The notes below the pieces were generated by a model. The model was not told where the DNA came from. It saw nothing but the letters and a program-made list of their open reading frames with translations, and did no database searches. This document shows positions 1-30,984 of a stretch of DNA of 30,984 bases, piece by piece; position 1 is the stretch's first letter; every line of letters begins with the position of its first letter. The position numbers were made by a program, and so were the translations under genes. Origin of the DNA: a virus; IMG/VR virus record IMGVR_UViG_3300034374_001689, positions 1 through 30,984 of that record, one strand, 5' to 3'.

Positions 1-245
1 TTATGGCATGTTACGGATAATGATATCTCTAATCTTTTCAATAACTTGCGTCTGACACGCTATATGTAACGGAATGTTATTCTACTTATGCGGCGTATCA
101 TACACAATAACACTGTGAAATGTCCCGTGACACGTTTTTTCGTCTTTTTGATTGCAAGAAAATTGCATTTAGCATTTGACATGCATTTAAAACGGCATTA
201 ATTGTGTATTCGTTCAAACGTCAACAACACAAACGGAGACGACAG
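1..245. other. AT-rich non-coding leader of the rightward early block
   Basis: No convincing gene lies in this stretch. It is more AT-rich than its surroundings and contains T-runs (about 134-150), a TTGACA box at 176-181 and four spaced GCATT repeats between 165 and 200. It ends in the ribosome binding site of the first + strand gene. I interpret it as the control region of the early genes. No tRNA or long hairpin was seen in it. Confidence 0.6.
176..203 (+). promoter_or_regulatory. Candidate sigma70-type early promoter with GCATTT repeats
   Basis: A perfect TTGACA -35 box sits at 176-181. A weak -10 match (TTAATT, 198-203) follows after 16 bases. GCATTT occurs at 165-170, 172-177 and 183-188, and GCATTA at 195-200, so the repeats surround and overlap the promoter. 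The first rightward gene begins about 40 bases downstream. The -10 is poor, so the call rests on the -35 box and the position. Confidence 0.45.
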
Positions 246-398
246 ATGACCAAGCAAGAGCAATACAGAGTTGCCGCCGAACTTCACGCCGCAGACGCCG
301 TGATGGCGAAAATCCGCAACGAATGGGACAAAATAGATTACCATAACGAGATGGCCGCATTTTACCGGGTTCAAGAACACAAGGCAGCGGCGCGTTAA
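246..398 (+). CDS. Small early protein of unknown function (50 aa)
   Basis: I do not recognise this protein. The chosen ATG at 246 follows a GGAGACGAC ribosome binding site. An upstream in-frame start at 204 has no such site and would add only basic residues. The protein is charged and probably helical (MTKQEQYRVAAELHAADAV), and it ends in KAAAR. The codons for AAAR and the TAA stop form one arm and the loop of a GC-rich hairpin (383-408). It is the first gene of the rightward block, 27 bases before the next start, which is the usual place for small host-takeover or anti-defence proteins. That role is inferred from position only. Confidence 0.65.
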   Translation: MTKQEQYRVAAELHAADAVMAKIRNEWDKIDYHNEMAAFYRVQEHKAAAR

Positions 399-408
399 GC
401 GCCCTGCC
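383..408 (+). other. Stem-loop over a stop codon, copy 1
   Basis: GGCAG-C-GGCGC pairs with GCGCC-CTGCC with one bulged base, and the TAA stop (396-398) lies in the loop. No U-tract follows. Instead the ribosome binding site of the next gene follows at once, so a terminator is unlikely. Copy 2, with nearly the same sequence, lies at 686-711. Confidence 0.7.
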
Positions 409-425
409 GAATGGGAGAGAGAAAG

Positions 426-701
426 ATGGTATACGAGATTAAACGACGCGAAACCCGATGGGGTCCTTCGGTGCCAGTGTTCGACGTTTATGTCGATAAT
501 GAAGGCGTTGGCAGTATCCAGCCGCTGTTTAAAACGCTGAATAGTGATCGGCCCTACGGCTACCACACATACATTTGCATTGAATATGATGCGCTGACCG
601 ATGACAGCGGGTTCCCTAATGAGTACCGCACACAGCGCGAAGCGTTCGCGGCGGTTGCTGATATGATGGAACGAAATGGCATTGAGGCAGCGGCGCGATA
701 A
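426..701 (+). CDS. Small early protein of unknown function (91 aa)
   Basis: I do not recognise this protein. The ATG at 426 was chosen because GGGAGAG (413-419) precedes it. An in-frame ATG at 411 lies inside the leader, upstream of that site. The sequence mixes beta-like segments (FDVYVDNEGVGSIQPLF, YHTYICIEYDAL) with a C-terminal helix (REAFAAVADMMERNGIE), which looks like a small alpha/beta fold. It ends in IEAAAR, encoded by the second copy of the stop-codon hairpin. The next gene starts 24 bases after the stop. Confidence 0.7.
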   Translation: MVYEIKRRETRWGPSVPVFDVYVDNEGVGSIQPLFKTLNSDRPYGYHTYICIEYDALTDDSGFPNEYRTQREAFAAVADMMERNGIEAAAR

Positions 702-711
702 GCGCCCTGCC
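686..711 (+). other. Stem-loop over a stop codon, copy 2
   Basis: This repeats the 383-408 element: GGCAG-C-GGCGC, a loop containing the TAA stop (699-701), then GCGCC-CTGCC. The two copies differ mainly in one loop base (GTTAA versus GATAA). Each is followed by a GGGAGAG-type ribosome binding site. It is likely an intercistronic RNA element (mRNA stability or translational coupling) rather than a terminator. Confidence 0.7.
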
Positions 712-725
712 GGGAGAGGAGAGAG

Positions 726-818
726 ATGATGGAATACGCATTAATCATGACGTCCTTGGTTATCGTCCCGGCAACTATCATGACGGGGTTTATTATTTAC
801 ATCGAAGCGACGCGCTAA
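726..818 (+). CDS. Single-TM microprotein (30 aa)
   Basis: This short ORF begins at ATG 726, directly after a GGGAGAGGAGAG ribosome binding site, and ends at TAA 816-818. Its product is a short N-terminus, one hydrophobic segment of about 20 residues (YALIMTSLVIVPATIMTGFI) and a short charged end (EATR). It would be a one-pass inner-membrane peptide. Phage microproteins of this form can act on host membrane functions or superinfection, but nothing here says which. Support comes from the strong ribosome binding site, the tight spacing to its neighbours and a clean TM segment. Confidence 0.55.
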   Translation: MMEYALIMTSLVIVPATIMTGFIIYIEATR

Positions 819-857
819 CACGCGCCACCGCGCACACACCAGAAAAAGGGAAACACG

Positions 858-1127
858 ATGAACACACAAGATCAAAAATACAACGGCTGGACAAATTACG
901 AAACGTGGCGCGTTAACCTGGAAATTTTCGACGGCTACGAACCCGAACAGGCGGTAACGGCGGAAGGTCTGGAAGATATGGTGGAAGATTATCTTTCGTT
1001 CGGCGTCGATACCAGCAACGGACCTTGTCTCGCGTTAGATTATGCGCGGGCGTTTGTTTCCGCCGTTAATTGGTACGAAATCGCGAAACGCATAAACGAA
1101 GATCACGAATTGACCGAAACCGATTAA
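858..1127 (+). CDS. GWTNYETW-motif protein (DUF7249-like), 89 aa
   Basis: The N-terminal motif YNGWTNYETWRVNLEIFDG (residues about 8-26) is characteristic of a small family of phage and plasmid proteins that I recall as DUF7249. Its biochemical function is unknown to me. The rest is acidic and probably helical (LEDMVEDYLSF, LALDYARAFVSAVNWYEIAKRINEDHE). The ATG at 858 follows an AAAAAGGGAAA ribosome binding site within a leader related to those of later genes (ACCAGAAAAAGGGAAA). The TAA stop (1125-1127) begins a larger stem-loop. The family call is confident on the motif, while the DUF number is from memory. Confidence 0.75.
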   Translation: MNTQDQKYNGWTNYETWRVNLEIFDGYEPEQAVTAEGLEDMVEDYLSFGVDTSNGPCLALDYARAFVSAVNWYEIAKRINEDHELTETD

Positions 1128-1168
1128 CGCAACGGTGCGCATCTGAAAGGGTGCGCACAATGCGTTAA
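1124..1168 (+). other. Two-part stem-loop starting at a stop codon
   Basis: An outer arm TTAACGCA (1124-1131) pairs with TGCGTTAA (1161-1168). An inner arm GTGCGCA (1135-1141) pairs with TGCGCAC (1152-1158) around a 10-base loop. The stop codon of the preceding gene is inside the outer arm. No U-tract follows, and the next start is 34 bases on. A similar design occurs at 2397-2440. Confidence 0.65.
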
Positions 1169-1177
1169 TTGTGACGC

Positions 1178-1193
1178 GATCCAGGAAAAGGAA
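1178..1193 (+). repeat. Shared leader sequence GATCCAGGAAAAGGAA, copy 1
   Basis: The 16 bases GATCCAGGAAAAGGAA occur here, 8 bases before the ATG at 1202, and identically at 2453-2468, 9 bases before the ATG at 2478. Shorter versions precede the starts at 858 and 1737. The purine-rich half (AAAAGGAA) is the ribosome binding site. The upstream GATCCAGG is not needed for that and is conserved as well. Confidence 0.7.
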
Positions 1194-1201
1194 AAACGAT
1201 A

Positions 1202-1708
1202 ATGAGCACCCTATCAGTTGAGCGCGCCCGCGAAATTTTGGCGGAAACCGTTTGGGCGACGCCCGATAGTTATTTCGGACACAACCCGACAGGCGAATAT
1301 GTTATCGCGACGCAAACACGCGACAGCGATTGCCTAACCCGCTCAAATTATATTCGCATCTTCGAAGATTTACTGGACAATCCGACAGGCGACGATTTCG
1401 TTTACGATTGGCGGGCGTCGCACTGGGCGTGCGGTTGGGTTGAATACATCATGTTGAAACCGGACGCGCCCGAAACCTTGTTAATTAAGGCGGCTGAAAT
1501 TTTGTCCGCATTGGCGGACTATCCGGTCTATGACGAAGATCATTACTCGCAAATGGAATATGACGAAATTTGCGAATATTGGGACAATATGGGGCTGCGT
1601 GAACGCGTCGAATATTGCCGTGATAATGATGTTTCGATTTTCGCCGCGCGTTCGGACGCGATACCCGAAGGCGTTTTCGATGATCTACGCGACGCACTTT
1701 CCTATTGA
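1202..1708 (+). CDS. Conserved-looking phage protein of unknown function (168 aa)
   Basis: I do not know a function. The protein is acidic and aromatic-rich. A first part (1-60) resembles early proteins seen across siphophages (AREILAETVWATPDSYFGHNPTGEYVIATQTRDSD). A Trp-rich middle follows (DWRASHWACGWVEYIMLKPDAPE). The C-terminal half carries a region with many Tyr and Asp residues (VYDEDHYSQMEYDEICEYWDNMGLRERVEYCRD). No catalytic motif, signal peptide or TM segment is visible. The ATG at 1202 follows the GATCCAGGAAAAGGAA leader. It is likely soluble and cytoplasmic. Confidence 0.75.
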   Translation: MSTLSVERAREILAETVWATPDSYFGHNPTGEYVIATQTRDSDCLTRSNYIRIFEDLLDNPTGDDFVYDWRASHWACGWVEYIMLKPDAPETLLIKAAEILSALADYPVYDEDHYSQMEYDEICEYWDNMGLRERVEYCRDNDVSIFAARSDAIPEGVFDDLRDALSY

Positions 1709-1736
1709 TTAAAGACCAGAAAAGGAACCTCACAAA

Positions 1737-1976
1737 ATGTCTTATCACAACATGACAACCGCGCAATATGCCGATCTCGTTTTGGAAATAGCAGAGAAAT
1801 CAGGCAACCCTTATGTCGAGCTACCAGGGCCAACAACGGGCGATTTGATCGAATGTATGTGTGCTGCCCATAATCTGAGCTTGGCGATTATTCAACGCAA
1901 TGCGTCACGTCCTACGGTTTACGTACGAGCCGAAGACTGCAAGCGATATCTCAGAAGCAAAGGGATGCCAGTATGA
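1737..1976 (+). CDS. Unknown early protein (79 aa)
   Basis: I do not recognise this protein. The ATG at 1737 has the AAAAGGAAC ribosome binding site within a leader related to those at 1178 and 2453. Residues 5-40 appear helical (TTAQYADLVLEIAEKSG, TTGDLIECMCAAHNLSLAII). The C-terminus is basic (YVRAEDCKRYLRSKG), and the overall layout could suit a small helix-turn-helix or nucleic-acid-binding fold, though that is weak. Its TGA stop overlaps the next ATG (ATGA), which indicates translational coupling. Confidence 0.65.
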   Translation: MSYHNMTTAQYADLVLEIAEKSGNPYVELPGPTTGDLIECMCAAHNLSLAIIQRNASRPTVYVRAEDCKRYLRSKGMPV

Positions 1977-2188
1977 TCCGCAACATAAACACACCGAAAC
2001 CCGGCAGCGCATGGGATACATGGCAAAAAGCAGGCGCAAAATGGCGCGCTGAAACATGGGCGAATAGTGACGGCGCATTACTTATTGCTGCAAATGCCTT
2101 TGCCAGCGTGGAAAGTAGCGACATAGGGCGCGACGCAATGAAACGCGCATTTATTGAAGGGGCTAACATGATTGGGGATGGTAAATAA
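1973..2188 (+). CDS. Unknown early protein (71 aa)
   Basis: This protein is coupled to the gene before it (ATGA overlap at 1973-1976) and to the gene after it (TAATG overlap at 2186-2190). It has several Trp residues in the first half (AWDTWQKAGAKWRAETW) and a helical second half (SDGALLIAANAFASVESSDIGRDAMKRAFIEGANMIG). I do not recognise the family and see no motif that suggests an activity. The overlapping starts and stops on both sides are the main argument that it is real. Confidence 0.65.
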   Translation: MIRNINTPKPGSAWDTWQKAGAKWRAETWANSDGALLIAANAFASVESSDIGRDAMKRAFIEGANMIGDGK

Positions 2189-2400
2189 TGGAAGTCTATC
2201 ACGACAATGGCGCGGCAATGGGCCTGCGCACACGTGTTTTCCGCAATGCCGCGCACGGTGGCGTTGAATGGATGTATGCGGCCGACTACGCTAGTCAAAA
2301 CGCCAGCCTGCACCGATGGTATCATTTTGGTCCTGGCGGTAATGGCGATATTCAATCACTTAAATTGAACCAAGGAATGTTCCTGTCGCGCTTGGATTAA
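2188..2400 (+). CDS. Unknown early protein (70 aa)
   Basis: This is the last gene of a three-gene coupled run (1737-2400). The ATG at 2188 shares an A with the TAA of its neighbour. The protein appears beta-rich, with aromatic and Gly residues (RTRVFRNAAHGGVEWMYAADYA, RWYHFGPGGNGDIQSLKL). No family is recognised. Its TAA stop (2398-2400) starts a stem-loop like the one at 1124-1168. Confidence 0.65.
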   Translation: MEVYHDNGAAMGLRTRVFRNAAHGGVEWMYAADYASQNASLHRWYHFGPGGNGDIQSLKLNQGMFLSRLD

Positions 2401-2440
2401 CGCAATCTTGGGGCTGGCATTGTCCGGCCCCAATCTGCGT
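2397..2440 (+). other. Two-part stem-loop starting at a stop codon
   Basis: An outer ACGCA (2400-2404) pairs with TGCGT (2436-2440). An inner TTGGGGC (2408-2414) pairs with GCCCCAA (2427-2433) around a 12-base loop. As at 1124-1168, the TAA stop of the preceding gene borders the outer arm, and the GATCCAGGAAAAGGAA leader follows. There is no U-tract, so it is more likely an intercistronic RNA structure than a terminator. Confidence 0.6.
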
Positions 2441-2452
2441 CAATCATGGCGT

Positions 2453-2468
2453 GATCCAGGAAAAGGAA
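2453..2468 (+). repeat. Shared leader sequence GATCCAGGAAAAGGAA, copy 2
   Basis: This is identical over 16 bases to 1178-1193. It provides the ribosome binding site for the microprotein that starts at 2478. The pair of stop-codon hairpin plus this leader occurs twice as a unit. Confidence 0.7.
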
Positions 2469-2477
2469 CCCAACAAA

Positions 2478-2576
2478 ATGCGCAAGCTGATAAACCTATG
2501 CCTTGGCTCTATAGCCGTGGCTGTTTTTACTTATGTCATGCTGTTATTCGTTGCACTAGGTTATGGCGTGCAATGA
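2478..2576 (+). CDS. Single-TM microprotein (32 aa) coupled to the recombinase
   Basis: The ATG at 2478 follows the conserved AAAAGGAA leader. The product has a basic start (MRKLIN), one hydrophobic segment (LGSIAVAVFTYVMLLFVALGY) and a short end (GVQ). Its TGA (2574-2576) overlaps the recombinase ATG at 2573 in an ATGA junction, so the recombinase is probably translated by coupling. The recombinase has no good ribosome binding site of its own, which supports this ORF being real. The function is unknown. It could be a true membrane peptide or mainly a translational leader. Confidence 0.6.
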   Translation: MRKLINLCLGSIAVAVFTYVMLLFVALGYGVQ

Positions 2577-3220
2577 CCAGAAAATACGTGCTTTACCTGC
2601 GTGTCAGTACCGCGCGTCAAGGCGGTAGCGGGCTCGGATTGGACGCGCAACGCGCCCTGGTACGGCCCTACGCTGCCGACATCATCGAAACTTACCAGGA
2701 CATCGAAAGCGGCAAGAATAGCGCCAGGCCGGGCTTAGAACGCGCCCTGGCGCATTGCAAATATGCGGGCGCGTGTTTGCTTATTGCCAAGGTGGATCGA
2801 CTATCACGCGACGTTGAGTTCCTGTTTAAAATCAGGAATAGCGGCGTCGATATCTTGGCCGCTGACGCGCCCCATATGGGCACCCTCGAATGGGGCATTC
2901 GCGCCGTATTCGCGCAACATGAACGCGAAGAAATATCACGGCGCACCAAGGCCGCGCTTGCTGCTGCCAAGGCGCGTGGGGTTAAACTTGGTTCGCCATG
3001 CCCGGAAAAGGGTGGGCGCGCGCGTGCGGATCGGGAAAGGTCACAAGTGAAGTTATGCGAACAATCCGCCTGGCCCGTGGTTCGCTCGTTACATAGTGAG
3101 GGTGCCAGTCTCAGGAAAATAGCGGATTATCTTAACGCAGATAGCATTGAGACCGTTCGCGGCGGGCAATGGCATGCTTCTAGCGTGCGGAATTTACTTA
3201 AAAAGAAAGGAGCAATTTGA
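2573..3220 (+). CDS. Small serine recombinase (215 aa)
   Basis: This is a site-specific DNA recombinase of the resolvase/invertase superfamily, which cuts DNA through a 5' phosphoserine link. The N-terminal catalytic domain shows YLRVST with Arg10 and the nucleophile Ser12, the helix GLGLDAQR, and AKVDRLSRD (Lys73, Asp75, Arg76, Arg79). The long helix HEREEISRRTKAALAAAKARGVKLG (116-140) follows. The C-terminal part (170-215: GASLRKIADYLN, then RGGQWHASSVRNLLKK) is a helix-turn-helix-like DNA-binding segment. At 215 aa it is far shorter than large serine integrases (about 450 aa or more) and lacks their zinc and coiled-coil domains. The start at 2573 overlaps the upstream stop (ATGA). A longer frame from 2408 begins inside a hairpin and is rejected. 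Integration, inversion or resolution are all possible. No att site could be identified. Confidence 0.9.
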   Translation: MTRKYVLYLRVSTARQGGSGLGLDAQRALVRPYAADIIETYQDIESGKNSARPGLERALAHCKYAGACLLIAKVDRLSRDVEFLFKIRNSGVDILAADAPHMGTLEWGIRAVFAQHEREEISRRTKAALAAAKARGVKLGSPCPEKGGRARADRERSQVKLCEQSAWPVVRSLHSEGASLRKIADYLNADSIETVRGGQWHASSVRNLLKKKGAI

Positions 3221-3221
3221 A

Positions 3222-4181
3222 ATGGTTGGAAAAGTAACACCCGATGACATGATTTCGGCGTCATTAATTCCTGTTTTGTTGGGGCAGTCGCCCTACCAGA
3301 CCCCAAACGATCTTTTGAGGACGTTTATAGATCGAGATGAAGGCGTTGAACCTGAGCCGTGGGCCGGAAATGAAGCCACGCATTGGGGCAATGTCCTTGA
3401 GCCGGTCATTTTGCAGCAAGCCGCGGAACGTTTGGACCTTTCAAACGTCTTGATTGATTATGATCGGGCCATTTTTCATCCGACAATTAATCTTGCTGCA
3501 TCGCTTGACGGCTCTGGTGAGGGCGCGGGCAAAATAAAAACGGATGTGTCGCGTGGTATCTATTGCATTGGCGCTGATGTTATCGACATAAGTGGCCCTG
3601 GCGTCCTTGAAAGCAAGGCGACTCGGGCGCGACCCGAAGACGTGCCACCGCCTCAGCGTGGCCCATTACAGTTACAGGCGCAGATGATGTGTACCGGGTG
3701 GACATGGGGATGTGTAGCAACCTTGTATCAAGGGTTGGAGTTGCGACTATTTGTCTATCAATCAGATGATATAGTTCAGCGCCGCATATCTGAGGCCATC
3801 GACGACTTTGAAATGCGCCGCAAAAACCATGATTGGTATCCGCCCCTTACAAGTGAGGACGCCAACACTGCATGGTCGCGCGCAAATGAAGACGCGCCAC
3901 CGCTCGACCTTGATGGAACGAATGTGATTGGTGCGGTCGCTGATTTAATTGCGGCGAAGTACGACCTTGCGGACGCCAAGGACCGCATTGATGACGCAGA
4001 GTTGGCTATTAAAGAGGTGATGGCTAACCATGACGTTGCGACTGCCACGATTGGCGACGTTAAATATCAAATTGGTTGGGGTATGATTAATCGGAAGGCC
4101 CAGCCCGAAAAGATTGTTCCGGCTAAGCCAGCGGAATCGGTGCGTAAAAAAACACTTAGTCTAAAGGAAATGAAAGGGTAG
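3222..4181 (+). CDS. YqaJ-type viral recombinase / 5'-3' exonuclease (319 aa)
   Basis: This is a member of the YqaJ/lambda-exonuclease nuclease family, which resects double-stranded ends for phage homologous recombination. The N-terminal ISASLIPVLLGQSPYQTPNDLL and EATHWGNVLEPVILQQAAERL (Glu60) match the start of the family. The metal-binding core is SLDGSGE (Asp96), then VLESKA (Glu130 and Lys132), followed by PLQLQAQMMCTG (Gln150 and Gln152 helix). The C-terminal 70 residues appear helical. The ATG at 3222 has AAAGGAG at 3205-3211. A longer frame from 3147 would overlap the recombinase. A partner annealing protein of the RecT or Erf type is not seen nearby. Confidence 0.88.
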   Translation: MVGKVTPDDMISASLIPVLLGQSPYQTPNDLLRTFIDRDEGVEPEPWAGNEATHWGNVLEPVILQQAAERLDLSNVLIDYDRAIFHPTINLAASLDGSGEGAGKIKTDVSRGIYCIGADVIDISGPGVLESKATRARPEDVPPPQRGPLQLQAQMMCTGWTWGCVATLYQGLELRLFVYQSDDIVQRRISEAIDDFEMRRKNHDWYPPLTSEDANTAWSRANEDAPPLDLDGTNVIGAVADLIAAKYDLADAKDRIDDAELAIKEVMANHDVATATIGDVKYQIGWGMINRKAQPEKIVPAKPAESVRKKTLSLKEMKG

Positions 4182-4182
4182 G

Positions 4183-4320
4183 ATGATGACATACATTGAG
4201 ATTTTGGCGGCTCGGATTAAGAAGCGTGAGATTGATTTTCCGCGTGCCGTGGATTTTTTAGTGGAACACGGCATTCACGAGTTGACTGCCATCAAGATGC
4301 TGGTGAGGGCGTCGAGATAA
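4183..4320 (+). CDS. Small unknown protein (45 aa)
   Basis: This fills the gap between the exonuclease and the next gene exactly. The start at 4183 is one base after the TAG at 4181, and the TAA at 4318-4320 directly abuts the next ATG. The protein is mostly helical (YIEILAARIKKREIDFPRAVDFLVEHGIHELTAIKMLVRAS). The second half could be a small helix-turn-helix, but this is not certain. AAAGGG (4173-4178) provides a ribosome binding site. No family is recognised. Confidence 0.6.
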   Translation: MMTYIEILAARIKKREIDFPRAVDFLVEHGIHELTAIKMLVRASR

Positions 4321-4902
4321 ATGCCTAAAAGGAGGATTAAAAAACCTGCTCGCGGCATATCGCGCACTATGCTTGCGCAATCCGACAATGATTGGCGTAG
4401 GATGGAGGCGGCAATCACTGAGTTAGACCAGGTAGTTGTTGCGGCTGAGAAGCGATGGGGCGTTGATAGATTGCCTGAGCTGGTCAGCGTTGAAACGCAA
4501 GAGCGTTTCTGGAAGCAGTTTGAGCGCCTTGATGGGGCTATCAGGAGCGACGATTGCGACGCAGTTGTGCGTGGTTCATCGGCTATGATACGTGCTTATA
4601 AGGTGCTTGAGGATGAGGCGCGTGACCGTGGCCATTGTGAGCTTGCTGGCACTTGGTATGAAGCGCCAATGGATGATGGCCGCGTGCTGATCGTTGCTGA
4701 AACAGTAGCCGACGCGCACAAGGCAAGCCGTGAAAGAGACGGCGCGCTTGTGTATTCAATGGATGAAGTTGCCAGGCTGCTCATAGCCAGTGAGGACGCC
4801 CGTAATTTCGCCAAGAAAACCAAAGAGGTTTTCCCTGGCGCTACGGTTGAAGATGTGCGTAGCACTAAGCCTGACAATATGGACGACCCTATTCCTTTTT
4901 AA
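4321..4902 (+). CDS. Unknown protein with an SSB-like DDPIPF C-terminal tail (193 aa)
   Basis: I recognise no enzyme family, but the last residues read MDDPIPF. This is nearly the DDDIPF acidic tip by which bacterial SSB recruits RecO, RecQ, PriA, exonuclease I and others. The body is largely helical (residues about 15-110: DNDWRRMEAAITELDQVVVAAEKRW, FWKQFERLDGAIRSDD, SSAMIRAYKVLEDEARDRG) with a possible beta segment (GTWYEAPMDDGRVLIVAETVADA). No OB-fold pattern is visible, so it is probably not SSB itself. It follows the YqaJ exonuclease. A role as a recombination or replication accessory that docks to SSB-binding host enzymes, or competes with SSB, is inferred. The ATG abuts the previous stop. 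Confidence 0.8.
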   Translation: MPKRRIKKPARGISRTMLAQSDNDWRRMEAAITELDQVVVAAEKRWGVDRLPELVSVETQERFWKQFERLDGAIRSDDCDAVVRGSSAMIRAYKVLEDEARDRGHCELAGTWYEAPMDDGRVLIVAETVADAHKASRERDGALVYSMDEVARLLIASEDARNFAKKTKEVFPGATVEDVRSTKPDNMDDPIPF

Positions 4903-4918
4903 TGCTTTAGGAGGTTTT

Positions 4919-5122
4919 ATGGAAAAAGATTGGGATATCGTTGCGTATGCTTTTGAGAGTGGAGCGCCCGAATGCGCCTCTTGTGAGTACTATTTTTATG
5001 AGTACTACACTGATATCGGAGCGTCCTCTTCTTGCGGTTTAGGAGACTATTCTGGGCATGACCCGCGCTGGTGCGCGGCGTATGACCGCATAGAAGAGGA
5101 GCTTCAGAATGACGATGAATAA
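4919..5122 (+). CDS. Small Cys-containing acidic protein (67 aa)
   Basis: The ATG at 4919 follows an excellent TAGGAGGT ribosome binding site (4908-4915). A longer in-frame ORF from 4790 would overlap the previous gene and is rejected. Four cysteines at residues 19, 22, 39 and 52 (CASC, then SSSC, then RWC) could bind one zinc ion. The protein is rich in Tyr, Asp and Glu and ends in an acidic tail (EELQNDDE). No family is recognised. It overlaps the next start by 14 bases. Confidence 0.7.
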   Translation: MEKDWDIVAYAFESGAPECASCEYYFYEYYTDIGASSSCGLGDYSGHDPRWCAAYDRIEEELQNDDE

Positions 5123-5318
5123 ATCAGGCAACCTTCGCGGCTTCAATCACCTCTCTGAAGAGAGCATTGAGAAGATTCGTCAGACGCTGGACGAGAAGCG
5201 TCCAGCCTGGGCTGAGGGCTGGCCTAAGCCAGTGGCGCGTTTCGGTACGCCTGACTATCATGAAGTGACAAACGACGAATTTAACCATCGCGTATTGATG
5301 AGCCGGTCGCGACCGTGA
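5109..5318 (+). CDS. Small unknown protein (69 aa)
   Basis: The ATG at 5109 lies within the 3' end of the previous gene, 8 bases after GAGGAG (5095-5100). An ATG at 5115 is an alternative start. The product has a helix (SEESIEKIRQTLDEKRPAW) followed by a loop rich in Pro and Trp (AEGWPKPVARFGTPDYHEV). No motif is recognised. Its stop is at 5316-5318. Confidence 0.6.
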   Translation: MTMNKSGNLRGFNHLSEESIEKIRQTLDEKRPAWAEGWPKPVARFGTPDYHEVTNDEFNHRVLMSRSRP

Positions 5319-5374
5319 ACGGCCCAGAGAACGTGTGGGCCGTTTATTCGCGGCTGATAGGAGGAACCAATGAG

Positions 5375-5728
5375 ATGGATAATGAAATCACGGCCATTCA
5401 GGTGGTGGAGCAAGCAAGTCGGGCGGCATCACGCTTGGCTGTGGCGGCAGACTTGGGGGCGAAAATGAAGTGTGAATTTTGCCAAGGCCGAGGGAGAGGT
5501 TTTGACGAGACACGGGTCGTCTCTTGGCCCTGCCCCGAATGCAACGGCACCGGCCTACAACACTGTTGCGAAGGCCTCGTCGCTGATCCGGTTGTGGATG
5601 GTGAACCAGAGGACGAAGAAGAAAAGACCGAAATCTGCAACGTCTGCGCCGGTTCTGGCATGGGCTATCACGGACCAGACAGCGTGTGCCGCACTTGCGG
5701 CGGAGATGGTGAGATATGCGCAGAGTAG
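5375..5728 (+). CDS. Stand-alone DnaJ-type zinc-repeat protein (about 117 aa)
   Basis: The protein carries four CxxCxGxG repeats, the pattern of the DnaJ cysteine-rich domain, which binds two zinc ions: CEFCQGRG (33-40), CPECNGTG (53-60), CNVCAGSG (88-95) and CRTCGGDG (105-112). There is no J domain (no HPD motif) and no DnaJ C-terminal substrate domain. An acidic linker (GEPEDEEEK) separates repeats 2 and 3, and an extra CC pair lies at 64-65. The N-terminal 30 residues form a likely helix. The start is uncertain. The ATG at 5375 follows AGGAGG (5359-5364) by 10 bases, a GTG at 5315 overlaps the previous stop, and an ATG at 5465 begins exactly at the first repeat. A role in protein folding or in binding a host protein or nucleic acid is inferred. 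Confidence 0.8.
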   Translation: MDNEITAIQVVEQASRAASRLAVAADLGAKMKCEFCQGRGRGFDETRVVSWPCPECNGTGLQHCCEGLVADPVVDGEPEDEEEKTEICNVCAGSGMGYHGPDSVCRTCGGDGEICAE

Positions 5729-5991
5729 CGTGGTTTTCTTGCGGCGCTGCGTCGGCTATCGCCACGAAGTTATCGCAACCAGACGTCATCGCTTACTGCG
5801 AGACTGGTTCTGAGCATCCCGACAACAAGCGGTTCATGCGGGATCTCGAAGAATGGTTTGGTCAGGAAATAACTATTCTCCAGAACCCAAAGTTCAAAGA
5901 TACGTGGGACGTGTGGGAGAAGCGGCGCTATCTCGCTGGCATTGCTGGCGCACCCTGCACCGGCGAATTGAAGGTGGAGCCGCGCCTCTAG
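5716..5991 (+). CDS. Truncated PAPS-reductase-family protein (91 aa), interrupted by amber
   Basis: The N-terminus RRVAWFSCGAASAIATKL is the pyrophosphate-binding loop of the PAPS reductase / adenine-nucleotide alpha-hydrolase family, in the FSCGAAS variant common in phage proteins. It is followed by IAYCETGSEHPDNKRFMRDLEEWFG and DTWDVWEKRRYLAGIAGAPCTGELK, which are family-typical. Complete phage members are about 200-300 aa. This one stops at TAG 5989-5991, shortly after the APCT..LK segment, so the catalytic and C-terminal parts are missing. The reading frame stays open for 49 further codons to TAG 6139-6141, but that extension does not look like the missing part. It is therefore either a degraded remnant, an amber-readthrough gene or a small domain kept for binding. 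It overlaps the zinc-repeat gene by 13 bases. Confidence 0.75.
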   Translation: MRRVAWFSCGAASAIATKLSQPDVIAYCETGSEHPDNKRFMRDLEEWFGQEITILQNPKFKDTWDVWEKRRYLAGIAGAPCTGELKVEPRL

Positions 5992-6141
5992 GGTGTCGCG
6001 GAGTTGGAGGGGGCTTTGCGGGAGGTTGCGGAAGCGCACTTTGATTTATCACTCCACAAACAGCACGATACTTTGTCGCATTTAAAACATAACGCGCAGA
6101 AAGCACTCGCCAAGCTAGACGGCGCAGACGAGAAACCCTAG
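5992..6141 (+). pseudogene. In-frame extension after amber, 49 codons
   Basis: This is directly continuous with the PAPS-family frame after TAG 5989-5991. The translation begins GVAELEGALREVAEAHFDL and ends KALAKLDGADEKP, a plausible charged helix. It has no ATG or GTG start. A TTG at 6004 is the only candidate and lacks a good ribosome binding site. Its TAG stop (6139-6141) overlaps the TAG of the convergent minus-strand gene in a shared CTAG. It may be the tail of a gene fused by deletion, or a readthrough segment. Confidence 0.35.
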
Positions 6142-6350
6142 CCAATCAACTCATGCACAAAAGCGGCCTTGCCAATCTCTAGCAGCGAGATGACTTCTGC
6201 GTCACCGCTCATAGTTCCGGCAACGTGAAGGTTGCCGTCCGCGTCCCAGCCAATGACAATGCAGTCTAGCACCTTGCCCTTGGTGTTCTCTAGAACTTCA
6301 TCTGCGGTGATTTCTTCCTCAACGCCTGGGAAGGTGATGACGTTACTCAT
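6138..6350 (-). CDS. Small phage protein of unknown function (70 aa)
   Basis: This is the last gene of the leftward operon. The N-terminus MSNVITFPGV, then ADEVLENTKGKVLDCIVIGWDADGNLHVAGTMSGDAEVISLLEIGKAAF, matches a small family I have seen beside lysis and tail genes in proteobacterial phages. No function is known to me. The predicted fold is a helix plus a beta-meander (VIGWDADGNLHVAGT) plus a helix. Its start overlaps the holin stop (ATGA at 6347-6350), so it is translationally coupled to the holin. It is cytoplasmic, with no signal or TM segment. Confidence 0.75.
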   Translation of the reverse strand: MSNVITFPGVEEEITADEVLENTKGKVLDCIVIGWDADGNLHVAGTMSGDAEVISLLEIGKAAFVHELIG

Positions 6351-6739
6351 TTCTCTTTCCAGACCTTTATGCCTTTCTCAACGGATCGGCCAACGACATA
6401 GCCGCCAAGGCCAACCTTGATGATATCCAGAAGCGCAAGTTCGATTTCTTCACTGACACCCGGCGCGGTAAATCCTAACCACTTGGCAACGACAAGGCCG
6501 ACGAAAACCAGCATCGTGATCGGACGCCAGTTGCGTTGTATCCAGCTATCACCCTTCGCCTCAGCGACGATGATATTCCCGGCAGTGTCTAGTTCCTTGT
6601 TGAGCATTTGCAGGACTTGCGTTTGCAGCCCCGCTTTAATCTCAGCGGCCTTATCCTTGTCTTCAACGGTCTTATCGACAATGTCGAATATGCCGCCAAT
6701 GATATTGCCCGCAATTCCGAGTAGTGCTGGAAGTGCCAT
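6347..6739 (-). CDS. 3TM holin of the gene-transfer-agent release type (130 aa)
   Basis: The central signature GDSWIQRNWRPITMLVFVGLVVAKWLG (residues 63-89) is that of the 3TM holin family linked to gene transfer agents (PF11351). The hydrophobic segments lie at about 3-20, 73-90 and 99-117. The amphipathic stretch between them (DKAAEIKAGLQTQVLQMLNKELD) is also family-typical. Holins form lesions in the inner membrane at the set time of lysis. It follows the M15 peptidase gene with one base between them and overlaps the next gene, forming an endolysin-holin-orf cassette. Confidence 0.88.
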   Translation of the reverse strand: MALPALLGIAGNIIGGIFDIVDKTVEDKDKAAEIKAGLQTQVLQMLNKELDTAGNIIVAEAKGDSWIQRNWRPITMLVFVGLVVAKWLGFTAPGVSEEIELALLDIIKVGLGGYVVGRSVEKGIKVWKEK

Positions 6740-6740
6740 A

Positions 6741-7124
6741 TCAGTAACTCCAAAGATTTGGCCGGGGATACTCAGGCGGCGTCAGATCATCGACATGGAT
6801 AAACCGACCAGACCCTTTCTGTTGGATTCCGATGCCACTGAAATGGATCGCCAGGAACGACAGAAGTCTTTTAGCCTCGGCACCCTGAACACCAATATCG
6901 CAAGCACGCCCTGTCGTGTGTGGCCCATTTGGGCCTGTTGACGATACTTTTTGATTATGTATTGCGCATCTAAAGCCGCTGGTGATACGCATTGGCTTAT
7001 CAACAGCCGTACGCACCTGTTGCAGCTTGCCCATAAATCCAGGGTCCATGTCGGCCTTGCCGCAACCGCACTGGCAGGCGAACTCTGCCTCTGTGAAATT
7101 GGGGTAGTGGGACCAGTTAATCAT
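6741..7124 (-). CDS. M15-type peptidase, likely endolysin (127 aa)
   Basis: This is a zinc D-Ala-D-Ala carboxypeptidase / L-alanyl-D-glutamate peptidase of the M15A type. The zinc site is readable as GPHTTGRACD (His69, Asp76) and FIHVD (His110), with ITSGFRCAIHN (Arg52, His56) in the substrate cleft. The N-terminal YPNFTEAEFACQCGCGKADMDPGFMGKLQQVR is the usual opening of phage M15A proteins. There is no signal peptide, so it depends on the holin for export. Its start overlaps the metallophosphoesterase stop by 4 bases. It cleaves the peptide part of peptidoglycan, not the glycan. Confidence 0.92.
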   Translation of the reverse strand: MINWSHYPNFTEAEFACQCGCGKADMDPGFMGKLQQVRTAVDKPMRITSGFRCAIHNQKVSSTGPNGPHTTGRACDIGVQGAEAKRLLSFLAIHFSGIGIQQKGSGRFIHVDDLTPPEYPRPNLWSY

Positions 7125-8179
7125 TTGCCATCCTTCTTGCGAACGATGTTTAGGTACTCGCAGCCATCCTCTACGTCAGCGAACGAGCGGATGAACTTGA
7201 TGGAGTTGTTATGGTGCTTGGGGCGGATGACGAACATGATGGACGCGCCGTGCTGCTGTTCATAGAAGCCGTGACGGTGCGCGTGATCGTCGATATATTT
7301 ATAGCCTCTCGCCCTAGCCAATGTGATGATCCGACCGTCTGGCATTTCCTGCGTCATCAGCGCCCATGTGTGGTGATGCCCCGCAACGTATATGTCCGCG
7401 TCCTCGTCCATGTGAGCGGCCCTGGTTTGACCGTGGAGCGGGTTCCACATGGAATGGCCCTTGTGGTTGTGTGCTGCGTCTACACGCGCCTCAACATCGC
7501 CTGGGAACACCAAACGGAATCGCGCCCGCCAATCGACCATAGGAATGACATCGGCGTTGATGGCTTTTAGGTATTGAACGAAGCCGCCGTCCATGTGGTC
7601 GTGGTTGCCTTCAAGCCAGACAATCCATGGGATTCCGCTGTCCTCTAAGAACCATCGCGCCAGTTTGCGCTCCGTGGACTTGCTGACATCGTTCTCGGCG
7701 TAGAGACGCATGAGGCGGCCGCCCCAGTTATCCGCCGTGTCGCCAATGTTCACCGCGTAGCAATTCGGCGTCTTTTTCATCAGGTCAACGTGCTGACGAA
7801 GCAAGGGGATATTACACCCATTAGACCCAAGGTGAGGATCGCCCATAACGACAATGCCGACCGGCTCCTGCGTCTTGAACTTGATCGGGAACCAGCGCAA
7901 CGACTTCTGATGTTGTAGTCGCTTCTCGAAACGCTTCTCCATCATACCCAGAATTTCTTCGGCGCTGACATCATCGTCGGGGAAGTTTGGCAACTCTGCT
8001 GCTTGGCTGGCATCATCCAGTTTCGGCGTGATGCCCCGATCTGCCGCCATTTTTCTGCGCCGCCTGACTGTGCTGTCTTCAACGCCTAACTCGGCAGCGG
8101 TCGCCGTGTTGGTGCCATGCCGCGCAAACGCATTGACAGTGGCCTGTAGTTCCTCGTCACTGATAGCTTTGGTTGCCAT
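7121..8179 (-). CDS. Metallophosphoesterase with N-terminal HTH-like domain (352 aa)
   Basis: This is a calcineurin-like metallophosphoesterase. All five core motifs are present: GDPHLG (113-118), GDTADN (146-151), GNHDH (191-195), a His-rich HNHKGH (237-242) and GHHHTW (267-272). Residues 1-50 (DEELQATVNAFARHGTNTATAAELGVEDSTVRRRRKMAADRG) form a probable helix-turn-helix, as in transposase-like or sigma-like DNA-binding domains. A helical linker (75-95) connects the two. The substrate could be nucleic acid, a nucleotide or a phosphoprotein, and the fold alone does not tell. The gene sits inside the lysis cassette, overlapping the M15 peptidase (ATGA) and one base downstream of a lipoprotein gene. 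No relation to lysis is known to me. Confidence 0.9.
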   Translation of the reverse strand: MATKAISDEELQATVNAFARHGTNTATAAELGVEDSTVRRRRKMAADRGITPKLDDASQAAELPNFPDDDVSAEEILGMMEKRFEKRLQHQKSLRWFPIKFKTQEPVGIVVMGDPHLGSNGCNIPLLRQHVDLMKKTPNCYAVNIGDTADNWGGRLMRLYAENDVSKSTERKLARWFLEDSGIPWIVWLEGNHDHMDGGFVQYLKAINADVIPMVDWRARFRLVFPGDVEARVDAAHNHKGHSMWNPLHGQTRAAHMDEDADIYVAGHHHTWALMTQEMPDGRIITLARARGYKYIDDHAHRHGFYEQQHGASIMFVIRPKHHNNSIKFIRSFADVEDGCEYLNIVRKKDGK

Positions 8180-8180
8180 T

Positions 8181-8597
8181 TCAGGCGTCCTTCCCAGGAA
8201 TTTGCAACGGCTTCAAAAGCGCAAAGGCCGGGCTGCCGTCGCTCGTCTCAAGTATCCACGCCTCGCCGGGGCCAAAGACACCTTCAAAGCTGTATTCGTG
8301 CGTCTTGAGTTTGATTGGGATTTCCGTGTCAAAGGCTACGCACTTCTGCTGACGCACAAACAGCTTGAGCGCGGCCATAAAGGCTTCCGGCGATGGGGAG
8401 CCAACTAAGAAACGGATCGCCTGTGCCTCGCGGCAGACCCACGTGACGGAAACAACGATGCCCGGCTCATAGGTCGGGGCCGCGTCAGTGACATTGATTT
8501 GAAGTTTGGGAGTTGCGTCGATTGCCGGTGAAGTCGTCTGGCAAGCGGAGAGAACAAAAACAACAGCAACGGCTGAGATAATCGGAAGTCGGAGCAT
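8181..8597 (-). CDS. Predicted lipoprotein (138 aa)
   Basis: The N-terminus MLRLPIISAVAVVFVLSAC is a lipoprotein signal peptide with lipobox LSAC (Cys19). Gln at the next position suggests outer-membrane sorting. The mature part is about 119 residues and appears beta-rich, with two further Cys (VCREAQ, KCVAF). No enzyme motif is visible. Its place in the lysis region invites the idea of an outer-membrane spanin, but it is longer and less Pro-rich than usual o-spanins, and no embedded i-spanin is obvious. The family is unknown. Confidence 0.78.
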   Translation of the reverse strand: MLRLPIISAVAVVFVLSACQTTSPAIDATPKLQINVTDAAPTYEPGIVVSVTWVCREAQAIRFLVGSPSPEAFMAALKLFVRQQKCVAFDTEIPIKLKTHEYSFEGVFGPGEAWILETSDGSPAFALLKPLQIPGKDA

Positions 8598-8608
8598 GAT
8601 CTGCGTCC

Positions 8609-8986
8609 TTATCCAGTTGGGGGTTCAAACAGGCACCGAGGTTCATCATCCTCTGGCCCCGGCCCATGCAACCGGAAGCATACATGCCATGCGCCGTTGT
8701 TGCTAGGGTATATAATCTTACGACCAAACCGCTCGGATGGGCTAGTTAAATTGTCGGGATAGACGAACTCGTAAGGCTTGCCGTTCCAGATCAGGACATA
8801 ACCCGTCTCGGTTCTGGAAAGCTGGCCGGGCGTGAGTTGCAGCGCCTGACAATCTTCGGGGCCGCAGCAATAGGACGTGACGAAGTTATCCATCACCCAC
8901 CGATAGTCGCCGTGGGACTTAGCTTCTTTTATAACGCAAAAGGATAAAACGAAGGCGCAAATTATAACCGCCAGGACGTATCTCAT
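8609..8986 (-). CDS. Secreted Cys-rich protein (125 aa)
   Basis: A signal peptide (MRYVLAVIICAFVLSFCVIKEAKS) is followed by a periplasmic domain with the conserved pattern YCCGPEDC (Cys40, 41, 46), HVCFR (Cys103) and RCLFEPP (Cys118). This looks like disulphide bonding, and the CC...DC...CFR...RCLFPP layout recalls small secreted proteins of alphaproteobacteria. I do not know a function. It lies between a lipoprotein gene and a membrane-anchored coiled-coil gene, so these three neighbours all act at the envelope. It could be a lysogenic-conversion or superinfection factor. That is inference. Confidence 0.75.
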   Translation of the reverse strand: MRYVLAVIICAFVLSFCVIKEAKSHGDYRWVMDNFVTSYCCGPEDCQALQLTPGQLSRTETGYVLIWNGKPYEFVYPDNLTSPSERFGRKIIYPSNNGAWHVCFRLHGPGPEDDEPRCLFEPPTG

Positions 8987-8996
8987 AACTCGTCTT

Positions 8997-9308
8997 CTAT
9001 TGCGTTGAAAACCACTTGGCTAATGCCGCTCCGGTACCGCTACCCATCAAGCCAATAAACGCGATAATTCCCAAACCTTTATTCTTTAGGTTTTTGAAGT
9101 CTTGCACGGCTGGCTTGATATCGTCGTCAATTTCTTTTTTGATGTTGCGTTGCTCCAACGCGATCAACTCAATAGCGCCAGCGAGTTTGTTGATCTTCTC
9201 TTCAATGGCGTCCAGCTTCTTAAATGAGGCATGATGCTGGCGTTGATTTTCCTGGACCTCGGCTTGCAGCGAGCCGAGGATTTGCGAGATGCGATCAACG
9301 TCAGCCAT
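8997..9308 (-). CDS. Coiled-coil protein with C-terminal TM segment, holin-like (103 aa)
   Basis: Residues 1-75 are a long heptad-like helix (ISQILGSLQAEVQENQRQHHASFKKLDAIEEKINKLAGAIELIALEQRNIKKEIDDDI). A C-terminal TM segment (GLGIIAFIGLMGSGTGAALAKWF) follows. This layout is like XhlA/DUF1515-type membrane proteins that assist holins. The ATG at 9308 follows AAAGGTGG. An in-frame TTG at 9332 is rejected because it precedes that site. It may be a holin partner or an i-spanin-like element, although the TM is at the wrong end for a classical i-spanin. Confidence 0.75.
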   Translation of the reverse strand: MADVDRISQILGSLQAEVQENQRQHHASFKKLDAIEEKINKLAGAIELIALEQRNIKKEIDDDIKPAVQDFKNLKNKGLGIIAFIGLMGSGTGAALAKWFSTQ

Positions 9309-9342
9309 CACCGCGCCACCTTTTGCTTGCAATTATGAAACA

Positions 9343-9993
9343 TCAGGCAGGTGCCAAGCTGACAGCGACGAGGCCGGGCGCTTGCACAGAAGAAGGCGTG
9401 GCAGTGACCGTTCGGCCCGTTTCTTCAGCCATCTCATCAGCGTGTGCGCCTGAATGACTTTCCGTACCGCCGCTTGGAACTTGATCGAAATCTTCCGTTG
9501 CCCCAGCCCACGTAAACGTCGCACTGCCGCCATTGTTATGGGCGTACGCAATCAACGCGCCATTGCTGGGGATGTCGATGGTGCCGGTCGAGCTAGACGC
9601 GCCGGAAGAAAGTGTGTCGTGCGGCGTTGCATCTGCCCCATACGCCGCCCAAACACCAATAAAACAACGATTTTCAGACCCCGGAAAAGAAACGACAATA
9701 TCGGCTGTCGTTCCAGTTGTGAGCGGGTATGAATAAATCCCCGCAAGGCGGTTGCTATCATTGCGGCTGACATGGTTCGTTGCGGTGTTGCCGCCAATGG
9801 TGACGGACGAAATAGATGATTGAGCGGACGACCCAAAAACGCCGACATAGACACGCCTATTCGCTGCCGCTGCGCCGATGGATTTACCGGAAAACGTAAA
9901 GCTTGTTGCGCTACCCTGCGTGCCGTCATTGTCCGTGAAAGAGACAGTCACAAGTTTTGGTGCGGCAGATTTAATGAGCGGAAAGATCAGCAT
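9343..9993 (-). CDS. Accessory tail fibre / tip protein (216 aa)
   Basis: The protein is rich in Ser, Thr, Gly and Ala and is beta-strand-like throughout (VTVSFTDNDGTQGSATSFTFSG, SISSVTIGGNTATN, ADIVVSFPGSENRCFIGVWAAYGA, GALIAYAHNNGGSATFTWAG). This fits a beta-sandwich virion surface protein. It directly follows the tail fibre gene, sharing one base of the TAATG junction, so it is probably part of the same appendage or its chaperone. No hydrolase motif is visible. Host range function is inferred from position. Confidence 0.72.
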   Translation of the reverse strand: MLIFPLIKSAAPKLVTVSFTDNDGTQGSATSFTFSGKSIGAAAANRRVYVGVFGSSAQSSISSVTIGGNTATNHVSRNDSNRLAGIYSYPLTTGTTADIVVSFPGSENRCFIGVWAAYGADATPHDTLSSGASSSTGTIDIPSNGALIAYAHNNGGSATFTWAGATEDFDQVPSGGTESHSGAHADEMAEETGRTVTATPSSVQAPGLVAVSLAPA

Positions 9994-11660
9994 TATGGAA
10001 GCCTAAACTGGAGTTCCACCAATAGGCCCTTTGCGGCGGTGCCGCTGTGAACCGCGTCAACGTCGATCCTGATCTGGTCGCCCGTAGCAACATCGTCGTT
10101 GTTCGTGTCAATCACCGCCGGGGTTGCCGCCGTGCTGCTATCAGTTTCGCCGGAATCAATGGTGATTTTAGTCGAAAGCATGTCAGCCGCTTGCGTGACG
10201 TTGTGAACTTGAATATCCATCGTGCCGGTCGTGCCTGCCGTCTGGCAGCAAGCCGCAACAGCGACAAGATCAAAGCCGTTAAGGACCGATGGAATACGGA
10301 AGAACAAATCCCCCGCGCCGTCGCCGGTAGCGCAATCTGTTGCGTCATCGAATACGAGGATCGGCACGACAGCGGTGCCGTAGTTGGACCCGGCCAAGGC
10401 GTCAGGCGTAACAGCTTTGTTCGTGTCCGTCCCAGTATTTACCTCTGACGCAGAAGCACGGCTTGTTGAAATCGTGCGACCAGATTGCGTGATCGTCGTG
10501 CCGTCCACAACGAAGCGAGAGATGAGACGCGCCGACCAGTTATCAGGTGTGCCGTCGATGCTGATGAAGTGGACAACATCGCCAACAGCCGTGAGGCCAG
10601 TGTAGTCTGCCGCCGATCCGTTGATCGTGTCTGTGCCGTCCCGCGCAATCGTGATGCTATTGGATGCGTCAAGAACCTCAAACGCAAGCGTCAGGCCATC
10701 GCTGGTCCCAACGGCCGGGAGGTTCATCGTGATCGACCCGCCACTGGCGTCGAGGATGTAATACTTATTCGCGTCCGTAATTTCGATGTTTGTCGTGCCA
10801 GCGGTAATAGAAACAACATCCGCCCACCCTTGCGCCGCTGCTGCTGCTGCCGCTTCGCTCGCTGCTGCGTTGGTCGCAGATGCCTCAGCATTGGTCGCAA
10901 ACCCGGATGCCTTAGCGCTGTAGTGCTTGGCCGAATACTCGGAGCCATCGACCAGATCGTCTTCGGCAGCAGTCGCCCACTCTTTTGCTGCACCAGCAGA
11001 CGCCGTGTCGGTGACGCCCGTGCCGCCAATGGCCCACGCCTTCGATGAATAATCCGTCGAGGCAACCTGACCATCAGTCTTGGTAGCCCACTGGCTTGCG
11101 AGGGTGGCGCTTGCAGCCGCTGCGGCGGCGTTTGTTTGAGCGTTTGCAATATCAGTCGCGGTAGGCCCGGCCTCTGGATTCCCAGTAGTAGAATTAAACA
11201 GCAAAGCCTTGCCAAGCCGATCAGCCTTAGCTGGCAGCGTCATGTTAATTGTGGTCGGATCAGTTACCGGCGCAAGCAACCCACGATCAACGCGCTCACT
11301 AATTTGCTGGTCAAAAATTGTTAGGGCGTCTAGCTGCTCGTTCAAAGACGCAGCCAACAAATCTCCGGCTGTCACGAAGTCTGTAGTGCGCTCAATGTCA
11401 CGAGCGCCCACGATGGTTATACTGTCGTCACCATCAGGTGTTGAAGGGACGCTTGACCCAGTAACGATTGTAATGCTGCCAGTACCATTGGCATTGATCG
11501 TTACTGTGTAATCTGTAGTGATGGTCAGGAGGGTTGAGTTGAAATAAACCGCAACATCGTTCTGGTCCAAAATCTCGAACGTGAACGAGTATGGCCCGGT
11601 TCCAGCGGAACCAGTGTAAACGACCCGTCGCGTCACTGCATTAATGTTATAGTCTGCCAT
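9993..11660 (-). CDS. Tail fibre protein with T7-type N-terminal domain (555 aa)
   Basis: The first 140 residues match the T7 gp17 N-terminal, tail-attachment domain (VVYTGSAGTGPYSFTFEILDQNDVAVYFN, then SITIVGARDIERTTDFVTAGDLLAASLNEQLDALTIFDQQI). A long Ala-rich, repeat-like shaft follows (about 170-285, SAKHYSAKASGFATNAEASATNAAASEAAAAAAAQGW), with the SSKAW and SAKHY motifs common in such fibres. A beta-rich region comes next. The C-terminal domain (from about 430: VPILVFDDATDCATGDGAGDLFFRIP, then DQIRIDVDAVHSGTAAKGLLVELQF) is probably the distal tip. It is a receptor-binding virion protein. A GTGAGGCG ribosome binding site precedes the ATG at 11660. Confidence 0.9.
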   Translation of the reverse strand: MADYNINAVTRRVVYTGSAGTGPYSFTFEILDQNDVAVYFNSTLLTITTDYTVTINANGTGSITIVTGSSVPSTPDGDDSITIVGARDIERTTDFVTAGDLLAASLNEQLDALTIFDQQISERVDRGLLAPVTDPTTINMTLPAKADRLGKALLFNSTTGNPEAGPTATDIANAQTNAAAAAASATLASQWATKTDGQVASTDYSSKAWAIGGTGVTDTASAGAAKEWATAAEDDLVDGSEYSAKHYSAKASGFATNAEASATNAAASEAAAAAAAQGWADVVSITAGTTNIEITDANKYYILDASGGSITMNLPAVGTSDGLTLAFEVLDASNSITIARDGTDTINGSAADYTGLTAVGDVVHFISIDGTPDNWSARLISRFVVDGTTITQSGRTISTSRASASEVNTGTDTNKAVTPDALAGSNYGTAVVPILVFDDATDCATGDGAGDLFFRIPSVLNGFDLVAVAACCQTAGTTGTMDIQVHNVTQAADMLSTKITIDSGETDSSTAATPAVIDTNNDDVATGDQIRIDVDAVHSGTAAKGLLVELQFRLP

Positions 11661-11708
11661 TTTTCATCGCCTCACGATTAAACTTATACCATGTATTCCG
11701 GGTCAACT

Positions 11709-14645
11709 CTACTGTTCCGCTGAAACCAAACTATCTAAGTATGGGTCTTCTGAGAGCAATTTCCTTCTCGCCGTTGAACGGTATGAATAAATGACGTTAT
11801 TAATTGTTTTTAGCTTGTCTTCTTTAAGTCTTATTTGCTTGTACTCATCGCTCTTAATTAACGCTGCAACGACAGGCAGCATAGTTGAAGATACGTCATA
11901 TCCATCATCTTCAGGCATCCGACCAAAGGAATCCATTGTATTCTGCAATACAAGCCAGCGGTTGTACTGCTTTGCATTTAATTGAACGCCGCTAATTTTT
12001 GTACTATTCATACTTGGTCCGTCGCCAAGCCTCATAATCTCATCATCAACTATTGAAAACTTAACGTCATTGACGCGAATTGGGGACCAGAACTCCCAAC
12101 CATACCCCTTGCCTGTAGTAACCTTGCGACCCCAGAGGCTAAGAACTGGCTCAACCTCATCGCTAAAAAATGGGTTTCTTGCTTTGGCTTTTTGCAAGGC
12201 TGTGTAAAATCCACGAGCAAATGCAGGTAGCCGCGCAGGGTCTTCGCCAAACATTCCGCGCTCGGGAAGCATTCCTGATCTCGCAGTCGGGTCTTGAAGG
12301 CGCTCAATACCAGCAGAAAAAGAAGAGACCGTTGGCAGCATGGAAAGTCCAGCACCAGTAGCCTTTTCAGCAAATAATTCCATTAGAGCACTTACACGTT
12401 CTTCTGGATTCGCCTGATTAATTACGCCTGACAACTGAGACGCGCCTTGAAGGAATGGCATCTCCATGGCGTACTCGCTAATACCAATAGCCGCTGCCAT
12501 TGCCAGCGCTTCTAGTTTGTTCTTGTCCTCTTCATATTGAGCGTAATAAGCAAAATCTGCTGCCATTGCCAACATGCCAGAAAGAGGGTCCAAGCGAGAA
12601 AATGGAATAGATTTGTATGCCCCATCTTCCTGTTTCACGTTTACGGAAAATGGCTGAATGCCTTTCCTAGACATTGCCTGTCTGGCTTGAACATCACTAG
12701 GCCCGGAACCAACAATAAATACATCAGAATCCGGCGTGTTTAGCCCCATTGCCATATATGAAAAAGACCCCATGATGGCAGAGCCAGTTGCAACTTGAGC
12801 AATAGCAAGGTCAGCCTCGCGCCCACCAGCTTTAATTTTTTTGTAAAATTTGGGGTTAGCCAGAACAGCCGGGCTTCTCTTTAGGGCCTCTGCCATGACA
12901 TTGTATGGCGTGCGATAAAATGGAATAAACAACTTTACCAGCGGATGAGTAGCGGCACCCTGCAAGGAACCAAAAATTCCATCAATGTCACCTTGAAATG
13001 TTAATTCACGCGCAGCGTCTTTAGCGCCTTTAATAACGTCCATTGGAGGATTTGAAAGGATTCTAGCGTGTTCTGCTGCCGAAGCTAATTTGGCCTCATC
13101 AATAGTTTTGCCAGCGGCAATCATTTCATCATAGAGATTCGCACTCCTTATAAGAGCTTCTTGGCTAATGGCTGATCGGTATCCGATGCCCTTAAAAAAT
13201 TCATCTTCAGCCATCAAGAAGCGCCCGCCCATACGTGCATAAATACCCATCGTATTTACAAACGCAGCGCCGAAGTTTCCGTTTTTGATTTCCTCTGCGA
13301 TTACGCGCGGATCGCCGGACGTGCCTATGGCGCGCCTGTTCCTAACATCAATCTTGGACACTAAATCACTGGGTTCTTCTGTGACAAATGTTTTCCCAGC
13401 AACTAGAAGTGAATCCATAAATGATTGGCGTATGCCTTCCAATTGGGCAATAGCCTCTCTGGCACGCACTCGATCCGCGCCTCCAATTCCAACGGCTTGA
13501 CGCGCCCTCCCTATGGCTCCAGCAACAGCGGTCTCCAGGGATCGCATTGCTGCAAACATAGAGTTGCCAGCAATGTTCACCATGTGAGTAACGGGAGAAG
13601 TCAGAATACTATTAATCCAAACCTCAATAATTGCGTCCGCTCCCTTAGCCAGCAATGATTGTTGAACAAACTTGGAGCGGCTTGCCTTGGGTAGAGCGAG
13701 GTACAACTCCCCTATGTATTCAAACTGCTTTTCGCCTTCTAAGCCAAAAAGATTAATTAGTTGCTCCGCCCTCACACTAGGGTCGCCAACGCCCATTCCC
13801 TTCTGCGCCTCTTTCAGCGCATAAAGCGTCCGACCCGCTTCTGACCCAGCACCAGAAATGTTGGCATATAAAACGGCCTCAACCGTCATAAGCTGCTTTG
13901 CCTTTGCATAGGCTACCTCACGTCTAGCATGATCGTTTATTGTGCGCGCAGACAGGAATGCCTGTCTTGTCGCCTCAGACGTTTGCATAGCAGCCAGCAT
14001 ACCTGCCAAAACTTTTTCGGCCACTTCTCCGCTACCGGGCGCTCTAGCAAGCCACTCCCCCACGACATTATCCATGCCTTGCTGCTCAGCCATAGACATA
14101 AGACTTTCAAAGTTTAATGTCCCTCGACGCGCCTGCTCAAATAATTCTGCATTAGCGTCTTTAAGTCTGGCAAGGTAAGCGGCTAAATCGTCTTCCCCAA
14201 TGCCTTCAGCTATTGCGGGGAAGTTAATGCCCTTGGTGTATTCTCCACCCAAGGCATCATTAATAGCCCTAATCTCTTCATCAGATGCTTGGCGGACGAC
14301 AGTCACGCCGCCAACTTGTTGAACTGGCTCTTCGCCTAGTTTGGGGAGAAGTCTTTCTTCTGCTTGGCGTATCCTTTTTGTGGCGGCAGCGCCAATCTTT
14401 TCTACAACGTCGCCAATGCCAGCAACTTGTATAGGCTCAAAATCATCAACCGGAACGATATCTTCCGTTGGATCAAGAATAGACTTTGGCTGTTCTTCTT
14501 CTAGGGCCAAGTCAACATCTGGAACATCAATTTCAATGCCAAGCTGCTGCTCATCACCAGTAGCGCTGGGACTAGTTATGCTTGGCTGATTGGCCTCTGC
14601 CGCCATTTCATCTATTGAGGCGCTTATGTCTTTCGTCCTAGCCAC
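11709..14645 (-). CDS. Large internal virion protein (978 aa), T7 gp16-like position
   Basis: This is the longest gene of the window. By order and size it is an ejected internal (core) protein of the podovirus virion. The acidic N-terminal 70 residues look disordered. The rest is mostly helical. At 348-361, LTSPVTHMVNIAGN is a motif I associate with large internal proteins of this kind. Several hydrophobic segments (for example IAQVATGSAIMGSFSYMAMGL) suggest membrane interaction during DNA ejection. I see no lytic transglycosylase motif such as T7 gp16 carries, so the wall-degrading function may be elsewhere or absent. The start at 14645 is 2 bases after the upstream stop. Confidence 0.8.
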   Translation of the reverse strand: MARTKDISASIDEMAAEANQPSITSPSATGDEQQLGIEIDVPDVDLALEEEQPKSILDPTEDIVPVDDFEPIQVAGIGDVVEKIGAAATKRIRQAEERLLPKLGEEPVQQVGGVTVVRQASDEEIRAINDALGGEYTKGINFPAIAEGIGEDDLAAYLARLKDANAELFEQARRGTLNFESLMSMAEQQGMDNVVGEWLARAPGSGEVAEKVLAGMLAAMQTSEATRQAFLSARTINDHARREVAYAKAKQLMTVEAVLYANISGAGSEAGRTLYALKEAQKGMGVGDPSVRAEQLINLFGLEGEKQFEYIGELYLALPKASRSKFVQQSLLAKGADAIIEVWINSILTSPVTHMVNIAGNSMFAAMRSLETAVAGAIGRARQAVGIGGADRVRAREAIAQLEGIRQSFMDSLLVAGKTFVTEEPSDLVSKIDVRNRRAIGTSGDPRVIAEEIKNGNFGAAFVNTMGIYARMGGRFLMAEDEFFKGIGYRSAISQEALIRSANLYDEMIAAGKTIDEAKLASAAEHARILSNPPMDVIKGAKDAARELTFQGDIDGIFGSLQGAATHPLVKLFIPFYRTPYNVMAEALKRSPAVLANPKFYKKIKAGGREADLAIAQVATGSAIMGSFSYMAMGLNTPDSDVFIVGSGPSDVQARQAMSRKGIQPFSVNVKQEDGAYKSIPFSRLDPLSGMLAMAADFAYYAQYEEDKNKLEALAMAAAIGISEYAMEMPFLQGASQLSGVINQANPEERVSALMELFAEKATGAGLSMLPTVSSFSAGIERLQDPTARSGMLPERGMFGEDPARLPAFARGFYTALQKAKARNPFFSDEVEPVLSLWGRKVTTGKGYGWEFWSPIRVNDVKFSIVDDEIMRLGDGPSMNSTKISGVQLNAKQYNRWLVLQNTMDSFGRMPEDDGYDVSSTMLPVVAALIKSDEYKQIRLKEDKLKTINNVIYSYRSTARRKLLSEDPYLDSLVSAEQ

Positions 14646-14647
14646 TT

Positions 14648-15211
14648 TTATTCTCCACCTTTAAGCGCCGCTTTTGCGGGCGCTTTTTTGACAGCCTTGG
14701 AAATAACCTTGCCGCCCTTAGCGGCGGCGGCTACACCAGGAATAGCAGACAGCGCAGCCCCTGCCGATCCAATAGCAGTCTCCAAGGGATCATCACTGGC
14801 GAGTCCTCTCTCTACTTGACGCAGCCCTTCTTCCACGCCCATGCCAGCCAAATCAGTTGCCCCTATTAAATCAAACAAACCAATACCTAACCCGCTCAAA
14901 GGGTTTTCAACACCCATTAATTTTTCCGAAACGTCGCGCGCACGTTTAGGATCAACATCTAATTCATCTGCCAAAAAATCACTAATTAATGCGCGGGCTT
15001 TTTCACGCATTGTTGGATCATAAGAGCGCAATTCTGCTTGAGGCTTGCTTGGATCAAGACCCATTTCAATAAGATTACTTTGCTGCTCTCTCGTAAGACT
15101 TGGCAATGGACTTATAGTAACCATGCCGTCATCATCGTATTTCATTTCGAGCGCAGCGTCAGTGTTTGAAAAGTCGTAAGCCTTGCGCCACTCTTCAACT
15201 AAAGATGACAT
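14648..15211 (-). CDS. Putative internal virion protein (187 aa)
   Basis: This lies between two large internal-protein genes with 2-base gaps and no separate leader, so it is very likely part of the same virion core set. The N-terminal half is acidic and helical (SLTREQQSNLIEMGLDPSKPQ, TMREKARALISDFLADELDVDPKRARDVSEKL). The C-terminal half has Gly/Ala-rich hydrophobic stretches (GLGIGLFDLIGATDLAGMG, AIGSAGAALSAIPGVAAAAKGGK), and the end is Lys-rich (KAVKKAPAKAALKGG). The helix plus hydrophobic layout suits a membrane-inserting ejection protein. No family is recognised. Confidence 0.7.
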   Translation of the reverse strand: MSSLVEEWRKAYDFSNTDAALEMKYDDDGMVTISPLPSLTREQQSNLIEMGLDPSKPQAELRSYDPTMREKARALISDFLADELDVDPKRARDVSEKLMGVENPLSGLGIGLFDLIGATDLAGMGVEEGLRQVERGLASDDPLETAIGSAGAALSAIPGVAAAAKGGKVISKAVKKAPAKAALKGGE

Positions 15212-15213
15212 TA

Positions 15214-16908
15214 TTATCGGACCCCCATTGATTTTAGAGCCTCATTAAATAATTTAATGTTATGCTGTTGAGCAAACTCCGAATCATCCGCCACACGTTC
15301 ATTCATCAAGTCGCGTAATTTAGCGGCGGTTGCATCAGACGGTGCGTTAAGAGCTTTTCTTAAATCCTCAATTGCAGATTTATAATCCGCTGAATCTTTA
15401 TTTTCTAATCCTAATTGCTCATTAGCTAATCTTTTCGCCTCAGAGATAACGTCAAAATCAGGCTCTGTGCGCTTCCTGTCTAATAGCTGATTCTCAATCC
15501 CCCCAATGATCTTGTCTCTTTTCCTCTGCTCTGCGCCAGGCACAACGATTGATTTGTCTGGATAACCAAGAATGTTCTTAACAACTTTCATTGCCTCGCG
15601 GAAACGCTCGTCTCTCGTTTGAGTTAATTTGTTAAGGTAATTTCTATAAGTGCTTATAGATAACTCACCATTCTTCAAGGCTTCTGAGACATCTTTGAAT
15701 CTCAATTCGCCGTTGTATTGCAAATTATCTAAACGCACTATTGCATCTGAACTATCTTCAGCGCCCTTAGTATAAATATCTGACTTCAACTCATTGTATA
15801 ATGGAGGGTTAAGAGTTTTAAGCGGCTCAATAATCTTTTCTTGAAGGTCAGGGTTGCCAATAGCGTCCGTAAATTCAACCAAGATTTCATCAGAACGATT
15901 TGACTTTCTTCTTTCATCCGCACGATCAAGCGCCGCGTCGCGAGAAAGCATATCGGTGAGAGCGTCATTCGCAGCCTCAAAAGCATCGCGTCTTTGCCCA
16001 TCATCCATATTGCCATAAATATCTTGAACATGCGGATCATCAAAAGTGCCAGCGCGCATTTCGTAAAAGCGGCGCACCGGATTCTGCGAAACGTAATCAA
16101 CTACTTCCCCGACAAGAAGTTCATTAACCTTATTGTCAAACTCTTTTAATTTTTGATTGACCAGCGTCTTGTCACCTACAGCCATGCCAAACTTAATAAT
16201 ATTATTACGTTCATGCTGTATTCGCATCTGTATGCTAGTAAATTCACCGGTTTGCTCATTAATAACAGAACCAGCATCAATTGCATCTTGAATGCTGCTT
16301 TGAACAATTTGATCCATGCCCGCAAGAGCCGCAACTTCCTGCCGGTCTTTTGCTTTAGCCTGTAACTTTCCAGCGTGAGAAACTAAAGCGGAGTTTGCGA
16401 CAGCCGCAACTGACGCCTTGAATTTATTGGCGATTAAGGGGTCAATCTCTTTTAGATTTTCCCCATATCCATCAATAACAGCATCTAGCTGATCTCTAAA
16501 TTCTGGCATAGAAAGATCAGAATTAGACGCCTCAATCTTTAGCTGCGCAATAATATTTCTGGCTTCAATTTCAGTGTTGTCTGAAATCATTTGCAGCGCC
16601 GCTTTTCTAGCTGCTTGCCCGTATGTTGTGAACCTATCCCCAGGCACCAAATCAAGAACGTCACGACCTTCTGATTTTGCTAATTCAATTTGCTCCATTG
16701 TGGGGGCATTTTCTGCCCCATAGCGAATACCCTCCTCTGCCGCAAACTCACCCGCTTTTGCAAAAGCAAATTGAGACATCTTGTCCAATGCCGCAGCAAG
16801 TTGCTGCGTGCCGCGCGCCTCGATTTGCGCCGCCTGAGTAAAATCAACAGACGGAACAGACGCAATGCTTACGCCAAGAGGTCGGTAACGTGGAAGTCTT
16901 TCAGCCAT
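15214..16908 (-). CDS. Internal virion protein, T7 gp15-like position (564 aa)
   Basis: The protein is predominantly helical and highly charged from end to end. It has a typical opening (MAERLPRYRPLGVSIASVPSVDFTQAAQIEARGTQQLAAALDKMSQFAFAKAGEFAAEEGIRYG) followed by long alpha segments. This is the usual appearance of the middle internal virion protein of podoviruses, which forms the trans-periplasmic tube on ejection. No catalytic motif is visible. The gene order (gp12-like, 207-aa, 564-aa, 187-aa, 978-aa) parallels T7 gp12-14-15-16 with one extra gene. The role is inferred from order, size and composition. Confidence 0.78.
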   Translation of the reverse strand: MAERLPRYRPLGVSIASVPSVDFTQAAQIEARGTQQLAAALDKMSQFAFAKAGEFAAEEGIRYGAENAPTMEQIELAKSEGRDVLDLVPGDRFTTYGQAARKAALQMISDNTEIEARNIIAQLKIEASNSDLSMPEFRDQLDAVIDGYGENLKEIDPLIANKFKASVAAVANSALVSHAGKLQAKAKDRQEVAALAGMDQIVQSSIQDAIDAGSVINEQTGEFTSIQMRIQHERNNIIKFGMAVGDKTLVNQKLKEFDNKVNELLVGEVVDYVSQNPVRRFYEMRAGTFDDPHVQDIYGNMDDGQRRDAFEAANDALTDMLSRDAALDRADERRKSNRSDEILVEFTDAIGNPDLQEKIIEPLKTLNPPLYNELKSDIYTKGAEDSSDAIVRLDNLQYNGELRFKDVSEALKNGELSISTYRNYLNKLTQTRDERFREAMKVVKNILGYPDKSIVVPGAEQRKRDKIIGGIENQLLDRKRTEPDFDVISEAKRLANEQLGLENKDSADYKSAIEDLRKALNAPSDATAAKLRDLMNERVADDSEFAQQHNIKLFNEALKSMGVR

Positions 16909-16911
16909 TGC

Positions 16912-17535
16912 TTATGTTCCGATCAACCCACCGGGTAGCCGTGTTCCGTAGTTAAGGCCAGAGCCAAAGAAAGACCCCGGAGGCGCTGCACCAAATGAAC
17001 CCGGCACATTCATGCCAAACGAAGAACCTCCACCCCCTGCTCCAGCGCCTGCTCCAGCGCCTGCCCCAGCACCGCCAAAGCCAGGCCCGCCAAGTGCAGC
17101 ATAGCTAAATGCAGCTTTACCAAGAGACATAATGAAGGCACCCCTGGCGGCAGACATCGTCGCTTTAGCTGCGGCCTCTAATTGCTGCGCCCGCATTTCA
17201 CCTGTTCGCTCAGCAATTAAGCGGTTGTCTTCAGCGGCATACGTTTCAAGCGCACCCCTGGCAAGAGCATATTGCTGCAAATTTCCGGCGCTGCCAGAAT
17301 AAGGGTCAACGCTTCCAGCAGCCCCGCGCGCGCTGATTGCTGCTTGGGTGCGAAGGATGTTATCAAGCACGGCCACGCCCTGTTCTTTGTACTTAAGAGC
17401 CTCGCCGCGAGCCTGAGTCCTAGCTTGCGTGGCTTGATCCGCGTATCCCGCAGCCTGCTGCCTGCCAGCCTTTAAGCCCATAACGCCCCCGCCGATCTGC
17501 AAGCCAGCCGCGATAAATGGTAATGCTGCTGCCAT
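16912..17535 (-). CDS. Internal virion protein, T7 gp14-like position (207 aa)
   Basis: The N-terminus is a hydrophobic Gly-rich helix (MAAALPFIAAGLQIGGGVMGLKAG). A long Ala/Gln/Arg helix follows (RQQAAGYADQATQARTQARGEALKYKEQGVAVLDNILRTQAAISARGAAGSVDPYSGS). A second hydrophobic helix (AARGAFIMSLGKAAFSYAALGG) comes next, then a low-complexity Gly-Ala tract (GAGAGAGAGAGGGG, about 150-170) and a Gly/Pro-rich tail. This matches the small ejection protein that forms the outer-membrane pore. The GAGA tract comes from tandem imperfect CCAGCGCCTGCT-type repeats at about 17040-17075. Confidence 0.78.
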   Translation of the reverse strand: MAAALPFIAAGLQIGGGVMGLKAGRQQAAGYADQATQARTQARGEALKYKEQGVAVLDNILRTQAAISARGAAGSVDPYSGSAGNLQQYALARGALETYAAEDNRLIAERTGEMRAQQLEAAAKATMSAARGAFIMSLGKAAFSYAALGGPGFGGAGAGAGAGAGAGGGGSSFGMNVPGSFGAAPPGSFFGSGLNYGTRLPGGLIGT

Positions 17536-17536
17536 T

Positions 17537-19744
17537 TTACTGTCCTATGCTCACCTTGTAATCAATGCCCAATAAAGTCATTTTAAGGGGCACTGACTGA
17601 CCAATCGTTATTTGCCCATCATAGCTGTAACCAAGAATGCCATGAAGTGTTTTGATGCCCGTATATTCAGCAACATCATCATCCAATATTCCTGTGCCAA
17701 ATTGCCTAAATGGCACTTCCTTCCCATTAATTGTCATTGCTTGCGTCTCAAACAATTCTGCGTTGACTTCAAATATACGCTTTTTAAACCCTTTTAGCGA
17801 CCCACTAGGTAGGCGCGGCTCAAAAGGAAGCGTCTTGACTACAGGAGTAAAGTTCAAGCCCACCTGATAACTGGAAGTAGCAGTGCTCGCAAATGTAATA
17901 GTAAATGGACTAGATGGAACGACCTGATCTGGCTCAATTACACCGTCCCGAATAATCTTAACGGTTTCGGCCTCAAGGTGATCCATGGTGACAGACGATG
18001 CAGCGCCACCTGTTTTTGCACTATCCAGCAAAGTATCCTTGTCAAAAACCTCTACATAATAGGCGTCAGATGAATTTACAGCTCTTTTAACGACCGTATA
18101 AATGTCATCGACATCAACGCCAATATTTACAAACTCTCCATCAGTCGTCCATTCTGAAGGCGCAATGACGTTTTGAGAACGCAACAAAGTATAGCAGGCA
18201 ATGGAACCATCATCGCCATTAACGATTAAAAGCCTGTCGCCTTCATCAGTAGATGTTGAAACACGAACCGCCATTTCTTCTGGCGATTTCAATAGGTGAG
18301 ATGACAGCAAAGAAATCTTTGCAGATGTATACGCATTAACAGTATCACTAAAGATAAACTCTTGTAGCGCCTTGCCTTGCCTTTGCACAAAAAGAGACGC
18401 GCCATCGACGTTTTGAACGCGCATGCCCGGCTTCATGCCAAACGCAGTTTGCTGCTTAACAATTAAATTAGAAGGAGTGATTGGCTCATCCAATGCTTGA
18501 GGCACATAAAATTCGCCGCCAGTTGTAAAAATCTGCAAGTGCCTACCCGAAAATAGGTCAACAATTGCATTGAACGTGCCTGTGTCTAGGGTCGCTGAAA
18601 CAGCAGCGTCGTCAAGTGACTCGCCGGGATTAAAGTTAAAAAAGTCAGCAACCCTTGACCCCCAAATCGTAGAGGGTCGCTGCTTTGATCCACCGAAGAA
18701 AAGACGACCTTCGTGAAAAGTTACGCTTCGCGGCCATCCGCGAGTCGATGACCACACGTCTTCATAGCCATGCTCACTGAACCATTTCCCGGATGCAATG
18801 GCAGAATTATCAAAGAAAGGAATTTCAACATATGCTTTTACAGAGGTATCGCTGACGTACTCGGTAATCCGCGCTCGACCGAATCCATCTTCCTTTTCAA
18901 TGTACTCACCTACAGCCGCCGCCTTAAAAGCCTTAACATCGTAGTTTGATGTAGCATCCGGCGCGGTATCCCAGTCTGGATATACTGTGGCAATCTTGGT
19001 TGATGCCACATAATCTTCAATGTGGCGCGTTTGCCCTGCGCCAGTTCCAGAAGTGATTTCAACGAACATGCCGTTTGGCTGGTCATCTGACGTAAAACTA
19101 GAAGCAGCCTTCAATGTAATCGTGCTTGATGTCCCGGCTTGCGCCCCTCCATTATCAGACGTGACAGAAGAAGCCGTAATCGTGATGTTGCCGCTGGTAG
19201 CACTTGGAGTAATTGTAAATGTCGGATTATGCCGATCTATCACAAAAGCATATTGAGGTATGTAATCCAAAGAAATGGTGCTGGCGGTCCAACTTGAATC
19301 CGTCGCGCCGCGCACAATTTTCAACGGCTCTAAATCTTCATGGACAACGATAACCGTGTCTGCGCTTTGAACCCAATTCATCTCTGGCAAGATGGATGAC
19401 GTTAGGGCAGCTATGCTAAGGTAATCATTACCACTGCCATTAATATCAGTTACAAGGGCGCGATTTTTAAAAACATACATACGCCCAGGGGTAAAGACCA
19501 ACATATAGCTGTCTGTGACGCTAAACTCAAAATGCACCATGCGAACAGCATCAGCAGCGCCCGAATCCAATTCGGCAACAAACAATGTTCCATCACGTCT
19601 ATTCGCCCCGCCTTGAGGCTGTATGCTTACGTTTTGTGCCGTAGTTAACCCAGATTTATATTGCGCAATATCAGTACGCGCACGCAGCTTGGGGTCTAGC
19701 TCCCCAGACGTAAAGTCATTCTGGATTTGAATGATCCGGCTCAT
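17537..19744 (-). CDS. Tail tubular protein B-like nozzle protein (735 aa)
   Basis: The opening MSRIIQIQNDFTSGELDPKLRARTDIAQYKSGLTTAQNVSIQPQGGANRRDGTLFVAEL is a strong signature of the podovirus tail-nozzle / tail tubular protein B group (T7 gp12 equivalent). It is followed by a large beta-rich body, including PRSVTFHEGRLFFGGSKQRPSTIWGSRVADFFNF, which is also typical. The protein forms the distal tail tube through which DNA leaves. The start overlaps the stop of the tubular A gene (ATGA at 19741-19744), which gives 1:1 order and coupling. Confidence 0.9.
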   Translation of the reverse strand: MSRIIQIQNDFTSGELDPKLRARTDIAQYKSGLTTAQNVSIQPQGGANRRDGTLFVAELDSGAADAVRMVHFEFSVTDSYMLVFTPGRMYVFKNRALVTDINGSGNDYLSIAALTSSILPEMNWVQSADTVIVVHEDLEPLKIVRGATDSSWTASTISLDYIPQYAFVIDRHNPTFTITPSATSGNITITASSVTSDNGGAQAGTSSTITLKAASSFTSDDQPNGMFVEITSGTGAGQTRHIEDYVASTKIATVYPDWDTAPDATSNYDVKAFKAAAVGEYIEKEDGFGRARITEYVSDTSVKAYVEIPFFDNSAIASGKWFSEHGYEDVWSSTRGWPRSVTFHEGRLFFGGSKQRPSTIWGSRVADFFNFNPGESLDDAAVSATLDTGTFNAIVDLFSGRHLQIFTTGGEFYVPQALDEPITPSNLIVKQQTAFGMKPGMRVQNVDGASLFVQRQGKALQEFIFSDTVNAYTSAKISLLSSHLLKSPEEMAVRVSTSTDEGDRLLIVNGDDGSIACYTLLRSQNVIAPSEWTTDGEFVNIGVDVDDIYTVVKRAVNSSDAYYVEVFDKDTLLDSAKTGGAASSVTMDHLEAETVKIIRDGVIEPDQVVPSSPFTITFASTATSSYQVGLNFTPVVKTLPFEPRLPSGSLKGFKKRIFEVNAELFETQAMTINGKEVPFRQFGTGILDDDVAEYTGIKTLHGILGYSYDGQITIGQSVPLKMTLLGIDYKVSIGQ

Positions 19745-20355
19745 CCACGGATGTCCGTTAACGGAAACTCCTGGATGTTTTGCGGCGGTCGATCACGACC
19801 ATCAATATTCATAGAAACACGCATCAGACCGCCACGCATATTTTCGGACAAAACACCGTAGGCAAGGCGATGGTAGTAATCGCCTTTTGTGATCTGATCG
19901 GTAATAGGTTCAGCAAATGCTGCCGCCAAAGCGTGTTTTAACAAATTAACAAAATAAGGCGGGAAAGCCGACGGCTCTGGACGGAATTGATAATCAACCC
20001 ACACAGTCTCAAGATTCGTATAAAGACCAGCACTGTAAATCTCAAAGTCGCGACGGGTCATCGCTCCAACCGCGCTCGTTTCAAATACGGCCATAGGGTT
20101 GCCAAGCATATCACCCGGCAGAGGATAAATGTATTTCCATTCGTTTTGAGGCTCATCAACAGAGCGCGCAAGCTGAACTTTCTTTAAAGTCCAACTGTAT
20201 TGATACGACATCAAAAGAGTGTCGCGAATGTCATCATAGAGGCGGTCAGCAACCTGAGCCTCATCTGTACCCTCGCTAAAACTAGAAAGGGGGTTGGCCC
20301 CCAGCATAATAAGCGCATCAGAACAGATTGTTAATTTAGTGTCGCCAGCCGCCAT
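19741..20355 (-). CDS. Tail tubular protein A-like adaptor (204 aa)
   Basis: The opening TKLTICSDALIMLGANPLSSFSEGTDEAQVADRLYDDIRDTLLMSYQYSWTLKKVQLAR is the standard signature of gp11-type tail tubular protein A / head-tail adaptor. It is helical, with WKYIYPLPGDMLGNPMAVFE and FEIYSAGLYTNLETVWVDYQFRPE following. It binds the portal below the head and anchors the nozzle. The ribosome binding site TGGAGG lies just after the perfect hairpin at 20371-20400, so that RNA hairpin is part of its leader. Confidence 0.92.
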   Translation of the reverse strand: MAAGDTKLTICSDALIMLGANPLSSFSEGTDEAQVADRLYDDIRDTLLMSYQYSWTLKKVQLARSVDEPQNEWKYIYPLPGDMLGNPMAVFETSAVGAMTRRDFEIYSAGLYTNLETVWVDYQFRPEPSAFPPYFVNLLKHALAAAFAEPITDQITKGDYYHRLAYGVLSENMRGGLMRVSMNIDGRDRPPQNIQEFPLTDIRG

Positions 20356-20370
20356 TAAAACCTCCAGATA

Positions 20371-20400
20371 TATTGGGGCGGGTTTTTACCCGCCCCAATA
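20371..20400 (-). terminator. Perfect 12-bp hairpin between head and tail genes
   Basis: TATTGGGGCGGG (20371-20382) and CCCGCCCCAATA (20389-20400) form a perfect 12-bp stem around a 6-base loop. It starts 3 bases after the stop of the small head protein in the direction of transcription. No clear U-tract follows on the minus strand (the next bases are TATCTGG), so it is a leaky terminator or an RNA-stability/processing element that lowers tail-gene expression relative to capsid. Confidence 0.6.
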
Positions 20401-20403
20401 TTA

Positions 20404-20682
20404 TTAGTCGGAGTCCGTGTTCGCCAGCGTCGTGCCATCGTTCACGTCAACAGCCCCACCGGAGTTGCTCAAGACATAAACGAGAGTGGCAACAGCAGTC
20501 GAACCCGTCGAGGTTACGCAATAAATCAAGTCGCCAACCTCTAGGGTGTCGGACAGGTCATTGAAATAACCAGCAGTGTTCACGTCCGCAATTGCGTCAG
20601 TGGTTTTGTAGGCATAGATGCCTGGCGCGTTGCCGCGCTTAGCAGCCGAAACAGTCGTCAGACCAGCAGAGTCAAAAGCCAT
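20404..20682 (-). CDS. Small head protein, likely decoration (92 aa)
   Basis: The sequence AKRGNAPGIYAYKTTDAIADVNTAGYFNDLSDTLEVGDLIYCVTSTGSTAVATLVYVLSNSGGAVDV matches a small beta-rich family I repeatedly see next to the major capsid gene of short-tailed and other phages. Decoration or head-fibre is the likely role, but I cannot confirm it. The gene lies 11 bases downstream of the capsid stop, with an AGGAGAAAGATC ribosome binding site, and ends at the strong hairpin. Capsid and this gene thus share one high-expression segment. Confidence 0.75.
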   Translation of the reverse strand: MAFDSAGLTTVSAAKRGNAPGIYAYKTTDAIADVNTAGYFNDLSDTLEVGDLIYCVTSTGSTAVATLVYVLSNSGGAVDVNDGTTLANTDSD

Positions 20683-20693
20683 GATCTTTCTCC

Positions 20694-21527
20694 TTACTCA
20701 GTGCTGCTGATTTTAACGATACCTTCGTCGTCAATCGCAATGGCTCCAGCGGAGAACATTGACGAAACGAGGAAGGACGTTTTCTCAGGCACGTAGTTGA
20801 TTTCAGACTTCTGGCTCATGCTAATGCCAAGGCCAACCGCATCACGGTGGAAGGCAAAGCTGGTGCGCGTGGACGGAAGCGGCAGACCGCCTTCGTCACG
20901 ATCACCAAGCATGATGAACTTAAAGCCCAAGAAGGTGTCGATTTCACCCTGGCTAAGAGCCTTCACGGTAGCGAAATCGCTGCTGGTGAGTTCCGTCTCA
21001 TCCAGAAGGGCCGACAAACCATTGGCGTGAATAAGCATGCAGCGGCCTTCAGCCGGGACATTGTTCGCGTCCAGGGACTTTTTCGCTGCAAGCAATTTAG
21101 CCAGGTTAAGGTTGGTGCCAGAGCCACCAATATCCGTGCCAACGGTGGACGGAGAAGAAGCGGCATTCAGCGCGTCAATGACAAGCTGATCCATCCGGCG
21201 ACCAATAGCGTTACCAACGACCTGCACCAACTCACGGCGCTCATCGAAATTAACTTTCGCCTGATGAAAGATGTCGCTGTATTCAGCGGCAATGTAGTCG
21301 CTCATGGTGGCCGAAACCTGCGAGTAGGTCACGTTGAGCGGGGTAACATCCGTTTGCGGGACGCGAACGGTAGCGACGCCTTTCCCAATTTTCGGGAATT
21401 TGACGACAGAACCTTCGACGTTGTTGCGTTCGCGGGTAACGCCAGCAAGTTTACGCGCACCTTGGTAAGCCTGCTTGACTTCCGCGTCGAACAACTGAAC
21501 GAAGGCGTTGGTGATGCCTTGAGCCAT
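20694..21527 (-). CDS. Major capsid protein (277 aa)
   Basis: The sequence AQGITNAFVQLFDAEVKQAYQGARKLAGVTRERNNVEGSVVKFPKIGKGVATVRVPQTDVTPLN, followed by SDIFHQAKVNFDERRELVQVVGNAIGRRMDQLVIDAL, is typical of capsid proteins of this phage type (HK97 fold expected). The C-terminal FAFHRDAVGLGISMSQKSEINYVPEKTSFLVSSMFSAGAIAIDDEGIVKI is the P-domain end. The ATG at 21527 is 7 bases after AAGGAG. A GTG at 21530 is an alternative. A promoter and a long leader of about 125 bases precede it. The neighbours are the scaffold upstream and a small head protein downstream. Confidence 0.9.
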   Translation of the reverse strand: MAQGITNAFVQLFDAEVKQAYQGARKLAGVTRERNNVEGSVVKFPKIGKGVATVRVPQTDVTPLNVTYSQVSATMSDYIAAEYSDIFHQAKVNFDERRELVQVVGNAIGRRMDQLVIDALNAASSPSTVGTDIGGSGTNLNLAKLLAAKKSLDANNVPAEGRCMLIHANGLSALLDETELTSSDFATVKALSQGEIDTFLGFKFIMLGDRDEGGLPLPSTRTSFAFHRDAVGLGISMSQKSEINYVPEKTSFLVSSMFSAGAIAIDDEGIVKISSTE

Positions 21528-21660
21528 CACATTTCTCCTTCAAATTAAGTTACACTCGATTGTTCGCCTAGCAGGTATCCTAGAAGGGCTGCGGCTTGCA
21601 CGGTTTAGCGCCTCATGCCAGGGCCGTTCTGACGGGCCATGAGTGGGTATCCATCAATAA
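21528..21660 (-). promoter_or_regulatory. Long leader of the capsid gene with inverted repeat
   Basis: This stretch has no ORF. It contains an inverted repeat, CTCATG (21612-21617) with CATGAG (21638-21643), enclosing a partly paired GGGCCGT/ACGGGCC. The leader RNA would therefore fold about 90 bases upstream of the capsid start. It ends in the ribosome binding site AAGGAG (21535-21540). It may stabilise the capsid mRNA. Confidence 0.5.
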
Positions 21661-21661
21661 G

Positions 21662-21691
21662 ACTATATTATAAAACATATTGTGTTGTAAA
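21662..21691 (-). promoter_or_regulatory. Candidate promoter of the capsid gene
   Basis: On the minus strand TTTACA (21691-21686) is followed after 18 bases by TATAGT (21667-21662). A perfect TATAAT (21672-21667) overlaps it at a short 13-base spacing. The segment is AT-rich and lies between the scaffold terminator and the capsid gene, exactly where a separate capsid promoter would be. It is a sigma70-type promoter for host RNA polymerase. Confidence 0.65.
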
Positions 21692-21701
21692 GATGCAGCA
21701 C

Positions 21702-21719
21702 TGTTGCAGATATGCAACA
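21702..21719. promoter_or_regulatory. 18-bp palindrome TGTTGCA-GATA-TGCAACA, putative operator
   Basis: This is a perfect 7-bp inverted repeat with a 4-bp spacer (TGTTGCA 21702-21708, TGCAACA 21713-21719). It lies 10 bases upstream of the -35 box of the capsid promoter. As DNA it looks like a dimeric activator or repressor site. As RNA it would be a very small hairpin before transcription begins, so a DNA role is more likely. I did not see a second full copy in the window. Confidence 0.55.
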
Positions 21720-21728
21720 TTAAACAAA

Positions 21729-21754
21729 GAAAAACCCCGGCTCAAAGGCCGGGG
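21729..21754 (-). terminator. Strong intrinsic terminator after the scaffold gene
   Basis: On the minus strand CCCCGGC, a 6-base loop and GCCGGGG are followed by TTTTTC. It begins 7 bases after the scaffold stop codon (21762-21764). It separates the packaging-replication-portal-scaffold transcript from the capsid-tail transcript. Confidence 0.88.
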
Positions 21755-21761
21755 AAATTCT

Positions 21762-22595
21762 TTAAAACTGCGGCTGGTAGTCGCCTGAACCGTAAACCTG
21801 CTCAAACATTTTTTCTACCTTAGACCTATATACCGGGTCGTTTTGGTATTCTGCCTTGCCAACCATAGCATTTAGCTCTTCCTTGGAAGGAAGGCCTTCA
21901 ACCTGACCAACATCAATTGGAACAGGCTGATCGCCGTAGTATGATCGGACCTTCTGCAATGCACGAATGCCCTGAGCCGTTCCTCCCATGATTTTGAACT
22001 CTTCAAAATCATCTTCAGACCAAACGCCTTTGCGCACCAATCCTTGCGCCCAATCAGTCATGGACTTAATCGTTTGGTCCGCATTTGGCCCTAGCTTTTT
22101 ATACTCTTCTTGGTATGAGACTTCTGCTTGTTGCGCCTCATTCCCAGCCATTGAAATGAACTTTTCGGCCAGTTCATTGAATGCATTCTGGCTAATCCCG
22201 TTTTCCTTAGCCCACTCTTTGTACGTGCTAAGAAGTTCGTCATCTTCTGGCACATTGGCGTCCTCAAACATTTTCGTGTCATATTCTTTCGGCGTTTTGT
22301 GATCGCCGCGAGAAAACTTCTTTTGAAGCTCTTGGTAAGACTTAGCAAGGCTTTCAATGTCAGGCCCATCTTCATCATTCCAGTATTTTTCTGGATACCA
22401 ATCAGGCCGCTCAAACTCAACCTCGTCATCTTCACCAGCAACCATTACGTCTTGCACGGATGGTTGCGTGTCTTCTTGACGATGCGGAACGTAGTTGTCT
22501 TCTGGGGCTTCTTTTTGTGGCTCAATAACAGCCCCGGCAAGAAGGCCGTCGCCTTCACTTGATTCCGATTCTTGCGCTTGTACTTCTTCGCTCAT
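21762..22595 (-). CDS. Capsid scaffolding protein (277 aa)
   Basis: The protein is very acidic and helical, has no Cys, and is rich in Glu, Gln and Asp. It has the stretch DWYPEKYWNDEDGPDIESLAKSYQELQKKFSRGDHKTPKEYD typical of scaffold / capsid assembly proteins of T7-like phages. The C-terminal AMVGKAEYQNDPVYRSKVEKMFEQVYG is the capsid-interacting helix expected for such proteins. It guides procapsid assembly and is then lost. The ATG at 22595 follows GAGAGAGG. A longer frame to 22694 runs back into the upstream gene and is rejected. The upstream stop overlaps the ATG by 4 bases. Confidence 0.87.
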   Translation of the reverse strand: MSEEVQAQESESSEGDGLLAGAVIEPQKEAPEDNYVPHRQEDTQPSVQDVMVAGEDDEVEFERPDWYPEKYWNDEDGPDIESLAKSYQELQKKFSRGDHKTPKEYDTKMFEDANVPEDDELLSTYKEWAKENGISQNAFNELAEKFISMAGNEAQQAEVSYQEEYKKLGPNADQTIKSMTDWAQGLVRKGVWSEDDFEEFKIMGGTAQGIRALQKVRSYYGDQPVPIDVGQVEGLPSKEELNAMVGKAEYQNDPVYRSKVEKMFEQVYGSGDYQPQF

Positions 22596-22861
22596 GCCTC
22601 TCTCGCTTTCAAGATTCTGCGCTCGATTTCTCGAACTAATGAGTTTTGCCCTTCTCGTGCGAATCCATGCGAAGCGTCTTCGCCTGGATACCACGTAGGC
22701 TGCTCAATCGTCAGCGAGCGCAAATGCTGAATAACTTTTTGCCCGTCCTCGCTGCCGAATACACGCAAATACAAAAGGTCCGTATCTGTTGCCTTCTGCT
22801 TGCCTGGCTTGTCTGGCTGAGACTCAAAATGCCTTAGCCCGTCCCATCCATCTGGGTTCAC
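22592..22861 (-). CDS. Bbp19-like phage protein (89 aa)
   Basis: The pattern DLLYLRVFGSEDGQKVIQHLRSLTIEQPTW...FAREGQNSLVREIERRI resembles the family named after Bordetella phage BPP-1 Bbp19: a short N-terminus, a helix beginning at VF.s..G..V, then REGQ.s.v..I. Its function is unknown. It lies between portal and scaffold, overlapping both by 4 bases (22592-22595 and 22858-22861), which is the usual place for this family in podovirus genomes. It is small, soluble and charged. Confidence 0.8.
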   Translation of the reverse strand: MNPDGWDGLRHFESQPDKPGKQKATDTDLLYLRVFGSEDGQKVIQHLRSLTIEQPTWYPGEDASHGFAREGQNSLVREIERRILKAREA

Positions 22862-24411
22862 TCAACTTGCCCTTCCTGTGGTTGCCCCATGCCCTGTTGC
22901 GCAGCAGCCATTTGTGCCATTTGCGCCATCTGTTCCATAGCCTGCTGCCTTTGCTCAGGCGTTGTTCTGAGATCAGCCGGAATGCCAAGTTTATCAGCTA
23001 TGTAATCAGCAATGCTACCGGTATTAATAGCCATTTGACCTTCTGGCCCAAGCGCGCCTGCAAGCTGGACCCACTGAACAATCTTCTCAATATCGCCCAT
23101 GTTCTGAGCCTGAGCGATTGGAGACACAGGCGTTACCTGCACTTGCAATCCGTTGACCTTCAGCGGCATTTCAATCAGGCCGCGACCGTCCATGACATCC
23201 AGAATGCGAGCCACCAATGGCGTCATCGTTTCTGTAATTAAACGGCCAAACGCAGAACCCAAGTTCTGAGCCAACTCTTTCATGCGCTCAGCAATCTCAG
23301 TTGCGGAACGGGCAGACATATTGTCTGGCGGCAACGTATCATCAAGTAAGATTTTCTTAATGTTCATTCTCAAATCGTTAATAACGATCTGGGAAACATT
23401 GAAGTCTCCAGAGCGCGGCAGTTGGCGCAGGCTCTCGCCTTGCGGGCCTCCATTGCGCGCAACAGGAATGATAGCCCCCGGCACAATGCGAATAGTTTGC
23501 GGATTTAGAACGCCATCATCAGCCGCCGTGTAAACTCCAGCAATCGAAAGAGAGGCATTTTTGAGAAGCATCTCAAGGGTTTTGTTCAGCGTTTTAATGT
23601 CAGGTATGGCCGTAACCAATGGACCACGACCATACACTTCTCCAGCAACCTTCATGTAGCGAGCCACGATCCACGGAGAAGACTTCATCCGACGCTGCAA
23701 TAGCGTTGATTTACCTTCCGGCCAAATAACGTGATACTCATAATCGCCACGATCAGGGTCAATTACGGTCGCCTCAACCAACTCGATTTCTTCTGTCGGC
23801 TTTTCTCGAATCATGTATTCAAGTCGTGTTGGAATTTCAGCATCAACCCAATGCTGCTTAATCGCCTCTGCCTTCATCCGCATTCGGCGGTACACGTTAT
23901 CAACCTTGCCGTGAGCGCCCTCTTCAATGGCCACCAAATATTGAGGGACAGCAGTGAACCTAATAGGCGTGACGTCATCTCCCGGCTGCACTAGCATAAC
24001 TGCCGTGCCAACAGCCAAGTCCATCAAGAACTCGCCCATCGCAAGATCAAAGTTGCTCTGCCTAAGAACGGCAAACATTTTTTCAGCGTAAACGTCTAGC
24101 GCCGCTTGAACCTCTTGACGACGCGCCGCAGGAATATCCTGACCCGGCTCCAAGCGACAGAAACGACCATACGGAGGGAATAATCCAGACTGTATGCGGT
24201 TCGCAAAACGCTGCGTTGCGTTGATTGCAGTAGAATCAAAAACCCGCGCCATCTTGTTTTGGCCCGGCGAACCACCGCCCTCATAGTAGCCGTCATAAAG
24301 ATTGCGCTGGGGCAAAGCAAATTCATAACAATCCTCATAAATTTGACGCCAGTTATCCTTGCGGCGCTGGGCAATATCGTGACGCTTCATAACCTGTTCA
24401 GCAGTGAGCAT
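22858..24411 (-). CDS. Head-tail connector (portal) protein (517 aa)
   Basis: The sequence matches the podovirus head-tail connector family (PF12236-type): RRKDNWRQIYEDCYEFALPQRNLYDGYYEGGGSPGQNKMARVFDSTAINATQRFANRIQSGLFPPYGRFCRLEPG, and later YMKVAGEVYGRGPLVTAIPDIKTLNKTLEMLLKNASLSIAGVYTAADDGVLNPQTI. The length (517) is usual for the family. The tail EQMAQMAQMAAAQQGMGQPQEG is low-complexity. Twelve copies form the ring through which the large terminase packs DNA. The start overlaps the DUF6321-like gene (TAATG at 24409-24413). Confidence 0.93.
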   Translation of the reverse strand: MLTAEQVMKRHDIAQRRKDNWRQIYEDCYEFALPQRNLYDGYYEGGGSPGQNKMARVFDSTAINATQRFANRIQSGLFPPYGRFCRLEPGQDIPAARRQEVQAALDVYAEKMFAVLRQSNFDLAMGEFLMDLAVGTAVMLVQPGDDVTPIRFTAVPQYLVAIEEGAHGKVDNVYRRMRMKAEAIKQHWVDAEIPTRLEYMIREKPTEEIELVEATVIDPDRGDYEYHVIWPEGKSTLLQRRMKSSPWIVARYMKVAGEVYGRGPLVTAIPDIKTLNKTLEMLLKNASLSIAGVYTAADDGVLNPQTIRIVPGAIIPVARNGGPQGESLRQLPRSGDFNVSQIVINDLRMNIKKILLDDTLPPDNMSARSATEIAERMKELAQNLGSAFGRLITETMTPLVARILDVMDGRGLIEMPLKVNGLQVQVTPVSPIAQAQNMGDIEKIVQWVQLAGALGPEGQMAINTGSIADYIADKLGIPADLRTTPEQRQQAMEQMAQMAQMAAAQQGMGQPQEGQVE

Positions 24412-24713
24412 TATGACTTTCCTTTATTTCTCTTGCTGATCGCCGCAGCCTTGCTTTTAGCATCGGCCTTAGAAGAAGCGCCCCACGCGCGCAGCGAAAG
24501 AAGCAGGCGCGTGGGACGCCCTTTCTCGTCGCGCTCCGGGCCGGGCATGGAACCCATTCGCGCCAAGAAAGATGCACGCCTTGGGTTGTCACCCGACTTC
24601 ACTGGTGCTTTCAAATTCATTCCCTGCTTGCGCGCAGAAGCGCGGCCCTTTGCGTTAAGGCCACCTTTAGGGTTCTTGCCCTCTTTGCGCTGCCATGCAG
24701 GGGTCTTAGCCAC
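24411..24713 (-). CDS. Basic DUF6321-like protein (100 aa)
   Basis: The opening [76 protein letters not shown] is a very conserved phage signature that I recall as DUF6321. The function is unknown. The product is Lys/Arg/Gly-rich (strongly basic), has no Cys and is probably disordered at the N-terminus. It sits right before the portal gene, as in many podoviruses. Virion association or nucleic-acid binding is likely from charge, but is not demonstrated. Confidence 0.85.
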   Translation of the reverse strand: MAKTPAWQRKEGKNPKGGLNAKGRASARKQGMNLKAPVKSGDNPRRASFLARMGSMPGPERDEKGRPTRLLLSLRAWGASSKADAKSKAAAISKRNKGKS

Positions 24714-24864
24714 GAGCAGCCCTCATATTGTCAATCAAGTTAGGATACGGACGGCCAGCTTTCTTCGCCGCACGCATTGCGGATCGTTTTTGCGCTGAGG
24801 TAAGAGACTTGGGCTTACCCAAATCTTTAGGCCGTTTTTTGTCCCAAACTTCCTTCTTAGCCAT
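24706..24864 (-). CDS. Tiny basic protein (52 aa)
   Basis: The ATG at 24864 gives [21 protein letters not shown] followed by [31 protein letters not shown]. This is a conserved-looking small basic pattern that I have seen beside DUF6321-type genes. An upstream in-frame ATG at 24897 would overlap the previous gene almost completely and is rejected. The stop overlaps the next start by 8 bases. The function is unknown. Confidence 0.7.
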
Positions 24865-24991
24865 TTTTCTTAGCCTTCCCAGACTTTGATAACGCAATGG
24901 CGACAGCCTGCTTCATTGGACGCCCTTCTTGCATGAGCATCTTAATGTTTTGGCTGACAACATTTTCAGACTTACCCTTTTTCAAAGGCAC
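24857..24991 (-). CDS. Tiny basic protein with GTG start (44 aa)
   Basis: The translation (reading the GTG at 24991 as Met) starts [20 protein letters not shown] and continues [24 protein letters not shown]. This is a very common phage microprotein pattern (PLKKGKS..., then I..LM.EG...[11 protein letters not shown]). It overlaps the 52-aa gene by 8 bases, and the preceding stop is 1 base upstream. The function is unknown to me. Its strong family resemblance and tight packing support it despite the small size and GTG start. Confidence 0.75.
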
Positions 24992-24992
24992 G

Positions 24993-25145
24993 TTACTTAG
25001 CCTTCTTTTTCATCATCTTGGTTTTCATATTAGCCTCAGTAACACGTCCACCATACTGTTTGGCATATTCTTTTGCAGCAGCCATTCCAGCTTTGCTATA
25101 AGCAAAGGTGCGCGTTTTTCCGTCTTTAGTTACTACTTTTGGCAT
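24993..25145 (-). CDS. Tiny basic protein (50 aa)
   Basis: The ATG at 25145 gives [20 protein letters not shown] followed by [30 protein letters not shown]. An N-terminal beta-hairpin-like part precedes a helix with a Lys-rich end. The upstream stop and this ATG overlap (TGATG). It is one of four consecutive tiny basic proteins before the portal. The function is unknown. It could be a DNA-condensing or assembly factor by charge only. Confidence 0.72.
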
Positions 25146-25351
25146 CAGCCTACTCCTAGTGTGGTTTGCTCATCGCCGCCGCCAGCGCCAAGCCTGCCGG
25201 GACTCAATAATGCACGACGCCCACTGCGCCTAGCCCTTACGCCAGCCGCGCGCCTACGCGCTTCCGTGTCATCCACAGGTTGCGGCTCTACCTTTGGCTC
25301 AGGCGCAGGCGCGGGTGCAGCCGCTTTAGGCTTGCTTATAATGCCACCCAT
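25145..25351 (-). CDS. Small virion-region protein, paralogue of its upstream neighbour (68 aa)
   Basis: It has a Pro/Ala-rich low-complexity N-terminus (KAAAPAPAPEPKVEPQPV), an Arg-rich centre (TEARRRAAGVRARRSGRRALLSPG) and the end EQTTLGVG. The upstream neighbour ends in the very similar Arg-rich segment plus QTTLGAG, so the two are paralogues or share a binding motif. Start and stop overlap their neighbours by 1-3 bases. Similar short genes precede DUF6321-type genes in podoviruses, and the function is unknown. Confidence 0.72.
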   Translation of the reverse strand: MGGIISKPKAAAPAPAPEPKVEPQPVDDTEARRRAAGVRARRSGRRALLSPGRLGAGGGDEQTTLGVG

Positions 25352-25575
25352 TAGCCAGCACCCAAGGTCGTCTGAATGCCCATTTGCGGATTTTCGCGCT
25401 CAGAAGAAAGCAACATGCGCTGGCCACCCGTTGCTCGTGCGCGACGGCGCGCTGCAATCTGAGCCTTCTTGCTGCGCTCTTCTTCTTGCAGCCTAGCCTC
25501 TTGTCGATCCTGTGCCTCTTTAATAGATGGATCAGGCGGGGGCGACTTAGGCGCTCCTCCAAATAATCCGCTCAT
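25351..25575 (-). CDS. Small virion-region protein ending in QTTLGAG (74 aa)
   Basis: It begins MSGLFGGAPKSPPPDPSIKEAQDRQEARLQEEERSKK, then has the Arg-rich ARRRARATGGQRMLLSSERENPQMGIQTTLGAG. The FGG/PxPP start and the C-terminal LLS...TLG are typical of small proteins near the head genes of short-tailed phages. It is paralogous at the C-terminus to the next gene. The start overlaps the stop of the gp13-like gene by 4 bases. The function is unknown. Confidence 0.75.
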   Translation of the reverse strand: MSGLFGGAPKSPPPDPSIKEAQDRQEARLQEEERSKKAQIAARRRARATGGQRMLLSSERENPQMGIQTTLGAG

Positions 25576-26045
25576 TCAAAAATCCTCGACATCATTAAAT
25601 AATCAACACCGCTAGGGCCGTACTTTCGCAAAACCCCTTCTCGACTGAACTTTAACATCCTAGCCCATCTAATTGCAACTATATTGCGTTCATCCACTGT
25701 TATTTGAAGTCTTCTTAGCTTTAGAGTAACTGCAATTTGATTGAAGTATCGCATTGCACCCCTGGAAAGTGACACTGGAACAACGTCACAATGACTGCTA
25801 GTCAACATCCATGCCTCTGCCGCGCCTGCCCAAAATTCATTAACGCCAAAGCAACATACCATTTGCCCATTACAAATGGCAGTCACGGCATGGCCCGACG
25901 CCTCATATGATTGAAGGTATTCTTTAAAATTCGGCAATTCAGAAAAAAGCCTGCGGTCGAACTCGCGCAAATGCATTGCATATGGGTGTGCCCAATGAAA
26001 TGGAACAAACGAAACATTTTTGTTAGTAGTGATTGACCGCACCAA
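25572..26045 (-). CDS. T7 gp13-like protein (DUF2833, GNAT-like fold), about 157 aa
   Basis: The sequence VSFVPFHWAHPYAMHLREFDRRLF...HAVTAICNGQMVCCFGVNEFWAGAAEAWMLTSSHCDVVPVSLSRGAMRYFNQIAVTLKLRRLQITVDERNIVAIRWARMLKFSREGVLRKYGPSGVDYLMMSRIF fits the phage gp13/DUF2833 family, which is related to GNAT acetyltransferases and needed for virion assembly in T7. The start is unclear. In-frame candidates are TTG 26045 or GTG 26042, neither with a good ribosome binding site. A better-placed ATG (26066) with GGGAGG upstream is in the same frame but separated by an amber codon (26055-26057). Low initiation could be intended. Confidence 0.82.
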   Translation of the reverse strand: MVRSITTNKNVSFVPFHWAHPYAMHLREFDRRLFSELPNFKEYLQSYEASGHAVTAICNGQMVCCFGVNEFWAGAAEAWMLTSSHCDVVPVSLSRGAMRYFNQIAVTLKLRRLQITVDERNIVAIRWARMLKFSREGVLRKYGPSGVDYLMMSRIFE

Positions 26046-26095
26046 ACAAACGCCCTATATATTCATTGTTAGAGTTTTCCTCCCTGGAAACTAAA

Positions 26096-26117
26096 CCCCG
26101 GCGATTAAGCGCCGGGG
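26096..26117 (-). terminator. Bidirectional-type terminator hairpin with a stop codon in its loop
   Basis: CCCCGGCG (26096-26103), loop ATTAAG, CGCCGGGG (26110-26117). The TAA stop of the primase-helicase is in the loop on the minus strand (26105-26107). On the minus strand the stem is followed by TTTAGTTT. On the plus strand it is followed by TTCTTTTTT, which is a better U-tract. It is therefore a minus-strand terminator or attenuator that could also stop any antisense rightward transcription. Confidence 0.75.
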
Positions 26118-27919
26118 TTCTTTTTTATCTCCCTGACAATGCCATTGGAAACTCCAATAATACCCATGTCTTGCAACCTCTGACGAGCGCGCATTCTCCT
26201 AGTCCCGCCAGCATCGCGGGACATTGACCGATGCTTATCAGTCCATTGCTTGTGAGAAACCTCTGAACATTCTCGATCTATGAATAATTGTCGCAACGCC
26301 TCTAGGGCGCGGTCCTCCTCAATACCCAAATTGATTTTTGAAGAAAATTCAGCATCATCCTTGCGGCTAAGAACAATGGATGAATCGCCAATCAGTGCAA
26401 TTTCTTCCATGCGGAATGTCATGTCATCACACGGCTCTGCGTCCTTTTGCTTCTCCATCTTCATGGATAATAAATTCTCAGCACGAGCAACGCGAATACT
26501 CGTATCTACTGCGCCCAACAAAGCCGTTGAACCACGCATCCCACGCGCAACATCTTTGCCGCTATGGTGAATGCCCATAAGAGCGCAGCCAACATGCTTC
26601 TTAATCGAATCACACGAATCAATAAACATACCCATGTCAGTTGCGGAGTTTTCATCGCCGCCAAGCAATGCCCTTGCAACAGTGTCAACAAAGACGGCGC
26701 TAAACTCCATACCAAAGCTGTCAATCGTTCGCATCAATTTTTCAACTTCATCCGGCTCTCGAAGGCGGACAGCCGTTGGCAAAACAAAAAATGGCGCGTC
26801 AATGCCTACTCCATGATAAGCCTGCCATGCGTGTATACGCTTTCCTAGCCCACCTACGCCCTCACCTGCGATATAAAGCACCGCCCCCTGCGCTGACGCC
26901 TTCCCTTGCCACGCCTCACCATAAGCCATACTCAAGGCCATATCTAAAGCTAGAAAGGATTTGCCAGCCCCAGGCTCACCGTACATCACGGAAAATCCAT
27001 GTTTCGTTAAAACATCCTCAATGCACCACTCAACAGGCGGCATGGAACGAAGGAAGGATAGTGAGTACGTTTGGAAAATATCGTCGCGTTGAATTTCAAC
27101 GTCATCGACTTTTGGCTTTTCAACAATTGGCTCAGCCTTTTTGGCCAAGATCGTTAAATGCTCAACTGTATTCCCAGCGTCAAGCCAATCACAAATATCA
27201 CCCTTTTCAACAACACCGGGCAATTCAACCATGCGGACAGACTTCGCAACGTTTGTTAGTTCTGAGACAACGAGATTGGCGTGCGCCATACCAGCCTGGT
27301 CATTGTCTGGGATAACAACGACGTTCTTACCCAAAAAATATTGCGCTAGTTCCGGCTTCCAGTTTTTTGCGCCGCCGTGATTTGTAGTGGCAATCTTGCC
27401 CTCCCTAACTAATCGGTCTGCGCACTTTTCACCCTCAACAATGTAAATTGCCTTCTGGCCCGCCGACATCACCGCTGGCAAATTGTACGGCAAGGGATCA
27501 ACATCACGCATGTTATTGATCCAACCGCCATTCCCATCAGGTTGCCTTTGGCGAAATGTTTTCGGCTCAAACCTCTGCACCTGATAGGATAGAACGCCAT
27601 CAGCGTTGTAATAATCGTAACACTTAGAAACAAACGAGCGAGGCATGATCGCTTCTTCTGTTTTTTTATCTATCCCAAACTTACGCTGCAATATGTCCGC
27701 AATACTAGAAAGCGAAGCACCTTCACGCGACCTAACCAAGTGCGTAACGCCGCCACCCTCTTGCTCTTCGTGGTCAAACCAAGTGCCCTTTCTCAAGTCA
27801 ACAGACTTGGACCCGTGCGTTCCCCACCGCAACTGATGTCGGCTCGATAACTTAGCATTCGGCTCCCCCCAATAGTGGCGAGCCACCTGCTCCATGTAAG
27901 ACCCAATATTAACTGCCAT
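26105..27919 (-). CDS. Primase-helicase: TOPRIM plus RepA-type AAA ATPase (604 aa)
   Basis: The N-terminal 90 residues resemble the entry domain of phage primases but contain no CHC2-type zinc cysteines. The TOPRIM domain is at about 157-215: YIVEGEKCADRL (Glu162/Glu164) and VVVIPDNDQAG (Asp205, Asp207). The RepA-like RecA-fold helicase comes next: Walker A GEPGAGKS (314-321), Walker B AVFVDT (408-413), GIHHSGKD (449-456). It primes and unwinds DNA for phage replication, partnered by a polymerase not seen in this window. A strong GGGAGG ribosome binding site precedes the ATG at 27919, and a hairpin separates it from the SSB-like gene upstream. Confidence 0.92.
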   Translation of the reverse strand: MAVNIGSYMEQVARHYWGEPNAKLSSRHQLRWGTHGSKSVDLRKGTWFDHEEQEGGGVTHLVRSREGASLSSIADILQRKFGIDKKTEEAIMPRSFVSKCYDYYNADGVLSYQVQRFEPKTFRQRQPDGNGGWINNMRDVDPLPYNLPAVMSAGQKAIYIVEGEKCADRLVREGKIATTNHGGAKNWKPELAQYFLGKNVVVIPDNDQAGMAHANLVVSELTNVAKSVRMVELPGVVEKGDICDWLDAGNTVEHLTILAKKAEPIVEKPKVDDVEIQRDDIFQTYSLSFLRSMPPVEWCIEDVLTKHGFSVMYGEPGAGKSFLALDMALSMAYGEAWQGKASAQGAVLYIAGEGVGGLGKRIHAWQAYHGVGIDAPFFVLPTAVRLREPDEVEKLMRTIDSFGMEFSAVFVDTVARALLGGDENSATDMGMFIDSCDSIKKHVGCALMGIHHSGKDVARGMRGSTALLGAVDTSIRVARAENLLSMKMEKQKDAEPCDDMTFRMEEIALIGDSSIVLSRKDDAEFSSKINLGIEEDRALEALRQLFIDRECSEVSHKQWTDKHRSMSRDAGGTRRMRARQRLQDMGIIGVSNGIVREIKKNPGA

Positions 27920-27930
27920 TTAATTCCTCC

Positions 27931-27968
27931 CAAAAGAATCGGGGGTGCGCCCGCGAAGCGCACCCCCG
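27931..27968 (-). terminator. Attenuator/terminator hairpin before the primase-helicase
   Basis: CGGGGGTGCGC (27940-27950) pairs with GCGCACCCCCG (27958-27968), 11 perfect base pairs with a 7-base loop. On the minus strand it is followed by ATTCTTTT. It starts 8 bases after the SSB-like stop. The T-run makes partial termination likely, so SSB-like mRNA would exceed primase-helicase mRNA. Confidence 0.72.
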
Positions 27969-27975
27969 GCACCAG

Positions 27976-28578
27976 TTAGAAAAGTTCGTCGTCATCAGTC
28001 GGCGCGGGGTCCGACTGAGGCGCGGGGTCTTCAGCGGGGGAGGAATCGCCGAAAACGCCTGGGTCATCAACCCATGACACGATTTTCCAAACGGGTACCT
28101 TAAATCTCCGGTCATTATTTTTAGTTGTAATGGTTTCTAATTTAGGAACTTCAATCACCGGCAGCTTACCAGCGTTTGCTCCACGCTCTGCCTCATACTT
28201 ATTGTGAAGCGCTTCCATAGTGCGGACAACGGTTTTGGCGCTACTGGAAAAAACACGCATGCCAAGCGTTTTATTATAAAGGCGAACGCGAAAAGCCTTC
28301 TTGTGATCCTCTGTCGGCTGCGCTGGCTTCTTTTCACCAATACGCACCATGACAAAATCTGGAGCGCCAGAAGCAAAAGACAGCCAACCAACCTCAATAT
28401 TCTCAAGGTCCATGATGAACTTGAACGGAAGCTCTTGCTCAACGATATCCGATTTCCAAGTGCCATCAGCTTGCTGCTCTCGATTAACGGCCAGAAACTC
28501 ACCAGACGTCGCATTAAACTTAATGATCGGCAAAATATCTCCACCCGAAGGGGCATCAATTTCCAATCCCAATGACAT
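27976..28578 (-). CDS. Putative phage single-stranded-DNA-binding protein (200 aa)
   Basis: The body (SGGDILPIIKFNATSGEFLAVNREQQADGTWKSDIVEQELPFKFIMDLENIEVGWLSFASGAPDFVMVRIGEKKPAQPTEDHKKAFRVRLYN) is a beta-rich family I associate with replication modules of alphaproteobacterial phages. The C-terminal PAEDPAPQSDPAPTDDDELF is an acidic, disordered tail ending in Phe, as in T7 gp2.5 and bacterial SSB. It directly precedes the primase-helicase and follows a resolvase. I infer ssDNA binding. The ATG at 28578 has AAAGGA 7 bases upstream, while an ATG at 28584 is too close to it. The start overlaps the previous gene by 23 bases. Confidence 0.75.
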   Translation of the reverse strand: MSLGLEIDAPSGGDILPIIKFNATSGEFLAVNREQQADGTWKSDIVEQELPFKFIMDLENIEVGWLSFASGAPDFVMVRIGEKKPAQPTEDHKKAFRVRLYNKTLGMRVFSSSAKTVVRTMEALHNKYEAERGANAGKLPVIEVPKLETITTKNNDRRFKVPVWKIVSWVDDPGVFGDSSPAEDPAPQSDPAPTDDDELF

Positions 28579-29020
28579 TTTCATTCCTTTCTATACAAGG
28601 GTTGCCCGACGCGAGTATTTCTCGCGCAATCATGCAATACGCCTCAAACGTAACGTCCGCGTTGTATTGCCATCCATAATCATCTTTTCCACCAGACATC
28701 ACCACAAAAGCAGCAACTGGCACGCGGCAGATGATAGGCCGTCGATCAAAGCGATAAATTAAACTTGGAAGCAACCCGGCAGCACGGGCAGCAGAACACG
28801 CCTGGTCCCACCAAGAATCCTTGGCAAGATACCCATCCGCATATCGCTTGCACTCAATCGTAAATGGAAACGTACCGTCGCACGGTACGAGATCACCTAG
28901 ATCAGACTGGCGATATTGCTCAATCTCTCGCTTAAACTTAATGCCCAACTCATCAAGCAAAAGACCAGCGACTTCCCGCTCAAATGCAGCACCCTTGTGC
29001 CGCCCGCCGCCAAGTCGCAT
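28556..29020 (-). CDS. PDDEXK nuclease, Holliday-junction-resolvase-like (154 aa)
   Basis: The opening RHKGAAFEREVAGLLLDELGIKFKREIEQYRQSDLGDLVPCDGTFPFTIECKRYADGY has the PDDEXK arrangement: Glu14, Asp43, Glu56-x-Lys58. The order and spacing resemble Hjc/phage resolvases and T7 gp3-type endonucleases. It would cleave branched DNA to resolve recombination or replication intermediates before packaging. The start at ATG 29020 overlaps the TGA of the RHH gene. A GTG at 29023 is an alternative. The neighbours are SSB-like and primase-helicase. Confidence 0.85.
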   Translation of the reverse strand: MRLGGGRHKGAAFEREVAGLLLDELGIKFKREIEQYRQSDLGDLVPCDGTFPFTIECKRYADGYLAKDSWWDQACSAARAAGLLPSLIYRFDRRPIICRVPVAAFVVMSGGKDDYGWQYNADVTFEAYCMIAREILASGNPCIERNENVIGIGN

Positions 29021-29214
29021 CACACCTGCTCACGAGCAGCCGCAACCACGCGGTCCAAATCATCAGATGTGTGATGACCCCGCCTCTTCAACTCATGGTT
29101 CAAAATATCATCCGCAATAGATGACATCGAGCCATAACGCGCACGTTCCGCCTCAGCGCGAAGCATCTCGCGTGTATCCTCTTTCAATCGCAACGTCATG
29201 CCCTTCACGTTCAT
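29020..29214 (-). CDS. Ribbon-helix-helix-like small DNA-binding protein (64 aa)
   Basis: A short beta-strand (GMTLRLKEDTREML) is followed by two helices (LRAEAERARYGSMSSIADDILNHELKRRG). This is the Arc/CopG ribbon-helix-helix pattern, with the conserved turn GSMSS. A C-terminal helix follows (DDLDRVVAAAREQV). It would bind DNA as a dimer and may regulate phage transcription. The 18-bp palindrome at 21702-21719 is one possible target, which is speculative. A TTAGGAGT ribosome binding site precedes the ATG at 29214. Confidence 0.78.
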   Translation of the reverse strand: MNVKGMTLRLKEDTREMLRAEAERARYGSMSSIADDILNHELKRRGHHTSDDLDRVVAAAREQV

Positions 29215-29222
29215 ATCAACTC

Positions 29223-30782
29223 CTAAGCAAAAACATCAAAATCCGCAGCCGCTGTATGCTGCTTAAACATCGGTCTGCCATTTGGGTTCCTGGTCAAAGC
29301 TCGATGCTCACCACCACCCAACATAAGATACCCATAAGCATCCCCAACGTGAGAATGCTCATTCTTATTCGGCGCGTCCCGAAATCGCTCCTGACCACCA
29401 CCCATCGCAACGCGCTTAAAATGATAGCCGCCAGCAAGCGATTTACGGACCCTATTACAATCCTGACTGATAAGCAACCCCGGTTTGCCATCAATTAAAC
29501 GGTTCATTGGCATTGCCCCAGCTTCACGACGCACTTTAAAATCATTAGTCGCGGTGGGCTGGGCGCGAAGCCCTAGAGTGCGCAAGTGGTCAAATGACGT
29601 GACTTCAAAAATTTCATCACGCTTTCCACCAGCAGGGTCGCCCCATAACATAACCTCAGATTTCGGGAACTTACTCTGAATATCCGAAATCAAATGATGA
29701 GCAAACCGCTCCAAGCCCATATCAAACGCAACCAACTCATGCAAAATATGCCAGCGCCCATTAGGCATCTTCTGTCCAAACACAGCGGCAGGCGTTAAGC
29801 CAAAGTCCAAACCAATATGCAATGGATAGCCCGGCTCATACTCAACGTCATGCGCCATCAAACTATCAACGTACTCCGGCCAAACAGGCTTGCCGTCTTG
29901 AACATAAACATACTGAGCGCCCGCATAACACTGAATCCAATCCAGTGTCTTGCCAGCCAACTGCTGCTCATAATAACCAACAGGCAAATTATTCGTATTC
30001 TCCGCAAGCGGGTTCATCACCCAATACTGACCCGCCGCAAAAATCGAATCCTCATGCTCCTTGGTCGCTTCCTTAACGCCACCAGGCTGCTTGTAAAACT
30101 TCCAAGGATAACGACCCTTAACAGGGTTCTTCTCAGCCAAATTACACCACCAATGGTCACTATCCATTGGGTTGGTACTCATCCAAACACCACGCCACGG
30201 ACAACCACCATGCTTCTTCGTTGGGTAACGGCCAACACGAGACGTCAAACCATCGACAACCGCTTTCGGCAACTCTCGCGCCTCATCAATAAACCCACCC
30301 GTCAACTCAAGCGATAGCAGCTTGCGGACATCACGCGGCTGGTCCAACGCTAAAAAAATAACCTCACAATCCAAACCCGGCGCGCCATCACGAGGAGGCA
30401 ACTTAATATGATGCGTAATAGGAGGACTCCAACGCATCTCCCCCCAAACAGACTCAGGGAATATCTCCTGCCACGTCTTGATCGTCGTCGTCCGCAATTC
30501 CGGATAACTGTTGCGGATGACTGCAAATCTGGAATACCTGATTGAGTTCTCTGGCGATGGTGGCTGCTTCACCGCCCTCAGCATAACTTCGGCCAAACTC
30601 GCATACGTCTTGCCAGAACCTACCGGCCCCATCAAACCACGCACAAATGAATCGTCGTTTAAAAACTTCCATACCGTAGGGCTTTCACTAAAATCCAAGT
30701 TTAACCCAGTTAATGCCTCAGTGTTGCCGCCACGACGACGGCGACGAGGCGAACGATCCGTCGCGCGACTACTCCTCGCCAT
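29223..30782 (-). CDS. terL: Terminase large subunit (519 aa)
   Basis: The ATPase domain has Walker A GPVGSGKT (about 52-59) and Walker B GGFIDEARE (163-170). The nuclease domain has IGLDFG (Asp326), WGDPAGG (Asp382) and HVGDAYG (Asp481), the metal-binding Asp residues of the RNase H-like fold. The motor packages DNA through the portal and makes the headful or site-specific cuts. An Arg-rich N-terminus (ATDRSPRRRRRGG) precedes the ATPase. The ATG at 30782 overlaps the TGA of the upstream gene (TGATG). It is the first complete gene of the leftward operon in the window. Confidence 0.95.
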   Translation of the reverse strand: MARSSRATDRSPRRRRRGGNTEALTGLNLDFSESPTVWKFLNDDSFVRGLMGPVGSGKTYASLAEVMLRAVKQPPSPENSIRYSRFAVIRNSYPELRTTTIKTWQEIFPESVWGEMRWSPPITHHIKLPPRDGAPGLDCEVIFLALDQPRDVRKLLSLELTGGFIDEARELPKAVVDGLTSRVGRYPTKKHGGCPWRGVWMSTNPMDSDHWWCNLAEKNPVKGRYPWKFYKQPGGVKEATKEHEDSIFAAGQYWVMNPLAENTNNLPVGYYEQQLAGKTLDWIQCYAGAQYVYVQDGKPVWPEYVDSLMAHDVEYEPGYPLHIGLDFGLTPAAVFGQKMPNGRWHILHELVAFDMGLERFAHHLISDIQSKFPKSEVMLWGDPAGGKRDEIFEVTSFDHLRTLGLRAQPTATNDFKVRREAGAMPMNRLIDGKPGLLISQDCNRVRKSLAGGYHFKRVAMGGGQERFRDAPNKNEHSHVGDAYGYLMLGGGEHRALTRNPNGRPMFKQHTAAADFDVFA

Positions 30783-30984
30783 CACTTATCCCCAAACATA
30801 GCCATCCTCAAGCGCGCGACAAAAAGAGACTGCTCCGCAGTGGGTGCGCCCGCGCTCGTGTCATTACTCAAAAGACGAGCGGCTACGGTTGCCATTCTTT
30901 CTGACTTCGAAGCGCTTCGATATGTTGTCGTATCAAGAAATTGCTCTTGCTGTTTGGTTAGGGCGAAATCAGGCGCGTATTCCT
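30782..30984 (-). CDS. 3' end of an unknown gene, possibly terminase small subunit (partial)
   Basis: An open frame enters from the right edge and ends in TGA 30782-30784, coupled to the large terminase start. The visible C-terminal part reads EYAPDFALTKQQEQFLDTTTYRSASKSERMATVAARLLSNDTSAGAPTAEQSLFVARLRMAMFGDK. It is charged and helical, with no clear motif. A small terminase subunit is inferred only from the position upstream of terL. Confidence 0.55.
   Translation of the reverse strand, partial: EYAPDFALTKQQEQFLDTTTYRSASKSERMATVAARLLSNDTSAGAPTAEQSLFVARLRMAMFGDK

Follow-up and report, generated by a model that had tools for sequence, protein, structure and literature searches.

A family of phage replication-module proteins carries an SSB-like C-terminal tip on a non-SSB body

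The C-terminal tip of SSB, which in E. coli reads ...DFDDDIPF, acts as a hub signal in the maintenance of bacterial genomes. In E. coli, this SSB-Ct is the docking site of SIPs, with arginine residues placed to contact the carboxylate of the terminal Phe and the Asp side chains (PMC10164576). Phages carry such a signal as well: in HK620, the phage SSB tip NDYPPF is needed for loading Sak4 (PMC5928155). Here we analyze a phage protein family that ends in the same signal, beginning with one IMG/VR virus record of 30,984 bases, which we refer to as the window. The open-access literature yielded no paper in which a phage protein other than an SSB bears an SSB-Ct mimic, which is weak evidence of absence; what may be new is a known signal on a new carrier, with a possible division of labor.

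The focal protein shares features with each of the closest described systems. As in bacterial SSB, its terminal motif follows a disordered, poorly conserved linker, and the host SSBs of prophage carriers end DDDIPF or DDDEIPF. Unlike bacterial SSB, it is phage-encoded, combines a helical and an alpha/beta part in a body without an OB fold, and does not match PF00436. With the SSBs of the T7 gp2.5 and Enc34 ORF6 type (phrog_112, PF10991, PF21265) it has in common a phage replication module and an acidic C-terminal tail, and the gp2.5-type SSBs of CRP and freshwater phages have a DDxIPF/W tip themselves; the focal protein, however, is the product of a separate neighboring gene present beside the SSB and has no detectable family match. 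HK620 likewise recruits a recombination protein through the SSB-like tip (NDYPPF) of one of its own proteins, although the tip sits there on a bona fide SSB and here on a non-SSB protein (PMC5928155). We propose, at a probability of roughly 0.55, that the focal protein is a replisome-associated accessory factor that displays a mimic of the host SSB-Ct in trans of the phage SSB-like protein and thereby recruits host partners.

The focal gene encodes a 193-aa protein with a tip at its extreme C-terminus. Translation of the window bears out the reading frame and the near-SSB ending reported in the preliminary description: the protein closes with ...STKPDNMDDPIPF before the stop codon, its last residues being MDDPIPF. 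The ATG start is backed by the aligned N-termini of relatives (window, MPKRRIKKPARG; L018, MAKKIKKPQRG; L154, MAKRTPKPKRG). The gene and the parts of its product are as follows.

4321..4902, + strand: focal gene, replication-module accessory protein with an SSB-Ct-like tip (193 aa, ATG start)
4321..4377, + strand, codons 1-19: basic, low-confidence N-terminal tail, MPKRRIKKPARGISRTMLA, net +7 (AlphaFold2 model)
4378..4626, + strand, codons 20-102: helical bundle with the family signature RWGVDRLPELV (AlphaFold2 model, alignment)
4654..4830, + strand, codons 112-170: small alpha/beta part (AlphaFold2 model)
4834..4881, + strand, codons 172-187: disordered linker, non-conserved except at its start (model and column entropy)
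4882..4899, + strand, codons 188-193: DDPIPF tip, mimic of the host SSB-Ct (sequence conservation; host SSB tails alike)

Structure prediction places this tip on an exposed tail. The AlphaFold2 model, built from 60 sequences (mean pLDDT 89.7), consists of a helical bundle (residues 20-46, 51-54, 57-75 and 79-102) and a small alpha/beta part (strands 112-116, 122-126 and 143-146; helices 129-138, 147-156 and 160-170). The body had been described from sequence as helical with no OB-fold pattern; the model indeed lacks an OB fold, but because the alpha/beta part comes after the bundle, "helical" applies no further than residue ~105. At the C-terminus, ~22 residues have no modeled structure (pLDDT ~65), which leaves the tip exposed, and the prediction of an exposed, disordered end removes one way in which the proposed role of the tip could have failed.

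Neither sequence nor fold ties the body to a known family. Pfam finds no bacterial-type SSB domain (PF00436) in the focal protein, in keeping with a model without an OB fold, and the phrog_112, PF10991 and PF21265 profiles match no focal family member while they do match the neighboring CRP-811 SSB. Pfam, PHROG and NCBIfam searches with the window protein and 60 relatives gave no informative family, only scattered single-member matches. The best PDB sequence match of the family profile was to a designed protein (E 0.54), and a PDB fold search with the focal model, in which residues 106-170 were not queried alone, returned none at E <= 0.001. Its matches were generic helical and three-helix bundles, such as SCIN and the DnaK lid, with Z reaching 8.5 across about 80 residues, and we do not take them as kin. 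A structural search of BFVD yielded 13 phage relatives, uncharacterised or misnamed.

The focal family is large, phage-borne and previously without annotation. Annotated phage and plasmid sequences served as seeds, namely those of Roseobacter CRP phages, an uncultured myovirus and a Caenibius plasmid-prophage, and alignments through IMG/VR and bacterial genomes widened the set to 315 distinct sequences. Homologues occur in environmental phages and prophages, with few in annotated phage and plasmid records; two scans of genome contigs gave 0 and 7 relatives. The gene is rare in bacterial genomes, at 6 of 397, 10 of 395 and 3 of 385 in three samples, two of the six matches in the first being weak and inside long ORFs. 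Ancylobacter radicis (L156) is one culturable carrier of a tip-bearing prophage.

The tip is conserved, specific and built like that of SSB. We defined a strict tip as [DNGS]-D-x-[ILVM]-P-[FW] at the extreme C-terminus. It ends 42 of 63 focal clusters (68% identity), which thereby show the features of an SSB tip: an F/W at the very end with its carboxylate free, a Pro at -2 and a preceding acidic stretch. The tip occurs in 187 of the 315 distinct proteins, whereas other ORFs on the same contigs match the strict pattern once in 12,741 and composition gives a C-terminus a chance of p ~3e-5. One scan had used a pattern overlapping the tip; leaving out its loci, the tip remains in 109/199 distinct proteins and 30/49 clusters. 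Mean column entropy is 1.17 bits for the tip (188-193), against 1.98-2.26 in the folded parts and 2.88 in the linker (177-187), so the final six positions vary less than the body and far less than the linker; the first of these comparisons is the one that the preliminary description had called for. The linker ahead of the tip, itself non-conserved, varies in length. Members only 24-30% identical to the window protein still end in a tip (SDPIPF in L016, DDDIPF in the L366 type). Identical tip residues are encoded by differing codons in 38-63% of pair comparisons, which means that the DNA diverged while the residues stayed; since these pairs were picked as tip-bearing, their codon divergence is informative and their residue identity is not. 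The tolerance of the tip (F/W, I/V/L, D/E/N) equals that in gp2.5-like phage SSB tips, and the host SSBs of four genomes carrying the focal gene end MDDDEIPF, MDDDIPF or LDDDIPF.

The focal gene belongs to a replication and recombination module. The usual order is exonuclease, SSB or SSB-like gene, RepA/AAA helicase and focal gene, and in 187 of 199 testable loci the next gene upstream, on the same strand, is the helicase. The window departs from this layout: its helicase and SSB-like gene lie at 26-28.6 kb, on the strand opposite to the focal gene. Its exonuclease stands where the preliminary description put it, two ORFs before the focal gene, the ORF in between encoding 45 aa.

3222..4181, + strand: YqaJ/RecE-like exonuclease of the focal gene cluster (PF09588, E 9e-8; phrog_434, E 9e-31)
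26105..27919, - strand: RepA/AAA_25-type helicase(-primase); in most loci a relative of it directly precedes the focal gene
27976..28584, - strand: type-B SSB-like protein of the window (beta-barrel model; disordered acidic tail DDDELF without a host-type tip), a putative SSB

Given the module context, a packaging role for the focal protein, as terminase small subunit or otherwise, with an incidental tail is very improbable. One of the BFVD relatives, A0A6J5NZ37, is named terminase small subunit and TerL lies a few kb downstream in some loci, but the gene to which the focal gene is linked is the helicase. The arrangement in which it would be the sole TerS directly before TerL was not found: in the Caenibius element another gene, between focal gene and TerL, encodes TerS (phrog_1482, E 2e-21), and the TerL of the window lies at 29223-30785 on the opposite strand. 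As to a TerS fold (HTH plus oligomerisation domain), the PDB gave generic three-helix bundles for the focal model and no significant match.

Tight linkage with exonuclease, SSB and helicase also raises the prospect that the tip binds a phage-encoded partner (the module exonuclease, helicase or a recombinase) and that its likeness to the host tip is incidental. The tail of T7 gp2.5, which binds T7 polymerase and primase-helicase, would be a precedent, and acidic-Phe tails occur on other module proteins too. The HK620 phage SSB tip, similarly, serves the phage's own Sak4 (PMC5928155). Yet the module exonuclease differs by lineage, being YqaJ-like in some and PD-(D/E)XK in others, and across these lineages the exact host consensus with its terminal P-F/W is kept; the tip is the same as those of host SSBs. 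We therefore regard a phage partner as improbable, and recruitment of host proteins as the better reading of a tip shared with the host.

Two types of protein fill the SSB slot, and profile comparison shows no relation between them. Type A is gp2.5/Enc34-like by profile matches. Type B has as its sole annotation the "nucleotidyltransferase" PHROG phrog_9528, weak for the window protein and down to E 1e-11 for others. Foldseek found no significant match for type B in the PDB; its best structural match, chain 9teh_I from the PhiC31 integrase-RDF synapse (Z 7.6 over 146 residues), does not exceed what chance arrangements give, and at Z about 3-4 its matches include OB-fold proteins (RPA, BRCA2, mtSSB). 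We therefore infer its SSB role from position, model and tail.

Tails in this module vary beyond the focal tip. All of 43 type-B SSB-like proteins keep the C-terminal Phe, preceded by acidic residues and often followed by one Gly (EDFG); this acidic-Phe tail is a second, distinct tail code. The type-A SSBs of L065, L083, L102 and L133 carry 4-5 extra residues past the tip (DDIPFDFAA, DDEIPFMMEWR), either a sequencing error or a real extension. The PD-(D/E)XK exonuclease of the type-A SSB clade (L011, L025, L054 and relatives) has an acidic-Phe tail, for example DVFDETVDF, and the L016 helicase ends ...FDDIPFD; SSB-like tails are thus found on several module proteins. The window also encodes a serine recombinase at 2573-3220 (+), alongside the type-B match to an integrase-RDF synapse, and a dual SSB/RDF-like role of the type-B protein is worth a test.

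Focal protein and phage SSB do not carry the tip together. We compared 186 distinct focal/SSB pairs. The focal protein bears the host-type tip in 109 of them and the phage SSB in 41 (39 of type A, 2 of type B), while 36 have no tip on either. No pair has it on both, where about 24 would be expected if the two were independent. The non-overlap holds at cluster level (Fisher p 0.009-0.013); parsimony on the tree gives 3 changes of SSB type and 7 of SSB tip, and so few independent switches make it suggestive rather than proof. In L152/L153 the tip is on the type-B SSB-like protein (VDDDLPF) and the focal protein has none, a second origin of an SSB-borne tip, outside the gp2.5-like lineages; L480 and L484 very probably duplicate these two records. 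Pairs with the tip on neither protein include near-tips (DDPIGF, DDEIPY, DDPIPDLG) and prophages without any tip. In Rhodospirillales-order prophages, for instance, the focal protein ends ...TPIRRRAGA and the SSB tail reads THDTEF.

The tip is thus dispensable in some phages, as clades with the tip on neither protein attest. With 36/186 such pairs, and more in Rhodospirillales-order prophages, we dropped the idea of at least one tip-bearing protein in every phage. Homologues without a D/E-x-x-PF end, named at the outset as evidence that would speak against a functional tip, do exist: some prophage clades have them, and so do a large freshwater clade and the Roseobacter CRP phages. In the freshwater and CRP groups, however, the phage gp2.5-like SSB nearly always has the tip, which fits recruiting better than a meaningless tail. 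L293 encodes a small protein (394-855, -; phrog_21613, function not known) that ends ...PADDIPF, while its focal and SSB-like proteins have no tip; this single case is a possible third tip carrier.

This distribution also bears on whether the focal protein blocks host enzymes. As a decoy it would compete with SSB-Ct for the pockets of RecO, ExoI, RecQ, RecG and PriA and keep these enzymes off phage DNA. Such an inhibitor would account for the tip data equally well, and a helical body requires no DNA role, but inhibition does not predict a tip-free focal protein in phages with the tip on their own SSB, nor a focal body that stays conserved even in tip-free clades, nor strict linkage to a helicase with none to a host-takeover region. 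We consider it unlikely, if slightly less so than a phage-encoded partner. In the phage genomes analyzed, no focal tip coincides with a tip on the phage SSB, which tilts the balance towards recruiting over blocking and suggests that these phages place the host-recruiting tip on a separate protein.

If the focal protein recruits host partners, its body, presumably with the basic N-terminal tail, would dock on the phage replication machinery, either on the neighboring RepA-type helicase or on DNA coated by the phage SSB-like protein, or both. The flexible acidic tip would then fill the SSB-Ct pocket of host SSB-interacting proteins, candidates being PriA, RecO, RecQ/RecG, exonuclease I and the Pol III chi subunit, and bring them to phage DNA. 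A phage may need this adaptor because its own SSB-like tail, DDDELF in the window, is not expected to be read well by host partners. That the body docks, that host partners bind and that the protein recruits rather than blocks we infer from the patterns above, which largely support the first interpretation of the tip. More tentatively, and with somewhat less than even odds, the SSB tip may have been split off the ssDNA-binding protein onto a dedicated adaptor beside the helicase in a widespread phage group, many of Alphaproteobacteria, with the tip moving in evolution between adaptor and phage SSB, and perhaps a third small protein as in L293, but not kept on both.

A non-SSB phage family with an SSB tip would show that this signal is separable from ssDNA binding. 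It would be a compact natural probe of the host SSB partners that a phage needs, and a role would be given to a large unannotated family of environmental phages and prophages. Natural variation, with the tip on the focal protein, the SSB or neither, makes the question directly testable.

Two further elements lie near the focal gene or elsewhere in the window. A short ORF at 5716-5991 matches the PAPS-reductase family over 90 residues (phrog_424), and a full-length relative of it adjoins the focal gene in CRP-821 and L054. A near-identical 28-nt hairpin-forming repeat (GGCAGCGGCGC..GCGCCCTGCC) occurs at 382-409 and 685-712, at the 3' ends of two small ORFs.
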